Translations under genes and position numbers: made by a program
Notes under the pieces: model-generated
The model's input: the letters and a program-made list of their open reading frames with translations, nothing else
Databases searched by the model: none
What the model was told of the DNA's origin: nothing
Part shown: one piece after another, positions 1 to 64,000 of the stretch
Layout: each line of letters begins with the position of its first letter
How positions within the stretch are numbered: position 1 is the first letter of the stretch
Origin: Micromonospora chokoriensis
Lineage (GTDB): Bacteria; Actinomycetota; Actinomycetes; Mycobacteriales; Micromonosporaceae
Length of the DNA stretch: 64,000 nt
Assembly (NCBI RefSeq): GCF_000718555.1
Contig: NZ_JOAN01000001.1
Span: 124,001-188,000 of the forward strand
Direction of reading: 5' to 3'

Positions 1-587
1 GTGACGGGCGGGTCAACGTCGGCCTCGGCGTGCTCAACTCGTCCTCGGCGTTCGGCAAGACCAACTACCGCCGGCTGCTCACCGACTGGCTCGCCAACAC
101 CCCGGAGGACTGGGGGATGACCGACGAGACCAACGCCGACGGCCCGATCCTCGGTGCCGCGCTGCCGATGGGCTTCAACCGGGTGCCCCACTACACCCGG
201 GGCGTGCTGTTGGTCGGCGACTCGGGCGGCATGGTCAACCCGTTCAACGGTGAGGGCATCGCGTACGCGATGGAGTCCGGCGAGCTGGCCGCTGAGGTCG
301 TGGTCCAGGCACTCGCCCGGCCGGCCGGCCCGGAGCGGGAGCGCGCGCTGATGGCCTACCCGAACGAGCTGAAGGCCCGGCTCGGCGGCTATTACCGGTT
401 GGGCGGCATCTTCGTCAAGCTGATCGGCCGCCCTGAGATCATGCGGATTGCCACCAAACACGGCATGCCGCACCCGACGCTGATGCGATTCGTGCTCAAG
501 CTGTTGGCCAACCTGACCGACCCGCGCGGCGGGGATGCGATGGACCGGGTCATCAACGCGATGACGAAGGCCGCGCCAGCCGTGTAG
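1..587 (+). CDS. Geranylgeranyl reductase family FAD-dependent oxidoreductase (3' part)
   Basis: The reading frame is open from base 3 and has no start in the window, so this is the C-terminal part (about 195 residues) of a gene that begins upstream. The segment GVLLVGDSGGMVNPFNGEG is the conserved GD/FAD-binding motif of geranylgeranyl reductase and phenol-hydroxylase-like flavoproteins. In actinobacteria such enzymes (MenJ type) reduce a double bond in the menaquinone isoprenyl chain. The neighbours fit this: the complex I operon follows directly, and a polyprenyl diphosphate synthase lies beyond it. The menaquinone assignment is inferred from family and context; a role in other prenyl lipids is possible. 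Confidence 0.85.
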   Translation, partial: DGRVNVGLGVLNSSSAFGKTNYRRLLTDWLANTPEDWGMTDETNADGPILGAALPMGFNRVPHYTRGVLLVGDSGGMVNPFNGEGIAYAMESGELAAEVVVQALARPAGPERERALMAYPNELKARLGGYYRLGGIFVKLIGRPEIMRIATKHGMPHPTLMRFVLKLLANLTDPRGGDAMDRVINAMTKAAPAV

Positions 588-605
588 AGCAGGGATATGA
601 GCGTG

Positions 606-639
606 CGGTCCCCGCCGTCGCATCGACGGCGGGGGACCG
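606..639 (+). terminator. Hairpin terminator after the reductase gene
   Basis: A 14-bp stem with one bulged G and a 3-nt loop (CAT) lies 19 bases after the reductase stop. It separates that gene from nuoA. The rest of 588-779 is untranslated and presumably holds the nuo promoter; I could not identify convincing -35/-10 boxes there. Confidence 0.7.
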
Positions 640-779
640 GGCAAGTAGGACGGCATCGGCGCTGGTCACAGCCCCGGAGCTGACAAAGATCGACCCCCGC
701 CGACTGCCACTGCGAGGGACGTGAATAGTGTGATTTTCGTCAAGCACCGAGGGCAGGGAAGGACGAGCAGGAGAAAACG

Positions 780-1145
780 ATGTCGCTCTCGCCTTACGCA
801 CCGATCATCGGGCTGTTCGCCCTCGCCGCGGCGTTCTCGCTGTTTTCCGTGGGCGCCGCCCGCTTCGCCGGTCCCCGTCGCTACAACAAGGCCAAACTCG
901 AGGCTTACGAGTGCGGCATCGAGCCCAGCCCGCAGCCGGTCGGCGGCGGACGGTTCCCGATCAAGTTCTACCTGACGGCGATGCTCTTCATCGTCTTCGA
1001 CATCGAGATCATCTTCCTCTACCCCTGGGCGGTCTCGTTCGACGCCCTGCCGATCTTCGGCTTCGTGGAGATGGTCCTGTTCATCGTCGCGGTCTTCGTT
1101 GCGTACGCCTACGTGTGGCGGCGCGGCGGCCTGGACTGGGACTGA
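780..1145 (+). CDS. nuoA: NADH-quinone oxidoreductase subunit A
   Basis: This 121-residue membrane subunit of complex I has the usual length and three hydrophobic helices (about residues 8-28, 63-85 and 90-112). The loop after helix 1 carries the family signature around [11 protein letters not shown], part of the quinone-channel region. The start is fixed by an AGGAG at 769-773. It is the first gene of a 14-gene nuo operon. Confidence 0.97.
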
Positions 1146-1159
1146 GGAAGGAACGTCAG

Positions 1160-1837
1160 ATGGGCATCGAGGAGAAGCTTCCCGCCGGCGTCCTGCTCAC
1201 CTCGGTGGAGAAGCTGGTCAACTGGTCTCGGAAGTCGTCCGTGTGGGGCGCCACCTTCGGCCTGGCCTGCTGCGCCATCGAGATGATGGCCGCCGGTGGT
1301 CCGCACTACGACATGGGCCGCTGGGGCATGGAGGTCTTCCGGGCGTCGCCCCGGCAGGCCGACCTGATGATCGTGGCCGGCCGGGTGAGTCAGAAGATGG
1401 CCCCGGTGCTGCGCCAGATCTACGACCAGATGGCCGAGCCGCGCTGGGTGCTCTCGATGGGCGTCTGCGCCAGCAGTGGCGGCATGTTTAACAACTACGC
1501 GATCGTGCAGGGTGTCGACCACGTCGTGCCGGTCGACATGTACCTGCCCGGCTGTCCGCCTCGGCCGGAGATGCTCATCGACGCGATCCTCAAGCTCCGC
1601 GAGAAGATCATGTATGAGCCGCTCGGCCCGAACGGCCGCAAGATGCTCGCTGCCCGCCAGGAGCGCGGCGACGTTCCGGTCGTGCCCTACGGCTCGATGC
1701 CCTCCTCGTACCGCAGCGACAAGGCCCGGCGTGCCGAGTGGACCCGGGCGGTCCGCGAGGGCCGCGAGGAGCAGCTGCGCATCGAGAACTGGATGAACGC
1801 TCAGAACCACCTCCACCCGCAGGCAGGCCCCAAATGA
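1160..1837 (+). CDS. nuoB: NADH-quinone oxidoreductase subunit B
   Basis: This 225-residue peripheral-arm subunit binds the terminal 4Fe-4S cluster N2 that reduces the quinone. The four ligands are visible: adjacent Cys37-Cys38 in LACCAIEMM, Cys103 in MGVCASSGG, and Cys132 in [10 protein letters not shown]. The ATG at 1160 follows an AGGAAGGA Shine-Dalgarno; the frame is open further upstream but that extension would lie inside nuoA. The C-terminal 50 residues are charged and longer than in E. coli. The stop overlaps the nuoC start (ATGA). Confidence 0.97.
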
Positions 1838-2562
1838 GCGACAAGCCCAACGACGGTGGCGTACCGCTGCCGGTGGTACCAGCCGGCGCTACCAGTGGCG
1901 CCCCCGCCGAGTTGCCACCGGCCAGCCCGGCCGGTCGCGGAATGTTCGGCAACCAGGGCACCGGCGACGTGTCCGGCTACGGCGGCCTGGTCCGCCAGCG
2001 CCAGCCCATCGAGGAAGCGTCCCGGCCGTACGGGGGCTACTTCGACGAGGTCCGCGACGCGCTGGAGGAGGCGTACCCGGCCTTCGGCGACGCCATCGAG
2101 AAGGTCGTTGTCGACCGGGGTGAGCTGACCCTGCACGTACGCCCGGAGCGGATCGCCGAGGTCTGCCAGGTGCTGCGCGACGACCTGGCGCTGCGGTTCG
2201 AGCTGTGTTCCTCGGTGTCCGGCGTGGACTACCTCGGTGCCGACGAACGCCGGCTGCACGTGGTCTACCTGCTCACCTCGATGACCTACCGGCGGCGGGT
2301 CCGGCTGGAGGCCGCAGTCTCCGTCGAGGCTCCGCACCTGCCCAGCGTGACCGCCATCTACCCGACGGCGGACTGGCAGGAGCGCGAGGCGTACGACATG
2401 TTCGGCATCGTCTTCGACGGCCACCCGAGCCTGACCCGGATCCTCATGCCGGACGACTGGGAGGGCCACCCGCAGCGCAAGGACTACCCGCTCGGCGGCG
2501 TCCCCGTCGAGTACAAGGGCGCGGAGATCCAGCCGCCGGACCAGCGGAGGTCGTACCAGTGA
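1834..2562 (+). CDS. nuoC: NADH-quinone oxidoreductase subunit C
   Basis: This 242-residue subunit of the peripheral arm contacts NuoD and NuoB. The core begins near residue 65 and contains the signature [16 protein letters not shown]. The first 60 or so residues are a Pro/Gly-rich extension absent from short NuoC proteins. The ATG overlaps the nuoB stop, implying coupled translation. NuoC and NuoD are separate genes here, not fused as in E. coli. Confidence 0.96.
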
Positions 2563-3884
2563 CGACGTCGAACTACGCCAGCGAGCACGAGACCGACGAG
2601 GGGCGGGTCTTCACCGTCACCGGCGGAGACTGGGACACGATCGTCGCGGGCACCGACCCGATCAACGACGAGCGGATCGTCGTCAACATGGGTCCGCAGC
2701 ACCCGTCCACGCACGGCGTGCTGCGGCTGATCCTCGAGCTGGAGGGCGAGACGGTCCGCGAGGCCCGCTCGGTCATCGGCTACCTGCACACCGGCATCGA
2801 GAAGAACCTCGAATACCGCAACTGGGTCCAGGGCTCGACGTTCGTGACCCGGATGGACTACCTCGCCCCGATCTTCAACGAGACGGCGTACGCGCTGGCC
2901 GTCGAGAAGCTGCTCGGCATCACCGACGACATCACCGAGCGCGCCACCACGATCCGCGTGCTGATGATGGAGCTCAACCGGATCTCGTCGCACCTGGTCT
3001 GGCTGGCCACCACCGGCATGGAGCTGGGCGCGATCTCGATCATGCTGTACGGCTTCCGCGAGCGGGAGTACATCCTCGACATCTTCGAGACCATCACGGG
3101 TCTGCGGATGAACCACGCGTACGTGCGGCCGGGCGGTGTGGCGCAGGACGTGCCGGACGACGCGATCGTCAAGATCCGCGAGTTCCTCAAGATGATGCCG
3201 AAGAAGCTCAAGGAGTACGAGGACCTCCTCTCCGGTCAGCCGATCTGGACCGAGCGGACGAAGAACGTCGCGGTGCTGGACGTGACCGGCTGCGTGGCGC
3301 TCGGCATCACCGGCCCGGTCCTGCGCTCCGCCGGCCTCGCCTGGGACCTGCGCAAGACCATGCCGTACTGCGGCTACGAGACGTACGAGTTCGACGTGCC
3401 GACCCACCCCGACGGTGACGTGTGGGGTCGCTACCAGGTCCGGCTCGCCGAGATCCGGGAGTCGTTGAAGCTTGTCGAGCAGGCGCTGGACCGGCTCCGC
3501 CCCGGCCCGGTGATGGTCGCCGATCGCAAGATCGCCTGGCCGGCGCAGCTGGCCATCGGCGTGGACGGCATGGGCAACTCGCTGGAGCACGTCGCGAAGA
3601 TCATGGGTCAGTCGATGGAGTCGCTGATCCACCACTTCAAGCTGGTGACCGAAGGCTTCCGGGTTCCGCCCGGCCAGGTGTACGTCGCCATCGAGGCGCC
3701 CCGCGGCGAGTTGGGCGTGCACGCGGTCTCCGACGGTGGCACCCGACCGTACCGGGTGCACTACCGGGAGCCGAGCTTCGTCAACCTCCAGGCCCTCCCG
3801 GCGATGGCCGAGGGCGGTCTGATCGCCGACGTGATCGCCGGCGGTGCCTCGTTGGACCCGGTGATGGGTGGTTGTGACCGATGA
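2559..3884 (+). CDS. nuoD: NADH-quinone oxidoreductase subunit D
   Basis: The 441-residue 49-kDa-type subunit forms the quinone-reducing site with Nuo[15 protein letters not shown] near the N-terminus is the diagnostic loop carrying the quinone-head His. The GTG start at 2559 sits in a GTGA overlap with the nuoC stop; longer in-frame openings upstream run through nuoC and are not credible. The protein ends GGCDR, as in most NuoD. Confidence 0.97.
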
Positions 3885-4876
3885 GTGTTTTCACTGACGA
3901 GATCCGGGAGCGGGCACGCGAGATCATCGCCCGTTACCCGGCGGACCGGTCCCGCTCGGCGTTGCTGCCGCTGCTGCACCTGGTGCAGGCCGAAGAGGGG
4001 TACGTCTCCCCGGCCGGGGTCACGTTCTGCGCCGAGGTGCTGGGGCTGAACAAGGCCCAGGTCGGCGCGGTGGCCACCTTCTACACGATGTACAAGCGCA
4101 AGCCGACCGGTGACTTCCTGGTCAGCGTCTGCACCAACACGATGTGCAACGTGCTCGGTGGCCAGGAGGTCTACGACACCCTCTCCGAGCACCTGGGCGT
4201 CGGGCACGACGAGACCACCGCCGACGGCACGATCACGCTGGAGCACGCCGAGTGCCTGGCGGCGTGCGACTACGGCCCGGTGATGACCGTCAACTACGAC
4301 TTCTTCGACGGCGTGGACGCCGCCACCGCCGTCGGCGTGGTCGACGAGCTGCGGGCTGGCGGGCGGCCGATGCCGACCCGGGGCGCCCGGCTCTGCACCC
4401 TCAAGGAGATGGCGGTGCAACTCGCCGGTTTCGCCGACGAGCGCGACGGCGCGGTCGCCGACGGCGGGCCGGGCGAGCCCACCCTGCGCGGGCTGCGGCT
4501 GGCACAGCAGCACGGCGTATCGGTGCCGGGCTTCGACCCGAACACCCCGATCCGGAGCAAGGCGGAGGCGGACAAGGCCGCCGCCGAGGCGAAGGCGAAG
4601 GCGGAAGCCGCGAAGCCGGCACCGGTCGAGGCCAGCGCGGCTCCGGTCAAGGGTGGTGATGGGGCGTCCGCCAAGGTTCCGACGGAGACCTCGCCGCCGG
4701 CACCGCGCGACGCGCAGAAGGCGCAGGCCGCCGGCGTCGCGGCCAACGAGCCCGCAGGCGACCGCAAGCCCGCCGGTGACTCCACCGGCGCGCAGGAGCG
4801 CAACCTCAACGAAGCGTCGGCGAGCGCCGATGGCGCGACCTCAGCCGACGCGAACGAAACGGGGGCCCAGAAGTGA
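3881..4876 (+). CDS. nuoE: NADH-quinone oxidoreductase subunit E with long C-terminal tail
   Basis: Residues 1 to about 205 are a standard thioredoxin-fold NuoE with the 2Fe-2S ligands CTNTMC and CLAAC. Together with NuoF it forms the NADH dehydrogenase module. Residues from about 225 to 331 form a low-complexity Ala/Lys/Glu/Pro tail (for example [14 protein letters not shown]) that canonical NuoE lacks. The ATG overlaps the nuoD stop. The tail shows the same coding bias as the rest of the gene, so it is not an obvious sequencing artefact. Confidence 0.95.
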
Positions 4877-6189
4877 CCACTCCCCGCCCGGAGACGCTGG
4901 CCAAGCTGACGCCGGTGCTGACCAAGCGCTGGCTGTCGCCGGACGCCTGGCGCATCGGCACCTACGAGCAGCTGGACGGCTACGCGGCGCTGCGCAAGGC
5001 GCTCAAGGCCCACCCGGACGACCTGATCCAGCTGATCAAGGACTCCGGGCTGCGGGGCCGAGGCGGCGCGGGCTTCCCCACCGGCCTCAAGTGGGGCTTC
5101 ATCCCACAGGGCGACGGTAAGCCGCACTACCTGGTGGTCAACGCCGACGAGGGCGAGCCGGGCACCTGCAAGGACCTCCCGCTGATGACCCACGACCCGC
5201 ACGCGCTGGTCGAGGGCGTGATCATCGCGTCGTACGCGATCCGGGCCAGCCGCGCCTACATCTACATCCGGGGCGAGGCGGTGCACGCCGCACGTCGGCT
5301 GCGCAACGCGGTCCAGGAGGCGTACGACAAGGGTTACCTCGGCCGGAACATCCTGCGCAGCGGCTACGACCTGGAGCTGGTGGTGCACTCCGGCGCCGGG
5401 GCGTACATCTGCGGCGAGGAGACGGCGCTGCTGGATTCGCTCGAGGGGTTCCGGGGGCAGCCCCGGCTGCGCCCGCCGTTCCCGGCCACCCACGGCCTGT
5501 ACGCGAGCCCGACGGTGGTGAACAACGTCGGCACCATCGCCAGCGTGCCGCCGATCGTGCTCGGTGGGGCCGACTGGTGGAAGAGCATGGGCACCGAGAA
5601 GTCCTCCGGGCCGATGATCTACTCGCTCTCCGGCCGGATCGTCAACCCGGGCCAGTTCGAGTGCTCGATGGGTGTCACGCTGCGCGAGCTGCTGGAGCTG
5701 GCCGGTGGGATGCAGCCCGGTCACAACCTGCGGTTCTGGACCCCGGGCGGATCGTCCACCCCGCTGCTCGCCGCCGAGCACCTGGACGTGCCGCTGGATT
5801 TCGAGGGGGTGGCGGCGGCCGGCTCGATCCTCGGCACCACGGCCACGCAGATCTTCTCCGACCAGGACTGCCCGGTCTACGCGACCTACCGGTGGCTGGA
5901 GTTCTACCACCACGAGTCGTGCGGCAAGTGCACCCCGTGCCGCGAGGGCAACTACTGGATGGTGCGGGTCTACCGGCGGATCCTCGCCGGCCAGGGCACC
6001 CACGAAGACCTGGACACCCTGCTGGACACCTGCGACAACATCCTCGGCCGCTCGTTCTGCGGCCTGGGTGACGGCGCGACCAGCTCAGTGACCTCCTCGC
6101 TGAAGTACTTCAAGCAGGACTACCTCGACTACATCGAGGGACGTACCGCACCGAAGCTCTCCGACAAGCAGCTGGTTGGAGCCCACTGA
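4873..6189 (+). CDS. nuoF: NADH-quinone oxidoreductase subunit F
   Basis: The 438-residue subunit binds NADH, FMN and cluster N3, and is the electron entry point of complex I. The Gly-rich [13 protein letters not shown] binds FMN/NADH. The 4Fe-4S ligands are in [12 protein letters not shown], with the fourth Cys in [10 protein letters not shown]. The GTG start overlaps the nuoE stop (GTGA). Confidence 0.97.
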
Positions 6190-8690
6190 TGACGGATGTA
6201 GCCAAGCAGACCGAGACCGTCACCCTCACCATCGACGGCGTCGAGGTCACCGCCCCCAAGGGGACGCTGCTGATCCGGGCCGCCGAGCAGATGGGCACCG
6301 AGATCCCCCGGTTCTGCGACCACCCGCTGCTGGCCCCGGCCGGCGCGTGCCGGCAGTGCCTGGTCGAGGTGGAGGGGCAGCGCAAGCCGGTCGCCTCCTG
6401 CACCCAGACCGTCGCCGACGGCATGGTCGTGCGTACCCAGATCACCTCCCCGGTGGCCAAGAAGGCGCAGGAGGGGGTGATGGAGCTGCTGCTGCTCAAC
6501 CACCCACTGGACTGCCCGATGTGTGACAAGGGCGGTGAGTGCCCGCTCCAGAACCAGGCGATGTCCACCGGCCGCACCGACTCGCGCTTCCACGAGCACA
6601 AGCGGGAGTACGAGAAGCCGATGGCGATCAGCAGCCAGGTGCTGCTGGACCGCGAGCGTTGCGTGCTCTGCCAGCGGTGTACCCGGTTCTCCGAGGAGAT
6701 CGCCGGCGACAAGTTCATCGACCTGATGGGCCGGTCGTCTGCCGAGGAGATCAACATCTACCGGGACGACGCGTACGGCGAGGAGGGCGACGCCGGGGAT
6801 GTCCCGTTCAACTCCTACTTCTCCGGCAACACCGTGCAGATCTGCCCGGTGGGTGCGCTGACCGGTGCCCAGTACCGCTTCCGGGCCCGCCCGTTCGACC
6901 TGGTCTCCAGCCCGAGCGTCTGCGAGCACTGCTCGGCCGGCTGCGGGCAGCGCACCGACTGGCGACGCGGCAAGGTGCTGCGCCGGCTCGCCGGCGACGA
7001 GCCGGCGGTGAACGAGGAGTGGAACTGCGACAAGGGCCGGTGGGGCTTCCAGTACACCCGGGCCACCGACCGGCTGACCACTCCGCTGGTCCGCGACGAG
7101 CACACCGGTGAGCTGCGCGAGGCGTCCTGGAGTGAGGCGCTCACCGTGGCCGCCGAAGGGCTGCACACGGCTCGGGAGAGCGGGCAGGGCACGGCGGTGC
7201 TCACCGGCGGTCGGCTGACCGTCGAGGACGCGTACGCGTACGCCAAGTTCGCCCGGGTCGCGTTGAACACCAACGACATCGACTTCCGGGCCCGGCCGGT
7301 CTCCCGCGAGGAGGCCGACTTCCTGGCCAGCTCGGTCGCCGGGGTCACCGACGTCACCTACACCGACGTGGAGAACGCGCCGGCGGTGGTGCTTGTCGGC
7401 CTAGAGCCGGAGGAGGAGTGCCCGATCCTCTTCCTGCGGCTGCGCAAGGCGTACCTGAAGAAGACCCTGACGGTGTACGCGCTGGCGCCCTTCGCCACCC
7501 GCGGCCTGGAGAAGCTCGGTGCAAAGCTGGCCCGAGTGGTGCCGGGCGAGGAGGCCAGCGTGCTCGCCGAGCACGCCACGGTCAGCGAGGCGCTGAGCGC
7601 ACCGGGCGCGATCCTGATCGTCGGCGAGCGGTTGGCCACCGTGCCGGGCGGGCTATCCGCAGCGGCCGACGTGGCTCGGCGTACCGGTGCGAAGCTGGCC
7701 TGGGTGCCGCGACGCGCGGGTGACCGCGGCGCGGTCGACGCGGGCTGCCTGCCCAACCTGCTCCCCGGTGGACGCCTGGTCACCGAGCCGGCCGCGCGGG
7801 CCGAGCTGGGTGAGGCGTGGGACATCCCGGCCGGGGTGATCCCGAGCCAGGCCGGTCGGGACACCGACGGCATCCTGACCGCGGCCGCCAACGGGCAGCT
7901 CGGTGCGCTTGTCGTCGGCGGTGTCGACCCGGCGGACCTGGCCGACCCGCGACTGGCCGAGTCCGCTCTGGACGCGGTGCCGTTCCTGGTCAGCCTGGAG
8001 CTGCGCGCGAGCGCGGTGACCCGGCGGGCGAACGTGGTGCTGCCGGTCGCCCCGGTGGTCGAGAAGGCCGGCAGCTTCCTGGACTGGGAGGGCCGGCTGC
8101 GCCCGTTCGAGGCGGTGCTGAACACCTCCGCGATGACCGATGGCCGGGTGCTCGACGCGCTGGCCGCGCTGCTCGACGTGCGCCTCGGCACGGCCGACGT
8201 GCCGAGCGTACGGCGCGAGCTGGGCACGCTGCCGGCGACGCGGATGTCTCGGCCGGCCGCGCCGTCGGTCGCCCCGGGTCGGGTGCCGCACCCGGGCGCC
8301 GGAGAGGCCGTGCTGGCCACCTGGCACCAGTTGGTGGACCTCGGCACCCTGACCGAGGGCGACGAGAACCTCGCCGGAACCGCCCGCCCGCCGGTGGTCC
8401 GGCTGGGTAAGGGCACCGCCGAGGCGCTCGGTGTCGCCGACGGTGACGCCGTCACGGTCGGCACCGACCGGGGGGCGCTGACCTTGCCGGCGGAGCTGAC
8501 CGAGATGCCGGACGGCGTGGTCTGGCTGCCGACCAACTCACCCGGCTCGACCGTGCGGCGCAGCCTCGGGGCGACGTCCGGCGCGGTCGTCCGGATCTCC
8601 GTCCCCGCACCGAGCACTGCCATCCCGGCCGGGCGGGTGGCGGCCGACGAGACCGGTCTCCCGCTCCTCAACTCCGGGGGTGCGCAGTGA
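6189..8690 (+). CDS. nuoG: NADH-quinone oxidoreductase subunit G
   Basis: The 833-residue iron-sulfur subunit passes electrons from NuoF towards NuoI. The N-terminal ferredoxin-like region contains [14 protein letters not shown] and CVLCQRC. A molybdopterin-oxidoreductase-like domain follows without cofactor-dependent function. A Cys-x2-Cys-x3-Cys-x27-Cys pattern starting at CEHCSAGC is the ligand set of the extra cluster N7 found in some bacterial NuoG proteins. The ATG shares one base with the nuoF stop (TGATG). The stop codon lies inside a repeat described separately. Confidence 0.96.
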
Positions 8691-8742
8691 GCGCGAGGAG
8701 TGAACGAGCGCAGCGAGTGAGCCTCGCAGTCGCGAACGAAAG
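8687..8742 (+). repeat. Stop-codon-associated repeat, copy 1 (nuoG/nuoH junction)
   Basis: This 56-base element begins GTGAGCGCGAGGAGTG and ends CGCAGTCGCGAACGAAAG. It matches the element at 11511-11560 at both ends; the two differ by a 6-base gap and a few substitutions in the middle. Bases 2-4 of the element are the nuoG stop codon. The nuoH GTG starts 10 bases after its end. Confidence 0.85.
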
Positions 8743-8751
8743 GCGGGCACA

Positions 8752-10104
8752 GTGACTCCGTCAATCCTGGCCCAGGACCCCACGCTTGCCGACTTCGGTC
8801 GGGATCCGTGGTGGCTGGTCCTCGGCAAGATTGTCTTCGCGTTCGCCTTCGGTCTGCTGGCCACCCTGCTCGGTGTCTGGTTCGAACGGCGTGTGGTCGG
8901 CTACATGCAGGTGCGGCCCGGCCCCAACCAGGTGGGCCCGTTCGGCCTGCTGCAGACCCTCGCGGACGGCCTGAAGATGGCCTTCAAGGAGGACATCCTG
9001 CCGAAGGCGGCTGACAAGGTCGTCTACTTCTTCGCCCCGACCATCTCGGTGATCTGCGCCGTCACCGCCCTGTCGGTGGTGCCGTTCGGCCCGATGGTGA
9101 GCATCTTCGGCCACCACACGCCGTTGCAGGTCACCGACGTGCCGGTGGCGGTGCTGCTGCTGCTCGCCTGCTCGTCGATGGGCGTCTACGGCATCGTGCT
9201 GGGTGGTTGGGCCTCCGGCTCGACGTACCCGCTGCTGGGTGGTCTCCGGTCGAGCGCCCAGATGATCTCTTACGAGGTCGCGATGGGGCTCAGCATCGTG
9301 GCGGTCTTCATGACCGCCGGCACGATGAGCACCAGCGGGATCGTCGCCAAGCAGGCGCACGGGACGCAGTTGAGCATCGGCGGTTTCGACCTGCCCGCCC
9401 CCGGTTGGTACGCGATCCTGCTGCTGCCGAGCTTCATCATCTTCTTCATCGCCACCGTGGGTGAGACCAACCGGGCACCGTTCGACCTGCCCGAGGCCGA
9501 GTCCGAGCTGGTCGCGGGCTTCATGACGGAATACAGCTCGCTGAAGTTCGCGCTCTTCATGCTCAGCGAGTACGTCGCGATGGTGACCATGTCCGCGGTC
9601 ACCACCACGCTGTTCCTGGGCGGTTGGCGGGCACCCTGGCCGATCACCATCTGGGAGGGCGCCAACTCCGGTTGGTGGCCGATGCTCTGGTTCTTCGGCA
9701 AGGTGATCGCGCTGGTCTTCGTCTTCGTGTGGCTGCGCGGCACGCTGCCCCGGCTGCGCTACGACCAGTTCATGCGCCTCGGCTGGAAGGTGCTGCTGCC
9801 GATCAACCTGGTCTGGATCCTGGTCCTGTCGGGCCTGCGCTCCATCGAGGACTGGGACTCGCGCAGCAAGGTGATCGCCGTCGGCATCCCGGCCGGCATC
9901 CTGCTGATCGCCACGATCTTCTGGCCGAGCCGGAAGCCGAAGCCGAAGCCGACGACGCAGGAGCAGGTCGACAACCGGCCGTACGGGAGCTTCCCGCTGC
10001 CGCCGATGGATCTTCAGGTACCACCGAGCCCGCGTATCACGCGCGTGGTCGCCGAGCGGGAGCCGGCCAACATCGTTGCCGGCTCGGACTCCAGGGAGGT
10101 GTGA
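8752..10104 (+). CDS. nuoH: NADH-quinone oxidoreductase subunit H
   Basis: The 450-residue polytopic membrane subunit lies under the quinone site. Two family signatures are present: [19 protein letters not shown] and [18 protein letters not shown], the latter on the acidic loop lining the quinone channel. Eight or more membrane helices are evident. A hydrophilic C-terminal tail of about 60 residues, rich in Lys and Pro, extends beyond the usual end. The GTG start comes shortly after the repeat at 8687-8742, making this one of the few non-overlapping junctions in the operon. Confidence 0.96.
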
Positions 10105-10105
10105 C

Positions 10106-10747
10106 GTGGGCGCGATCACCGGAACGTTCAAGGGATTCGGTGTCACCTTCTCGCACATGTTCAGGAAGGTCGTCACCACCGACTACCCGTTCAAGCCGCC
10201 GGTGTCGGCGCCGCGCTACCACGGGCGGCACATCCTCAACCGGCACCCGGACGGCCTGGAGAAGTGCATCGGCTGCGAGCTGTGCGCCTGGGCCTGCCCG
10301 GCGGACGCGATCTACGTCGAGGGTGGCGACAACACCGACGAGCAGCGCTTCTCGCCGGGTGAGCGGTACGCCAGCATCTACCAGATCAACTACGCCCGGT
10401 GCATCTTCTGCGGGCTGTGCATCGAGGCCTGCCCGACCCGTTCGCTCACCATGAGCAACGAGTACGAGTTGGCCCGGGACAACCGGCAGGACCTGATCTT
10501 CACCAAGGAGCAGTTGCTCGCGCCGCTGCTTGAGGGCATGGAGCAGCCGCCGCACCCGATGCGGCTGGGTGACAGCGAGAAGGACTACTACGTCGGCGCG
10601 TTGGACAACCCCGGCACCTCCGCCGGTGCGGAGACGTCCCCGATGGGCCCCGGCCGCTACCAGGTCGAGGAGCACCCCGGCGTGACGTTCCCGGGCGCCG
10701 AGCAGGCCGCCCAGCGCGTCGCGGCCGGCAAGGGAGAGAACGCATGA
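10106..10747 (+). CDS. nuoI: NADH-quinone oxidoreductase subunit I
   Basis: This 213-residue subunit carries two 4Fe-4S clusters (N6a/N6b) that relay electrons to N2. Both ferredoxin motifs are intact: [15 protein letters not shown] and [13 protein letters not shown]. The GTG at 10106 is preferred because AGGGAGG lies at 10093-10099; an in-frame upstream start would read into nuoH. The C-terminal 50 residues form a polar extension. The stop overlaps nuoJ. Confidence 0.97.
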
Positions 10748-11514
10748 CCACGTCTACGGTGCTGGCCGCAGCGGGTGAGGTGTCCGGCGGTGAGGAGGTC
10801 ACCTTCTGGATCCTCGCTCCGCTCGCGTTGATCGGCGGGATCGGGATGGTGGCCGCGCGCAACGCCGTGCACTCGGCGCTGTGGCTGGTGCTCACCATGC
10901 TCTGCCTGGGCGTGTTCTACGTGCTCCAGGCCGGGCCGTTCATCGGCATGGTGCAGATCATCGTCTACACCGGCGCGATCATGATGCTCTTCCTCTTCGT
11001 GCTGATGCTTGTCGGTCGCGACTCCACGGACTCGCTGATCGAGACGCTGCGCGGGCAGCGGGTCGCCGCGATCGTGCTGGGGCTGGGCTTCGCCGGTCTG
11101 GTTGGCGGCGCGCTCTACCGGGCGCTGGAGGGGACCACCGCGGTCGGCCTGGAGCAGGCCAACGCGGAGGGCAACGTGCAGGGCATCGCCCGACTGCTCT
11201 TCACCAAGTACGTCTTCGCGTTCGAGCTGACCTCGGCGCTGCTGATCACCGCAGCGGTCGGCGCCATGGTGCTCGCGCACATCGAGCGCCGCAAGCAGGA
11301 CAAGGTCGACCAGGTGTCGACGATGCGGGCCCGTTTCGCGCCGGGCAACTACCCCGGCCCCAAGCCGGGCCCCGGCGTCTTCGCGACCTCGTCCTCGGTG
11401 GCCACCCCGGCTCGACTTCCGGACGGCCGGCTCTCCGAGCGGAGCACGCCGGACATCCTGCCGGTACGGGAGCTGACCGCGCAGGAGACCACGCTGAAGG
11501 GGACGGACCGGTGA
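10744..11514 (+). CDS. nuoJ: NADH-quinone oxidoreductase subunit J
   Basis: This 256-residue membrane subunit has five predicted helices in the first 180 residues. The conserved segment [19 protein letters not shown] belongs to helix 3, whose pi-bulge takes part in coupling. About 70 polar C-terminal residues follow, more than in E. coli. The ATG overlaps the nuoI stop (ATGA), and its own stop lies inside the second repeat copy. Confidence 0.96.
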
Positions 11515-11560
11515 GCGCGAGGAGTGCAGCGAAGCGGAGCCCCGCAGTCGCGAACGAAAG
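11511..11560 (+). repeat. Stop-codon-associated repeat, copy 2 (nuoJ/nuoK junction)
   Basis: This 50-base copy begins with the same 16 bases as the element at 8687 and ends with the same CGCAGTCGCGAACGAAAG. The nuoJ TGA occupies bases 2-4 of the element, the same register as nuoG in copy 1. The nuoK ATG begins 12 bases after its end. Confidence 0.85.
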
Positions 11561-11571
11561 CGAGTCCAGCC

Positions 11572-11871
11572 ATGACGCCTGACTACTACCTGGTGTTGGC
11601 CGCAGTGCTGTTCACCATCGGCGCCGCCGGGGTGCTCGTCCGGCGCAACGCGATCGTGCTGTTCATGTGCGTGGAGCTGATGCTCAACGCGGCCAACCTG
11701 ACGCTGGTCACCTTCAGCCGGATCAACGGTGACCTCAACGGCCAGATCATGGCGTTCTTCGTGATGGTGGTGGCGGCGGCCGAGGTCGTGGTCGGGCTCG
11801 CGATCATCATGTCCATCTTCCGGACGCGACGCTCGGCGAGTGTCGACGACGCCAACCTGCTCAAGTACTAG
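11572..11871 (+). CDS. nuoK: NADH-quinone oxidoreductase subunit K
   Basis: This 99-residue subunit has three membrane helices and is exactly the usual size. The conserved membrane Glu lies in [11 protein letters not shown], with a second acidic residue in [10 protein letters not shown]; both belong to the proton-translocation path. The ATG at 11572 is chosen because upstream in-frame codons fall in the repeat element and would add a charged, non-conserved N-terminus. Confidence 0.97.
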
Positions 11872-11883
11872 AGGGGTCCACCG

Positions 11884-13812
11884 GTGGAAGAGACTGTGGA
11901 ATACGCCCAGGCCACGGGGCTGCTCGGGGGCGTCTGGCTGCTGGTGGCGATCCCGCTGGTCAGCGCGGCCATCCTGCTGCTGCTCGGCCGCCGGGCGGAC
12001 CGCTGGGGGCACTGGTTGGGCGTCGCCGCCATCGGCGTCGCGTTCGTGCTCGGCCTGAGCTTCTTCTTCCAGCTGCGCGGCCTGGAGAACAAGTCGGTCG
12101 AGCTGAGCCTCTGGGACTTCATCGCGGTCGGTGATCTGCGCGTCGACTTCGGCCTGCTCTTCGACCCGCTGGCCGCGGTCTTCGTACTGCTGATCACCGG
12201 GGTGGGTTTCCTCATCCACCTGTACGCAGTGGAGTACATGTCGCACGACGCGGGCCGTCGTCGGTTCTTCGCGTACTTCAACCTGTTCGTCGCGGCGATG
12301 CTGCTGCTGGTGCTCGGCAACAACTACGTGATGTTGTACTTCGGCTGGGAGGGCGTCGGTCTGGCGTCGTACCTGCTGATCTCCTTCTGGACCGAGCGGC
12401 CGAGCGCGGCCACCGCCGGCAAGAAGGCGTTCCTGATGAACCGGGTCGGCGACGCCGGCCTGGCCATCGGCATCTTCATCATGTTCGCCAGCCTGGGCAC
12501 CACTCAGTACGACGAGGTGTTCAACGGTGTCGGCGCGCTGACCGGCACCACCGTGCTGGTCCTCGGCCTGTTGCTGCTGCTCGGCGCGGCCGGCAAGTCT
12601 GGTCAGTTCCCGCTGCAGGCATGGTTGCCGGACGCCATGGAGGGCCCGACCCCGGTGTCGGCGCTCATCCACGCGGCCACCATGGTCACCGCGGGCGTCT
12701 ACCTGATCGCCCGGTCCAACCCGATCTTCTCGGCCAACTCGACGCTGCAACTCGTGGTGGTCAGCGTCGGCGCGCTCACCCTGCTGATCGGCTGCATCAT
12801 CGGTGCGGCCAAGGACGACATCAAGCGGGTGCTCGCCTGGTCGACGGTGAGCCAGATCGGCTACATGTTCGTCGGCGTCGGCCTGGGCGGTGGCGCGTAC
12901 GCGTTGGCGATCATCCACCTGCTGGCGCACGGCTTCTTCAAGGCCAACATGTTCCTGGGTGCCGGCTCGGTCATGCACGGCATGAAGGACCAGGTCGACA
13001 TCCGCCGCTTCGGTGGCCTGTCGAAGCACATGAAGATCACCTGGCTGACCTTCATGATGGGCTGGCTGGCCATCATCGGCCTCCCGCCGCTCTCCGGCTA
13101 CTTCTCGAAGGAGCCGATCATCGCGAGCGCCTTCGAGCGGGAGGACTGGACCGCCTGGCTCTTCGGCGGGGCGGCGCTGCTCGGGGCGGGGCTGACCGCG
13201 TTCTACATGACCCGGCTCTTCGTGCTCACCTTCCACGGCCCGAAGCGGTGGACCGAGGACATCGAGCACCCGCACGAGTCGCCGAAGCTGATGACCATCC
13301 CGCTGATCCTGTTGGCCGCCGGGTCGGTCGTGGCCGGCGGGCTGATGGCCTGGAACGACGGTGTCGCCTCCTGGCTCTCGCCGGTGCTCGGCGAGGAGGC
13401 CGCCGGTGAGGCTCACGGCGTGCTCTCCCACACGGTGATCACGATCCTGTCGCTGCTGGTCACCGTGCTCGGTGCCGGGCTGGCCTGGTTCCTGTTCCGG
13501 GCCGGCACGGCCACCGTGCCGCAGCCGGCCGGGGTGCTGGTCACCGCCGCCCGGCGCAACCTCTACACCGACACGGTCAACGAGGCGGTCTTCGAGAAGC
13601 CGGGCATCTTCCTCACCCGGGCGCTGGTGTACCTCGACAACCGGGGCATCGACGGGCTCGTCAACGGGCTCGCCGCCGCGGTCGGCGGTGGCTCGGGTCG
13701 CCTCCGCCGGATGCAGACCGGCTTTGTCCGCTCGTACGCCACCTCGATCCTGGCCGGTGCGCTGCTGGTGATGGCGGCGTTCCTGGCGGTGCAGGCGGGG
13801 TGGTTGGCGTGA
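11884..13812 (+). CDS. nuoL: NADH-quinone oxidoreductase subunit L
   Basis: This 642-residue antiporter-like subunit is the distal proton pump, with the long lateral helix expected at the C-terminus. Conserved blocks include NYVMLYFGWEGVGLASYLLI, GKSGQFPLQAWLPDAMEGPT and the broken-helix region around VSALIHAATMVTAGVYL. A GTG start follows GAGGGG by eight bases. Confidence 0.96.
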   Translation: MEETVEYAQATGLLGGVWLLVAIPLVSAAILLLLGRRADRWGHWLGVAAIGVAFVLGLSFFFQLRGLENKSVELSLWDFIAVGDLRVDFGLLFDPLAAVFVLLITGVGFLIHLYAVEYMSHDAGRRRFFAYFNLFVAAMLLLVLGNNYVMLYFGWEGVGLASYLLISFWTERPSAATAGKKAFLMNRVGDAGLAIGIFIMFASLGTTQYDEVFNGVGALTGTTVLVLGLLLLLGAAGKSGQFPLQAWLPDAMEGPTPVSALIHAATMVTAGVYLIARSNPIFSANSTLQLVVVSVGALTLLIGCIIGAAKDDIKRVLAWSTVSQIGYMFVGVGLGGGAYALAIIHLLAHGFFKANMFLGAGSVMHGMKDQVDIRRFGGLSKHMKITWLTFMMGWLAIIGLPPLSGYFSKEPIIASAFEREDWTAWLFGGAALLGAGLTAFYMTRLFVLTFHGPKRWTEDIEHPHESPKLMTIPLILLAAGSVVAGGLMAWNDGVASWLSPVLGEEAAGEAHGVLSHTVITILSLLVTVLGAGLAWFLFRAGTATVPQPAGVLVTAARRNLYTDTVNEAVFEKPGIFLTRALVYLDNRGIDGLVNGLAAAVGGGSGRLRRMQTGFVRSYATSILAGALLVMAAFLAVQAGWLA

Positions 13813-13876
13813 TCGACCTCAATACGCCCGCCCCCGCCGGCGGACCACGCATCCACGACGGAGGTAAGGCCGCATA

Positions 13877-15412
13877 ATGTCCAACTTCCCGTTCCTCTCG
13901 GTGCTCACCGTGGCGCCACTGGTGGGTGCCCTGGTGGTGGCCTTCCTGCCGCGCCACCGGCCGGAGCTGGCCAAGCAGGTGGCGTTCGCCTGGTCGCTGC
14001 TCGTGCTTGTGCTCTCGGTGGTGATGTGGGTCAGCTTCAACGCCGGTGGTGACCGGTTCCAGTTCCGCGAGTCGTACTCGTGGATCCCGAATTGGGGTGT
14101 CAGCTTCACCTTCGCCGCCGACGGCATCGCGTTGGTGATGCTGATGCTGATCGCGGTGCTGGTGCCGTTGGTGATCCTGGCCTCCTGGCATGACGCCGAG
14201 TCGTCGAAGCGGTCGGTGCCCGTCTACTTCGCGCTGCTGCTGGTCCTCGAATGCACGATGATCGGCGTCTTCGCGGCCGCCGACGTCTTCCTGTTCTACG
14301 TGTTCTTCGAGGTCATGCTGGTGCCGATGTACTTCCTCATCGGCAGCTACGGCGGCCACCAGCGGCAGTACGCGGCGGTGAAGTTCTTCCTCTACTCGCT
14401 CGTCGGCGGTCTGTTCATGCTGGCCGCGGTGATCGGCCTGTGGGTGGTCGGCGGCAAGACCTTCGACTGGCAGGCGCTCTCGCAGGTCGACATCAGCACC
14501 GGCACCGAGCGGTGGCTGTTCCTCGGCTTCTTCCTCGCGTTCGCCATCAAGGCGCCGTTCTTCCCGTTCCACACCTGGCTGCCCGACGCCGGTGGCGCGG
14601 CCCCGGCGGGCGCAGCGGCGCTGCTCGTCGGTGTGCTGGACAAGGTCGGCACGTTCGGCATCCTGCGCTACTGCCTGCCGCTGTTCCCCGAGGCGTCGAA
14701 GTGGTTCGCGCCGTGGGCGCTGGCGCTGGGCGTGATCGGCATCGTCTACGCCGCGCTGCTGGCGGTCGGCCAGAACGATCTCAAGCGGCTGGTGTCGTAC
14801 ACCTCGATCGCGCACTTCGGCTTCATCGGGGTGGGCATCTTCGCCTTCACCACCCAGGCCGGCACCGGCGCGGTGCTCTACATGCTCAACCACGGGCTGG
14901 CCACCGGCCTGCTCTTCCTGGTGGTGGGCATGCTGATCTCCCGGCGCGGCTCGGCGCTGATCAGCGACTTCGGTGGCGCAGGCAAACTGGTCCCGGTGCT
15001 CGCCGGGGTGCTCTTCTTCGCCGGTCTCGCCTCGCTCGCGCTGCCCGGTACGGCGCCGTTCATCTCCGAGTTCCTGGTGCTGATCGGCACCTTCACGGTG
15101 AACAAGCCGGTCGCGGTCATCGCCACGCTCGGCATCATCCTGGCCGCCGCGTACGTGCTGTGGATGGTGCAGCGCACCACCCAGGGCACTCTCAACCCGG
15201 CGCTGACCGAGGTCGACGGCATGCGCCGCGACCTCAACCTGCGTGAGAAGGTCGTGGTCGCCCCCCTGATCGCGCTGATCGTGCTGCTCGGCTTCTTCCC
15301 CAAGCCGGTCACTGACGTGATCAACCCGGCCGTCCAGGCGACCATGGACGACATCGGCAGAACCGACCCGGCGCCGGCCGTGGGCGGCACCGTCCAGGAG
15401 GCGGCAAAGTGA
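13877..15412 (+). CDS. nuoM: NADH-quinone oxidoreductase subunit M
   Basis: This 511-residue antiporter-like proton channel has about 14 helices. The essential Glu-containing segment VFFEVMLVPMYFLIG and the block FFPFHTWLPDAGGAAPAG (where many homologs read H/E-A-P) are visible, as is the Lys in the NDLKRLVSYTSIAHFGF helix. GGAGG at 13860 precedes the ATG. Its stop overlaps nuoN (GTGA). Confidence 0.96.
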   Translation: MSNFPFLSVLTVAPLVGALVVAFLPRHRPELAKQVAFAWSLLVLVLSVVMWVSFNAGGDRFQFRESYSWIPNWGVSFTFAADGIALVMLMLIAVLVPLVILASWHDAESSKRSVPVYFALLLVLECTMIGVFAAADVFLFYVFFEVMLVPMYFLIGSYGGHQRQYAAVKFFLYSLVGGLFMLAAVIGLWVVGGKTFDWQALSQVDISTGTERWLFLGFFLAFAIKAPFFPFHTWLPDAGGAAPAGAAALLVGVLDKVGTFGILRYCLPLFPEASKWFAPWALALGVIGIVYAALLAVGQNDLKRLVSYTSIAHFGFIGVGIFAFTTQAGTGAVLYMLNHGLATGLLFLVVGMLISRRGSALISDFGGAGKLVPVLAGVLFFAGLASLALPGTAPFISEFLVLIGTFTVNKPVAVIATLGIILAAAYVLWMVQRTTQGTLNPALTEVDGMRRDLNLREKVVVAPLIALIVLLGFFPKPVTDVINPAVQATMDDIGRTDPAPAVGGTVQEAAK

Positions 15413-16962
15413 CCGAGTTGAAACTGCCGTCGATCGACTACGCGGCAATCGCTCCGATCCTGATCATGCTGGGCACCGCGCTGCTCGGCGTGCTGGTCGA
15501 GGCCTTCGTGCCGCGGCGCTGGCGGCACCTGGTGCAGTTGACGCTTGCGCTGCTCGCGGTGCTCGCAGCGCTGACCATGGTGGTTCTCAGCGCCGACGAG
15601 CGCATCATCACCGCCGGCCAGGCCCTCGCGATCGACGGGCCGACGCTCTTCCTCCAGGGCGCGATCCTGGTGCTGGCCGCGATGGCGCTGCTGCTGATCG
15701 GTGACCGTTCGGTCGAGCGGGGCGGGGCGTTCGTCGCCCAGGCCGCGGTGACCGCCGAGTCGGCCGACGACCGGCGGCAGGCCGAGGGGCGTAACGGTCT
15801 CACCGAGGTCTACCCGCTCACCACGTTCGCGATCGGCGGCATGCTGATCTTCGTGGCGGCGAACGACCTGCTGACCATGTTCATCGCCCTGGAGGTCTTC
15901 TCCCTGCCGCTCTACCTGCTCTGCGCGCTGGCCCGTCGCCGGCGTCTGCTGAGCCAGGAGGCGGCGATGAAGTACTTCCTGCTCGGCGCGTACGCCTCCG
16001 CGTTCTTCCTGTTCGGCGTGGCCCTGATCTACGGCTTCACGGCCGGCATCCCGGGCCGCTCGGCGGGGGTCGACTTCGCCACCATCCACGCGGCGGTGAG
16101 CGATTCCCCGGCCAGCCCGGTGCTGCTCTTCGCCGGCATGGCGCTGCTCGCCATCGGTCTGCTCTTCAAGGCCGCAGCGGCCCCGTTCCACGTCTGGACC
16201 CCGGACGTCTACCAGGGCGCCCCGACTCCGGTCACCGGCTTCATGGCGGCCTGCACCAAGGTCGCCGCGTTCGGTGCTCTGCTGCGCGTCTTCCAGGTCG
16301 CGTTCGCGGACGCCACCTGGGACTTCACGCCGGTCCTCGGCGCGGTGGCGGTCCTGACCATGCTGGTGGGTGCGGTGCTCGCGGTCACCCAGACCGACAT
16401 CAAGCGGCTGCTCGCGTACTCCTCGATCGCCAATGCCGGTTACCTGCTGGTCGGTGTGTTGGCGCCGAGCCGCGACGGGCTCGCCGGCACGATGTTCTAC
16501 CTGGTCGCGTACGGCTTCTCGGTGCTCGCCGCGTTCGCTGTGGTGACCCTGGTCCGGGACAACGACGGCGAGGCCACCCACCTGTCCCGCTGGGCCGGGC
16601 TGGGCCGGCGGTCGCCGTTCTTCGCCGCACTGTTCACGTTCATCCTGCTCGCCTTCGCTGGTATCCCGCTGACCAGCGGATTCACCAGCAAGTTCGCCAT
16701 CTTCGGGCCAGCGCTGGAGGGCGGGCAGGCCTGGCTGGTGATCGCCGGTGTGCTGACCAGCATGGTGCTCGCGTTCCCGTACCTGCGGGTCGTGGTGATG
16801 ATGTGGCTCTCCGAGCCGGGCGAGTCCACCCCGACCGTCATGGTGCCCGGTGGGCTCACCTCCGCCGCGCTGATGATCGGCGTGCTGGCGACCCTGGTGT
16901 TGGGCGTCGCCCCGGCGCCGTTGCTCGATCTGGCAGCCGGAGCCGCCGAATTTGTTCGATGA
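15409..16962 (+). CDS. nuoN: NADH-quinone oxidoreductase subunit N
   Basis: This 517-residue third antiporter-like subunit ends the nuo operon. Diagnostic segments are FIALEVFSLPLYLLCALARR, PFHVWTPDVYQGAPTPVTGF and the Lys-bearing QTDIKRLLAYSSIANAGY. The GTG start is coupled to the nuoM stop. A strong hairpin lies 14 bases downstream, so all 14 nuo genes probably form one transcription unit. Confidence 0.96.
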   Translation: MTELKLPSIDYAAIAPILIMLGTALLGVLVEAFVPRRWRHLVQLTLALLAVLAALTMVVLSADERIITAGQALAIDGPTLFLQGAILVLAAMALLLIGDRSVERGGAFVAQAAVTAESADDRRQAEGRNGLTEVYPLTTFAIGGMLIFVAANDLLTMFIALEVFSLPLYLLCALARRRRLLSQEAAMKYFLLGAYASAFFLFGVALIYGFTAGIPGRSAGVDFATIHAAVSDSPASPVLLFAGMALLAIGLLFKAAAAPFHVWTPDVYQGAPTPVTGFMAACTKVAAFGALLRVFQVAFADATWDFTPVLGAVAVLTMLVGAVLAVTQTDIKRLLAYSSIANAGYLLVGVLAPSRDGLAGTMFYLVAYGFSVLAAFAVVTLVRDNDGEATHLSRWAGLGRRSPFFAALFTFILLAFAGIPLTSGFTSKFAIFGPALEGGQAWLVIAGVLTSMVLAFPYLRVVVMMWLSEPGESTPTVMVPGGLTSAALMIGVLATLVLGVAPAPLLDLAAGAAEFVR

Positions 16963-16975
16963 CCGAAGGATCGAT

Positions 16976-17015
16976 CACGGGGGGTCGGCACGTGTTCACG
17001 TGCCGGCCCCCCGTG
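16976..17015 (+). terminator. Terminator of the nuo operon
   Basis: A 19-bp stem with a single T-G wobble and a 2-nt loop follows nuoN by 14 bases (arms 16976-16994 and 16997-17015). No T tract follows, typical for high-GC actinobacteria. It separates nuo from the polyprenyl synthase gene. Confidence 0.85.
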
Positions 17016-17052
17016 CGTATCCCCGGCCCGGAGCAGGTCGAACGGGTGTGGC

Positions 17053-18138
17053 ATGGTTGATAGCGTGGTGAATCCGGCGGGCGAGCGTTCAGGTGCCTCC
17101 GGCTCCGGCGGTCGACGGGGTCGGGCGAGCACGAGTCAGTTCGGCGCGCTCGGCCTCAACCTCGCCGATCCCCGCGTCGAGGCGTCCGTGCTGGGTCTTC
17201 TGGACACGGTCGAGGTCGAGTTGCGGTCCAGCGTGTCCAGCGCCGACCCGTTCGTCACCGAGGCTGCCCGGCACCTCGTCGAGGCCGGCGGGAAGCGGTT
17301 CCGGCCGCTGCTGGTGGCGCTCGGCGCCCAGTTCGGTGATCCCAGCGGTGCGCAGGTGGTCCCGGCCGCCGTGGTGATGGAGCTCACTCACCTCGCCACC
17401 CTCTACCACGACGATGTGATGGATGAGGCCGCCGTCCGTCGGGGTGCGCCGAGCGCGAACTCCCGGTGGACGAACTCGGTCGCCATCCTGGTCGGCGACT
17501 ATCTCTTCGCCCGCGCGGCGGACATCGCCGCGGACCTGGGCCCCGAGGCGGTCCGGTTGCAGGCGCGCACCTTCGCCCGGCTGGTGCACGGCCAGATCGC
17601 GGAGACCGTGGGGCCGCGCGCCGACGACGACCCGGTGGCCCACTACCTGCACGTGATCGCCGAGAAGACCGGCTCGCTGATCGCCACGTCGGCCCGGTTC
17701 GGCGGCATGTTCGGTGGCGCTCCCGCCGAGCACGTGGAGGCCCTCGCCGGGTACGGCGAGACGATCGGTGTGGCCTTCCAGCTCTCCGACGACCTGCTGG
17801 ACATCGCTTCCGAGTCGGTGCAGTCGGGTAAGACCCCCGGCACGGACCTTCGCGAGGGTGTCCCGACGCTCCCGGTGCTCTACGCCCGCGAGGCGGACGA
17901 CTCGGACGCGTCGTCGGTGCGTCTGCGGGAGATCCTGGCGACCGGCCCGTTGACCGACGACGCGCTGCACGCCGAGGCGCTGGGGCTGCTGCGGGAGAGC
18001 CCGGCGCTCAAGCGGGCCCGGGAGACCGTGCGTAGCTACGCCGAGGAGGCCCGCGCGCAGCTTGCCCCGCTGCCGCACGGCCCGTCCCGCAGCGCGCTCG
18101 AGTCGCTCTGCGACTACATCGCCGACCGCACCAGCTGA
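17053..18138 (+). CDS. Polyprenyl diphosphate synthase
   Basis: This 361-residue trans-isoprenyl diphosphate synthase elongates allylic diphosphates with isopentenyl diphosphate. Both aspartate-rich motifs that bind Mg-diphosphate are intact: HDDVMDEA and SDDLLDIA. The GGKRFRPLL motif binds isopentenyl diphosphate. With the geranylgeranyl reductase and nuo genes upstream, the likely product is the long menaquinone side chain; chain length cannot be read off with certainty. No clear Shine-Dalgarno precedes the ATG, and GTG codons shortly downstream are alternatives. The 3' end overlaps the convergent MFS gene by 25 bases. Confidence 0.92.
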   Translation: MVDSVVNPAGERSGASGSGGRRGRASTSQFGALGLNLADPRVEASVLGLLDTVEVELRSSVSSADPFVTEAARHLVEAGGKRFRPLLVALGAQFGDPSGAQVVPAAVVMELTHLATLYHDDVMDEAAVRRGAPSANSRWTNSVAILVGDYLFARAADIAADLGPEAVRLQARTFARLVHGQIAETVGPRADDDPVAHYLHVIAEKTGSLIATSARFGGMFGGAPAEHVEALAGYGETIGVAFQLSDDLLDIASESVQSGKTPGTDLREGVPTLPVLYAREADDSDASSVRLREILATGPLTDDALHAEALGLLRESPALKRARETVRSYAEEARAQLAPLPHGPSRSALESLCDYIADRTS

Positions 18139-19343
18139 TCCACGTCCCGGCCCGCTGCGGCGCCGGCGCGGGTCAACAGTCGGCTGCCGACGAGCATCAG
18201 GGCGGCGGCGAGCAGCATCGCCACGGCCGCGATGGCCCACATCACCGGATAGCCGAGGTGGGCGGCGAGTGGCCCCAGGCTCAGTGGGCCGAGGCAGCCG
18301 CCCGCGTACACCCCGGTCTGGGTGATCGAGGTGGCGGCGGCCGGTGACTGTGGGTGCAGCCGGACCACCGCGAAGTTCATCAGGCCGGGCCAGGCCCAGC
18401 CCAGGCCGAAGCCGAGCACCACACCGACCACAAGCGGCACCGAGCCGGTCAACGCGAGCAGGCCCAGCCCGACCGCGCCGACGACAAGCATCCCGGCGAT
18501 GAGGGCGACGTGACCGGTGTCGCGGCGATCGGCCAACCAGCCGGCGCCGACCCGGGCTGCCACGCAGACCGCGCTGCCCAGGGTCAGCGTGAGGCCGGCG
18601 AGGCCCGGCGACAGGCCCCGGGCCGCAGCGGAGTCCACCAGGAACGTGCCCAGCGAGTTGGCCGCGCCCGAGGCCAACGTCGCCGCCGCGCCGATCACCA
18701 CGAGCGCCGTCGTGGCCCGCCCAGCGCGCGTGGCGCCGGCCCGTCGGGCCAGGCCGGGCAGTTGCCGGGGTACGGCGGCAAGCGTCGTCAGCGCGGCCAC
18801 AGCGGCGGCCACGAACGCCCAGCGCCAGCCGGCGGTGAGCGCGATGGCGGGCACTGCCGCTCCGGCCAGCAGGGTGGAGATCGGGATGGCGGCCTGCTTG
18901 ACGCCGAACGACAGCCCCTGCCGTCGTGCCGGCACGTGCTGGGCCAGCGCGGCGTTGCTGGCCAACTGGCCTAGGGCGTTCGCGGCGGCGCTGAGCGCCA
19001 GCAGGCCGACCAGCACCGGGTACGACCGGGCGAAGGCGGCCACGGCCAGCATCGACCCGGCGGCCAGCAGGATGCCGCAGCGGGCGACCACTGCCGGTCC
19101 GTACCGCTCGACCAGGCGACCGGAGGGCACTGAGGCCAGCGCGCTGACCCCGAAGTAGACGGAGACGGCCAGGCCCAGGCCGGCCGGCGAGAAGCCGAGG
19201 TCCGTGCCCATCTGCACGGCGAGACCACCGAGCAGGAAGACGGGGAGTACGCAGGCCACGGTGGTGACGACCGCACCAGCGCTGGCCCGGACCGGGCGGG
19301 GTCGGGCGACGGTCTGATACGGGGTGCCGGAGGTGTTGGTCAT
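18114..19343 (-). CDS. MFS transporter
   Basis: This 409-residue major facilitator protein has about 12 hydrophobic helices. The loop after helix 2 reads SGRLVERYGP, matching the G-x3-D/E-R-x-G pattern of the family, and a similar loop (AGWLADRRDTG) begins the second half, showing the internal duplication. The YbfB/CynX-like layout suggests a small-solute exporter or anion transporter, but the substrate cannot be inferred. It is divergent from the IclR regulator, which may control it. Its end overlaps the polyprenyl synthase gene tail to tail. Confidence 0.85.
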   Translation of the reverse strand: MTNTSGTPYQTVARPRPVRASAGAVVTTVACVLPVFLLGGLAVQMGTDLGFSPAGLGLAVSVYFGVSALASVPSGRLVERYGPAVVARCGILLAAGSMLAVAAFARSYPVLVGLLALSAAANALGQLASNAALAQHVPARRQGLSFGVKQAAIPISTLLAGAAVPAIALTAGWRWAFVAAAVAALTTLAAVPRQLPGLARRAGATRAGRATTALVVIGAAATLASGAANSLGTFLVDSAAARGLSPGLAGLTLTLGSAVCVAARVGAGWLADRRDTGHVALIAGMLVVGAVGLGLLALTGSVPLVVGVVLGFGLGWAWPGLMNFAVVRLHPQSPAAATSITQTGVYAGGCLGPLSLGPLAAHLGYPVMWAIAAVAMLLAAALMLVGSRLLTRAGAAAGRDVDQLVRSAM

Positions 19344-19434
19344 CGTTCGGCAAACTTACGCGAGCCCCGCTCAGAGCACTCCTGGTGACTGGCGGGGCAC
19401 AAGCTGTGGATGGTGATCTGGCATCCTCGACCCG

Positions 19435-19460
19435 AACAGGCATTTCGCACCGGGCCTGTT
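19435..19460. promoter_or_regulatory. Inverted repeat in the MFS/IclR divergent region
   Basis: AACAGGC and GCCTGTT flank a 12-base spacer, followed on the plus strand by five Ts. It lies 38 bases before the IclR start and about 90 bases before the divergent MFS gene. It could be an IclR operator or a leader hairpin; the sequence alone does not decide. Confidence 0.4.
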
Positions 19461-19497
19461 TTTCATATGGTGTAAGTCCCCGGCGGCGGAGGTGGTT

Positions 19498-20280
19498 GTG
19501 CGCGACCCCTTGGCAGAACCTTCGGACCTGATTCGCAGCGTGTCCCGAGCGCTACGGGTGCTGGAGTCGGTCGGTCGCGCCCCGAAAGGCCTGACCGTCA
19601 AGCAGATCGCCCGGCGCTGCGAGCTGACCGTGGCCACCACCTACCACCTGGTCCGCACCCTCGCCTACGAGGGCTACGTGATCCGTCGCGAGGACGGCAC
19701 GTACATCGTGGGGTTGGAGGTGGCCGACCGGTACCGGGAGCTGGTGACCGCGTTCCGGGGCCCGCCGGCGGTCGGTGAGACGCTGCGGCGGGCGGCCCTG
19801 GACACCGGCTACAGCCACTACCTCGGTCGGTTCGTCGGCGGTCAGGTGGCCCTCACCGCGGTCGCCGAGGGGCACCGCTCGCCCTACCTGGAAGAACTGG
19901 TCCCCGGCTTCGACGAGGGTGCGCACGCGACAGCCCTCGGCAAGTCGCTGCTCGCCACCCTCACCGCCGATCAGCGCTACCGCTACCTGCGGGAGTACGG
20001 CATGCGCCCGTTCACCACCGCCACGCTTACCACCACCGAGAGTTTCGAGGCCGACCTGGCCGCTGGCGACCGGCGTGGCATGCAGTTGGAGATGGGGCAG
20101 TTCCGGCAGGGGGTGGCCTGCGCTGCGGTGCTCGTCACCCCGGACAAGGACATGGAACGCCGCACCGTGCTGGCCTGCGCGTTGCCGGCCAGCGAAATGA
20201 TGACCTCCGCTCGGGTGGTACGCGCCAAGCTGCTCACCGTGGCCCGCAGCGTGGCCGACGGCATCGCCGCCGACAGCTGA
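19498..20280 (+). CDS. IclR family transcriptional regulator
   Basis: The protein has about 260 residues, with an N-terminal winged helix (residues ~12-70, LTVKQIARRCELTVATTYHLVRTL as helix-turn-helix) and a C-terminal effector-binding domain with HATALGKSLLA, both typical of IclR. The GTG at 19498 follows GGAGG (19488-19492) with five bases between; the GTG at 19492 overlaps that Shine-Dalgarno and is less likely. It probably regulates itself and the divergent MFS gene. Effector unknown. Confidence 0.9.
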   Translation: MRDPLAEPSDLIRSVSRALRVLESVGRAPKGLTVKQIARRCELTVATTYHLVRTLAYEGYVIRREDGTYIVGLEVADRYRELVTAFRGPPAVGETLRRAALDTGYSHYLGRFVGGQVALTAVAEGHRSPYLEELVPGFDEGAHATALGKSLLATLTADQRYRYLREYGMRPFTTATLTTTESFEADLAAGDRRGMQLEMGQFRQGVACAAVLVTPDKDMERRTVLACALPASEMMTSARVVRAKLLTVARSVADGIAADS

Positions 20281-20293
20281 CCCGCATCGACGC

Positions 20294-20330
20294 GGAGAGG
20301 CCCTCTCCCAGGCTGGGAGAGGGCCTCTCC
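20294..20330. terminator. Bidirectional terminator between IclR and phoX
   Basis: A perfect 17-bp stem with a 3-nt loop (GGC) lies 13 bases after the IclR stop and 61 bases after the convergent phoX stop. It can serve both genes. Confidence 0.9.
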
Positions 20331-20391
20331 GGGCGGTCCAACCCCGGACCGCCGGAACAACGTCAGCGGCTGCTCGGCCGCGGGTGGAACG

Positions 20392-22518
20392 TCAGCTGCC
20401 CACCGGGCCGCCGTCGAGGCGCCAGGTGACCACCACGCCCGGCTTGGCGTAGTCACCGTCGGGCCAGTTCGAGGCCGGGTTCTCCACCGAGGCCCCGGTG
20501 ATCTCACCCGGGTGCTGCACCGCGACGAAGACCGAGCGGTTGTCGCCGGTGATGAACGGGCCGCAGGTCTCCGCGCCGAGCGGCACGGTCAGGAACTGCT
20601 TGAGGTGACCCCGCTCCGGGCCCTCCACGGCGACGGCGAACAGGCCGTCGTTGCTGCCCAGCGCGTTGCCGTCGGTGGAGATCCAGAGGTTGCCGGTGGC
20701 GTCGAAGGCGACGTTGTCCGGGCAGGAGATCGGGGAGACCTTGGTCTTGTCGTACCCGGCGAAGAAGGTCGACGCGTCGGTCGGGTCGCCGCAGACGATC
20801 GGCAGCGACCAGGCGAAGGTCTCCGAGGCGTTGTCGTTGCGGTCCTCGACCAGCTCCAGGATCTGCCCGTGCTTGTTGGCGTTGCGCGGGTTGGCCTCGT
20901 CCGCCGCCGCCTTGCCGGCCTTGCCACGGTCGGTGTTGTTGGTCAGTGCCACGTACACCTTGCCGGTGAGCAGGCTCGGCTCGACGTCCTCGGGGCGGTC
21001 CATCTTGGTCGCGCCGACCTTGTCACCGGCGAGCCGGGTGAAGGTGAGCACGTCCGCGGCGGTCATCCCGTCGACGAACGACTTGTTGCCACTGACCAGC
21101 TTGATCCAGTGACCCCGGCCGTTGAACGCGCCGTCGGTGGGGAGGTTGCCCGAGCCGTCGATCTCGGCCGCGCTGGTCTGGTCCAGCTTCGCCACGTACA
21201 GCGTGCCGGACTCCAGCAGGGTCAGGTTGTGCTTACGGGCAGCCCAGGAGTTGCCCTTCATGAACTTCTTGTCCGAGACGAACTTGTAGAGGTAGTCGAA
21301 CCGCTCGTCGTCGCCCATGTACGCGACCACGTGGCCGTCCTTCGCGACGATCACGTTGGCGCCCTCGTGCTTGAACCGGCCCATCGCGGTGTGCTTGCGC
21401 GGGCGGGCCTCCGGGTCGAACGGGTCGATCTCGACGACCCAACCGAACCGGTGTGCCTCGTTGGGGTGCTTCGCCAGGTCGAAGCGCTCGTCCGCGCGCT
21501 CCCACTTGCGGCTGCCGCTGGGGTAGCGGCTGGCGGTGCTGATGCCGTAACGGTCCAGCTTCGGCTTCAGCTCGGCCGGGGCGGCGTCGGCGCCCACGAA
21601 GTACTGGTTGAAGTTCTCCTCGCCGGAGAGCACGGTGCCCCACGGGGTCACGCCACCGGAGCAGTTGTTCAGCGTGCCCACGACCGTACGGCCCTTGGGG
21701 TCGGCGGCGGTCTTCAGCCAGGCCGAGCCGGCGGCGGGACCGGTCAGGTCGAACTTGGTGCTCAGCGCGGTGACCCGCCGGTTGTACGGCCGAGCACCCT
21801 TGTCGACCGGCTTCCACTGCCCGGTTCCCGCGACCCGCTCAAGCTCCACCACGGACATGCCGTGCGCGGCCATGGCGGTGCGCAGCTGCTCCACGGAGAG
21901 CCCGTCCAGGCCGGGGAAGCCCGGGAACATCAGGTCCTCGTTCGTGTACTCGTGGTTGACCACGAGCAGCGCCCGCTTGCCCTGCTTGTCCAGCGGCAGC
22001 ACGCCCACGAAGTCGTTGTTGTAACCGAACTGCTTGGACTGCGCGGCGGCGGTCTGGTGGTGCAGGTTGAACGCCGGCGCGCCCGGCAGCACCGGGTCAC
22101 CCCACTTGATCACCACGGCGTGGTCGTAGCCGTTCGGCACGACCAGGCTGTCCAGCTTGTTCGGCGGGATCGGCTTGAAGGTCAGCGCGCCGTTGCCGAC
22201 TCCGGTGCTGGGACGGCCGAAGCCGAAGCCTTCCGGGACGTCCGGGGTGGCCGGGGCCGCCATGGCCGGGGCCGCACCGGCGAGCGCACCGGCTGCCGCG
22301 CCGCCGAACCCGAGGACCAGCGCGCCGACCGCGCCAGCCCGGACCACGCCACGCCGGGACACCTCGGCGTTCACCACGTCCCCGAAGTACGGGTTGTCGG
22401 AGGTGTTCGGTACCGGGTGGTCACAGGCGTTTCCGCAGCGGTACAGGCAGGTCATGGCGTCACGGGTGCCGTGGCGGTTGCCGGTCAACAGGGGGAGCAG
22501 CCGGGGACGGTCGCTCAT
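20392..22518 (-). CDS. phoX: PhoX family phosphatase (Tat-exported)
   Basis: This 708-residue DUF839/PhoX protein belongs to the Ca/Fe-dependent secreted alkaline phosphatases that release phosphate from organic esters. The family-typical N-terminus includes the Cys cluster CLYRCGNAC (residues 24-32). A twin-arginine signal follows (SRRGVV near residue 54, then a hydrophobic stretch ending AAPAMAAPA). GEENFNQYF and the WISTDGN segment near the C-terminus are recurrent PhoX blocks. The upstream region contains PHO-box-like direct repeats, so induction by PhoP under phosphate limitation is likely. Confidence 0.93.
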   Translation of the reverse strand: MSDRPRLLPLLTGNRHGTRDAMTCLYRCGNACDHPVPNTSDNPYFGDVVNAEVSRRGVVRAGAVGALVLGFGGAAAGALAGAAPAMAAPATPDVPEGFGFGRPSTGVGNGALTFKPIPPNKLDSLVVPNGYDHAVVIKWGDPVLPGAPAFNLHHQTAAAQSKQFGYNNDFVGVLPLDKQGKRALLVVNHEYTNEDLMFPGFPGLDGLSVEQLRTAMAAHGMSVVELERVAGTGQWKPVDKGARPYNRRVTALSTKFDLTGPAAGSAWLKTAADPKGRTVVGTLNNCSGGVTPWGTVLSGEENFNQYFVGADAAPAELKPKLDRYGISTASRYPSGSRKWERADERFDLAKHPNEAHRFGWVVEIDPFDPEARPRKHTAMGRFKHEGANVIVAKDGHVVAYMGDDERFDYLYKFVSDKKFMKGNSWAARKHNLTLLESGTLYVAKLDQTSAAEIDGSGNLPTDGAFNGRGHWIKLVSGNKSFVDGMTAADVLTFTRLAGDKVGATKMDRPEDVEPSLLTGKVYVALTNNTDRGKAGKAAADEANPRNANKHGQILELVEDRNDNASETFAWSLPIVCGDPTDASTFFAGYDKTKVSPISCPDNVAFDATGNLWISTDGNALGSNDGLFAVAVEGPERGHLKQFLTVPLGAETCGPFITGDNRSVFVAVQHPGEITGASVENPASNWPDGDYAKPGVVVTWRLDGGPVGS

Positions 22519-22606
22519 GGGAAAGCCTCCAGAGAAGTCGGTGGCACGACATGCGGCGTTACCAGCCGGACGCTAGGAGGACGTGGTGAGCGGTCGTCGG
22601 CCACGA

Positions 22607-22674
22607 TGTGAACCAGGCATGAACACCCTTCGTGGGCGCTACCGTCACGCAACCGGGCTGACCTCGGGCTGAAC
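22607..22674 (-). promoter_or_regulatory. PHO-box-like direct repeats upstream of phoX
   Basis: Read on the minus strand, two pairs of 7-base units occur with the 11-base period of actinobacterial PHO boxes (consensus GTTCACC): GTTCAGC (22668-22674) with GGTCAGC (22657-22663), and GTTCATG (22618-22624) with GTTCACA (22607-22613). They lie 89 to 156 bases upstream of the phoX start. They also lie just upstream of the divergent sigma-factor gene. Confidence 0.65.
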
Positions 22675-22682
22675 CGATCGGC

Positions 22683-23261
22683 GTGACCGCACGTATTCCC
22701 GAGCGGACGCACCGCCGGACGCGCGCTGGAAGCGAGGAGACCGCCATCAGCGACCACGACGCTCAACTGCTGCGCGCGCTGCACGACGAGCACGCGGAGG
22801 CGCTCTACGCCCACGCCCTCCGGCTGGTCAACGGGGACCGGCAGCGGGCCGAGGACCTGGTGCAGGAGACGCTGCTGCGGGCCTGGCGACATCCGGAGTC
22901 ACTCGACCCGCGACGCGGTTCGGTGCGGTCCTGGCTGTTCACCACCGCCCGTAATTTGGCCATCGACGCCTGGCGGCGACGTTCCACCCGGGTCGGCGAG
23001 GTGTTCACCGACGACCTGCCCGAGCCGCCTGAGGTGATCGACGAGGCCGAACGGGCGGTGGAGGCGTGGACCGTCGCCGAGGCGCTGAACCGGCTCAGCC
23101 CGACCCACCGGGAAGTGCTTGTCGAGTGCTTCTACCAGGGGCGGTCGGTGGCTGAGGCGGCGTCCCGCCTCGGCGTACCGCCGGGGACCGTGAAGTCGCG
23201 CACCCACTACGCGCTGCGGTCTCTACGGTTGGTCCTGGCTGAGATGGGGGTGACGGGATGA
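22683..23261 (+). CDS. ECF RNA polymerase sigma factor
   Basis: This 192-residue extracytoplasmic-function sigma factor has region 2 at about residues 28-95 (QRAEDLVQETLLRAW) and region 4 at about 135-185 (SPTHREVLVECFYQGRSVAEAASRLGVPPGTVKSRTHYAL). It is followed by, and overlaps, a zinc-finger anti-sigma factor, so it is probably held inactive at the membrane. The pair resembles the SigL-RslA type. The annotated GTG start gives 21 poorly conserved Arg-rich residues, whereas a good Shine-Dalgarno (AGGAG, 22735-22739) sits six bases before an in-frame ATC at 22746. Confidence 0.92.
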   Translation: MTARIPERTHRRTRAGSEETAISDHDAQLLRALHDEHAEALYAHALRLVNGDRQRAEDLVQETLLRAWRHPESLDPRRGSVRSWLFTTARNLAIDAWRRRSTRVGEVFTDDLPEPPEVIDEAERAVEAWTVAEALNRLSPTHREVLVECFYQGRSVAEAASRLGVPPGTVKSRTHYALRSLRLVLAEMGVTG

Positions 23262-23977
23262 ACCGGTGCGAGTTCGCGTACGACGATGGCGCGTACGTGC
23301 TGGGTGCCCTGGCCCCCGCCGAGCGAGCGGCCTACGAGCGGCACCTCGGCGGCTGCGCCTCGTGTCGGGAGGCGGTCGCCGAGGTCGCCGTCCTGCCTGG
23401 CCTGCTCGGGCGGCTCGACCCGGTGGGGTTGGAGCAGATCCTGCCGCCGCCGGCCCCGCCCCGGGTGCCCGCGCTGCTCGACGAGGCCCGGCGTCGCCGT
23501 CGTCGGGAACGCACCGCGGCCCGGCGACGCTACGCGCTGACCACACTGGCCGCCGCCGGGCTGGCGCTGCTGGTCGGTGTGGGCGCTGCCGTGGTGCTGC
23601 CTGGACCGGCCGGCCCACCGGGCACTCCCAGAGCGCAGGGCAGCACGCCCGCCCCGCAGGTGTCGATGGTCGCCATGCGGCCGGTGGCCGCCGCCGGGCC
23701 GGTGCACGCCGACATCGGGCTCGCCGGCACCAAGTGGGGCACTGCGGTGACCATGCGCTGCGGGTACGACGCGCGGACCAGCTATGGCAAGGCGTACCCG
23801 TTCCGCCTGGTGGCGCGCGGGCCGAACGGCGCCACCGAGCAGATCGGCTCCTGGCTGGCGGCCCCTGGCGATGCTCTGCAGTTCAGCGGTGCCACGAGGT
23901 TCACCGACGCTGAGCTGGTCAGCGTAGAACTCCAGAAGTCCGACGGCACCCCTCTCCTCACCTACGCGGTCCCGTGA
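23258..23977 (+). CDS. Zinc-finger anti-sigma factor, membrane-anchored
   Basis: The 239-residue protein has an N-terminal anti-sigma domain with the H-x3-C-x2-C zinc motif in RHLGGCASCRE (about residues 30-40), followed by a basic stretch. One membrane helix (about residues 90-112) and an extracytoplasmic domain of about 120 residues follow. The N-terminal AYVLGALAPAER resembles mycobacterial RslA. The ATG overlaps the sigma gene stop by four bases, the usual coupling of a sigma factor with its inhibitor. The signal sensed is unknown. Confidence 0.88.
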   Translation: MNRCEFAYDDGAYVLGALAPAERAAYERHLGGCASCREAVAEVAVLPGLLGRLDPVGLEQILPPPAPPRVPALLDEARRRRRRERTAARRRYALTTLAAAGLALLVGVGAAVVLPGPAGPPGTPRAQGSTPAPQVSMVAMRPVAAAGPVHADIGLAGTKWGTAVTMRCGYDARTSYGKAYPFRLVARGPNGATEQIGSWLAAPGDALQFSGATRFTDAELVSVELQKSDGTPLLTYAVP

Positions 23978-24006
23978 CCCCCCTCGATCTTGCGGGAAGA
24001 GGTGGG

Positions 24007-24924
24007 TCAGGGGGTGGGGAGGGGGATTGCGAGGGTTCGGGTCTGGCGGGTCTGGCGGGAGGTGCGAATGGCATCGGCGGTGAAGACGATCAGGGCTAGC
24101 CAGACCAGCGCGAAACCCGCCAGGCGAGCCGGCGGCATCGGCTCGTGGAAGATCAGCACACCACAGCCGAGCTGGAGGATGGGCGCCAGGTACTGGATCA
24201 TGCCCAGGCTGCTCAGGGGCAGTCGGTTGGCCGCCCCGGCGAACAGGAGCAGCGGGATCGCGGTGGCCGCGCCGGCCAGCACCAGCAGAGCGGTGTGGCC
24301 GGCCGAGACGTGCCCGAAGGTCAGGTCGGCTCTCGCCGTCAGCCAGCCGAGGTAGCCCAGAGCGGGCAACGCCAGCACCGCCGACTCGACGAAGAGTCCC
24401 TCGGCCGCCGGCAGCCCGAGCCGCTTCTTGACCAGGCCGTAGCCGGCGAAGCTGAACGCCAGGGTCAACGCCAGCCAGGGCAGCCGGCCGTAATCCACGG
24501 TGAGCACCACGACCGCCGACGCGCCGATCCCCAGCGCCACCCACTGCGCCGGGCGGAGCCGCTCCCGCAACACCGTCACCCCGAGCAACACCACGACCAG
24601 CGGGTTGATGAAGTAGCCGAGCGCGGTCTCCACCACCCGGTCGGAGTTGACCCCGTAGATGTAGGTGCCCCAGTTGACCGCGATCAGCGCGGAGGCCGCG
24701 ACGATCCCGGCCACCGCCCAGGGGCGGCGCAGCAGCGCCCGCAGGAAGCCGATGTTGCGCAGCGCCGCCAGCAGCAGGGCCACGAAGACCACCGACCAGA
24801 CGATCCGATGGGCCAGGATCTCCAGCGGGCCGGCTGGTCGCAGCAGCTTGAGGTAGAGCGGAAAGAAACCCCAGAGCAGGTACGCGCCGAGGCCGTAGAG
24901 GTATCCCAGACGGAGTGGCGTCAC
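24007..24924 (-). CDS. rarD: RarD family EamA-type permease
   Basis: This 305-residue drug/metabolite transporter superfamily protein has 10 predicted helices. The N-terminus LGYLYGLGAYLLWGFFPLYLK and the block HRIVWSVVFVALLL are characteristic of RarD, whose substrate is not established. The frame is open 88 codons further upstream, but the GTG at 24924 forms a GTGA overlap with the upstream GNAT gene and gives the family-typical N-terminus; the longer version would overlap the GNAT gene. Confidence 0.88.
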   Translation of the reverse strand: MTPLRLGYLYGLGAYLLWGFFPLYLKLLRPAGPLEILAHRIVWSVVFVALLLAALRNIGFLRALLRRPWAVAGIVAASALIAVNWGTYIYGVNSDRVVETALGYFINPLVVVLLGVTVLRERLRPAQWVALGIGASAVVVLTVDYGRLPWLALTLAFSFAGYGLVKKRLGLPAAEGLFVESAVLALPALGYLGWLTARADLTFGHVSAGHTALLVLAGAATAIPLLLFAGAANRLPLSSLGMIQYLAPILQLGCGVLIFHEPMPPARLAGFALVWLALIVFTADAIRTSRQTRQTRTLAIPLPTP

Positions 24925-25418
24925 GCCTCTACCGTAAGGGGCGTACCACCGACTTGTTCCTTTCCGGTGAGCGGGGTCACCGGGGGGCGTTGGTCGAGCT
25001 GCATCCACCGTTGCGGCCCGTCCAGTGGCGTGAACCCGACCCGCGCGTACACCTGGTGTGCGTCGTTGGTGATCAGGATGATTCGGCGTACGCCCAGCTC
25101 GGCCAGGTGGTCGCGGACCGCGCCGGCCAGCCATCCGCCCAGCCCGCGACCCCGGGCGGCGCGGTCGACGTACACGTCGCAGAGCCACGCGAAGGTGGCG
25201 CGGTCGGTGACCACCCGGGCCACCGCCACCTGGCGGCCGTCCTCCGGCCGGTAGATCCCGAACGGCAGTGAGCCGGCGAACGCCCGAGCGGTGGTCTCCC
25301 GGTCTCGGCCGAGCGCCCAGTACGCGTCGGTGGACAACCAGTGGTGCACCAGGTCCAGATCGATGCGCGCGGGATCGGTGCTGAGCAGGTGGCCGTCGGT
25401 GTGGGTCAGTGAGAACAT
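24921..25418 (-). CDS. GNAT family N-acetyltransferase
   Basis: This 165-residue single-domain acetyltransferase has the acetyl-CoA-binding motif A in RAARGRGLGGWLAGAV (about residues 87-102). Motif B-like Tyr/Gly residues are in HQVYARVGFTPL. The substrate is unknown. The stop overlaps the start of the rarD-like gene, so the two are probably co-transcribed. Confidence 0.88.
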   Translation of the reverse strand: MFSLTHTDGHLLSTDPARIDLDLVHHWLSTDAYWALGRDRETTARAFAGSLPFGIYRPEDGRQVAVARVVTDRATFAWLCDVYVDRAARGRGLGGWLAGAVRDHLAELGVRRIILITNDAHQVYARVGFTPLDGPQRWMQLDQRPPVTPLTGKEQVGGTPLTVEA

Positions 25419-25479
25419 GCCGCGACGCTAGCCGTCGAGATGGGCACCCACGTCGGTCAATTCCCGGATTTTGGTCATC

Positions 25480-25522
25480 GGCCCGCCCGGCCCCGGCCGA
25501 GGTCGGGAACGCCGGGCGGGCC
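25480..25522 (-). terminator. Hairpin downstream of the holin-like gene
   Basis: A perfect 12-bp GC stem (25480-25491 with 25511-25522) and a 19-nt loop lie 24 bases downstream of the minus-strand gene ending at 25547. Confidence 0.65.
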
Positions 25523-25546
25523 GGGTCGGTGCGGGCTGCTCGCCGG

Positions 25547-25933
25547 TCAGTCCCGGTCGAGGACGGCGCCGAGGATCCAGGTCACGATGCTCACGAAGAG
25601 TGCGCCGAGCACCGCTGCCGGCCAGAAACCGTCCACCGTGAACGGCAGCCCGGCCTGGTCGGCGATCCAGCTGGTGAGCAGGAACAGCAGCCCGTTCACC
25701 ACCAGCGCGATGAGACCGAGGGTGAGCAGGTAGAAGCCACAGCCGACGGTCTTGATGATCGGCTGGAGCACCGCGTTGACCACGCCGAAGATCACTGCCA
25801 CCAGGAGCAGCGTGGTCACCGTCTCGGTGGCGGAGTCGGAATCCAGGGAGATGCCGGGGATGAGGAGCGTGGCCAGCCAGAAAGCCAGAGCTGTGCTGGC
25901 CAGCCGAATCAGCAGACCTTTCAGAAAACCCAT
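25547..25933 (-). CDS. Phage holin family 4-like / YvlD-type membrane protein
   Basis: This 128-residue protein has four hydrophobic segments (about residues 8-26, 38-58, 66-92 and 102-124). IKTVGCGFYLLTLGLIALVVN matches the PF04020 holin-like family. Such proteins are widespread chromosomal genes in actinobacteria and are not a sign of a prophage; no phage genes surround it. Function unknown. Confidence 0.85.
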   Translation of the reverse strand: MGFLKGLLIRLASTALAFWLATLLIPGISLDSDSATETVTTLLLVAVIFGVVNAVLQPIIKTVGCGFYLLTLGLIALVVNGLLFLLTSWIADQAGLPFTVDGFWPAAVLGALFVSIVTWILGAVLDRD

Positions 25934-25995
25934 GGCGGGGATCGTGCCACGGACCGCGCACCGACGTAACCCGGCAGACGATCAACCGGGTGAGA

Positions 25996-27966
25996 TCAGC
26001 CGCGCGTCGGCGGCCCGATCAGTTGCGCCTCGATCGGGGTGGGGGTGAGCAGTGCCCAGCGCAGCGCTCGGCGGTTGACCACGGCCACCATGTCGTCCCG
26101 GATCCGGGTCAACCACTCGGCCGAGCCGCCCAGCCCCAGCGCGGCTCCGGCCAGGGTGGCCTCGGCGTTGTTCAACGGCTGGAGCAACGCCAGGTCGGCC
26201 CGGCTCAGGGCGTCCACGTCGGCCGGGGTCAACTCGTCGCGTACCACCAGAGTGGCTCGCCACGGCTGACCCGGCGCGGCCTCGGCCGTCACCGGCCCGA
26301 CGTCGACGATCAGCAGCAGCGGCCGCAGCGCGGTGCCGACCCCGTCGGCGACCGAACGACCGGGCGGGAGCAGCGGGATCGTGCCGCCCGGTGCGCCAAC
26401 CCCCCGGACGAACGGCTCCCAGGCGCGCGGCCGTGCGGTCTGCACCACCACCAGGGCACCCAGTGCCAGGGCGCGCAGGGCCACCAGTTGGGCGGCGCGC
26501 ACCCCACCGACAAGCAGTACGCGGGTGCTCTCCGGCCGGAACAGGCGCACCGTGACGGCACCGCCGTGCCGGTTGGTGCCGACCAGCATCCCCGCGTCGC
26601 CCAGGGACAGCTCCCAGTCATCCCCCGATGGGCGGGCGACTGCCGGTGAGCGGGGCTGCGCCCCGGGTGCCGGCAGCGCCAACGGCAGCGTGGCGGCCAG
26701 CCCGCTCAGGTGGGCGCCGTCGAGCCGACGCAGCTTGCCGCCCAGGTCGGTCACCAGCCGGTTCAGCGCCTCGGTGGCCGCGGCCAACTCGGCCGTCGTC
26801 CCGGCGGCCAGGCGTACGGTCAGCGCGGTCGGCACTCCGGCGGCGTCGGTGGTCGACGCTGGACTGGCCGACCTGGGCGCTGTCGACGCCGGACCGGCCG
26901 AGATGGGCCACGTCGGCGCCGGGCCGGCCGACATCGACACCGTCGTCGCGGTCGCCGGCAGGGCGAGCAGTCGCGGCACCAGCCGACGCCCAGCCGTGCC
27001 TGCGTCGGGCCACTGGATCAGCTGGAAGGTGGCCTGGAGCAGTGCGCCGGACCGGATCGTCGGCCAGGACTCCCGGACCGGCTCGCCGTCGTGGTGGGCC
27101 AACTCGCTCAGGACGCGCAGTGCCGCAGGCACGCCGAGGGGCCGTGCGGGCACCGACCCGAGTCGGCGGACGATCCGGCGTACCGTGCCGGCGAGTGCGC
27201 GGCGCAGGTCCTCCGCAGACCAACCGTCGACCCGCAGCACCCGGACCGCCAGCACCGCTCGTTCCCGCCCGACGAGCCGCCCGTCGGTGAGCTGCCGGTA
27301 CGACGTGCCGACCGTGCCGCCCGCACCCGGCACCGGAGCCGGTGCTCCGGCGAGCAGCAGTTGGACCAGCAGCGGGGGCATGTCCGGCCCGGCCGGGGGC
27401 AGCAACGCGGTCGGGGCGGGAATCGCCTGGGACGCGTCGCCGAGCAGGTCGCCGGGGTCACCGAGCTCCAGCAGCGCCACCATGCCCGCGGTGTCCTCCA
27501 GGACGGCCGCCGGGCCGGCGGTCAGCTCCGTCGAGCGGACGACGGTGCCCGGAGCCACCAGGTCGAGCAACTCGGCCGCTCCGGTCGGCCCGGCCAGCGC
27601 CCGACGACGGGTGAGGTGACCGATGGCGGTGCCCAGCCACTCGAAGAGCCAACGACCCCGAACCGGAACCCAGGCGGCCAGCACCAGCAGCACGGCAACC
27701 AGTACGGCCGTCGCGACCACGGGTGCGGGCCGGCCGAGGGCGACGAGGACGAGCGCTGCCGCGACCTGGGCGGCAACCAGTTGACCGGCTCGCACTCCTG
27801 TACCCGGGCGCCGGCTGAGGGTGACCCAGTGGCCCACCGGCGATCGGCGGCGAGGTGTGCGGTGATCGGGTGAGCCCAGGGCTCGGTCGGTGGGTCGAAC
27901 CGGCCCGATCGCCCCGGACCCGGCCGGGATCGCTGGAGGCGGACCTCCGGTGGTGATCGCCGGCAC
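25996..27966 (-). CDS. eccE: Type VII secretion protein EccE
   Basis: The 656-residue protein has two adjacent N-terminal membrane helices (VAAQVAAALVLVAL and VATAVLVAVLLVLAAWVPV) followed by a large cytosolic/periplasmic region. This fits EccE, the peripheral component of the ESX core complex. The frame is open to 28086, but the GTG at 27966 is preceded by GAGGAGG and gives a reasonable N-terminus. A 30-base tandem repeat (26853-26942) inserts Ala/Ser/Pro-rich decapeptides in mid-protein. It is divergent from two WXG100 genes. EccE is poorly conserved, so the call leans on the N-terminal layout and the context. Confidence 0.8.
   Translation of the reverse strand: MPAITTGGPPPAIPAGSGAIGPVRPTDRALGSPDHRTPRRRSPVGHWVTLSRRPGTGVRAGQLVAAQVAAALVLVALGRPAPVVATAVLVAVLLVLAAWVPVRGRWLFEWLGTAIGHLTRRRALAGPTGAAELLDLVAPGTVVRSTELTAGPAAVLEDTAGMVALLELGDPGDLLGDASQAIPAPTALLPPAGPDMPPLLVQLLLAGAPAPVPGAGGTVGTSYRQLTDGRLVGRERAVLAVRVLRVDGWSAEDLRRALAGTVRRIVRRLGSVPARPLGVPAALRVLSELAHHDGEPVRESWPTIRSGALLQATFQLIQWPDAGTAGRRLVPRLLALPATATTVSMSAGPAPTWPISAGPASTAPRSASPASTTDAAGVPTALTVRLAAGTTAELAAATEALNRLVTDLGGKLRRLDGAHLSGLAATLPLALPAPGAQPRSPAVARPSGDDWELSLGDAGMLVGTNRHGGAVTVRLFRPESTRVLLVGGVRAAQLVALRALALGALVVVQTARPRAWEPFVRGVGAPGGTIPLLPPGRSVADGVGTALRPLLLIVDVGPVTAEAAPGQPWRATLVVRDELTPADVDALSRADLALLQPLNNAEATLAGAALGLGGSAEWLTRIRDDMVAVVNRRALRWALLTPTPIEAQLIGPPTRG
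26853..26942 (-). repeat. 30-bp tandem repeat inside eccE
   Basis: Three contiguous 30-base units (26853, 26883, 26913) share the core TCGACGC-GGAC-GGCCGA with substitutions. On the minus strand they encode decapeptides of the form SAGPAxTxPx. A fourth, weaker unit may follow at 26943. Confidence 0.75.
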
Positions 27967-28078
27967 CGTGCCTCCTCGACCAGTGGGGACCGGGTCGGGC
28001 GGTCGGCCGCCCTCCGGCGACCCGTCACGCGCCGCGACGTGGCTGCGGCACATCGTAAGCGACCGATGGCTGCCCTGG

Positions 28079-28087
28079 TTGTCCACA
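28079..28087 (+). promoter_or_regulatory. DnaA-box-like 9-mer between eccE and the WXG100 genes
   Basis: TTGTCCACA is an exact match to the actinobacterial DnaA box. It lies 113 bases upstream of the eccE start and 169 bases upstream of the first WXG100 gene. A single 9-mer may be coincidental. Confidence 0.35.
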
Positions 28088-28255
28088 GGGGAGGCGCGGG
28101 GGGTAGCAGAACCGCTATGAGGTCGCTACCGTCAGCCACGAAGTCCTTCGCTGACCCGTGTCTCAGTGCTCGACGACCGGGCCAAGCGACGACGCGTCCC
28201 CACCGGTGGGCGCGCCGACGGCCAGGTGCGATCGGAGAGACGAGGTGACGTCCGG

Positions 28256-28576
28256 GTGTCCCAGACCAAGGCAGAAGCCGCGGTGATGCAGCAGACCGCC
28301 GCGAAGTTCGAGCAGGTGGACCAGTCGTTGCAGTCCATGTTGACCGGCCTGCTGGCCGAGCTGGAGGTGTTGCAGCAGGCCTGGCGTGGCGCTGGCGGCC
28401 GGTCGTTCGAGCAGGTCAAGCAGCAGTGGTCACAGGACCAGGCGGCGCTGCACCGGGCGCTGCGGGAGACCGCCGGTGCGATCCGCACCGCCGGTCGGCA
28501 GTACGACGTGTCCGACGACGAGGTCTCCAGCCGGGTGGCCGGCACCAACCGCGGCGGCATCCAGCTGCCGCTCTGA
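28256..28576 (+). CDS. WXG100 family type VII secretion target (first of pair)
   Basis: This 106-residue alpha-helical hairpin protein carries the WXG turn as WRGAGG near residue 43, with heptad-like helices on each side. WXG100 proteins are secreted as dimers by the ESX machinery. The GTG at 28256 is preceded by GAGG at 28242-28245; longer in-frame versions add an Arg-rich segment not expected in the family. It pairs with the gene 21 bases downstream, as EsxB/EsxA pairs do. Confidence 0.88.
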   Translation: MSQTKAEAAVMQQTAAKFEQVDQSLQSMLTGLLAELEVLQQAWRGAGGRSFEQVKQQWSQDQAALHRALRETAGAIRTAGRQYDVSDDEVSSRVAGTNRGGIQLPL

Positions 28577-28597
28577 TCCCGCTGGGGAGGAAATCCG

Positions 28598-28891
28598 ATG
28601 GACCACGGTGTGCTGGTCGTCAACTTCGCCGCGCTGCAACAGGCCGGCGCTGACATTCAGAAGGCGTTGAACACCCTCGACACGCAACTCGGCCAACTCG
28701 AACGGGACGCTGCCCCGCTGGTGGCGAGCTGGACGGGTGAGGCTCGGCAGGCCTATGAGCAGCGGCAGGCGCGGTGGCGCTCGGCCTCACAGGACCTCCA
28801 GGGGATGCTGCGTGACATCAGGCTGGCGGTGAACGACTCCGCCACCGACTACCTGGACACCGAAAAGAAGAACACCGGGCTGTTCCAGTGA
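28598..28891 (+). CDS. WXG100 family type VII secretion target (second of pair)
   Basis: This 97-residue ESAT-6-like protein has the WXG motif as SWTGEA near residue 45 and the downstream Y-x3-D/E-type element in ATDYLDTEKK near the C-terminus. That C-terminal motif resembles the secretion signal of Esx substrates. GGGGAGG precedes the ATG. It presumably forms a heterodimer with the preceding product. Confidence 0.92.
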   Translation: MDHGVLVVNFAALQQAGADIQKALNTLDTQLGQLERDAAPLVASWTGEARQAYEQRQARWRSASQDLQGMLRDIRLAVNDSATDYLDTEKKNTGLFQ

Positions 28892-28907
28892 GCGACGTGG
28901 GCCGGGA

Positions 28908-28932
28908 GCGCTGACCGTGTCCGGGTCAGCGC
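28908..28932. terminator. Hairpin between WXG100 pair and mycosin gene
   Basis: A 9-bp stem, GCGCTGACC with GGTCAGCGC, and a 7-nt loop lie between convergent genes, 17 bases after the WXG100 stop and 45 bases past the mycosin stop. It may serve both directions. Confidence 0.55.
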
Positions 28933-28976
28933 CCCGGCCGCAGCCGGCCCGAGGTTGGGGCCGCGAGCGGGCCGGG

Positions 28977-30257
28977 TCAGCCAGTGCCGCCAGTGCCGCC
29001 AGTGCCGCCGGCGGTGCTAGCCGGACCAGCGGTGCCGGCTGGGGCTGCTGGGCGCCAGCGTCGGCGTACGCCCCGGGGCACCACCAGGGCGAGCAGCGCC
29101 ACGGTGACCGCCGTCATGCCGACCACCGCGCCGACCAGCAGGGCTCGGTCCCGAGCGGTGGCCCGGCGGGCCTGGCGGGCGAGCTGTGCCGGGTCGGCCC
29201 GGTCGTCTGCGAGTGCGGCGACCGGCCGCGACCCGGTCGCCCGGCCGCCGCTGGTCTCGGTGACCGCCCGATAGGGGTTCAACACGCCGGCGCCGTACCC
29301 GCCGCCGTGGCCCACTCCCGGAGCTGGATCGGCGGTGGCGATGATTCGTTCCGCCACCTGGGCGGCGGTCAGCTCCGGCCGATACTCCCGCAGCAACGCG
29401 GCGGTGGCGGCCACGAAGGGTGCCGCATAACTGGTGCCTTCGACCCGATGATGGCCCGCTCCGGGTGCGGCGGTCAGCACCTCGCTGCCCGGCGCGACCA
29501 GGTCGACGTACGGCCCGGTCTGCGAGAAGGTCGCCCGCCCGCCGTCCGCCCCGATCGCCCCCACACCGAGCACCCCGTCGTAGCCGGCAGGGAACGGTCG
29601 GGGGTCCCCGCTGTCGTGCAGGTTGCCGGCGGCGGCCACCAGCACCACGTCCCGGTCGACCGCGTACCGCACGGCGGAACGGACTTCCGGGTCGTCCGCG
29701 TACAGCACGACGGACAGGTTCACCACGTCGGCGTCATGGTCGACGGCCCATCGGATGGCTCGGGCGAACTCGGCGGCGCTGACCGTACGCCCCGATTCCC
29801 GCCCCTGCACCACCTGCTGCTCACTGACCCGTACCGGAAGAATCCGGGCACCCGGCGCCAAGCCGCGGAAGGCGACGTCGGGGCGGGGTGCCGCCGCGAT
29901 GATGCTCGCCACACCGGTGCCGTGCCCAGCGCAGTCGCGACCACCGTCCCCACCGGGGTCGAGCAGGTCGGTGCCGGCCAGCACCCGCCCAGCCAACTGC
30001 GGGTGCACCCGGTCCACCCCGGAGTCGACCACCGCGACGGTCACCCCGACGCCGGTGGCCAGCGGCGCGAGCCGCGCGTGGTCGTACCGTTGCTGTGGCC
30101 AAGGCACGGCGGTGACCGGCCGGACGGGGGCGAGCGGGGTGGCGCAGGCCGGCGCCGCCCGGAGCCCGGCGGTGGCGGCGGCGGTCGGAAGGGCCGGTAC
30201 GGTCAACAGGCTGGCGGCCAGACCTGCGAGGACCGGACGCGTGATCGATCGGGACAT
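28977..30257 (-). CDS. mycP: Type VII secretion-associated serine protease mycosin
   Basis: This 426-residue subtilisin-like protease has a Sec signal peptide (residues 1-28), catalytic Asp78 (VVDSGVD), His112 (GHGTGV) and Ser276 (GTSYAAP), and oxyanion Asn212. A C-terminal membrane helix (about 375-397) follows, as expected for MycP, which caps the ESX channel. The ATG at 30257 is six to seven bases from a GGAGG; the frame is open 99 codons upstream but without a signal peptide there. The tail after the helix ends in Gly-Gly-Thr repeats encoded by a 9-base tandem repeat at 28982-29008. Confidence 0.94.
   Translation of the reverse strand: MSRSITRPVLAGLAASLLTVPALPTAAATAGLRAAPACATPLAPVRPVTAVPWPQQRYDHARLAPLATGVGVTVAVVDSGVDRVHPQLAGRVLAGTDLLDPGGDGGRDCAGHGTGVASIIAAAPRPDVAFRGLAPGARILPVRVSEQQVVQGRESGRTVSAAEFARAIRWAVDHDADVVNLSVVLYADDPEVRSAVRYAVDRDVVLVAAAGNLHDSGDPRPFPAGYDGVLGVGAIGADGGRATFSQTGPYVDLVAPGSEVLTAAPGAGHHRVEGTSYAAPFVAATAALLREYRPELTAAQVAERIIATADPAPGVGHGGGYGAGVLNPYRAVTETSGGRATGSRPVAALADDRADPAQLARQARRATARDRALLVGAVVGMTAVTVALLALVVPRGVRRRWRPAAPAGTAGPASTAGGTGGTGGTG
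28982..29008 (-). repeat. 9-bp tandem repeat at the mycosin C-terminus
   Basis: Three identical CAGTGCCGC units encode the terminal Gly-Gly-Thr repeats of the mycosin on the minus strand. The unit length keeps the frame. Confidence 0.7.
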
Positions 30258-30409
30258 CGACACCCTCCGTATCGTGTCGGCTCCGGAACGGGATGTTATC
30301 GCCTCGTCCGCGCCCTGGCAGACCGCCGCCGGCCAGCCATTGTGATCTTGTTGCCACCTTGTAGGTTGTACGCGATACCTGTGGCCTGTTCTCGGAAGGG
30401 GAGGTGGCC

Positions 30410-33205
30410 GTGACCGAATGGGAGCCGGCCACGGAGGCCGAGGTGGCGATGCGCGACGCGCTGCGCGCCAACGACCAGGAGCTCTACTTCCGGCTCCTGT
30501 CCCGCACCGATGTGTTGTTGCCGGTGTCCGCGCCGGCGCAGCCCGGCCAGCCACCCTCCGGATGGGGCACTTGGACCACTGGCGGCCGGACCCACGTCCT
30601 GGCCTTCACCTCCGCCGCCGCACTGCGGGCCTGCCTCGGCGATCACGCCGGCAGCAACCGACGTGTCCCCTTCGCCGACCTCGCGGCCAGTTGGCCCAAT
30701 CACGAGTGGTGGCTCGCCGTCAACCCGGGCCTGCCGGTCGAGGGCTACCTGCCGGCCTGGTTCGTGTCGCAGCTGTCCCGAGGTGACGTGCGACTGCCCG
30801 GCCGTGCCATGGGTGCCCGCGCTCGCCTGGAGCGGGCGGAGACGTTGGCCCGCACCCGGCCCGGCATGCCGCAGCGGGACGCCGCGCCAGCCGCTGGATC
30901 GCCCCCGGCGACTGCGGCCTCGCCCGGGCCCGAGTCGACCCCGGCTGCTCCGATCTCACCCCGACGGCCAATGCGGGGCGGGCTGCCCCGAGTCAGTGCC
31001 CCACCAGCGCCGGGCCCGGCACCGCAGCCACCCATCCCCGCTGAGCCGTCGCGCCGATCCGGCGAGGAGGACCTGCCCGCCGCCGGTCTGCGGCGCCCGA
31101 CCGAGCAACCCCGCCCCGCGCCGGGCACCGGAGCCCTGCCCCGCACCGGTCGGCCGTCTCGCTTCATCCCGTTGGCGTCCACCAGCCCCGCTACCGATCA
31201 GCCTGGGCCAGGCGTGGGCTGGCCCGCAGCGGCCCGGCCGGCCGACGTCGACGGCCCCGCCGGTAACGGCAACAGCAGCCCCCAGGCGGCACCTCGGCGC
31301 TCCTTCTTCGACCCCAGCCCCGCCCGCGACCGAGCGCCTGACCCGATCCGTGACCGGGCGTCTGATCCTGCCCCGAGCGGGGGTCGTTCCGGTGACCGCG
31401 CGGCCCCGCCGTCCCGGTTCGGGCGAGGCAGCCAGCCCTTCCCTCGCCGTCGCCCAGTCGATGCGCCGGCCGACGAGACCGCGACACGGGCCTTTCCGCT
31501 GGCCGACCCGGACGCCACCCGGCCGATGCGTCGGCCGCCGGGCGGCCCGGGGGCGTCCCGTGGGGTCGGCGCACCGCCGTCCGGCGAGGAAGTCACCCAG
31601 CCGCTGCCTCCGCGTCGGCACAACCCGCTGCCCGAGGAGCCCACCCGCGCGTTCCGGATGACCGGTGGGCCGCCGCTGGCCGGGGCACCTGCCCGGCCCG
31701 CTCCGACGCCGGAGGAGACTCAGGCGATCCCCCGGGGCCGGTTCGGGCCGGTGCAGGATCTGCCGGCGTCCGTCGCGGAACCGGTCTCCGGCCCGCCCGC
31801 GCCGCGCCGTGGCTTCACGCCCATCGTCATCGAGGGCACCATCATCGAGTCCCGTGACCTCGTCGACCCGGTCGAGAGCAGCGGGTCAGTCGATGCCAGC
31901 CCGGCTGAACTCGCCCCGCCATTGTTCGGCTCGGCGTCCGCCGACCCGGGGCTGTTCGGCCCGTCGTCGTTCACCCCCGCACCTCCCGGTCCCGGGTTGT
32001 TCAGCCCGAGCCAGCCGGCTCCGAGCCCGCATCCCACCAGCCCGGCAGAGGCCGGCCATGCCGACGTCGGCACCGACGACCCGGCCGATGCCCCGGTCAG
32101 CGCCGATCGCGCCGACAGCGGCGGTTCGTCGGTCGGCGGGACCGCTACCGACCAGGTCAGCAGCGAGGTCAGCGGCGAGAGCACGATCGCGGGCGATAGT
32201 CACGGCCCGCCGGCCGACGAACCGGCGCCGGTCGAGTTCGAGCCGGCCAACACGGTCGAGGAGGACCTGCTCGGCGCCGCCAGTTCCGGCAGCACCGACA
32301 CGTTCCTGTCCACCCTGCTCCTGGCCCGGGTGCTGCTGCCGGCGGCACCGGATTCGGTGCCGGGGAGCCGCCCGGGGGATGCCGGCTTCGTCTGGCGTAC
32401 CGGGCAGCTCGACGGCGAGACGTACGTGGTGGTCTACACGTCGCCGGAGCGCCTGGCCGACCACGTCGAAGGCGACGTCGACACGGTCGGGGTGAAGTTC
32501 GCCCAACTGATCCGACGCTGGCCCGACGAGGACTGGTCGTTCGCCGTCAACCCGGGCACGCCGGTCGGCGCCAAGTTGCCCGGCGAGCAGATCGTCGCGT
32601 TGGCCAACTGGGCCGCCGAGGTGGGGCTCGGGGACGACCTGGAGGTGGACCAGGCAGAGGCACCGGCTGCGGCGGAGCCTGCCGCCCGCCCCCGGTACGC
32701 CCCCGCCGCAGTCGACCCGACCCGGCCGACGGTCATGCAGAAGGCGATCGCGCCCAGCCAGCTCGCCTACTACCTGGATCGGGGGTACGACCGGGTCTCC
32801 GGGTTCGTGCACCGGGCCGGTGAGCTGTCCCACCTGACCACCCCGGCTCAGCTACACGACGCGCTCGGCCTCAGCTACCCCGGTTCGCCGTTCGCTCCGG
32901 ACGCCGAGGAGATCTACGTGCTGCGCTGGCCGGCGCACCGGCCGAGCCTCTACCGGATTCCATACGGCGGTCAGAACGAGCCGGCGATGCGGGCCATGGA
33001 GGGCTGGGTCATCGAACGCCCGCCGTTTAGGGGCAACGGCTTCGCCCCGGGTGAGAGCAGCGATGTGGTGGCCGAGTTCAAAGTGGACAGCGCCCGCCTT
33101 CCGCACGGCGCCCGACTCTGGCGGATCGGCTCGGATGGCACCGAGCGGGTCGTCGCGGAGTTGGACACCGACGCGGTCACCTGGCGACGGGTCGGTGAGG
33201 CGTGA
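30410..33205 (+). CDS. Large protein with two SseB-like domains and Pro-rich linker
   Basis: The protein has about 931 residues. Residues ~10-125 resemble an SseB N-terminal domain (WGTWTTGGRTHVLAFTS; WLAVNPGLPVEGYLP). A second copy lies at ~615-735 with parallel phrases (WRTGQLDGETYVVVYTS; FAVNPGTPVGAKLPG). Between them are about 480 residues rich in Pro, Arg and Ser, and a distinct C-terminal domain of about 165 residues follows (IAPSQLAYYLDRGYDRVSG). The GTG at 30410 follows AGGGGAGG with five bases between. It is divergent from mycP and coupled to the next gene. A link to type VII secretion is inferred from position; function unknown. Confidence 0.78.
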   Translation: MTEWEPATEAEVAMRDALRANDQELYFRLLSRTDVLLPVSAPAQPGQPPSGWGTWTTGGRTHVLAFTSAAALRACLGDHAGSNRRVPFADLAASWPNHEWWLAVNPGLPVEGYLPAWFVSQLSRGDVRLPGRAMGARARLERAETLARTRPGMPQRDAAPAAGSPPATAASPGPESTPAAPISPRRPMRGGLPRVSAPPAPGPAPQPPIPAEPSRRSGEEDLPAAGLRRPTEQPRPAPGTGALPRTGRPSRFIPLASTSPATDQPGPGVGWPAAARPADVDGPAGNGNSSPQAAPRRSFFDPSPARDRAPDPIRDRASDPAPSGGRSGDRAAPPSRFGRGSQPFPRRRPVDAPADETATRAFPLADPDATRPMRRPPGGPGASRGVGAPPSGEEVTQPLPPRRHNPLPEEPTRAFRMTGGPPLAGAPARPAPTPEETQAIPRGRFGPVQDLPASVAEPVSGPPAPRRGFTPIVIEGTIIESRDLVDPVESSGSVDASPAELAPPLFGSASADPGLFGPSSFTPAPPGPGLFSPSQPAPSPHPTSPAEAGHADVGTDDPADAPVSADRADSGGSSVGGTATDQVSSEVSGESTIAGDSHGPPADEPAPVEFEPANTVEEDLLGAASSGSTDTFLSTLLLARVLLPAAPDSVPGSRPGDAGFVWRTGQLDGETYVVVYTSPERLADHVEGDVDTVGVKFAQLIRRWPDEDWSFAVNPGTPVGAKLPGEQIVALANWAAEVGLGDDLEVDQAEAPAAAEPAARPRYAPAAVDPTRPTVMQKAIAPSQLAYYLDRGYDRVSGFVHRAGELSHLTTPAQLHDALGLSYPGSPFAPDAEEIYVLRWPAHRPSLYRIPYGGQNEPAMRAMEGWVIERPPFRGNGFAPGESSDVVAEFKVDSARLPHGARLWRIGSDGTERVVAELDTDAVTWRRVGEA

Positions 33206-33567
33206 TGCGCGACGGTTACGTGGCCCGTTGGCAGGGCCGGGAATACCAGGCCAGCCCGGATGGCGACGACATTCGCCTCTACCAGCCCGAGCCGGGCGAA
33301 GGCTTCGAGGAGGTCCGCGCGGGCCGCTACGTCCGAGTGCTGCCGGCGAGTGAGATCGAGGATCTGGCGTACGTGCGGACCACCTGCACCTGGCAGGGGC
33401 AGCCGTTCATCGTGCTCGGCGAGCACGACGCCTGGCTGCGGGTGGAATACACAGGTGGTCGCTGGCCGGTCGCCGAGGCGATGCGGCTGGAGGTCTTCGA
33501 CTTCGGCGTCTACCAGGGTTGGGCACCCGCCGCCGAGGTCACCGACCTGCGGGAGCAGCGGGTCTGA
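33202..33567 (+). CDS. Conserved hypothetical protein
   Basis: This 121-residue soluble protein has no signal peptide or membrane segment. It is rich in beta-strand-like segments with many aromatics (GYVARWQGREYQASP). I do not recognise the family. The start overlaps the stop of the SseB-like gene (GTGA; an ATG follows as the next codon), so the two are very probably translated together and functionally linked. Confidence 0.75.
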   Translation: MMRDGYVARWQGREYQASPDGDDIRLYQPEPGEGFEEVRAGRYVRVLPASEIEDLAYVRTTCTWQGQPFIVLGEHDAWLRVEYTGGRWPVAEAMRLEVFDFGVYQGWAPAAEVTDLREQRV

Positions 33568-33571
33568 CCGG

Positions 33572-34504
33572 TCAGGTCTTGGCCCACCGCAGAATTTCGC
33601 CGAGCACCAGCTCCGGTGCCTCCAGGTGCGGAAAGTGCCCCACCCCGTCGAGCAACCGCCACTCGTACGGGGCGACGACGTACCGGCCGGAGCCCAGCGC
33701 GGTCCGCGGCAGTGAGGCGGAGTCCAGGGCGCCGTGCAGTTGCAGGGTCGGAGTGGTCAGCGGCTTCTGCATCAGACGGACGAACCGGTAGCCGTGCAGC
33801 CGCAGCAGCGAGCGGAACGCCCAGCGGTAACCCTCCAGCGCGCAGAACGCGGCCTGCGGGATGCGCATCGCCTCCCGGCACCGCTCGGCGTACGCCTCGA
33901 AGTCCGGCCCGGCCACCCACTGGGGGCCGCCCCAGCGGTGCATGATCTCCCCGACGGCCGCCGCGCCGTCGCGGGTCAGCACGTGCTCGTAGCGGGGTAG
34001 CTGGAACTTCAACGCCGGGGTCGAGGCGGTGAACTGCCCGCGCGGGTCGGCGAAGATGGCGGCGCGCAGCCGCAGCGGGTGCGGTGCCCCCAGCACCACG
34101 AGCCGGCGGACCAGGGACGGGTGGAACGAGGCCACCGTCCAGGCCACCATGCCGCCGAGGCCGCTGCCGACGATCGTCGCTGATCGTTCTCCGAGCGCGC
34201 GGATCAACCCGGCGATGTCGGCGGCGAGGGTGTAACCGTCGTACCCCCGGGGTGGTTTGTCGCTGGCGCCGTAGCCGCGCAGGTCGACGGCGACCGCTCG
34301 GAAGCCGGCGTCGGCGACCGCCGGCAGCATCTGGTGCCAGGCCCACCAGTGCTCGGGGAAGCCGTGCAGGAACAGCACCATCGGCCCAGTGCCGGCCTCG
34401 ACCACGTGGAACCGGCTGCCGTTGGCGCCGACGAAACGATGCGTCCACGGCCCCTCGGTGAGGACACAGGACTCGTCGACGACTCCGCCGCGCTGGTCGG
34501 TCAT
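33572..34504 (-). CDS. Alpha/beta hydrolase fold protein lacking the usual nucleophile
   Basis: This 310-residue protein resembles epoxide hydrolases and haloalkane dehalogenases (HGFPEHWWAWHQMLP oxyanion loop; DLRGYGASDKP). At the nucleophile elbow, where relatives read G-H-D-W-G-G or G-H-S-x-G-G, this protein reads G-S-G-L-G-G, so the Asp/Ser position is Gly. The catalytic-His segment GVGHFPHLEAP and an Asp (GALDSASL) are kept. It may be non-hydrolytic or use another residue. The ATG at 34504 is chosen over a longer open frame to 34633. Confidence 0.85.
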   Translation of the reverse strand: MTDQRGGVVDESCVLTEGPWTHRFVGANGSRFHVVEAGTGPMVLFLHGFPEHWWAWHQMLPAVADAGFRAVAVDLRGYGASDKPPRGYDGYTLAADIAGLIRALGERSATIVGSGLGGMVAWTVASFHPSLVRRLVVLGAPHPLRLRAAIFADPRGQFTASTPALKFQLPRYEHVLTRDGAAAVGEIMHRWGGPQWVAGPDFEAYAERCREAMRIPQAAFCALEGYRWAFRSLLRLHGYRFVRLMQKPLTTPTLQLHGALDSASLPRTALGSGRYVVAPYEWRLLDGVGHFPHLEAPELVLGEILRWAKT

Positions 34505-34613
34505 GGCAGACAGCCTAGGACCCGGTTGCCGCCGACGACCCTGGTGGTCGCGTTGAACAGGGGAAAGCCCCGGGTAGTCCCGGACCGGGACCAGGGAGCC
34601 GGCTCGGCAAAGG

Positions 34614-34648
34614 GCGACGCCCGGGCAGGTCACCTGCCCGGGCGTCGC
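34614..34648 (-). terminator. Terminator of the downstream M6 protease gene
   Basis: A perfect 17-bp stem around a single central base lies 22 bases beyond the stop of the minus-strand gene ending at 34670. It probably also insulates the alpha/beta hydrolase promoter. Confidence 0.88.
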
Positions 34649-34669
34649 TGGTTGGTGCGGGATCAGTGG

Positions 34670-37129
34670 TCAGCTGACCCGGATCTTCATCGAGGTGCCG
34701 TCCTGCTCCAGAACCTTGATCTTGACACCGGCTGCGGGGAGCTTGACGCCGTGGTTCGGCAGCTCCTCGTAGAAGTACTTCTTGGTGTCGTCGAACAGCG
34801 GCTCAGCGGCCTGGCCACGGATGTACTGCGGCTGGCTGTTGAGGTGCAGGGTGAACGAGTCGGCCTTGTTCAGGCTGAACGGTGCGTCGTACACCTGGAC
34901 GCGAGCGCGCCACGGAGCACCGGTGAGGTTGTAGATCGGGCGCGGGTGCGCGTCGATGTACAGGTTGCGACCCTCACCCGGGTGACCACCCGGGTTGTTC
35001 ACCGGGTCGTACGGCGCGGTGTTGTTGTCGGAGAAGCGGGTGTTCCAGTACGAGATGAGCAGGCCCTCCTGGTACGCGTAGTGGTCCACCCAGTCCGGGC
35101 GGGTGTTCGCGTAGCCGAAGAAGTACGGGCCGGTCTTCAGGTACTTGTCGTACGAGACGTACGACCGGTTGCCGGCGATGTAGTAGTTGTCGAACAGCCG
35201 GGTGTAGGTCGCCCCGACCACCTGGAACTTGGCGAGGGTCCAACCCGCGTCGGTCTCCGCACCGTCGCTGAACACGGTCTGACCGTCGGCGGTCACGGTG
35301 ATCGCGTCACCGAAGAAGCCACCCTCGGAGACACCGCCATCGGTGACGTAGTGCAGGCGGACCTGCGCCGACTTGCCGGCGACCGAGGTCAGCGGAACGT
35401 TGATGTCCGCCCAGGCGCCGTTGCTGCTGCCGGCCAGGGCCGGGCGGCCAGCGCCGTCGACGCCGATCGGCCTGCCGTTGACCGTGCCGTCCAGGTCGGT
35501 CCAGGTCTGACCGCCGTCCGTCGAGGCCTCAAAGTAGAGGTAGTCGTAACCCGCTTCGATGCTGTACTTGCCCTTGAGGGATAGCGCAGCCGTGGACTTG
35601 CCGGTGAGGTCGAACGTCCTCGTCATCTTGCTGTCGAGGTCGTCCTCGTTACCGGAGAAGTACTGCTTGCTGCCCTCGAAGGGCGGGCCGTAGTTGAACG
35701 TGTATTCCCGCTGCGGCAGCACGACCACCGCGGCCTGCGCCTTGTCGGAGTTGTACTCCTGCGGGCCGAGCTCCAGCGAGCGCTTCTGCCCGGCCACGAC
35801 CACCTCGTAGTCGAGCCAGCCGAGCTGGAGCTTGTTCCACGCGCCGAGGTCGCCGCCCCGGTCGCCGATGCCGGCGTCGTTCTTGGCGCCGAGCCGGCTC
35901 TGGGCCATCAGGGTCCAGTGCTCGTTGTTGTTGTCCGCGGGGCCGTAGTCGTCCGGCAGGCCCAGGTCGTGGCCGTACTCGTGGTAGAAGACGCTACGAC
36001 CGCCGTTTTCCGGCTGGATCGTGTAGTCGCGGATCCAGACGCCGGTGTTGCCGATCTGGGTGCCGCCGATCGGGAAGTTCGGCGGGCCCACGGGCGAGCT
36101 GTTGAACGCCGACCAACGGTGGCTCCAGATCGCGTCCTCACCCTGCTGCGGGTCACCGTCGGCCTGGTCGCCGCCGGAGTGGACGATCTGGAAGTGGTCG
36201 ATGTAGCCGTCCGACTCGTTGAAGTCGCCGTCACCGTCGTAGTCGAATCGGTCCCACTGGTCGAAGGACTTCATCTCGGCGGCGATCTGCGCGTCCGTCC
36301 GGCCCTTGGCCTTCTGGTCGGCGACCCACTGGTTGGCGGCGTCGCGGATCAGCGCCCAGGTGTTCGAGCAGACGCTGTCCGCGCAGACGGCGGGGTCGTT
36401 GGCCGGGTTGTCCGAGTCGTCCGCGATCGGGTCGTCGGAGCGACCGTAGCGAGCCTCGTTGTACGGGACCTTGACCCAGTCGGTCACCTCACCGTCGACG
36501 GTGTAGCGACCCGAGGACTGCGCCTCGTAGTACTGCTTGAGCGACTCGTCGCCCGGGTTGGTGCCGAAGTAGACCTGGCGGAAGTACTCCGGGCTGAAGT
36601 CCGGCTGCCAGATGGTGGAGTTGTCCACGGCCCGGTTGGGCTCGGGGATCTTGTTGTGCAACGGCCCGTCGAACGTCGCCGGTCCGGCGATGTCCGGGTT
36701 CAAGTCCTTGTCCGGGTAGGACGGGTGCCGCTGGTCACCGAACTCGGCCAGGATCACGAAGATCTTGTCGGTCCGCTCACGCTTGAGTTCGACGTACTGA
36801 TCCTTGGTCTTCGTCGCGCCAGCGGCGGCGCGGGCGTTGGCCCCCGCTCCGCCGGCCTTGCCGACCTCGCCGACCTTGACAACCGTGCTGCCGTTGCGCT
36901 CGATCGGCTTGCTGCGCCCACTCAGCACGTCGCTGAGCCCCTGCTCGCGCAGCGCGCGGCGCTTGTCCTCGAGCTTGTCGGGGAGTTCGTCCTTCAACGC
37001 CTGCGGTTCGGCAGCGGCCGGTGCTGCTGCCGGCAGTTTGGGCTGAGGCGCCGCCGAGGCGGACGGGCCGAAAGCAAGGCCTGTCGCCGTCAGTGAGAGC
37101 CCGAGCAGACCCACTGCGACTTTGCGCAC
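34670..37129 (-). CDS. Secreted immune inhibitor A-like M6 metalloprotease (copy 1)
   Basis: The 819-residue protein starts with a signal peptide (residues 1 to about 30, ending SASAAPQ). Its peptidase M6 domain carries the zinc motif HEYGHDLGLPD (encoded at 35969-35983) and the approach motif DGDGDFNESDGYIDHF. C-terminal beta-rich domains follow. Such enzymes are extracellular zinc proteases. The GTG at 37129 follows GGAGG with six bases; the frame is open 81 codons further upstream but that part lacks protein-like features and runs through a palindrome. It is a paralog of the gene directly upstream. Confidence 0.92.
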   Translation of the reverse strand: MRKVAVGLLGLSLTATGLAFGPSASAAPQPKLPAAAPAAAEPQALKDELPDKLEDKRRALREQGLSDVLSGRSKPIERNGSTVVKVGEVGKAGGAGANARAAAGATKTKDQYVELKRERTDKIFVILAEFGDQRHPSYPDKDLNPDIAGPATFDGPLHNKIPEPNRAVDNSTIWQPDFSPEYFRQVYFGTNPGDESLKQYYEAQSSGRYTVDGEVTDWVKVPYNEARYGRSDDPIADDSDNPANDPAVCADSVCSNTWALIRDAANQWVADQKAKGRTDAQIAAEMKSFDQWDRFDYDGDGDFNESDGYIDHFQIVHSGGDQADGDPQQGEDAIWSHRWSAFNSSPVGPPNFPIGGTQIGNTGVWIRDYTIQPENGGRSVFYHEYGHDLGLPDDYGPADNNNEHWTLMAQSRLGAKNDAGIGDRGGDLGAWNKLQLGWLDYEVVVAGQKRSLELGPQEYNSDKAQAAVVVLPQREYTFNYGPPFEGSKQYFSGNEDDLDSKMTRTFDLTGKSTAALSLKGKYSIEAGYDYLYFEASTDGGQTWTDLDGTVNGRPIGVDGAGRPALAGSSNGAWADINVPLTSVAGKSAQVRLHYVTDGGVSEGGFFGDAITVTADGQTVFSDGAETDAGWTLAKFQVVGATYTRLFDNYYIAGNRSYVSYDKYLKTGPYFFGYANTRPDWVDHYAYQEGLLISYWNTRFSDNNTAPYDPVNNPGGHPGEGRNLYIDAHPRPIYNLTGAPWRARVQVYDAPFSLNKADSFTLHLNSQPQYIRGQAAEPLFDDTKKYFYEELPNHGVKLPAAGVKIKVLEQDGTSMKIRVS

Positions 37130-37188
37130 GTGGTACCTCCGGTGTGAGGGAACCGGCCCAACGGGGGTACGGGCCGGTGGGAGATCGA

Positions 37189-37202
37189 TCCCACTAGTGG
37201 GA
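37189..37202. promoter_or_regulatory. Perfect 14-bp palindrome upstream of M6 protease copy 1
   Basis: TCCCACTAGTGGGA is fully self-complementary and lies 60 bases upstream of the protease start. It has the size of a dimeric repressor operator. The binding protein is unknown. Confidence 0.45.
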
Positions 37203-37387
37203 CCAATGGTGAACTTAGACACTGGCGGGACGGGTGGGAAGATGAACGCGTCGATTTGTTGCAAGATTTTGTTGGGAATGCTTTTCACCGTCACACACCC
37301 GCGCTTCACCAGATGTGCCCTGACCAGCGCGTACCGGACAAACCAATAGCAGCGACATGCGTCGATAAGCATGATCGAAATGCGACA

Positions 37388-37421
37388 GTGGGGCCGGCAG
37401 CGTCTCCGCCACCGGCCCCAC
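37388..37421 (-). terminator. Terminator of M6 protease copy 2
   Basis: A perfect 10-bp stem GTGGGGCCGG/CCGGCCCCAC with a 14-nt loop lies 26 bases downstream of the minus-strand stop at 37447. Confidence 0.75.
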
Positions 37422-37446
37422 CGTCAGTTGTCGATCAGTGAAACCG

Positions 37447-40242
37447 TTACTTCTTCGCCGGCGTCACGTAGATCGTGGCGGACGAGTTGTCCCCGGCCGC
37501 CTTCTTGATCGTCAGCGAGACGCCGTAGTTCACGCCCTGGTCGCCGGGGTTGCCGGTGCCAAGCACGATCGCGCCACCGCCCAGGGTCACGCCGTAGAAC
37601 TCCGGCGCGGGGCTGCCATCCGGGTTGGTGACCCGGGTGGTGTACGGCGCGTTGTTACGCGACGGCAGGACCACCGACGCGTCGTTGTCCCGGGCGTAGG
37701 CAGCGCCATCGCGCATCTCGATGCCCGGGTACCAGCCCTTGGCGTCGGTGAACGCCTTCACCGGCGCCTGACCCTTGAACTTCGTGCAGTACGCGCTGTA
37801 CGGCTCGTTCGCCGCCTCCAGGCACTCGGTGAACGGGTACGTCCGCTGCAACGAGAAGGCCGCGTTCGACGACTGCGGGCGGCTGGGCAGGTTGTCCGTC
37901 ACCGACGGGTCCTTCACCGCCGCCTCGCCCGTGCGCCGGTACGGGTCGAAGTGCGAGTCGACGATGAGCAACCCGCCCTTCGCGCCGTAGCTGGGCAGCG
38001 CGGTCATCTGCCCGGTGACGTGGTTGACGTCGCCGAGCGCGGTGTCCCGGTACCACACCAGCATGCCCGGAGCGTTGTAGGAGATCCGGTCGACCTTCCA
38101 CGCCTCGTGCGAGTAGATGGTGTCGTAGGCGTACTGCAGGCCCTTGTCGAAGCCGTCGAAGTTGCGCCACTCCGCCAGGTAGTACTGGGCGTGGACCTCG
38201 GTGCCGCTGGAGACCTTCCAGCCCGCGCCGGTGGTGTCGACGAAGGTGCCGCCGGTGGCCGTCCAGCCGTTGTCGCCACCCTCGACGTCGTCACTCCAGG
38301 TGGTGGCACCGCCGCCGGTGACCGAGAAGTCGTCGACGAACCAGTTGCGCTCCTCGAACGCCTCGTCGGTGGCGAGGCGCAGCCGCACCTGCACGGTCGT
38401 CCCGGCGTACGCCGACAGGTCGACGTAGTCGTGACGCCAGCCGTCGGTGCTGCCGGTCAGGCCGTACTTCTTGCCGCCGAAGTCGTTCATCCGGCCGTTC
38501 GGGTCCGGGTAGCCGTCCGGCGTGGTGACTACCGCGCCACCCTCGTCGTACACCTTCTGCTCGGTCCAGGTCGTACCGCCGTCGGTCGAGAGCTCGACGA
38601 AGCCGTAGTCCCAGTCCTCCTCGATGATGTAGTTGTTCCACATCCAGAACTTCGAGTCGGCCGCTGCCGGCACGTCCACCGAGCGGCTCAACTTGACGTC
38701 GGCCCACTCCTGGTCGTTGTTGCTGTGCCACATCTTCGTGCCGCTGTGCGGGGTGGCCAGCGTCGTCACCTTGTCCGGCAGGTCGACCTTGATGCCGTCC
38801 TCGGAGTCGATCGGGGTGCGTGACGTCTGGCCGAGCTTCACCTCGCGGGGGTTCGACCCGGGGCGGATGGTCAGCGGGTCGGCCCAGCCGAGCACCCACT
38901 TGTCCCAGATGCCCATGTGCGTCGGCAGCGCCTGGAAGATCTCGCCCGAGTGCGAGCCCGAGGCCATCAGGTCCCAGAAGTCCACGTCGGAGTCGGCGTT
39001 GCCGGACGTGTCGTAGAGGTCCGGCAGGCCCAGGTCGTGGCCGAACTCGTGGGCGAAGACACCGACACCGGCGTCCTCCGGCTGCACGATGTAGTTCGAC
39101 GCCTTGAGGTTGGTGCCCGGGATGGTGTAGCCACCGGCGACCGTGGAGGAGTGCGCCCAGACGGCGTACACGCCCTCGGCGCCACCGCCACGGGACTTGC
39201 CCTGACCGGCGTGCACCAGCACGAGGTGGTCGATGACGCCGTCCGGCTCGAAGACGTTGCCGTCACCGTCGCGGTCGGCCTGGTCCTCGATGTCGTAGTC
39301 GGCCCACGGGAAGTTCGGGTCCTTCGCGACGAGCGCGTCGATCGCGTCGGTCGCCAGACGGCCCGCGCCGGCCGGGTTGTCCGGGTGGCCGTTCATCGAC
39401 TGCTCACGGCCGGGCACCCAGGCGCCAGTCTCGTCCTGGAAGCAGCGGTTGGCGGCGTACCAGCCCTCCGAGTGCGGCACGGTGATCCACGGGCTGGCCT
39501 GCCCGTCGACCGTGTACGCGTTCTTGGACATCTCCAGGTACATGTTGTGCATGGTGCGACCGGACAGGTCGATGCCCTTCTTGCCGTCCGGGCCCTTCAG
39601 GTCGGTGCGGACCCGCTCGGTGATGCCCTTCTTGCTGTAGAGCATCTTGTTGTAGTGCGACGGCGAGAAGTCCGGCACCCACATCGAGTTGTTGTCCTCG
39701 TGGGGCAGTCTCGACGGGTCCGGGATCTTGTTGTGCTTCGGGCCGTTCTGGACGCTGCCGGGGACGCAGGTGCGGTCCTCGAACACCGTCTTGGGGACCA
39801 TCACGTCGGTGAAGTCGTCGTTGGCCTTGTCGTTGAACTCCACCAACAGCGTCAGCAGCTTCGCCGTCTGGGTGGTCGGGGCCTTCTTGAACTTGCGGGG
39901 GTTCTGGCCGGTCTTCAGCGACTTGGCCTCGTCCTTGGCCAACTGCCGCGCGGTCACCGGGTTGCCCCGGGCGTGCTTGCGGTCGAACTCGCGCGCGGAC
40001 TCCGCAGCAGGGGTGTAGACGCCACCCTTGCCCTTCACCTCACGGCCGGTGGTGTCCGGCTGCACCTCGGGCTCGGCGTAGTTGATGTAGTGCTCGTCCG
40101 CACCGATCACCGCCCTTGGGGTGCTGGACGAAGGTTGGGCGGCCGCGCTGCCACTCACGGTCAGTGACGTGGCCGCGAGGGCTATGACGGGTAGCGCGAC
40201 GAGTAGTCGTCGGCGCGACCCCGGACGGGAGTTTCTGTTCAT
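37447..40242 (-). CDS. Secreted immune inhibitor A-like M6 metalloprotease (copy 2)
   Basis: This 931-residue secreted protease has a signal peptide with a basic start (NRNSRPGSRRR) and hydrophobic core, cleaved after a GSAAAQ-like site. The M6 catalytic motif HEFGHDLGLPDLYD is encoded at 39037-39051. The Asp-rich approach segment DGDGNVFEPDGVIDHL and the C-terminal domains parallel copy 1, so the pair probably arose by tandem duplication followed by strong divergence. It is separately terminated from copy 1 and so probably separately transcribed. Confidence 0.93.
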   Translation of the reverse strand: MNRNSRPGSRRRLLVALPVIALAATSLTVSGSAAAQPSSSTPRAVIGADEHYINYAEPEVQPDTTGREVKGKGGVYTPAAESAREFDRKHARGNPVTARQLAKDEAKSLKTGQNPRKFKKAPTTQTAKLLTLLVEFNDKANDDFTDVMVPKTVFEDRTCVPGSVQNGPKHNKIPDPSRLPHEDNNSMWVPDFSPSHYNKMLYSKKGITERVRTDLKGPDGKKGIDLSGRTMHNMYLEMSKNAYTVDGQASPWITVPHSEGWYAANRCFQDETGAWVPGREQSMNGHPDNPAGAGRLATDAIDALVAKDPNFPWADYDIEDQADRDGDGNVFEPDGVIDHLVLVHAGQGKSRGGGAEGVYAVWAHSSTVAGGYTIPGTNLKASNYIVQPEDAGVGVFAHEFGHDLGLPDLYDTSGNADSDVDFWDLMASGSHSGEIFQALPTHMGIWDKWVLGWADPLTIRPGSNPREVKLGQTSRTPIDSEDGIKVDLPDKVTTLATPHSGTKMWHSNNDQEWADVKLSRSVDVPAAADSKFWMWNNYIIEEDWDYGFVELSTDGGTTWTEQKVYDEGGAVVTTPDGYPDPNGRMNDFGGKKYGLTGSTDGWRHDYVDLSAYAGTTVQVRLRLATDEAFEERNWFVDDFSVTGGGATTWSDDVEGGDNGWTATGGTFVDTTGAGWKVSSGTEVHAQYYLAEWRNFDGFDKGLQYAYDTIYSHEAWKVDRISYNAPGMLVWYRDTALGDVNHVTGQMTALPSYGAKGGLLIVDSHFDPYRRTGEAAVKDPSVTDNLPSRPQSSNAAFSLQRTYPFTECLEAANEPYSAYCTKFKGQAPVKAFTDAKGWYPGIEMRDGAAYARDNDASVVLPSRNNAPYTTRVTNPDGSPAPEFYGVTLGGGAIVLGTGNPGDQGVNYGVSLTIKKAAGDNSSATIYVTPAKK

Positions 40243-40426
40243 GCCACTCCGTTTCTCGGGCAGAGGACGTCGGCCGGATCCGGTGGGCGTTGAAGCTCAT
40301 CGAGGGCCGCCCGACGAGCGTGAAACTAAATGACGAACATCCCGCGCGGCGGGATCGTGATCGATGCGTTATCTGCTTAATGAGCGCACCCGGTCGATCT
40401 TTCGGTCGTACCTCCACAAAAGACAA

Positions 40427-40462
40427 CGGTGGGTGGCGGTCCGTCCGGACCGCCACCCACCG
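40427..40462 (-). terminator. Terminator of acs
   Basis: A perfect 16-bp stem with a 4-nt loop (GTCC) lies 18 bases after the acs stop on the minus strand. It separates acs from the M6 protease promoter. Confidence 0.88.
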
Positions 40463-40479
40463 CTGGGGTACGCCTACCG

Positions 40480-42444
<1,965 letters not shown>

Positions 42445-42545
42445 GCCGTGACTCCTCATCCTCGGGGTGACCTGGGTCTCGATGGCACGAGGGTAGTCGC
42501 GGGGCCATCGAGGAGCCACGGCTGCCCACTTAGTCGCGCCGAGTG

Positions 42546-42586
42546 GCCCCCGGCGCGCGCCCGACGGCCCGGCGCGCGCCGGGGGC
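42546..42586. other. 16-bp hairpin in the acs/Fic-like divergent region
   Basis: A perfect 16-bp GC stem (42546-42561 with 42571-42586) and a 9-nt loop lie between two divergent genes, where no terminator is expected. It may be a regulatory site or a leader structure for the plus-strand gene at 42648. Confidence 0.55.
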
Positions 42587-42647
42587 GTCTTGATCAACAC
42601 GGGTGCCGGCCTGACAGGGTGCCGGGTGGGGTCGTTAGCGTGGCAGG

Positions 42648-43394
42648 GTGACCACCGACCCGCTCGCCCCGTTGCTCGCGCTCGCCGACATCGCCGCCGC
42701 CGTCGAGCAGGCCCGCGAACAGTTCGACCAGGCGCTCGGGCACCGGGCGCTGCGCCGGCACGGTGGGCAGGTCGCCGCCGAGGTCAGCCTCCGCTCAGCG
42801 GTGGCCAGCGCCGCCCTTGAGGGGGCCGTGCACGAGCGCGAGGCGGTCCGGGCCGGCACCGTGACCGACCCGGTGCTCCAGGGGGCGTTGCGGGTCGCCG
42901 GAGCGCTGCCCGGCCTCAGCGAGCTGTGGCCGAAGGCGCCCCGCCAGGCGCTCGCGAAGCTGCACGTGCTCGCCGCCCGAGACCTCGTGCCGGAAGCCGA
43001 ACTGGGCCGCCCGGTGGCCGACCCGGTGGTCGCCACCCGGCTGGACGGGCTGGCCGGGCTGGTCGCCGGCGGCACGAAGGTCTCCCCGCTGGTGCTCGCC
43101 GCGGTCGTACACGGGGAGTTGCTGAACCTGCGCCCGTTCGCCGGGCCGTCCGGCGTGGTGGCCCGCGGGGCCGCCCGGCTGGTGCTGCTCGCCAGCGGCC
43201 TCGACCCGCGTGGCCTGCTCGCCGTCGACGTCGGGCACCGCGAGCGGGAGCCCGAGTACGTCGGATCGGCCGGTGCCTTCGCCACCGGCACCCCCGACGG
43301 GCTGCGCTCCTGGCTACGCCACTACACGGCCGCCGTCGAGGTCGGCGCCGCCCAGCTCACCACCATCGGAGACGAGATCCTCGCCGCCGCCTGA
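42648..43394 (+). CDS. Fic-fold-like protein with degenerate active site
   Basis: The 248-residue all-helical protein resembles Fic/DOC proteins, which normally AMPylate targets through H-P-F-x-D/E-G-N-G-R-x2-R. Here the matching segment is R-P-F-A-G-P-S-G-V-V-A-R (residues 162-173): the catalytic His, the acidic residue, GN and Arg are all changed. The N-terminal inhibitory-helix motif [S/T]-x3-E-G/N is intact as SAALEG (54-59). It is divergent from acs, which suggests a role linked to acetate metabolism, but this is inference only. Fold assignment by motif spacing is moderate. Confidence 0.7.
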   Translation: MTTDPLAPLLALADIAAAVEQAREQFDQALGHRALRRHGGQVAAEVSLRSAVASAALEGAVHEREAVRAGTVTDPVLQGALRVAGALPGLSELWPKAPRQALAKLHVLAARDLVPEAELGRPVADPVVATRLDGLAGLVAGGTKVSPLVLAAVVHGELLNLRPFAGPSGVVARGAARLVLLASGLDPRGLLAVDVGHREREPEYVGSAGAFATGTPDGLRSWLRHYTAAVEVGAAQLTTIGDEILAAA

Positions 43395-43414
43395 GCCCGC
43401 CCCGCCTTCGCGGC

Positions 43415-43489
43415 GTCGATCATGAAGTTGTGGTGCCCCGCAAAGGGTGCCAATCGCCCGAAAGTGCCCACCACAACTCCATGATCGAC
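43415..43489. repeat. 21-bp inverted repeat between convergent genes
   Basis: Arms 43415-43435 (GTCGATCATGAAGTTGTGGTG) less one base and 43469-43489 are complementary except for one A-C mismatch, with a 33-base spacer. The spacer contains two similar short blocks, CGCAAAGGGTGCC and CGCCCGAAAGTGCC. The unit lies between the stops of the Fic-like and HAD genes and could act as a terminator or be a dispersed repeat. Confidence 0.7.
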
Positions 43490-43494
43490 CCGAA

Positions 43495-43522
43495 GGGGTG
43501 GGGGTGGGGTGGGGGTGGGGGG
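43495..43522 (+). other. G-quadruplex-forming sequence abutting the HAD stop codon
   Basis: Five G-runs of 4, 5, 4, 5 and 6 bases are each separated by one T. This is an optimal intramolecular G-quadruplex pattern with single-base loops. It ends one base before the minus-strand stop codon (43523-43525) of the HAD gene. G-runs are on the plus strand; the HAD transcript would be C-rich here. Confidence 0.8.
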
Positions 43523-44326
43523 TTAGGCGGTGGTGGCGGCTCGGGTGCGGCGGTGTCGGCCGTACCAGGCGATGCCGATCGCCACGCCCACCCCGACACC
43601 CAGGGCCGCGGCAGCCACCGGGACCGCCGGCCGCTCTCGCAGACGCCGGCCCAACGGAATCGGGTGCCGGAACTCCAGCACCGGCCACGCGTTCTCCGAG
43701 GCCAGCTTGCGTAGCTGCCGGTCCGGGTTGACCACGCTCGGGTGGCCGACGCACTCCAGCAGCGGGCGATCGCTGTACGAGTCGGAGTAGGCGTACGAAT
43801 CGGCCAGGTCGTAGTCGCGGGCGGCGGCCAACTCGCTGACCGCCTCGACCTTGCTCGGGCCGGCCGCGTAGAACTCGACCTCGCCGCTGTACCGGCCGTC
43901 GCGCACCGTCATCCGAGTGGCGATCACATCGGTCACCCCGAGCAGCTCGCCGATCGGTCGGACCATCTCCTCGCCGGACGCCGACACCAGCACCACGTCC
44001 CGCCCAGCCGCCTGGTGCTCCTCGATGAGGGCGGCGGCTTCGGCGTACACGTAGGGGTTGATCAGCTCGTGCAGTGTCTCCGCGACGATCTGGCGGACCT
44101 GCTCCACCTGCCAGCCCTTGCAGAGCGCAGCCAGGTAGTCCCGTGTTCGGGCCATGGTCTGCTCGTCGGTGCCGCCCAGCCGGAACATCAGCTGCGCGTA
44201 CGCCGACTTGACCACGTCACGCCGTGTGATCAGCCCGTCCCGGTAGAACGGCCGACCAAACGCCAGGGCGCTCGACTTGGCGATGACGGTCTTGTCTAGA
44301 TCGAAGAAAGCGGCACTTCGGCCCAC
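43523..44326 (-). CDS. HAD-IB family hydrolase (phosphoserine phosphatase-like)
   Basis: This 267-residue haloacid dehalogenase-fold phosphatase has catalytic Asp9 and Asp11 (FFDLDKTV), motif II Ser in VLVSASGEE, the conserved Lys in GPSKVEAV and motif III in YSDSYSDRPLL. A C-terminal membrane helix (about residues 238-258) anchors it. HAD-IB proteins of this type sit next to the ssd/tad block in many actinobacteria; the mycobacterial counterpart is Rv3661, next to Rv3660c (ssd). Substrate unknown. Confidence 0.9.
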   Translation of the reverse strand: MGRSAAFFDLDKTVIAKSSALAFGRPFYRDGLITRRDVVKSAYAQLMFRLGGTDEQTMARTRDYLAALCKGWQVEQVRQIVAETLHELINPYVYAEAAALIEEHQAAGRDVVLVSASGEEMVRPIGELLGVTDVIATRMTVRDGRYSGEVEFYAAGPSKVEAVSELAAARDYDLADSYAYSDSYSDRPLLECVGHPSVVNPDRQLRKLASENAWPVLEFRHPIPLGRRLRERPAVPVAAAALGVGVGVAIGIAWYGRHRRTRAATTA

Positions 44327-44540
44327 GGCGCGAAAGTCTAGCCGGATGGTCTATCGTCGGCGGGTGCCCGGGGTCATACCACCCCTCAGACCTGCGGGCT
44401 GGCACCACCATCTCCGCTCCGCGTGATCGCGCTCACACTCTGCGAGGAGATTTTCGCAGTGAGTGGAGACGGCACCACTCGACGTGACGGGCCCGCTCAG
44501 GCAGACTTGTCCGTACGACGAGCTTTCACATCCTTGAAAC

Positions 44541-44652
44541 AGGCAGACCCTCAGCGGTTGCACCCCCCGTGGCCGCTGAGTGGTTCGGCTCGACCCCCCC
44601 GGAGCCGAACCTCCGACGACCCCCGTCTCCCCCCGACGGGGGTCGTCCCTTT
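44541..44652 (+). ncRNA. 6C small RNA
   Basis: Two successive hairpins have loops with six and seven consecutive Cs: stem 44550-44557/44573-44580 (loop with C6) and stem 44582-44591/44602-44611 (loop with C7). This is the defining structure of the actinobacterial 6C RNA. A third 13-bp hairpin (44615-44627/44635-44647) with a TCCCCCC loop and a following CCCTTT acts as terminator. The location, divergent from the HAD-IB gene and upstream of ssd, matches mycobacterial B11/6C RNA. A possible promoter is TTGTCC (44507-44512) and CATCCT (44529-44534). The 5' end is inferred. C-rich loops pair with G-rich mRNA sites in the family. Confidence 0.88.
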
Positions 44653-44743
44653 GCCGGGAGCGCTTCCGGCCGGGGGAGGGCGGGTTTCCCGGGCTGGCCA
44701 GCCGGTCGAGGCGACGGGGCGAGAAGCCGAAAGCGAGCCCAGT

Positions 44744-45529
44744 TCACAGCGCGACCAGCACCGCCTGGACGGGTCCCGACACCAGGAGCCCGGCCGACAT
44801 GCCGAATGGCCTTGGCAGGCCCAGGTGGATCGCAATGATCCCAACTGCGCCCGCCCCCATCAGCGTAAGGACTCGCCTGCGCGCGGCCCGATCGATGCCC
44901 ATGGCGGTGGCCAGGGTCAGGGCCAGCACGGCCGCGAACGTCAGGCCGCTGACGGCATCGCTGAGCCGTGAGGAGATCGCGAATGCGGGGTAGAACCCCG
45001 GATCGATGGAGTCTGCCGGTAGCGGCCCGTAGTAATCCCCGAGCAGAGGGGTCGCCGCTGCGGTCAGCGTGGTGACTGCGGCGGCGGCGGCGAGCAGCCA
45101 ACGCCCACGGCGCGGCAGCAGGTCCAGGCCGTGGCCGACCGGAGCGGCAACGCTCAACAGCACTGCTGCCGCGACCGCCAGCAGCAGCGGCCATGCCAGC
45201 AGGTCAAGCGACACGTCGTAGCGTCGGTCGCCGCTGATGCGGGTCGCCGCCACGACGATTTCGTACAACACGGCCGACCAGGCGCCCAAGGTCGCAGCGG
45301 TCTGCCACCCCGCAACGATGGCAAGGCTGATCGCGACCCACACGGCCGCGCGGGGCCAGGTAGCCGACGGTAAGACGGTCACCGTTTCGCCGGTGCGAGC
45401 GAGGAAGGCCGCCGCTTCGGCGAGCGGACGTAGCTGGCGAGCGGTCAGGATCAGGGTGAAGATGATGGCGACAACGACGGTCGCGTCCGCCCAACGAACT
45501 CGACTGGGCGGTTGATCGAGGCTTTCCAC
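44744..45529 (-). CDS. Hypothetical integral membrane protein
   Basis: The 261-residue protein has six or seven hydrophobic helices (roughly residues 14-32, 58-82, 105-130, 142-162, 190-212, 220-238 and 245-260) and a GTG start. I do not recognise the family. It lies between the 6C RNA and ssd, where other actinobacteria have little or nothing, so it is probably part of an accessory insert. Confidence 0.65.
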   Translation of the reverse strand: MESLDQPPSRVRWADATVVVAIIFTLILTARQLRPLAEAAAFLARTGETVTVLPSATWPRAAVWVAISLAIVAGWQTAATLGAWSAVLYEIVVAATRISGDRRYDVSLDLLAWPLLLAVAAAVLLSVAAPVGHGLDLLPRRGRWLLAAAAAVTTLTAAATPLLGDYYGPLPADSIDPGFYPAFAISSRLSDAVSGLTFAAVLALTLATAMGIDRAARRRVLTLMGAGAVGIIAIHLGLPRPFGMSAGLLVSGPVQAVLVAL

Positions 45530-45793
45530 GATTACCTAGACGTGCGAACCCCCGGCCCGGTTGCAGTCCCGTTGCCCCTGTCAAGCGTCGTACCAGCCCG
45601 CGCTGTGCGGGTACTCGCCTCGCCGGAAGCAGTGGTGGGCCTGTCACGGGCCAGTAGCCACGGGGCCGCGTGGGCATGCGCGGCAACAGTGCCGGCGGCT
45701 GCGAGCAGGCGTTCCGGGCACCACGACCGATCGAACGCACTCCTCCGGACTGCCTGCCGGCGTCCACCGCCTAGTCATGGGCGGCCTGGTCGT

Positions 45794-46108
45794 TCAATCT
45801 GGCTCGTGTAGATGCCGTCCGAGGTCGTGAAGGGTGTCGTAGAACTCGGTCTTCGGCCAAGGCGGTGTTTCGGGTGCGCCTCTCCAGGTGAGGTGGATGA
45901 GTGCGCAGCGCCCGGCTGGCAGACCGGCGACGATGTCGTCCGAGACCTCAGACTTGGCGATGACCTCGGCGGGTTGGCCGTGTAGTAGATGGCCTGCGGC
46001 CAGCTCGGTGAGAAGTTCAGCTTGCAGGGTCTGCTGTAGTTGGCGTTCGGCGGGGCCGCCTCGACGTAGGTCCCACCATGGATCGGCGAAGGCGGGTTGC
46101 TCATCCAC
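45794..46108 (-). CDS. Small conserved hypothetical protein
   Basis: This protein of about 104 residues contains LLTELAAGHLLHGQPAEVIA and the phrase ALIHLTWRGAPETPPWPKTEFY, which I recognise from small actinobacterial hypothetical proteins of unknown function. The GTG at 46108 is the likely start; the frame stays open to 46237 but the added part looks non-coding. The 264 bases up to 45529 hold nothing I can identify. Confidence 0.6.
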   Translation of the reverse strand: MDEQPAFADPWWDLRRGGPAERQLQQTLQAELLTELAAGHLLHGQPAEVIAKSEVSDDIVAGLPAGRCALIHLTWRGAPETPPWPKTEFYDTLHDLGRHLHEPD

Positions 46109-46242
46109 AGAGTCATCCTCGCTCAGCTCGTGAGGATTCGGGTTTGTGGACCTTGCATCGGGCGATCGCTTGACGGTGGTGCCGACCGGAGCGCGCAGCC
46201 ACGAAAGAGAGTGGCTGCTGACGACAGCGCGAGGCACGATGA

Positions 46243-46442
46243 CTCGGTGCGGATCCCGGCGTACCGGCCTTGACCCTCACGACCTTCACTGACGTGCCGT
46301 GGAACGCTCCGTACTACATCCGCTGCGGATTCCTGACCCTCGACGACAGCGACCTCACACCGGGTCTGCGGGCTGTTCGCCAACGCGAGGCCGCGCACGG
46401 GTTGGATCGCTGCCCCGCGTCTGCATGCGCCGAGATCTGTAA
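46243..46442 (+). pseudogene. Decayed C-terminal fragment of a GNAT acetyltransferase
   Basis: The frame reads [20 protein letters not shown] then RCGFLTLDD and [19 protein letters not shown], a close match to the C-terminal half of a common actinobacterial GNAT family. A stop (46240-46242) truncates the 5' side. At 46411 the expected Trp codon TGG has lost one G; restoring it continues the frame as PRVCMRRDL and a stop at 46440-46442. So the fragment carries both a 5' truncation and a frameshift. The surrounding 46109-46504 contains no intact gene. Confidence 0.72.
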
Positions 46443-46504
46443 CCGCCCACAGGCCGTACGTCGTCGGCGCGGTAATCCTCGGGCCCTCAGCGACACAAGC
46501 CACT

Positions 46505-47089
46505 GTGAGAGTCGCCGAGGCAATGGGGGTTCGGGTGGGTCCACCGAAGAAGCGGGACGAGGGCTGGTTCACCAGTCTCTACGCCGCCGAGTACGAGCGC
46601 ATAGTCCGATACGGCCTGCGCCGGCTCGCTGACCGGGATGCCTCGGCTGAGCTTGCCCAGGAGGTCTTCGTCGTCGCCTGGCGTCGCCGCGCCGAGGTGC
46701 CGGAGCGCAGCCTGCCCTGGCTGTACGGGGTGGCCCGGCGCCTGCTGGCGAACCAGTGGCGGTCACGGCGCAGTGCCCCGGACCTCCTCCCGATCACCGA
46801 TGTCGACCTCGCACGGCTGGCCGGATCGTCGGGTGCCGACACGACCGTCGGGGTCGCCGACATCTGGGCTGCTCTGACCACCCTCAACGACCTCGACCAG
46901 GAAATCCTCCGGCTGGTCGGCTGGGAGGAGCTGACGGTGTCCGAGGCGGCCAAGGTTCTCGGCTGCACCGGGGCGACCGCTGCGGTGCGCCTGCATCGCG
47001 CCCGTCGGCGTCTTGCTGAAGCAATGTCGGACCGGCCCGCGCAGACCCGGCGTAACCCGGTGTTGGTGACCATTCGAGAGGATCTGTGA
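46505..47089 (+). CDS. RNA polymerase sigma factor, ECF-like
   Basis: This 194-residue sigma-70 family protein has region 2 ([52 protein letters not shown]) and region 4 ([44 protein letters not shown]). The start could be the GTG at 46505, the ATG at 46523 or the GTG at 46535; none has a convincing Shine-Dalgarno. It is coupled to the next gene, a typical sigma-linked membrane protein. Confidence 0.87.
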
Positions 47090-48099
47090 TGTTCGGAGCA
47101 GAGCGCACCCGTACTCTTCTCGGCCCGGCCGACCCGGCCCGAACCGCCGCCGTCGAGCCACCGCTGGTCTCGGCGCGCGAGCTGATCGACCGCGCCGACG
47201 CTACCGAGTTGGTCGCCGGGCGTCGTCGCGTACACCCGACCCGCCGGCTGGTCCTGGCGGCCGGGACGCTGGCGGTCGCGGTCGGTGCCGTGGCGGTGCT
47301 CCAGCCGTTCGGCGAGGGAGCACCGGACATGCCGGGCGAGCCGCCGGCGGCCGCGGGGTTGGTGCTCGTGCCGGTCGCGTACCAGTTCGACGCGGATCCA
47401 CCGGCCGCTGGCCCGCAGCTACGCATGCTGGCCAACAAGATCAAAGACGCGGCGTACGACCACCAGAGCGGGCGCTACATGTATCACCACACCAAGCTGT
47501 GGGGCGATCCGGTGATGACGTCTGCCGACGGCCGCCACCACGTGGCCTTCGCCAGCGAGACGAAGCTCTGGCAGGCCCTCGACGGGACCGGTAACCAGGC
47601 CAGCACCCAACTGGAGCCGCAGTACCCCGACCAGGAGTCTCGGGACTACTGGCAGCGCGAGAGCATTGGGCGACCAGCAGCCACCGGCACCCCGGCACCG
47701 GACGTCATGCCGCTGCCGCCCGAGGAGCTCAGGCCGCTGTCGGCCGACCCGCCCGAGCTGCGGGAGCGGCTGAAGGTCGAGCACGGCGCGGGGGCGGCGA
47801 GCAAGTGGGTCGGCACGCTCTACGGGCAGTACGTCGTACCGCGTGCGACCCGAGCGGCGGTCCTGCGGGTCCTGGCCGACGTGCCCGGCTTCCGCTGGCG
47901 GGGGCAGGTCACGGACCGCGTCGGCCGGCACGGAGTGGCCGTCACCTTCGACGACCGCGAGCATGACCAGCAATCACTTCTGATCTTCGATCCGAAGACG
48001 GGCGAGTTGCTCGCCGATGAGCTGTTGACGCTGTCGCCCATGCGGATCAGCTCGTACAAGGTGATCCTCGATGTTGCCTGGACGAATCAGCCCGGCTGA
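47086..48099 (+). CDS. CU044_5270-type membrane protein, probable sigma partner
   Basis: The 337-residue protein has a short cytoplasmic N-terminus, one membrane helix (about residues 52-70, LVLAAGTLAVAVGAVAVL) and a large extracytoplasmic domain. It resembles proteins encoded after SigE/ECF-type sigma genes in actinobacteria (CU044_5270 family). It lacks a visible zinc-finger anti-sigma domain. The GTG start overlaps the sigma stop by four bases, with ATG as the next codon. A role in sensing or restraining the sigma factor is inferred from coupling only. Confidence 0.75.
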   Translation: MMFGAERTRTLLGPADPARTAAVEPPLVSARELIDRADATELVAGRRRVHPTRRLVLAAGTLAVAVGAVAVLQPFGEGAPDMPGEPPAAAGLVLVPVAYQFDADPPAAGPQLRMLANKIKDAAYDHQSGRYMYHHTKLWGDPVMTSADGRHHVAFASETKLWQALDGTGNQASTQLEPQYPDQESRDYWQRESIGRPAATGTPAPDVMPLPPEELRPLSADPPELRERLKVEHGAGAASKWVGTLYGQYVVPRATRAAVLRVLADVPGFRWRGQVTDRVGRHGVAVTFDDREHDQQSLLIFDPKTGELLADELLTLSPMRISSYKVILDVAWTNQPG

Positions 48100-48109
48100 C
48101 CACCGACTT

Positions 48110-48140
48110 GCGGGGCCGCTCCTTTCGGGAGCGGCCCCGC
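48110..48140 (+). terminator. Terminator of the ECF sigma operon
   Basis: A perfect 13-bp stem with a TTTCG loop, followed by TGTTATT, begins 10 bases after the stop at 48099. It isolates the sigma pair from the ssd-tad operon. Confidence 0.88.
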
Positions 48141-48210
48141 TGTTATTGGCTCAGCGGCGCTAGCTGCGGATTTGTCCGTGCCCGTAGCAGATCAACTGCC
48201 TTGGCGGGCG

Positions 48211-48238
48211 TTATCCACAGGCCATCAAGTTGTCCACA
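48211..48238 (+). promoter_or_regulatory. Pair of DnaA-box-like 9-mers upstream of ssd
   Basis: TTATCCACA (48211-48219) and TTGTCCACA (48230-48238) are in the same orientation, 19 bases start to start. Both are perfect DnaA-box forms. They lie 80-108 bases upstream of the ssd start, in its presumed promoter region. Confidence 0.5.
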
Positions 48239-48318
48239 GGCGACGACATTGGGGCGGCCCTCGGGGCGGATTCCGAGCAGGGTCGGCGGCATACAGAGCC
48301 CGACCGCTGGAGGCCGCG

Positions 48319-49422
48319 ATGCCATCCCGTACCTCGGTTCCGCCGATCCGCCGGCTTCCGCTGGTCGTCACAGCCGACGACGATCTGCTCGATGATGTGC
48401 TCCGGCTCGCCGCCGTCGGCGGGACCGAGGTGGAGCTTGCCCGCGACCCGGCGGCTGCCCGTACCCGCTGGTCTCCTGCGCCGTTGGTGCTGCTCGGCGC
48501 CGATCAGGCGCAGGCGTGTCTGCGGGCCCGGTTGCCGCAGCGGCCCCGGCTGGTGTTGGTGGGCCGGGCTGGTCAGCTCGACCCCGGTTGGCAGATCGCC
48601 GAGCTGATCGGTGCCGAGCACGTCGCCATGTTGCCGGCTGCGGAGCCGTGGCTGGTGGATCGGTTCGCCGAGCATGACCCGGATCGTCCGGCCGGCGTCG
48701 GTGCTCGGGTCGTCGCGGTTCTCGGTGGTCGGGGTGGTGCCGGCGCGAGTGTGCTCGCCGGTGGCCTTGCGGTGACCGCCGCGCGGGCCCGGCTGCGCAC
48801 TCTCCTGGTCGACGCCGATCCGCTCGGTGGTGGCCTCGACCTCGTGCTGGGCTGGGAGCAGTTGGAGGGTCTGCGCTGGCCGTCGCTCACCGACGCCGAC
48901 GGACGGGTCGATGCCCCAGCGCTGGTGCAGGCACTGCCCAGCCGTGGTGATCTCGTGGTGCTCTCCTGGGACCGGGGCGAGATGCTGGCGTTGCCGGCGG
49001 CGGCGATGGCGGCGACTGTCGACGCGGCCCGGCGTGGGCGGGACTTCGTGGTGATCGACCTACCCCGACAGCTGGACGATGCGGCCGTGGTGGCGTTGCA
49101 AGCCGCCGACCAGGCGTTCGTCGTCGTGCCGGCCGAGTTGCGTGCCACCGCGGCGGCCACTCGGGTGGTGGCCGCAGCCGCCCCGCACTGCGCCGCGCTT
49201 TCGGTGGTGGTGCGTGGGCCCGCCCCGGGGCGGCTGCGGGCGACCGAGGTGGCACGCGCGCTGGGGCTGCCGCTGGCCGGCACGCTGCGCCCCGAGCCGG
49301 GGCTGTGCCGTGGGTTGGAACGAGGCGAAGCGCCGGCCGCCGGGGGCAAGGGTCCACTGGCCGCACTCTGCCAACGGATCGTCACCGACCTCACCGGCGT
49401 GCCGGCCACGGGTGCGGCATGA
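48319..49422 (+). CDS. ssd: Septum site-determining protein Ssd (CpaE/TadZ-like)
   Basis: The 367-residue protein has an N-terminal receiver-like part (residues 1 to about 125) and a MinD/ParA-like ATPase part with a modified P-loop GGRGGAGAS, followed by LLVDADPLGGGLD. It belongs to the 'helicase/secretion neighborhood CpaE-like' family, whose mycobacterial member Rv3660c affects septation; by position it also serves as the TadZ-like localiser of the Flp pilus. The ATG at 48319 follows TGGAGG. An open frame to 48172 would read through the DnaA boxes. Confidence 0.9.
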   Translation: MPSRTSVPPIRRLPLVVTADDDLLDDVLRLAAVGGTEVELARDPAAARTRWSPAPLVLLGADQAQACLRARLPQRPRLVLVGRAGQLDPGWQIAELIGAEHVAMLPAAEPWLVDRFAEHDPDRPAGVGARVVAVLGGRGGAGASVLAGGLAVTAARARLRTLLVDADPLGGGLDLVLGWEQLEGLRWPSLTDADGRVDAPALVQALPSRGDLVVLSWDRGEMLALPAAAMAATVDAARRGRDFVVIDLPRQLDDAAVVALQAADQAFVVVPAELRATAAATRVVAAAAPHCAALSVVVRGPAPGRLRATEVARALGLPLAGTLRPEPGLCRGLERGEAPAAGGKGPLAALCQRIVTDLTGVPATGAA

Positions 49423-50630
49423 CCGGCCAGCCGAACGACGGCACGCTCGCCGCCCGGGTACGGCAGCGGATCGCCGCGGCCAGCACCCCGGTCACCTCGG
49501 CGGCGATCGTCTCGGCGGTACGGGCCGAGCCCACCGCTGCGGTGCTCGGTGACACCGCCATGCTGCGGATCGCCGACCGGGTGCGTGACGACCTCGTCGG
49601 CGCCGGGCCGCTGGCGCCACTGCTCGCCGACCCGGAGGTCACCGACGTCCTCGTCAACGGTGCCCGGGTCTGGGTCGATCGCGGGTCGGGGCTGCACCAG
49701 GTCGCTGTCCCGATGGGCTCGGTGGAGGACGTCCGCCGTTTGGCGCAGCGACTGATCGCCAGTGCAGGGCGGCGGCTCGACGACGGCTCCCCGTACGCGG
49801 ACGCGCGGCTTCCCGACGGCACCCGCCTGCACGCCGTGCTGCCGCCGGTGGCGACCGAAGGTCCCTACCTGTCCCTGCGGACCTTCCGGCACCGGCCGTT
49901 CACCCTCGACGAGTTGGTGCGCCAGGGGACCGTGCCGCGACCGCTGGCACCGCTGCTCGCCGCCGTCGTCGCGGCCCGGCTGGCGTACCTGGTGACCGGG
50001 GGCACGGGGTCGGGCAAGACGACCCTGCTCAACACGCTGCTGGGGATGGTGCCGGCCACCGAACGGATCGTGCTGGTGGAGGACGCCGCCGAGCTGCGTC
50101 CGGGGCATCCGCACGTGGTGGGGCTCCAGGCGCGTACCGCCAATGTGGAGGGCACGGGCGTGGTCAACCTCGCGGACCTGGTCCGGCAGGCGTTGCGGAT
50201 GCGCCCGGACCGGCTGGTGGTCGGCGAGTGCCGGGGCGGTGAGGTGGTCGATCTGCTGGCCGCGCTCAACACCGGCCACGACGGGGGCGCCGGCACGCTG
50301 CACGCCAACACACCGTCCGACGTGCCGGCCCGGTTGGAGGCCCTGGGCATGTTGGGTGGGCTGCCCCGCGCCGCGCTGCACGCCCAGGTGGCCGCCGCGT
50401 TGCAAGTGCTGTTCCAGGTGCGACGTGGCGACCAGGGCCGTGTCCTGGAGTCGGTCTGCCTACTGCTGCCCGAGGGGCCCGAACGGTTGGTGACCGTGGT
50501 GCCCGCCTGGGTACGCGGCAGTGGGCTCGGGCTCGCCGCCCGTGCCCTCGGGGCACTACTGCGGGAGCGTGGGGTGGCGGTGCCGCCGATCCTCAGCGAG
50601 CCTTGGCCCGGGTCGACGGGTCCGGCATGA
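49419..50630 (+). CDS. tadA: TadA family secretion ATPase (CpaF-like)
   Basis: This 403-residue hexameric traffic ATPase powers Flp pilus or Tad secretion. Walker A is GGTGSGKTTLLN, Walker B/Asp box and His box are in ALRMRPDRLVVGECRGGEV and GHDGGAGTLHANT. The N-terminal domain contains PLLADPEVTDVLVNG typical of CpaF. The ATG overlaps the ssd stop (ATGA). Confidence 0.95.
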   Translation: MTGQPNDGTLAARVRQRIAAASTPVTSAAIVSAVRAEPTAAVLGDTAMLRIADRVRDDLVGAGPLAPLLADPEVTDVLVNGARVWVDRGSGLHQVAVPMGSVEDVRRLAQRLIASAGRRLDDGSPYADARLPDGTRLHAVLPPVATEGPYLSLRTFRHRPFTLDELVRQGTVPRPLAPLLAAVVAARLAYLVTGGTGSGKTTLLNTLLGMVPATERIVLVEDAAELRPGHPHVVGLQARTANVEGTGVVNLADLVRQALRMRPDRLVVGECRGGEVVDLLAALNTGHDGGAGTLHANTPSDVPARLEALGMLGGLPRAALHAQVAAALQVLFQVRRGDQGRVLESVCLLLPEGPERLVTVVPAWVRGSGLGLAARALGALLRERGVAVPPILSEPWPGSTGPA

Positions 50631-51781
50631 CCGGCGAGACGATGCTGGTGGCGGCGCTGCTCCTGGTCGCCGCAGCCCTGGTGGCGTGGCCCGTGCAGAG
50701 CACCCGGGCCCGTCGACGGCGCGTGCTGACGCCGGGACGAGTCGATCCGGATGACGCCCTGGTGCAGTGGATCAGGGACCTCGGTCGCACGCCGGACGGG
50801 CCGGTCGGCGGCACCGGAGCTGCCCCGACCTTCGGTCATCCGGTCGGCGTTGCCTATCAGCCGGGGACCACTGCGGGTTCCACCGGAAGGCCGACGGCGC
50901 TCGGCTGGCCCAGTCGAGACGTCACCGCCAGCCCGAGGTGGCTCGGGGCGACAGACGGGTTCACGCGTCCGGCAGGCCCGACCCGTCCGCCGGCCCGTCG
51001 GGATCCCCGACGTCCGGCCAGCATCGCCTGGCCGGAAGAGGCTGCCACGCTCGCCACCGAACAGCGGCCCGGCGCGTCGGCGACTGATGAAGGGCGAGTG
51101 GACGCCGATCGCCGCGATCACCAGCCCGCTGAGCCGGCCAACAAACGGCGAGGCTTTGCGTCCTTGCTTATCCCGCGATCGGCGACTCGTGTGCTGCTAT
51201 TGGTCGGCCTGCTGGGCGGCGGTGTGGGTGCCGTGGTCGGCGGCCCGGTGGCGGCGGTCGCGGTGGCTGGGTACGGCGCGCTGGCCGTTCGCGCCGTGCT
51301 GCGCTGGCGTGTGAACCGGAGCGCCGAGCGGACCCGACGACGGGGTCTGGACCAGCTCTGCGGCCTCGCGGCGGACCTTCGGGCCGGCCTGCCCGTCCCG
51401 CAGGCGCTTGAATTCGCCGCCGTCGAGCGCGACGGGTCGGGCCGGCTACGTCAGCTGACCTCGGCGGCGGTGCGGTTGGCCGACCGGACCGGCGCGCCGT
51501 TGGCGGAGCTTGTCGAGCGGATCGAGGCGGACGCTCGGGCGACCGATCGGGGTCTGGCCGCAGCGGCGGCACAGGCAGCCGGCGCCCGCGCGACAGCCTG
51601 GCTACTGGCGGCGCTGCCGATCGGCGGGATCGGGCTTGGGTACGGCATCGGTGTCAACCCCATGGCGGTGCTCCTGCACAGCACAGTCGGCGGGGCCTGC
51701 GCGGTTGCCGCGGTCGTCCTACAGGTCGTGGGCCTCCTCTGGGCAGAACGGCTGGGCGCGACACCGGGGCGACCCGCATGA
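50627..51781 (+). CDS. tadB: TadB-like type II/F pilus membrane protein with long linker
   Basis: This 384-residue GspF-domain protein has one N-terminal helix (residues 5-20), then about 150 residues of Pro/Arg/Gly-rich sequence, then two helices and the GspF region with LADRTGAPLAELVERIEADARA. Compared with usual TadB the low-complexity insertion is unusual. The ATG overlaps the tadA stop; a TTG 24 bases upstream is less likely. It forms the inner-membrane platform with TadC. Confidence 0.85.
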   Translation: MTGETMLVAALLLVAAALVAWPVQSTRARRRRVLTPGRVDPDDALVQWIRDLGRTPDGPVGGTGAAPTFGHPVGVAYQPGTTAGSTGRPTALGWPSRDVTASPRWLGATDGFTRPAGPTRPPARRDPRRPASIAWPEEAATLATEQRPGASATDEGRVDADRRDHQPAEPANKRRGFASLLIPRSATRVLLLVGLLGGGVGAVVGGPVAAVAVAGYGALAVRAVLRWRVNRSAERTRRRGLDQLCGLAADLRAGLPVPQALEFAAVERDGSGRLRQLTSAAVRLADRTGAPLAELVERIEADARATDRGLAAAAAQAAGARATAWLLAALPIGGIGLGYGIGVNPMAVLLHSTVGGACAVAAVVLQVVGLLWAERLGATPGRPA

Positions 51782-52488
51782 CGCCCCCGCGCCAAACCGG
51801 CCGACGCAGCCCCGCGAGCCAGCCCAGCCCCGCGAGCCAGCCCAGCTCCGTGAGACAACGCAGCTCAGGGAGCCAGTCCGGCTCGGCCCGTCGGCGGCCG
51901 GACGCGATCCGGCTCGCGGCGGCGCTGGGCGGGCTCGCCGTGGCCGTCGTGGTCGAGGGCTGGCTTGGGCTGCTGGGTGCTCTCCCGGTCGCGGTCCTGC
52001 TCGATTTCCTGCTACGCCGGATCGAGTCGCCCGCTGTGCGCAAGCGGCGGCAGCAGGAGGTCGCCGACCTGCCGCTCGCCGCCGATCTCCTGGCCGCGGC
52101 GATGCGGGCGGGCGCACCGGTGGACCGTTCGGTGCTGGCCGTCGCCGAGGCGCTGGACGGGCCGCTCGCCGGCCGGTTGGCCCGGGTGGGCCGCACGTTG
52201 CTGCTCGGCGGTGGCCCAGCGGAGGCGTGGTCGGCACTGGACGGAGTGCCCGGCGCGGAGCGCCTGACCGCCGCGGCGCTGCGCTCGGCGAACAGCGGTG
52301 CCGCCCTGGCCGGCGCACTGACCCGGCTCGCCGACGACCTGCGCGCCGACCGGGCCACCGCTGCCGAGGCATCGGCCCGCCGGGCGGGTGTGCTCATCGT
52401 CCTGCCGCTGGGGCTCTGCTTCCTGCCGGCGTTCATTCTCGCCGGACTGGTGCCGGTGATCGTCGCCGTTCTCGGCGATGTGCTCTGA
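51778..52488 (+). CDS. tadC: TadC-like type II/F pilus membrane protein
   Basis: This 236-residue GspF-domain protein contains LPLAADLLAAAMRAGAPVDRS and LGLCFLPAFILAGLVPVI, characteristic of TadC. It has helices near residues 45-77 and 205-232. Its first 35 residues are encoded partly by an 18-base tandem repeat. The ATG overlaps the tadB stop. Confidence 0.87.
   Translation: MTPPRQTGRRSPASQPSPASQPSSVRQRSSGSQSGSARRRPDAIRLAAALGGLAVAVVVEGWLGLLGALPVAVLLDFLLRRIESPAVRKRRQQEVADLPLAADLLAAAMRAGAPVDRSVLAVAEALDGPLAGRLARVGRTLLLGGGPAEAWSALDGVPGAERLTAAALRSANSGAALAGALTRLADDLRADRATAAEASARRAGVLIVLPLGLCFLPAFILAGLVPVIVAVLGDVL
51807..51878 (+). repeat. 18-bp tandem repeat at the tadC N-terminus
   Basis: Four 18-base units start at 51807, 51825, 51843 and 51861. 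The first two are identical (CAGCCCCGCGAGCCAGCC); the last two have diverged. They encode repeats of the type SPASQP in a disordered N-terminus. Confidence 0.8.
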
Positions 52489-52510
52489 CCCATCGAGAAG
52501 GGAAACAACA

Positions 52511-52678
52511 ATGCGCAAACTCATCGCTCGCCTGCGCGGCGATGCCGGGATGAACACGGCCGAGTACGCCGTTGGCACGCTCGCCGCAGTCGCCTTCGCC
52601 GGGATCCTGTTGAAGGTGCTGACCTCCGGAAACGTCCAGTCGGCGCTGACCGCCGTCATCGACCGGGCGTTGAAGTGA
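52511..52678 (+). CDS. Flp-type pilin, DUF4244
   Basis: This 55-residue pilin-like protein has the prepilin-processing pattern G|MNTAEY (Gly at -1, Glu at +5) followed by a single hydrophobic helix (AVGTLAAVAFAGILLKVL). It is the expected major subunit of the Tad/Flp pilus. GAGAAGGG precedes the ATG; the upstream in-frame part overlaps tadC and is excluded. Confidence 0.9.
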   Translation: MRKLIARLRGDAGMNTAEYAVGTLAAVAFAGILLKVLTSGNVQSALTAVIDRALK

Positions 52679-53103
52679 TCGAGCGCCGGCGGGCCGGCCG
52701 CGATTCACGGCCGAGCGGCGAGCGGAGGCTTCGCGTCGTCGAACGGGCCGTCGGCGGGGACCGTGGGTCCTTCACCGCCGAGTTGGCGGCTGGCCTGCCG
52801 GCGCTGCTGCTACTGCTGCTGGCCGGCCTGACTGCGGTCAACGCCGTGAGCGCACAGGCGAGCTGCCTGCACGCGGCCCGGGAGGCGGCGCTTGCCGCCG
52901 CCCGGGGCGCGGACGGCAGCGCGGAAGGTGGTGGTGGTGCGGCGCCGCCAGGAGCGGCGGTGTCGGTCTCCGTCGACGGCGACCGGGTGCAGGCGACGGT
53001 ACGCGCGCCGGTCCGGGCGCTGGGCGGGCGACTACCGCGAATCACAGTGGTCGCCACCGCCGTGGCAGCCGTCGAACCAGGCGCGCACGAGGGGAGTTGG
53101 TGA
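52675..53103 (+). CDS. tadE: TadE family pseudopilin
   Basis: The 142-residue protein has a basic N-terminus and a class-III-like processing motif GDRG|SFTAE, followed by a hydrophobic helix (LAAGLPALLLLLLAGLTAV), matching TadE minor pilins. The GTG start overlaps the pilin stop (GTGA). Confidence 0.87.
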   Translation: MIERRRAGRDSRPSGERRLRVVERAVGGDRGSFTAELAAGLPALLLLLLAGLTAVNAVSAQASCLHAAREAALAAARGADGSAEGGGGAAPPGAAVSVSVDGDRVQATVRAPVRALGGRLPRITVVATAVAAVEPGAHEGSW

Positions 53104-53501
53104 TGCGACGAAGTGGTCGCGAACCGACTGCCGGGGGCCTAGATGCTGGTCGGCCGGACCCGGATCGAGGTGGTGCGACGGTCCTGCTGCTGGCGGTTGG
53201 GCTCGTCTTCGTGCTGTTCGGGACGTTCGGCGCCGCCATCGTCGCCGCTGGAATGGCGGCACAGCGGGCGGCGGTAGCGGCTGATCTCGGCGCGCTGGCC
53301 GGTGCCGCCCGGGCGCTCGACGGCGACGCCATGGCGTGCGCGTCCGCCTCCGACATCGCCGGCCGCAACGCTGGTCGGCTGGTCGGTTGTCACCTCGACG
53401 GGCTGGACGTGCTGGTGACGGTCGAGGTGGCGTTCACCCCGCTTCCCGGTCTGACCCGGGTGGCTGCGGCGAGCGCCCGTGCCGGCCCGGTAAGCGGTTG
53501 A
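53103..53501 (+). CDS. TadE-like protein of the helicase/secretion neighborhood
   Basis: This 132-residue protein has a hydrophobic helix near residues 28-55 (GATVLLLAVGLVFVLFGTFGAAIV) and a downstream Cys pair. It matches the Rv3654c-type TadE-like family that always lies beside the DECH helicase. The ATG overlaps the tadE stop (TGATG). It is the last gene of the tad operon; a 7-bp hairpin at 53582-53598 may terminate it. Confidence 0.84.
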   Translation: MRRSGREPTAGGLDAGRPDPDRGGATVLLLAVGLVFVLFGTFGAAIVAAGMAAQRAAVAADLGALAGAARALDGDAMACASASDIAGRNAGRLVGCHLDGLDVLVTVEVAFTPLPGLTRVAAASARAGPVSG

Positions 53502-53656
53502 GTATGGCGTGGTCAGTGGGCTGCCAGGCCGGGCCGGCGTCGATGCGCCGAGTGAAGGTACCGGCCGGCAGCCCGCCGGGAGCCGACAGCCTGTCGGCCG
53601 GGACTGGTCGAGGTCCAGGTCCCGGCCGGCGGCCGAGGAGTGTGCGGCTGGGCGTG

Positions 53657-54235
53657 TCAGCGGGCCTGGAGCGCGTCGAGGGCAACGGCCATCGCGATGA
53701 CCAGGCGACGGTCGATCTGCGGGTTCTGCACCTCGACGATGTACTTGTCGCGCAGGCCCCACTTCTTGACCACGGTGAAGACCGGCTGGCCGCCAGCGGT
53801 GAAGTCGAAGTGGTACGGCAGCCAGGACAGCGAGTCGACGAATCGACGCAGCAGCGCCACCGGCATGCTGCGCTCCTGGCCGGTCACCTGCGGTAGGCCG
53901 GCCTGCTCGACGTGCCAGGTGGAACGCAGCAGCGACTGGGCGAAGTCCTTGCGGAACAGGCCGATCGCGTTACCAGCCGCGTCGGTGACGTCGTACGTGG
54001 CACCGAGGTCGATGCGCTGGCGGGCCTTGAAGCCGAGCAGGGGCTGCTGCTTGGAGTCATCCGTGTAGATCGTCACCTGCTCCTTGAAGGCGAGCCGCTT
54101 CTGCTGCGCGAACGCCAGCAGCTCACCCTCGGTGCCGTCCGGGGCGACCGCCCGGACCTCGTACTGGTTGACCATCATGCGCAGGCGCTGGCGAATGTGG
54201 AACTGGTGCTGGCCCTGCAAGTTGTCGAGCTGCAT
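53657..54235 (-). CDS. LURP-one-related / scramblase-like fold protein
   Basis: The 192-residue protein resembles the LURP-one (PF04525, tubby-like beta-barrel) family, with repeated strand-turn units (YDVTDAAGNAIGLFRKDF; FRKDFAQSLLRSTW). The ATG at 54235 follows AGGAG; the frame is open 13 codons upstream. Function unknown; possibly membrane- or lipid-associated by analogy to scramblases. Confidence 0.82.
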   Translation of the reverse strand: MQLDNLQGQHQFHIRQRLRMMVNQYEVRAVAPDGTEGELLAFAQQKRLAFKEQVTIYTDDSKQQPLLGFKARQRIDLGATYDVTDAAGNAIGLFRKDFAQSLLRSTWHVEQAGLPQVTGQERSMPVALLRRFVDSLSWLPYHFDFTAGGQPVFTVVKKWGLRDKYIVEVQNPQIDRRLVIAMAVALDALQAR

Positions 54236-54297
54236 GAAAACTCCTTTGGGGGTTGGTGCGCCGGAGTCTTGCACAGCCCGACGACAACCGTCGCGCT

Positions 54298-54335
54298 GCT
54301 GGGTAGTCGTCGGGGCCGTCGGACGACTACCCAGC
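54298..54335 (-). terminator. Terminator of the small minus-strand gene
   Basis: A perfect 14-bp stem with a 10-nt loop lies 45 bases downstream of the stop at 54380, between that gene and the LURP-one-like gene. Confidence 0.8.
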
Positions 54336-54379
54336 CTGGAGTGATCACTGGTGCCCAGGCAGGATCACGCCAGGAGACG

Positions 54380-54589
54380 TCAGCGACTGTCGACGGAGGT
54401 CGCGGAGCGCAGCGCCCAGGTGTTGAGAACCTGGTGGATGCCGCGTAGCCGCTCGTTGATCTGTTCCAGCCGTTCCGCCTGAGCCAGGGCGGCCAACGCC
54501 GACCCCAGCGCGATCTGCTGGTCGAGGGTGAGATTGTCCTGGTCGATGGTGTAAAGCAGGTCGACGGTCTCGGCGATGGTGTCGGCCAC
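54380..54589 (-). CDS. Very small helical hypothetical protein
   Basis: This 69-residue protein is predicted almost entirely helical (ADTIAETVDLLYTIDQDN; ALAALAQAERLEQINERLRG), probably coiled-coil. The GTG at 54589 is preceded by GAGGAG at six bases. The frame is open to 54676, but the added residues do not look protein-like. Family unknown; it lies 97 bases downstream of the helicase stop. Confidence 0.6.
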   Translation of the reverse strand: MADTIAETVDLLYTIDQDNLTLDQQIALGSALAALAQAERLEQINERLRGIHQVLNTWALRSATSVDSR

Positions 54590-54685
54590 GGCTTCTCCTC
54601 GGGCACGGGGGGCGATCAGCAACAAGGGCATCGATGGAAGCGCTCCCACATTGTGCCCCGTGCCATGCCGATTCATGCAAGCCGC

Positions 54686-57151
54686 TCAGTCCGGCAGGTT
54701 CGTTAGCACCACGTCGAGCACCCGGATCGCGTCCGGCTTGGAGAGCGGGTTGTTGCCGTTGCCGCACTTCGGGGACTGCACGCAGGACGGGCAGCCGGTC
54801 TCGCAGCCGCACTCGGCGATCGCGTCCCGGGTGGCCCGCAGCCACGCTGCCGCCGTCCCGTACGCCCGCTCGGCGAACCCAGCGCCGCCCGGGTGCCCGT
54901 CGTAGACGAAGACGGTCGGCGCATCGGTGTCCTGGTGTAGTGCGGTGGAGAGCCCGCCGATGTCCCACCGGTCGCAGGTTGCCATCAACGGCAGCAGGCC
55001 GATCGCGGCGTGTTCGGCGGCGTGCAGCGCCCCTGGCACGTCGGCCGGCTGGACCCCGGCGAGGGTCAACGACTGCGGTGACAGGGTGAACCAGACCGCC
55101 ACCGTGCGCAGCTCCCGGGTGGGCAGGTCGAGTGGCCGGGTGTCGATGACCTCGCCGGTGGCGATTCGCCGCCGCTGGTACGACACCACCTGGCTGGTCA
55201 CGTCCACCTCGCCGAGGAACATGCCGACCGGCCCGGCGTCCACGTAGGAGCGCACCGACACCACGGACAGGTCGGTGACGTCGCGGGCGTGGGTGGACCA
55301 GTCCGGCTCCTCGGCGTGCACCAGCGCGCAACCGTCGACGAGGTCGAGCTGGTCGACCACGTACGAGATGCCCTGGTGTAGGTAGACCGCGCCGGGGTGC
55401 AGCAGGAAGTGCGAGGAGCCGCCGTCGACGGTGCCGAGCAACCGACCGGTCGACGACTCCACCACGACGACCGGTGCGCCGCCCTCGCCGCGCAGGTCAA
55501 CCTCGGGCCGCTCCCGGTGCCGCCAGTACCAACCGGTGGGCCGTTGCCGCAACGCACCGGCCGCGACCAACTCGTCGACCGCCTCCTTCGCCCCTTCGCC
55601 GAAGAGGGCGAGGTCGGCCGGGGTGAGCGGCGCCTCCACCGCGGCACAGGCGAGCTGTGGTGCCAGCACGTACGGGTTGGCCGGGTCGAGCACCGTCGCC
55701 TCGACCGGCGCACCGAAGATCGCCTCCGGGTGGTGCACCAGGTAGGTGTCCAGGGGGTCGTCCCGGGCCACCAGCACCGCGAGGGCCTCCTGCCCGGAAC
55801 GCCCGGCTCGGCCCGCCTGCTGCCACAACGACGCCCGGGTGCCCGGGTAACCGCAGATCAGCACCGCGTCGAGCCCGACCAGGTCCACGCCCAGCTCCAG
55901 CGCGTTCGTGGAGGCCAGGCCGAGCAGGTCGCCGTGCAGCAGCGCCCGTTCCAGCTCACGCCGCTCCTCCCGCAGGTAGCCGCCTCGGTACGCGGCCACC
56001 CGGTCGCCGAGCCCCGGCACCGCGTCGTCAAGCGCTCGGCGCGCGTTCGCGGCCACCACCTCGGCGCCCTTGCGGGAACGGACGAACGCGAGGGTGCGTA
56101 CCCCCTCGGCGACCGTGTCGGCGAGCAGGTCCGCGGTCTCGCGCAGCGCCGACCGGCGGACCTGGTGGAGGTCGTCGTGGTCGCCTGTCGGCTGCGGGGG
56201 CACCGGCGAAGAGGCGCCCGAGTCGGGTGGCAGCAGCGGCGGCTCCCAGAGCGCGAAGGTCACCCCGCCGCGCGGGGAGGCGTCCTCGGTGACCGCCGTC
56301 ACCGGCAGGCCGGTCAGCCGCCCGGCCCCGGTCGCCGGGTCGCCGGAGGTCGCCGAGGCGAGCAGGAACACCGGGGTGGCCCCGAACCGGGCGCACTGCC
56401 GACGCAGCCGACGCAGCACGTGCGCGACGTGCGAGCCGAACACCCCTCGGTAGGTGTGGCACTCGTCGATCACCACGTACGCGAGGCGGCGCAGGAAGCC
56501 GGACCACTGGGCGTGCCCGGGCAGGATGCCGTGGTGCAGCATGTCGGGGTTGGTCAGCACGAACCGGGAGTGCCGGCGGATCCATTCCCGCTCGGCGCGT
56601 GGAGTGTCCCCGTCGTAGCAGGAGGGGCGTACCCCCTCCAGCTCCAGCGCGGCGACGGCGCGCAACTGGTCCGCGGCGAGAGCCTTGGTCGGCGCCAGGT
56701 AGAGCACGGTGGCCCGGGGGTCGGCGAGCAGGGTGGCCAGGGCGGGCAGCTGGTACGCCAGGGACTTGCCGGACGCGGTGCCGGTGGCGACGACCACGTG
56801 CTGGCCCTCGTACGCCAGGTTGGCGGCGTCGGCCTGGTGCTGCCAGGGCGCGACCACGCCGCGCCGGGCGAACGCCGCGCGCAGCTCCGCCGACGCCCAC
56901 GACGGCCACGGCGCGGGCACCCCGGCGCGGGCCGGCACCCGCTCGACGTGGGTGACCGGGTCGGCGGCGCCCCGGGCGCGCAGCCGGCGCAGCAGATCGA
57001 CCGGCGCTGGCCCAGGGCCGGGACCAGCGGATACGGTGGCCGCTGGCGACGACTCCAGGTCGCGGCGCGGCGTGCGGCGCGACGAGCTGGAGTCGTTGGA
57101 GGTCACGCCCTGCACTCTCGCACTGGTGTTCGGAGATGAAAAGTCGGACAC
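54686..57151 (-). CDS. DEAD/DEAH-box helicase, DECH type, with DUF1998
   Basis: This 821-residue superfamily 2 helicase has motif I ATGTASGKS, motif II DECH, motif III SAT (LASATSG) and a C-terminal helicase half (AGRAGRSGQ). The DUF1998 C-terminus ends with the Zn-binding Cys set CGCETGCPSCVQSPKC. It is the helicase that defines the 'helicase/secretion neighborhood' next to the tad genes, related to YprA/MrfA repair helicases. Direct involvement in pilus assembly is not established. It is divergent from bldG. Confidence 0.93.
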   Translation of the reverse strand: MSDFSSPNTSARVQGVTSNDSSSSRRTPRRDLESSPAATVSAGPGPGPAPVDLLRRLRARGAADPVTHVERVPARAGVPAPWPSWASAELRAAFARRGVVAPWQHQADAANLAYEGQHVVVATGTASGKSLAYQLPALATLLADPRATVLYLAPTKALAADQLRAVAALELEGVRPSCYDGDTPRAEREWIRRHSRFVLTNPDMLHHGILPGHAQWSGFLRRLAYVVIDECHTYRGVFGSHVAHVLRRLRRQCARFGATPVFLLASATSGDPATGAGRLTGLPVTAVTEDASPRGGVTFALWEPPLLPPDSGASSPVPPQPTGDHDDLHQVRRSALRETADLLADTVAEGVRTLAFVRSRKGAEVVAANARRALDDAVPGLGDRVAAYRGGYLREERRELERALLHGDLLGLASTNALELGVDLVGLDAVLICGYPGTRASLWQQAGRAGRSGQEALAVLVARDDPLDTYLVHHPEAIFGAPVEATVLDPANPYVLAPQLACAAVEAPLTPADLALFGEGAKEAVDELVAAGALRQRPTGWYWRHRERPEVDLRGEGGAPVVVVESSTGRLLGTVDGGSSHFLLHPGAVYLHQGISYVVDQLDLVDGCALVHAEEPDWSTHARDVTDLSVVSVRSYVDAGPVGMFLGEVDVTSQVVSYQRRRIATGEVIDTRPLDLPTRELRTVAVWFTLSPQSLTLAGVQPADVPGALHAAEHAAIGLLPLMATCDRWDIGGLSTALHQDTDAPTVFVYDGHPGGAGFAERAYGTAAAWLRATRDAIAECGCETGCPSCVQSPKCGNGNNPLSKPDAIRVLDVVLTNLPD

Positions 57152-57246
57152 GGGGGTAAGGGGAAGCCTCCGCTGGCGTCCGCAGGCCGTCCCGGCGGTA
57201 GTGGTTAGATGCCCACGAGAGTTTACGGCTCTGGCGAGGAGGACCG

Positions 57247-57603
57247 ATGGAGCTGTCGCTGGTGACCCGCACTGTGGGCGAGCACACGGTGCTTGAGGTC
57301 GGTGGTGAGGTGGACGTCTACACCGCGCCCCGGCTCCGTGAACGACTCCTTGAGTTGATCGACGGTGGTGCCCGGCACGTGGTGGTCGACCTCGGGCGGG
57401 TGGATTTCCTCGACTCCACCGGGTTGGGCGTGCTGGTCGGCGCGCTCAAGCGGCTCCGCGCGGCCGGCGGTTCGTTCGCCCTGGTCTGCGACAAGGAGCC
57501 ACTGCTCAAGATCTTCCGGATCACCGCGCTGGACCAGGTCTTTCCGCTGCACTCGACGGTCGACGCGGCGATCAGCGCCGACTCGGCGGGCGCCGGCGCG
57601 TGA
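57247..57603 (+). CDS. bldG: Anti-sigma factor antagonist BldG-like (STAS)
   Basis: This 118-residue STAS protein has the phosphorylation site Ser57 in [12 protein letters not shown], the same position as BldG of Streptomyces. The unphosphorylated form binds and neutralises an anti-sigma kinase. AGGAGGACC precedes the ATG. The next gene encodes the cognate ATP-binding anti-sigma protein, and the order helicase / bldG / kinase / hppA / topA matches Streptomyces, supporting orthology. Confidence 0.93.
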
Positions 57604-58037
57604 TGGCGACAGTCAAGCTCTCGTTCTCGCCCGCCCCGGTGCACGTGCGCACCGCCCGCCTGGTCGGCGTCGCCGTCGCCCGGCGGGCCGGGGTCCGGGA
57701 GGACCTGCTGGACGAGGTACGCCTGGCCATCGGCGAGGCGTGCACGCGCGCGGTGGCCCTGCACCGGCAGTACGGCCTGGCCGACCCGGTGCTGGTGGAG
57801 ATGTCCGACGGGGGCTCCTATGCCGTGCGGGTGGTGGACCGGGCGCCGATCGAGGCGGGTATCGGTCTGACCGCGCTGCCGCCGGACGAGCTGGCCAACG
57901 AGTCGCTCACCGACGAGGCGCTGACCACCGGCGTCGGCTTCGCGCTGCTCGCCGGCTTCGTCGAGGACCTTCAGGTGCGCCCGGTCGACGAGGGCATCGG
58001 CACCGAGGTGCGGATGGTGTGGCCGGTCGGCCGCTGA
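57600..58037 (+). CDS. ATP-binding anti-sigma regulatory protein, BldG partner
   Basis: This 145-residue GHKL-type (HATPase_c_2) protein has an N-box-like helix ([20 protein letters not shown]) and a Gly-containing ATP lid ([14 protein letters not shown]). It resembles SCO3548, the protein encoded after bldG in Streptomyces coelicolor. The usual N-box Asn is replaced (EACTRAV), so kinase activity is uncertain. The GTG overlaps the bldG stop by four bases, with ATG as the next codon. Confidence 0.88.
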
Positions 58038-58053
58038 CCCGTTCCGCTGCGTA

Positions 58054-58081
58054 GGCCGCGTCCCCTGCTGGGGATGCGGCC
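58054..58081 (+). terminator. Terminator of the bldG operon
   Basis: A 12-bp stem with one G-T wobble and a TGCT loop, followed by TTCTTTG, lies 16 bases after the anti-sigma gene. Confidence 0.87.
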
Positions 58082-58355
58082 TTCTTTGCATGGACCGTGC
58101 CCTATATCAGATTTCGTTTCATAACACAGCGACGAAGATCATCGCGACACGGTGGCACCTGCGTGTGACCTCCGACACTGCGGAGGGCTACAGTACCCGG
58201 GTTGTCAGCAAGTGACCCGGCCCGCAGCCAGCGGGTATGGGTGTTCATCGCTGGTCCGCTGGGGTGGGTTGGCGCGCGCTTGCGAGTCCGCATCCAGGCG
58301 TCGGTCGGTGCGTCTCCACTCACCGGCGCGAGTGTTCGGTAACAGGAGGACACAA
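58082..58355 (+). other. Untranslated region and probable promoter of hppA
   Basis: No gene is seen between the bldG terminator and hppA. TACAGT (58189-58194) with TGTGAC (58164-58169) 19 bases upstream is a possible promoter, giving a leader of about 150 bases. A 6-bp hairpin CCTCCG/CGGAGG lies between the boxes. I found no recognisable riboswitch. Confidence 0.45.
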
Positions 58356-60716
58356 ATGTCCGAGACCTTGGCCGCCGACGGCGGCGGGCTTTCCCTTACC
58401 GGAAGCAATGTCACCTACGTCGTCATCGCTGCGGTAATCGCGCTGGTGGCGCTCGTCTTCGCCGCTGCCCTCACAAAAACGGTGCTAGCCGCTGGTAAGG
58501 GCACCAACAAGATGCAGGAGATCTCGGGGGCGGTCCAGGAGGGCGCCTCGGCCTACCTGCTTCGCCAATTCCGTACCCTGGCGATCTTCGTCGTCATCGC
58601 CGTCGTACTGCTCTTCCTGCTGCCGGTGCACGACACCGACGGCAGCGAACTCGCGGTGAAGATCGGCCGCTCACTCTTCTTCGTGGTGGGTGCCCTGTTC
58701 AGCGCGTTCATCGGCGGCGCCGGCATGTGGCTGGCCACCCGCGCCAACCTGCGCGTGGCCGCCGCCGCGAGGGAGCGAGTAGGTGGCCGCGAGGCGGCCA
58801 TGAAGATCGCTTTCCGGACCGGCGGCGTCGTCGGCTTCCTCACCGTCGGCCTCGGCCTCTTCGGTGCGGCGCTTGTCGTCCTCGTCTACCGGGGCGACGC
58901 GCCCACCGTGCTGGAGGGCTTCGGCTTCGGCGCCGCACTGCTCGCGATGTTCATGCGGGTCGGCGGTGGCATCTTCACCAAGGCCGCCGACGTCGGCGCC
59001 GACCTGGTCGGCAAGGTCGAGCAGGGCATCCCCGAGGACGACCCGCGCAACGCCGCCACCATCGCGGACAACGTGGGCGACAACGTCGGTGACTGCGCCG
59101 GCATGGCCGCCGACCTGTTCGAGTCGTACGCGGTCACGCTTGTCGCCGCGCTCATCCTCGGTCGCGCCGCGTTCGGCGAGGACGGCCTGGTCTTCCCGCT
59201 GATCATCTCCACCATCGGCGTGCTGGTCGCGATCATCGGTGTCTTCATCACCCGGCTGCGCACGTCCGACCGCAATGGTCTGACCGCGATCAACCGGGCC
59301 TTCTACCTCTCCGCCGTCATCTCGGCGGTGCTGGTGGCGATCGCCGCCTTCGCGTACCTGCCGGCGACCTTCGGCGAGTTCGACGGTGGCCTCACCGACG
59401 CCACCGGCAACCCACGGCTGGTGGCCATCGGCGCGGTCGTGATCGGCATCGTGCTGGCCGCCGCGATCCAGGCGCTGACCGGCTACTTCACCGAGACCAA
59501 CCGGCGACCGGTGCAGGACATCGGCAAGAGCTCGCAGACCGGTGCGGCGACGGTGATCCTGGCCGGCATCAGCATCGGTCTGGAGTCGGCGGTCTACTCG
59601 GCGCTGCTGATCGGCGCTGGCGTCTTCGGCGCCTTCCTGCTCGGCGGCAGCTCCATCACGCTGTCGCTGTTCGCGGTGGCGCTGGCCGGCACCGGCCTGC
59701 TCACCACGGTCGGCGTGATCGTCGCGATGGACACCTTCGGGCCGATCTCCGACAACGCCCAGGGCATCGCCGAGATGTCCGGTGACATCGACGAGCACGG
59801 TGCTCGCACGCTTACCGAGCTGGACGCGGTCGGCAACACCACCAAGGCGATCACCAAGGGCATCGCGATCGCCACGGCGGTGCTCGCCGCGACCGCGCTG
59901 TTCGGCTCGTACACCGACACGCTCACCAGCGCGTACGCGACGGCTGGCGTGAACGACGTCGGCAACGAGATCCTCAACGCGCTGAACGTGGCGAACCCGC
60001 GCAACCTGGTCGGCCTGATCATCGGCGCGGCGGTGGTCTTCCTCTTCTCGGGGCTGGCCATCAACGCGGTGTCCCGCTCGGCCGGTGCCGTGGTGATGGA
60101 GGTCCGCCGGCAGTTCCGTGAGCTGCCCGGCATCATGGACGGCACCCAGCGCCCGGAGTACGGCAAGGTCGTCGACATCTGCACCCGGGACGCGCAGCGC
60201 GAGCTGATGACCCCCGGCCTGCTCGCCATCCTGGCGCCGATCGCTGTCGGCTTCGGCCTCGGGCCCGGCGCGCTGGCGGCGTACCTGGCCGGTGCGATCG
60301 GTGCCGGCACGCTGATGGCGGTGTTCCTGTCCAACTCCGGTGGGGCCTGGGACAACGCCAAGAAGCTGGTCGAGGACGGCGCATACGGCGGCAAGGGCTC
60401 CGACTCGCACGCCGCCACGGTCATCGGTGACACCGTCGGTGACCCGTTCAAGGACACCGCCGGTCCGGCGATCAACCCGCTGATCAAGGTGATGAACCTG
60501 GTCTCGCTGCTGATCGCTCCCGCCGTGGTGGCGTGGAGCGTCGGCGACGAGCGCAACGTCGGCCTGCGGATCGGCATCGCCCTGGTCGCGACGCTGATCA
60601 TCGTGGCGTCGGTGGTGTTCAGCAAGCGCAAGGGCATCGCGATGTCCGACTCCGATGCCGACGGCGACCGCGGTGCCGGCAGCACCGATCACCGTCCGGA
60701 GACGGTCAACGCCTGA
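58356..60716 (+). CDS. hppA: Membrane-bound proton-translocating pyrophosphatase
   Basis: This 786-residue, 15-16-helix H+-PPase couples pyrophosphate hydrolysis to proton export. The substrate-binding Asp-rich loops are intact (DVGADLVGKVEQGIPEDDPRN shortened here to its core DVGADLVGK; NVGDNVGDCAGMAADLFE; DNAKKLVEDG). The residue that decides K+ dependence is Lys in GNTTKAITKG, indicating the K+-independent type. The ATG at 58356 follows AGGAGGA; an upstream open frame is not conserved. Its place after bldG matches Streptomyces. Confidence 0.95.
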   Translation: MSETLAADGGGLSLTGSNVTYVVIAAVIALVALVFAAALTKTVLAAGKGTNKMQEISGAVQEGASAYLLRQFRTLAIFVVIAVVLLFLLPVHDTDGSELAVKIGRSLFFVVGALFSAFIGGAGMWLATRANLRVAAAARERVGGREAAMKIAFRTGGVVGFLTVGLGLFGAALVVLVYRGDAPTVLEGFGFGAALLAMFMRVGGGIFTKAADVGADLVGKVEQGIPEDDPRNAATIADNVGDNVGDCAGMAADLFESYAVTLVAALILGRAAFGEDGLVFPLIISTIGVLVAIIGVFITRLRTSDRNGLTAINRAFYLSAVISAVLVAIAAFAYLPATFGEFDGGLTDATGNPRLVAIGAVVIGIVLAAAIQALTGYFTETNRRPVQDIGKSSQTGAATVILAGISIGLESAVYSALLIGAGVFGAFLLGGSSITLSLFAVALAGTGLLTTVGVIVAMDTFGPISDNAQGIAEMSGDIDEHGARTLTELDAVGNTTKAITKGIAIATAVLAATALFGSYTDTLTSAYATAGVNDVGNEILNALNVANPRNLVGLIIGAAVVFLFSGLAINAVSRSAGAVVMEVRRQFRELPGIMDGTQRPEYGKVVDICTRDAQRELMTPGLLAILAPIAVGFGLGPGALAAYLAGAIGAGTLMAVFLSNSGGAWDNAKKLVEDGAYGGKGSDSHAATVIGDTVGDPFKDTAGPAINPLIKVMNLVSLLIAPAVVAWSVGDERNVGLRIGIALVATLIIVASVVFSKRKGIAMSDSDADGDRGAGSTDHRPETVNA

Positions 60717-60728
60717 CCCGTCAACTCC

Positions 60729-60770
60729 CCGGGGTCCCCGGTCGACGTCCGCGTCGACCGGGGACCCCGG
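60729..60770 (+). terminator. Terminator of hppA
   Basis: A perfect 19-bp stem with a TCCG loop begins 12 bases after the hppA stop. Confidence 0.92.
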
Positions 60771-60818
60771 CCGTCCGGCCCGGTGCCACACCTGGCCAAA
60801 GGCCGTACGCTGCAACGC

Positions 60819-61361
60819 ATGCGTACGTGCCGGGCGTCTGCCGCCGGAAAGTTCACGGTGGTCCTGGCCACGATCGTCGTCTTGACCGCCGGCTGCGGCG
60901 GAGGTCCCAGCCCACGGGCCTGGGCGGCCTCGGTCTGCGGCGCGCTCACCCCGTGGCGTTCCGAGATCAGCAAGCTGACCAGCAGCACCGACGAGCAGAT
61001 GACCGCGCAGACCACGCCGGCGCAGGCCAAGGAGAACCTGGTGCGGCTCTTCGGCGGGGCGGAGCGGGCCAGCGAGACCGCGCGCCGCAAGGTGGAGCAG
61101 GCGGGCGTGCCGGAGACCGACAACGGCGAGGCCATCTCCGCCGGTTTCCGCAGCTCACTGGGGAAGATGCGGGACGCCTACGGCCGCGCCCGGGACACCA
61201 TCGACGGGCTGGGCACCGGCGAGCCGACCGAGTTCTACGACGGGGTGCGGGCCGCGGTGGAGACCCTCAACACGGAGTACGACGCCAGTGCGCTGGACAC
61301 CAGCAAGCTCAACTCCGAGGAGTTGAAACAGGCATTCGACGAGGTGCCGGAGTGTCGCTGA
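60819..61361 (+). CDS. Putative small lipoprotein
   Basis: This 180-residue exported protein has a signal sequence (residues 1-25) ending in the lipobox-like LTAGC with Cys26. A helical region of about 150 residues follows, with Cys near both ends (ASVCGAL; VPECR) that may form a disulfide. The same position in Streptomyces (between hppA and topA) also encodes a small secreted protein. Function unknown. It overlaps the next gene by ten bases. Confidence 0.75.
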   Translation: MRTCRASAAGKFTVVLATIVVLTAGCGGGPSPRAWAASVCGALTPWRSEISKLTSSTDEQMTAQTTPAQAKENLVRLFGGAERASETARRKVEQAGVPETDNGEAISAGFRSSLGKMRDAYGRARDTIDGLGTGEPTEFYDGVRAAVETLNTEYDASALDTSKLNSEELKQAFDEVPECR

Positions 61362-62098
61362 GCGGGCTCGGTGACACCGGGAAGACACCGTCGCCCCCGG
61401 CACTGTTTCCCGCGCCCGAATCCGACGCGCCCGTCCCCGCGCGCCGTCGCGGCGGCGCGTCGCAGAACGGCCCGATCCAGAGCGGCGCATCGCGGAGCGG
61501 CCCGACGTCTGGTGACGATGCGGGCCGGCAGCTCGTCTTCTTCGGCGCGGATGCGGCTGAACCGACGGTCGCCGACCTGGCCGGGCTGCTCGCCGGGCCG
61601 GGCGAGGTGGTTCGGATGGGCGGCACCGCCCGTCTCGTGGTGCAGGTGGACGCCGCCTGGCGGGTGCACGTGCTCGTCGCCGAGCTGGCAGCACGGGGGC
61701 TGGCGGCGAGCTGGGAGCCGACCGAGGGCGAGCGACACGCCGTCCGTACGTCGTACACCCGGGTGTTGAAGCCGCTCGCGGTCGCCTGGCTGCACGGCCC
61801 GACGAAACGCCCGCCGGCCGCCTTTCATCTGACCGGTCGGCGGCTGCGGCTGTGGCTCGCCGCCGCCGGCACGCCGGAGCCGCCCGACGGCTTTCTGCTG
61901 CGGCTCGGCGCGGGCGACCAGGAGTGCTGGGAACCGATCGGAGTGGCGCTCGCCGCCGCCGGGCTCGCCGGCACGCTGCTGAGCCCGGGCGAGGGCGGCC
62001 CGTCGTACCGAATCACCGGCCGCCGCCGACTGACCCGCCTGGCCGAGCTGGTCGGCGAACCACCCCGCGCGGCACCCCCCAACGCCTGGCCAACCTGA
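61352..62098 (+). CDS. Conserved hypothetical protein of the bldG-topA block
   Basis: This 248-residue soluble protein has an N-terminal 60-residue Pro/Ser-rich part followed by a compact domain (RVHVLVAELAARGLAASWEP; GRRLRLWLAAAGTPEPPDG). It is conserved at this position in actinobacteria, but I know of no assigned function. The GTG at 61352, preceded by GGAG at 61349, gives a ten-base overlap with the lipoprotein gene; the frame extends much further upstream only as a shadow of hppA. Confidence 0.78.
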   Translation: MSLSGLGDTGKTPSPPALFPAPESDAPVPARRRGGASQNGPIQSGASRSGPTSGDDAGRQLVFFGADAAEPTVADLAGLLAGPGEVVRMGGTARLVVQVDAAWRVHVLVAELAARGLAASWEPTEGERHAVRTSYTRVLKPLAVAWLHGPTKRPPAAFHLTGRRLRLWLAAAGTPEPPDGFLLRLGAGDQECWEPIGVALAAAGLAGTLLSPGEGGPSYRITGRRRLTRLAELVGEPPRAAPPNAWPT

Positions 62099-62421
62099 CC
62101 CCGTCCGGCTGTCCGGTGCCGGACAGCTGGCGGGTCGATCCAGGCGGAAAACGGGCGGGTCAGACCTCGGTCGTGGGCCCGCCATCGTCACAGTGACCCG
62201 CTTTGAGCCCTACCCACGGTGTACGGTGGCGCCGTCCGGCAGTGCCGAGCGCGGCGGGGTGGTGTCGACCGCCGGGTCGAAGCGGTTTGCGGCCCGCGAA
62301 ACCCGAAACGCGGGCGGCGCGTTACGTTGGACATCCGGACCGCCGGTGCGACGGCGGGGTCGAACGCGGTCGCTGTCTGGGCGCCGGCAGGCCACGAGCA
62401 GGAGTGAGGTCGGGGAGAGAC
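62099..62421. other. Intergenic region upstream of topA
   Basis: No gene is evident in these 323 bases. A 9-bp hairpin GCTGTCCGG/CCGGACAGC with a 2-nt loop (62108-62127) near the start may terminate the preceding operon. The remainder presumably holds the topA promoter; no clear boxes are seen. Confidence 0.5.
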
Positions 62422-64000
62422 GTGCCAAGCAACGCTGGAACCACCCGTCTGGTCATCGTCGAGTCACCGGCGAAGGCCAAGACGATCTCGGGCTACCTTG
62501 GCCCGGGGTACGTCGTGGAGGCCAGCTTCGGTCACGTCCGCGACCTGCCGCGCAACGCCGCCGATGTGCCGGCCAAATACAAGAAGGAGCCCTGGGCCCG
62601 GCTCGGGGTGGACGTCGACAACGGCTTCCAGGCGCTCTATGTCGTCTCCGCCGACCGCAAGCAGCAGATCAGCAAGCTGGTGAAGCTGGCCAAGGAGGTC
62701 GACGAGATCTTCCTGGCGACGGATGAGGACCGCGAGGGCGAGGCGATCGCCTGGCACCTGGTCGAGACCCTCAAGCCGAAGGTCCCGGTCAAGCGGATGG
62801 TCTTCCACGAGATCACCAAGCCGGCGATCCAGGCGGCGGTGGCCAACCCCCGGGAGATCGACCGCGACCTGGTCGACGCCCAGGAGGCTCGCCGGATCCT
62901 CGACCGCCTCTACGGCTACGAGGTCTCCCCGGTGCTGTGGAAGAAGGTCATGCCGCGGCTCTCGGCTGGCCGGGTGCAGTCCGTGGCGACCCGCATCGTG
63001 GTCGAGCGGGAGCGGCAGCGGATGGCCTTCCGCACCGCTGAATATTGGGACATCCTGGCCACCCTCGCCGTGGCCAACGCCGGCGAGGGCCCCCGCGCGT
63101 TCAACGCCACGCTGATCGCGTTGAACGGCGACCGGATCGCCACCGGCAAGGACTTCGAGCCGACCACCGGTCGAGTGAAGCCCGGCGCTGGTGTCGTGCA
63201 CCTCGACGAGAGTGGCGCCCGAGGGCTGGCCGCTCGGCTGGAGGGACGGCCGTTCACCGTCACCCGGGTCGAGGAGAAGCCCTACCGTCGTCGCCCGTAC
63301 GCGCCGTTCATCACCTCGACCCTCCAGCAGGAGGCGGCCCGCAAGCTGCGCCTGTCCTCGCAGCAGACGATGCGCACCGCGCAGCGCCTGTACGAGAACG
63401 GCTACATCACCTATATGCGTACCGACTCGGTGAACCTGTCGGAGACCGCCATCTCGGCAGCCCGTCGGCAGATCGTCGAGCTGTACGGCGAGCGCAGCGT
63501 TCCGCCGGAGCCGCGCCGCTACACCGGCAAGGTGAAGAACGCGCAGGAGGCGCACGAGGCGATCCGCCCGGCGGGGGACAACTTCCGCACCCCGGGCGAG
63601 GTGGCCAAGGAGCTGTCCGCCGAGGAGTTCAAGCTCTACGAGCTGATCTGGCGGCGCACTATCGCCTCGCAGATGACCGACGCGGTCGGCTCCAGCGTGT
63701 CGGTGCGTATCCGCGCGGTCTCCACCTCGCAGGAGGAAGCCGACTTCGGCGCGACCGGCAAGACCATCACCGACCCGGGCTTCCTGCGCGCGTACGTCGA
63801 GTCCAGCGACGACGAGAACGCCGAGGCCGAGGACGCCGAGCGCCGGCTGCCCACCCTGGTCAAGGACCAGCCGTTGACCGCCGACCAGTTGGCTGCGCAG
63901 GGCCACCACACCCAGCCGCCGTCGCGCTACACCGAAGCGTCGCTGGTCAAGGCCCTGGAAGAGCTGGGCATCGGCCGCCCGTCCACCTACGCGTCGATCA
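62422..64000 (+). CDS. topA: DNA topoisomerase I (5' part)
   Basis: About 526 residues of a type IA topoisomerase are present before the window ends. The TOPRIM domain opens with LVIVESPAKAKTISGYLG and contains ATDEDREGEAIAWHL. The catalytic Tyr is in ENGYITYMRTDSVNLSE. The enzyme relaxes negative supercoils. The GTG at 62422 follows GGGGAGAG. Actinobacterial TopA continues with Lys-rich C-terminal repeats, not visible here. Confidence 0.96.
   Translation, partial: MPSNAGTTRLVIVESPAKAKTISGYLGPGYVVEASFGHVRDLPRNAADVPAKYKKEPWARLGVDVDNGFQALYVVSADRKQQISKLVKLAKEVDEIFLATDEDREGEAIAWHLVETLKPKVPVKRMVFHEITKPAIQAAVANPREIDRDLVDAQEARRILDRLYGYEVSPVLWKKVMPRLSAGRVQSVATRIVVERERQRMAFRTAEYWDILATLAVANAGEGPRAFNATLIALNGDRIATGKDFEPTTGRVKPGAGVVHLDESGARGLAARLEGRPFTVTRVEEKPYRRRPYAPFITSTLQQEAARKLRLSSQQTMRTAQRLYENGYITYMRTDSVNLSETAISAARRQIVELYGERSVPPEPRRYTGKVKNAQEAHEAIRPAGDNFRTPGEVAKELSAEEFKLYELIWRRTIASQMTDAVGSSVSVRIRAVSTSQEEADFGATGKTITDPGFLRAYVESSDDENAEAEDAERRLPTLVKDQPLTADQLAAQGHHTQPPSRYTEASLVKALEELGIGRPSTYASI

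Follow-up and report, generated by a model that had tools for sequence, protein, structure and literature searches.

The window (the whole stretch of 64,000 nucleotides of Micromonospora chokoriensis DNA that was analysed) carries a true 6C RNA, in a variant with three C-rich hairpin loops that is typical of its clade. With belief and doubt about equally balanced, we propose that the first stem-loop of 6C acquired a C loop as a third seed in the clade around the Micromonosporaceae, which would have made each seed dispensable. Single lineages would then have lost the C tract of one hairpin, whether the terminator (about three times), the second or the first, and kept two each time, so that seeds would have moved within a conserved sRNA. 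The features of the locus are as follows (positions in the window).

43523-44326, minus strand: HAD-family hydrolase (PF12710), the syntenic neighbour, divergent from 6C; from a domain match and synteny
44478-44484, plus strand: upstream box CTCGACG, the proposed -35 region (TCGACG at 44479-44484); from family conservation, exact match
44500-44507, plus strand: box GGCAGACT, the proposed -10 region (CAGACT at 44502-44507, 17 nt after TCGACG); from family conservation
44514-44549, plus strand: predicted 5' leader, with a start near 44514; from the -10-like box
44550-44580, plus strand: hairpin 1, the addition, with a 12-bp stem and loop ACCCCCC (C tract 44563-44568); from fold and conservation
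44582-44611, plus strand: hairpin 2, the first hairpin of the Rfam model, with a 10-bp stem and loop GACCCCCCCG (C tract 44594-44600); from fold and Rfam
44615-44647, plus strand: hairpin 3, the second hairpin of the Rfam model and likely terminator, with a 13-bp stem and loop UCCCCCC (C tract 44629-44634); from fold and Rfam
44648-44652, plus strand: CCUUU tail after the terminator stem, the probable 3' end; from the sequence
48172-49422, plus strand: ssd/CpaE-like ParA-family protein, the conserved downstream neighbour; from an AAA_31 domain match

Identity and genomic neighbourhood of the 6C locus

The preliminary description had identified this locus as 6C RNA from its letters, and a covariance search confirmed it. 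Rfam family RF01066 (6C) matches positions 44579-44651 of the plus strand with 78.1 bits, against a gathering score of 47, and the match is full-length, with model positions 1-75 of 75 aligned to hairpins 2 and 3. These are the two hairpins with loops of about six C each that characterize 6C, here C7 and C6, respectively. No other Rfam family exceeded its threshold in the 64-kb window, and an RF01066 search of the 6.97-Mb genome found no second copy.

The RNA lies at the usual chromosomal site of 6C, beside a HAD gene and upstream of ssd. The HAD protein is 99% identical, in the best segment, to its counterpart in M. foliorum. Eighty HAD loci were fetched, 60 of which were scanned with Rfam; 6C scored over threshold in 46 of the 60 and was divergent from the HAD gene in all 46, so the site is conserved and the orientation relative to the HAD-IB gene is as first described. 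Downstream ssd-like matches are present in most of the 80 loci. We name the gene at 48172-49422 after the mycobacterial ssd, to which we take it to correspond; its protein has its best match, 42% identical, in Mycolicibacterium tusciae locus L104. The initial statement that 6C points towards ssd as in mycobacteria holds for the direction. The two are not adjacent here: ssd starts (48172) 3.5 kb past the 6C terminator, and four plausible ORFs, including a sigma factor gene, occupy the gap. In two Salinispora loci, the ssd match begins 45 and 467 nt from 6C.

Two of the intervening segments deserve a brief description. The sigma factor gene (46505-47089), which encodes sigma-70 regions 2 and 4 and which we read as being of the ECF type, is followed by an overlapping 337-aa ORF, possibly an anti-sigma gene; matches to this plus-strand segment (46505-48099) lie beside 6C in M. 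foliorum too. On the minus strand, the ORF at 44744-45529 (261 aa, with hydrophobic stretches and no Pfam match) has no homologue at E 1e-8 across the 80 HAD loci, including that of M. foliorum and many that are partial. It may have been inserted recently between 6C and ssd, or may not be a gene.

On the other side of the HAD gene, the gap that separates it from a Fic-like gene (43395-43522 in the window; loci L031-L058) corresponds to the site of Ms1 RNA in M. tusciae L104. Measured between match ends rather than gene ends, this slot spans 43-151 nt in seven loci of Micromonospora and Salinispora, compared with 352-1693 nt in 17 others. The list of Micromonosporaceae in the accessible portion of the Ms1 paper names neither Micromonospora nor Salinispora, and Ms1 may have been lost in these two genera. 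The Rfam Ms1 model, which is unable to decide absence, gave weak matches in two of 61 genomes of the family, none over cut-off.

Fold of the three hairpins

Folding of positions 44530-44670 gave -78 kcal/mol versus a shuffle mean of -53.8 (z = -6.25), and none of 200 shuffles was as stable. In the predicted RNA, the computed probability that all three C tracts are simultaneously unpaired is 0.81. The picture of three stable hairpins with single-stranded C tracts, proposed from inspection, is thus borne out by computation. The computed duplex energies are -12.4 kcal/mol for C6:G6, -15.7 for C7:G7, and -7.0 for GGAGG:CCUCC, so that, as in B11-type RNAs and as judged by computation only, the exposed C loops are able to pair with G tracts.

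The assignment of the hairpins has to be revised. The preliminary description had taken the first hairpin as one of those that define 6C and the C loop of the terminator as the unusual third. Because the two hairpins of RF01066 align to hairpins 2 and 3, the terminator C loop is the standard one, and hairpin 1, for which the model has no place, is the addition. Computation therefore supports the count of three potential C seeds, but the wrong hairpin had been named as extra. Likewise, the 13-bp terminator stem stands, but the tail that follows is CCUUU, not the CCCTTT given previously. A generic terminator scan, which demands five T, found nothing at this CCUUU tail.

At the tip of hairpin 1, CAC could instead pair with GUG, and this register was also considered. 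It has one pair broken in 15 of 84 sequences and pairs 97.0% of cells versus 98.7% for the main register, with six versus four pairs showing double changes, and was not retained as the main form.

Comparison with described 6C RNAs

The closest described relative is 6C of mycobacteria, named B11 in Mycobacterium marinum. It occupies the same locus between HAD and ssd, as indicated by synteny with L104, and carries C loops in its last two hairpins, but its upstream sequences differ from the conserved boxes found in the window, where ssd is also 3.5 kb away. According to the accessible text of the M. marinum report, B11 has three stem-loops, of which only loops 2 and 3 are C-rich, and the loop of the terminator hairpin (loop 3) is needed for regulation (PMC12395582). 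The window form shares the three stem-loops but has a C-rich first loop, ACCCCCC, and is hence a variant. As far as the corresponding account for M. abscessus goes, either C loop suffices there (PMC10470900). In Corynebacterium glutamicum, 6C has the C-rich two-hairpin core, two stretches of eight C, and a 27-nt 5' extension beyond the Rfam model, but the part of the paper available mentions no third C loop (PMC4046766). Xanthomonas sX13 likewise has C-rich loops, from a partial description (PMC3771888); we liken it to 6C by that description and claim no common descent. The literature covered yielded no Micromonospora 6C or three-hairpin form, and the original description of 6C and some experimental papers, which lie outside that coverage, could mention a third C loop.

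Distribution and conservation of the first hairpin

We searched the region upstream of 172 distinct 6C sequences from many families for a stem of at least 6 bp closed by a loop with at least five consecutive C. Within the window's own family, 88 of 91 sequences have such a hairpin; this sample is biased to strong Rfam scores and close HAD relatives. As controls, stretches farther upstream and downstream gave 0/172 each, and G loops at the same place gave 1/172. Outside the family (families are given by our codes, with names for f8, f15, and f33 read from named members), the C-loop hairpin 1 was found in f4 (5/5), f5 (2/2), f13 (2/2), f11 (1/1), f21 (1/1), f34 (1/1), f48 (1/2), and Stackebrandtia (1/2). 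It was found in 0/8 Mycobacteriaceae (f8), 0/11 Pseudonocardiaceae-type sequences (f15 and four named), and 0/7 Streptomyces-type sequences (f33 and six named), and the other families, with 1-5 sequences each, were all negative. One sequence in the set, L211, is un-6C-like and was probably read at the wrong place; L183 and L005 were given their own offsets.

Thirty weaker-scoring loci were then added, 27 of which were positive; four of them (L258, L259, L272, and L277) duplicate sequences already included, and the offset used for L286 was wrong. With the sets merged, repeats removed, and Stackebrandtia included in the family as by the search tool, 114 of 119 distinct family sequences have a C-loop hairpin 1. 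The five negatives are L060, with a run of four C; L118 and L135, with a C6 tract in a mismatched stem; L287, with a bulged stem and a C loop visible by eye; and L119, a true absence. A separate count by RNA folding gave three C loops in 93 of 116 sequences, the rest having four-C loops, unformed hairpins, or absent C tracts.

Covariation was assessed in 84 aligned, distinct sequences of the family, whose relatedness inflates the counts. Helix 1 is paired in 98.7% of cells and shows 27 double-sided changes, versus 5.1 in shuffles and 0-3 when the helix is slid. Two of five measures are unremarkable for this helix: 21/500 shuffles equal or exceed its four doubly changed pairs, and 248/500 its count of pair types. 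Support for helix 1 alone is thus good, not overwhelming, and the whole three-hairpin structure exceeds all 500 shuffles on all five measures.

The loops were compared with their own stems. In tract 1, which is a run of six C in 75/84 sequences, one letter of 499 is not C, versus variation in 190/2014 letters of stem 1. The corresponding figures are 3/580 versus 64/1680 for hairpin 2 and 21/504 versus 66/2184 for hairpin 3, whose loop is not quieter than its stem. Loop 1 is quieter than stem 1, which suggests selection on the C tract itself. This bears on a different explanation, in which hairpin 1 is a conserved 5' cap, stability element, or protein-binding hairpin and only loops 2 and/or 3 act as seeds. 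Non-C hairpins do occur at its place in Mycobacteriaceae and Pseudonocardiaceae-type sequences, and what is accessible of the M. marinum work, where the first stem-loop exists without C richness and only loop 3 is needed, also fits such a role (PMC12395582). A pure stem role does not explain, however, why hairpin 1 varies least in its C tract, nor why lineages lacking the C tract of loop 2 or 3 retain that of loop 1, and we consider this explanation unlikely, if well short of negligible.

On a tree of 61 HAD proteins, 23 of 24 rows with a C-loop hairpin 1 fall on one side of a branch with 98/98 support, together with three rows without the C loop; the remaining C-loop row (f34) stands apart, and five changes are needed overall. 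Families f4, f21, and f48 are absent from the tree, with no HAD homologue in the stretches searched, and the long branches of L166, L237, and L254 are of unsure placement. As read from these sequences, the distribution fits one early gain, a few losses, and one separate gain.

Loss of single C loops in relatives

Some relatives naturally lack one of the three C loops. The terminator C tract is absent, and hairpins 1 and 2 keep theirs, in eight loci: L054 (Hamadaea), L269, L274, L275, L286, L287, L289, and L293. In L293, hairpin 1 forms alone, and its C tract is partly paired once the flanks are folded too. On a 50-row HAD tree these eight absences amount to three changes, a number forced by the starred branches. 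In L119 it is hairpin 1 that has no C tract, those of hairpins 2 and 3 being retained, and in L294 hairpin 2 alone is without one. L292 is a borderline case of the latter kind, with a C5 run in hairpins 1 and 3, none in 2, and a first tract that is partly paired in the fold.

Several of these loci came from genomes without an RF01066 match, as counted under stricter filters. A three-hairpin model that we built was searched against 21 genomes (20 of the 37 lacking a match, plus the window's own) and matched seven, its own included. Six of the 20 RF01066-negative family genomes were thus recovered, four of which (L289, L292, L293, and L294) have no C tract in loop 2 or 3. Outside the clade, a 6C without the terminator C tract is harder to detect because Rfam scores that tract. 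None of the six listed genomes of genus g11 matches RF01066 or the three-hairpin model, and 6C may have been lost or strongly altered in that genus.

The loss of single loops with two C loops kept suggests that the seeds are interchangeable; the pattern fits this reading and is no proof of it. The second-loop losses in L292 and L294 add weight to the reading that a third seed was gained and that each became dispensable.

A promoter-like element upstream of 6C

Upstream of the hairpins, CTCGACG precedes GGCA[TGA][GA]CT by 15 or 16 nt in 78 of 88 distinct family sequences, versus a shuffle mean of 0.0. In the window the arrangement is TCGACG-N17-CAGACT, a spacing of the sigma-70 type, and the two-box element has two other exact matches elsewhere in the genome. 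A generic sigma-70 scan found no consensus promoter at 6C. The gap from the second box to hairpin 1 measures 12-15 nt in 13 of 106 loci (repeats kept) and 28-94 nt in the rest (median 43). From the -10-like box we predict a start near 44514 rather than 44541 and an RNA of ∼138 nt rather than ∼110.

Between the -10-like box and hairpin 1 lie 12 to 94 nt, which in part of the set contain an ACGAC...TTCAYRT block. A TTGTC after the boxes was read as PafBC-like, using what we take to be the PafBC motif consensus. This reading was dropped: TTGTC occurs only in part of the set, and the PafBC paper gives no 6C site in its accessible text.

Strongly conserved boxes between HAD and 6C, together with three G6/G7 tracts on the minus strand, might also be expected if conservation acted on the DNA, for instance through a quadruplex of the G-rich minus strand or the divergent HAD promoter, with no trans-acting RNA. 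The compensatory changes, however, keep RNA-type pairs including G-U, the G tracts appear too widely spaced for a canonical quadruplex, and 6C is transcribed in C. glutamicum, where the available part of the report describes a Northern signal of ∼100 nt (PMC4046766). We regard conservation at the DNA level as highly improbable.

Proposed mechanism

The explanation that we favor, and consider rather probable as a whole, is that of a promoter-driven sRNA with three C loops that pairs with G runs in mRNAs, the first loop being an extra, interchangeable seed. We infer that 6C would be transcribed from a promoter at ∼44479-44507 and would end at the terminator hairpin (44615-44652), each of the three hairpins exposing six or seven unpaired C in a row. 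On the model of mycobacterial B11/6C, from which the base-pairing mechanism is carried over, these tracts would pair with G runs at or near the ribosome-binding sites of several mRNAs, and pairing would block translation and promote decay. The first stem-loop would have gained its C loop in the clade as an additional seed, after which any one C loop could be lost in single lineages, two being kept. Since just one C loop of two was needed in M. marinum, a third need not be active here.

In a crude genome-wide target search, in which gene starts were unmapped, GGGGGG-N4-10-ATG occurs 71 times versus 63 for its reverse, and CCCCCC-N4-10-ATG 55 times versus 47, so that G6 tracts before ATG show no clear enrichment. 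This result would also suit a role of the C tracts as a sink for a C-binding protein or for another G-rich RNA, rather than for ribosome-binding sites of mRNAs, and several equal loops might be well suited to titration. Base-pairing repression, on the other hand, has been demonstrated by compensatory mutation in two mycobacteria, as stated in the portions of both reports at hand (PMC10470900 and PMC12395582), and we judge a sink improbable.

The three-loop form bears on how seeds work in a widely conserved actinobacterial sRNA that, in the literature as partly accessible, has been studied mostly in mycobacteria, where two species disagree on which C loop matters. The current RF01066 model omits hairpin 1, and a search with it missed members that a three-hairpin model recovered. 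The natural three-loop form and the relatives that have lost one loop provide ready comparisons of seed number and position.
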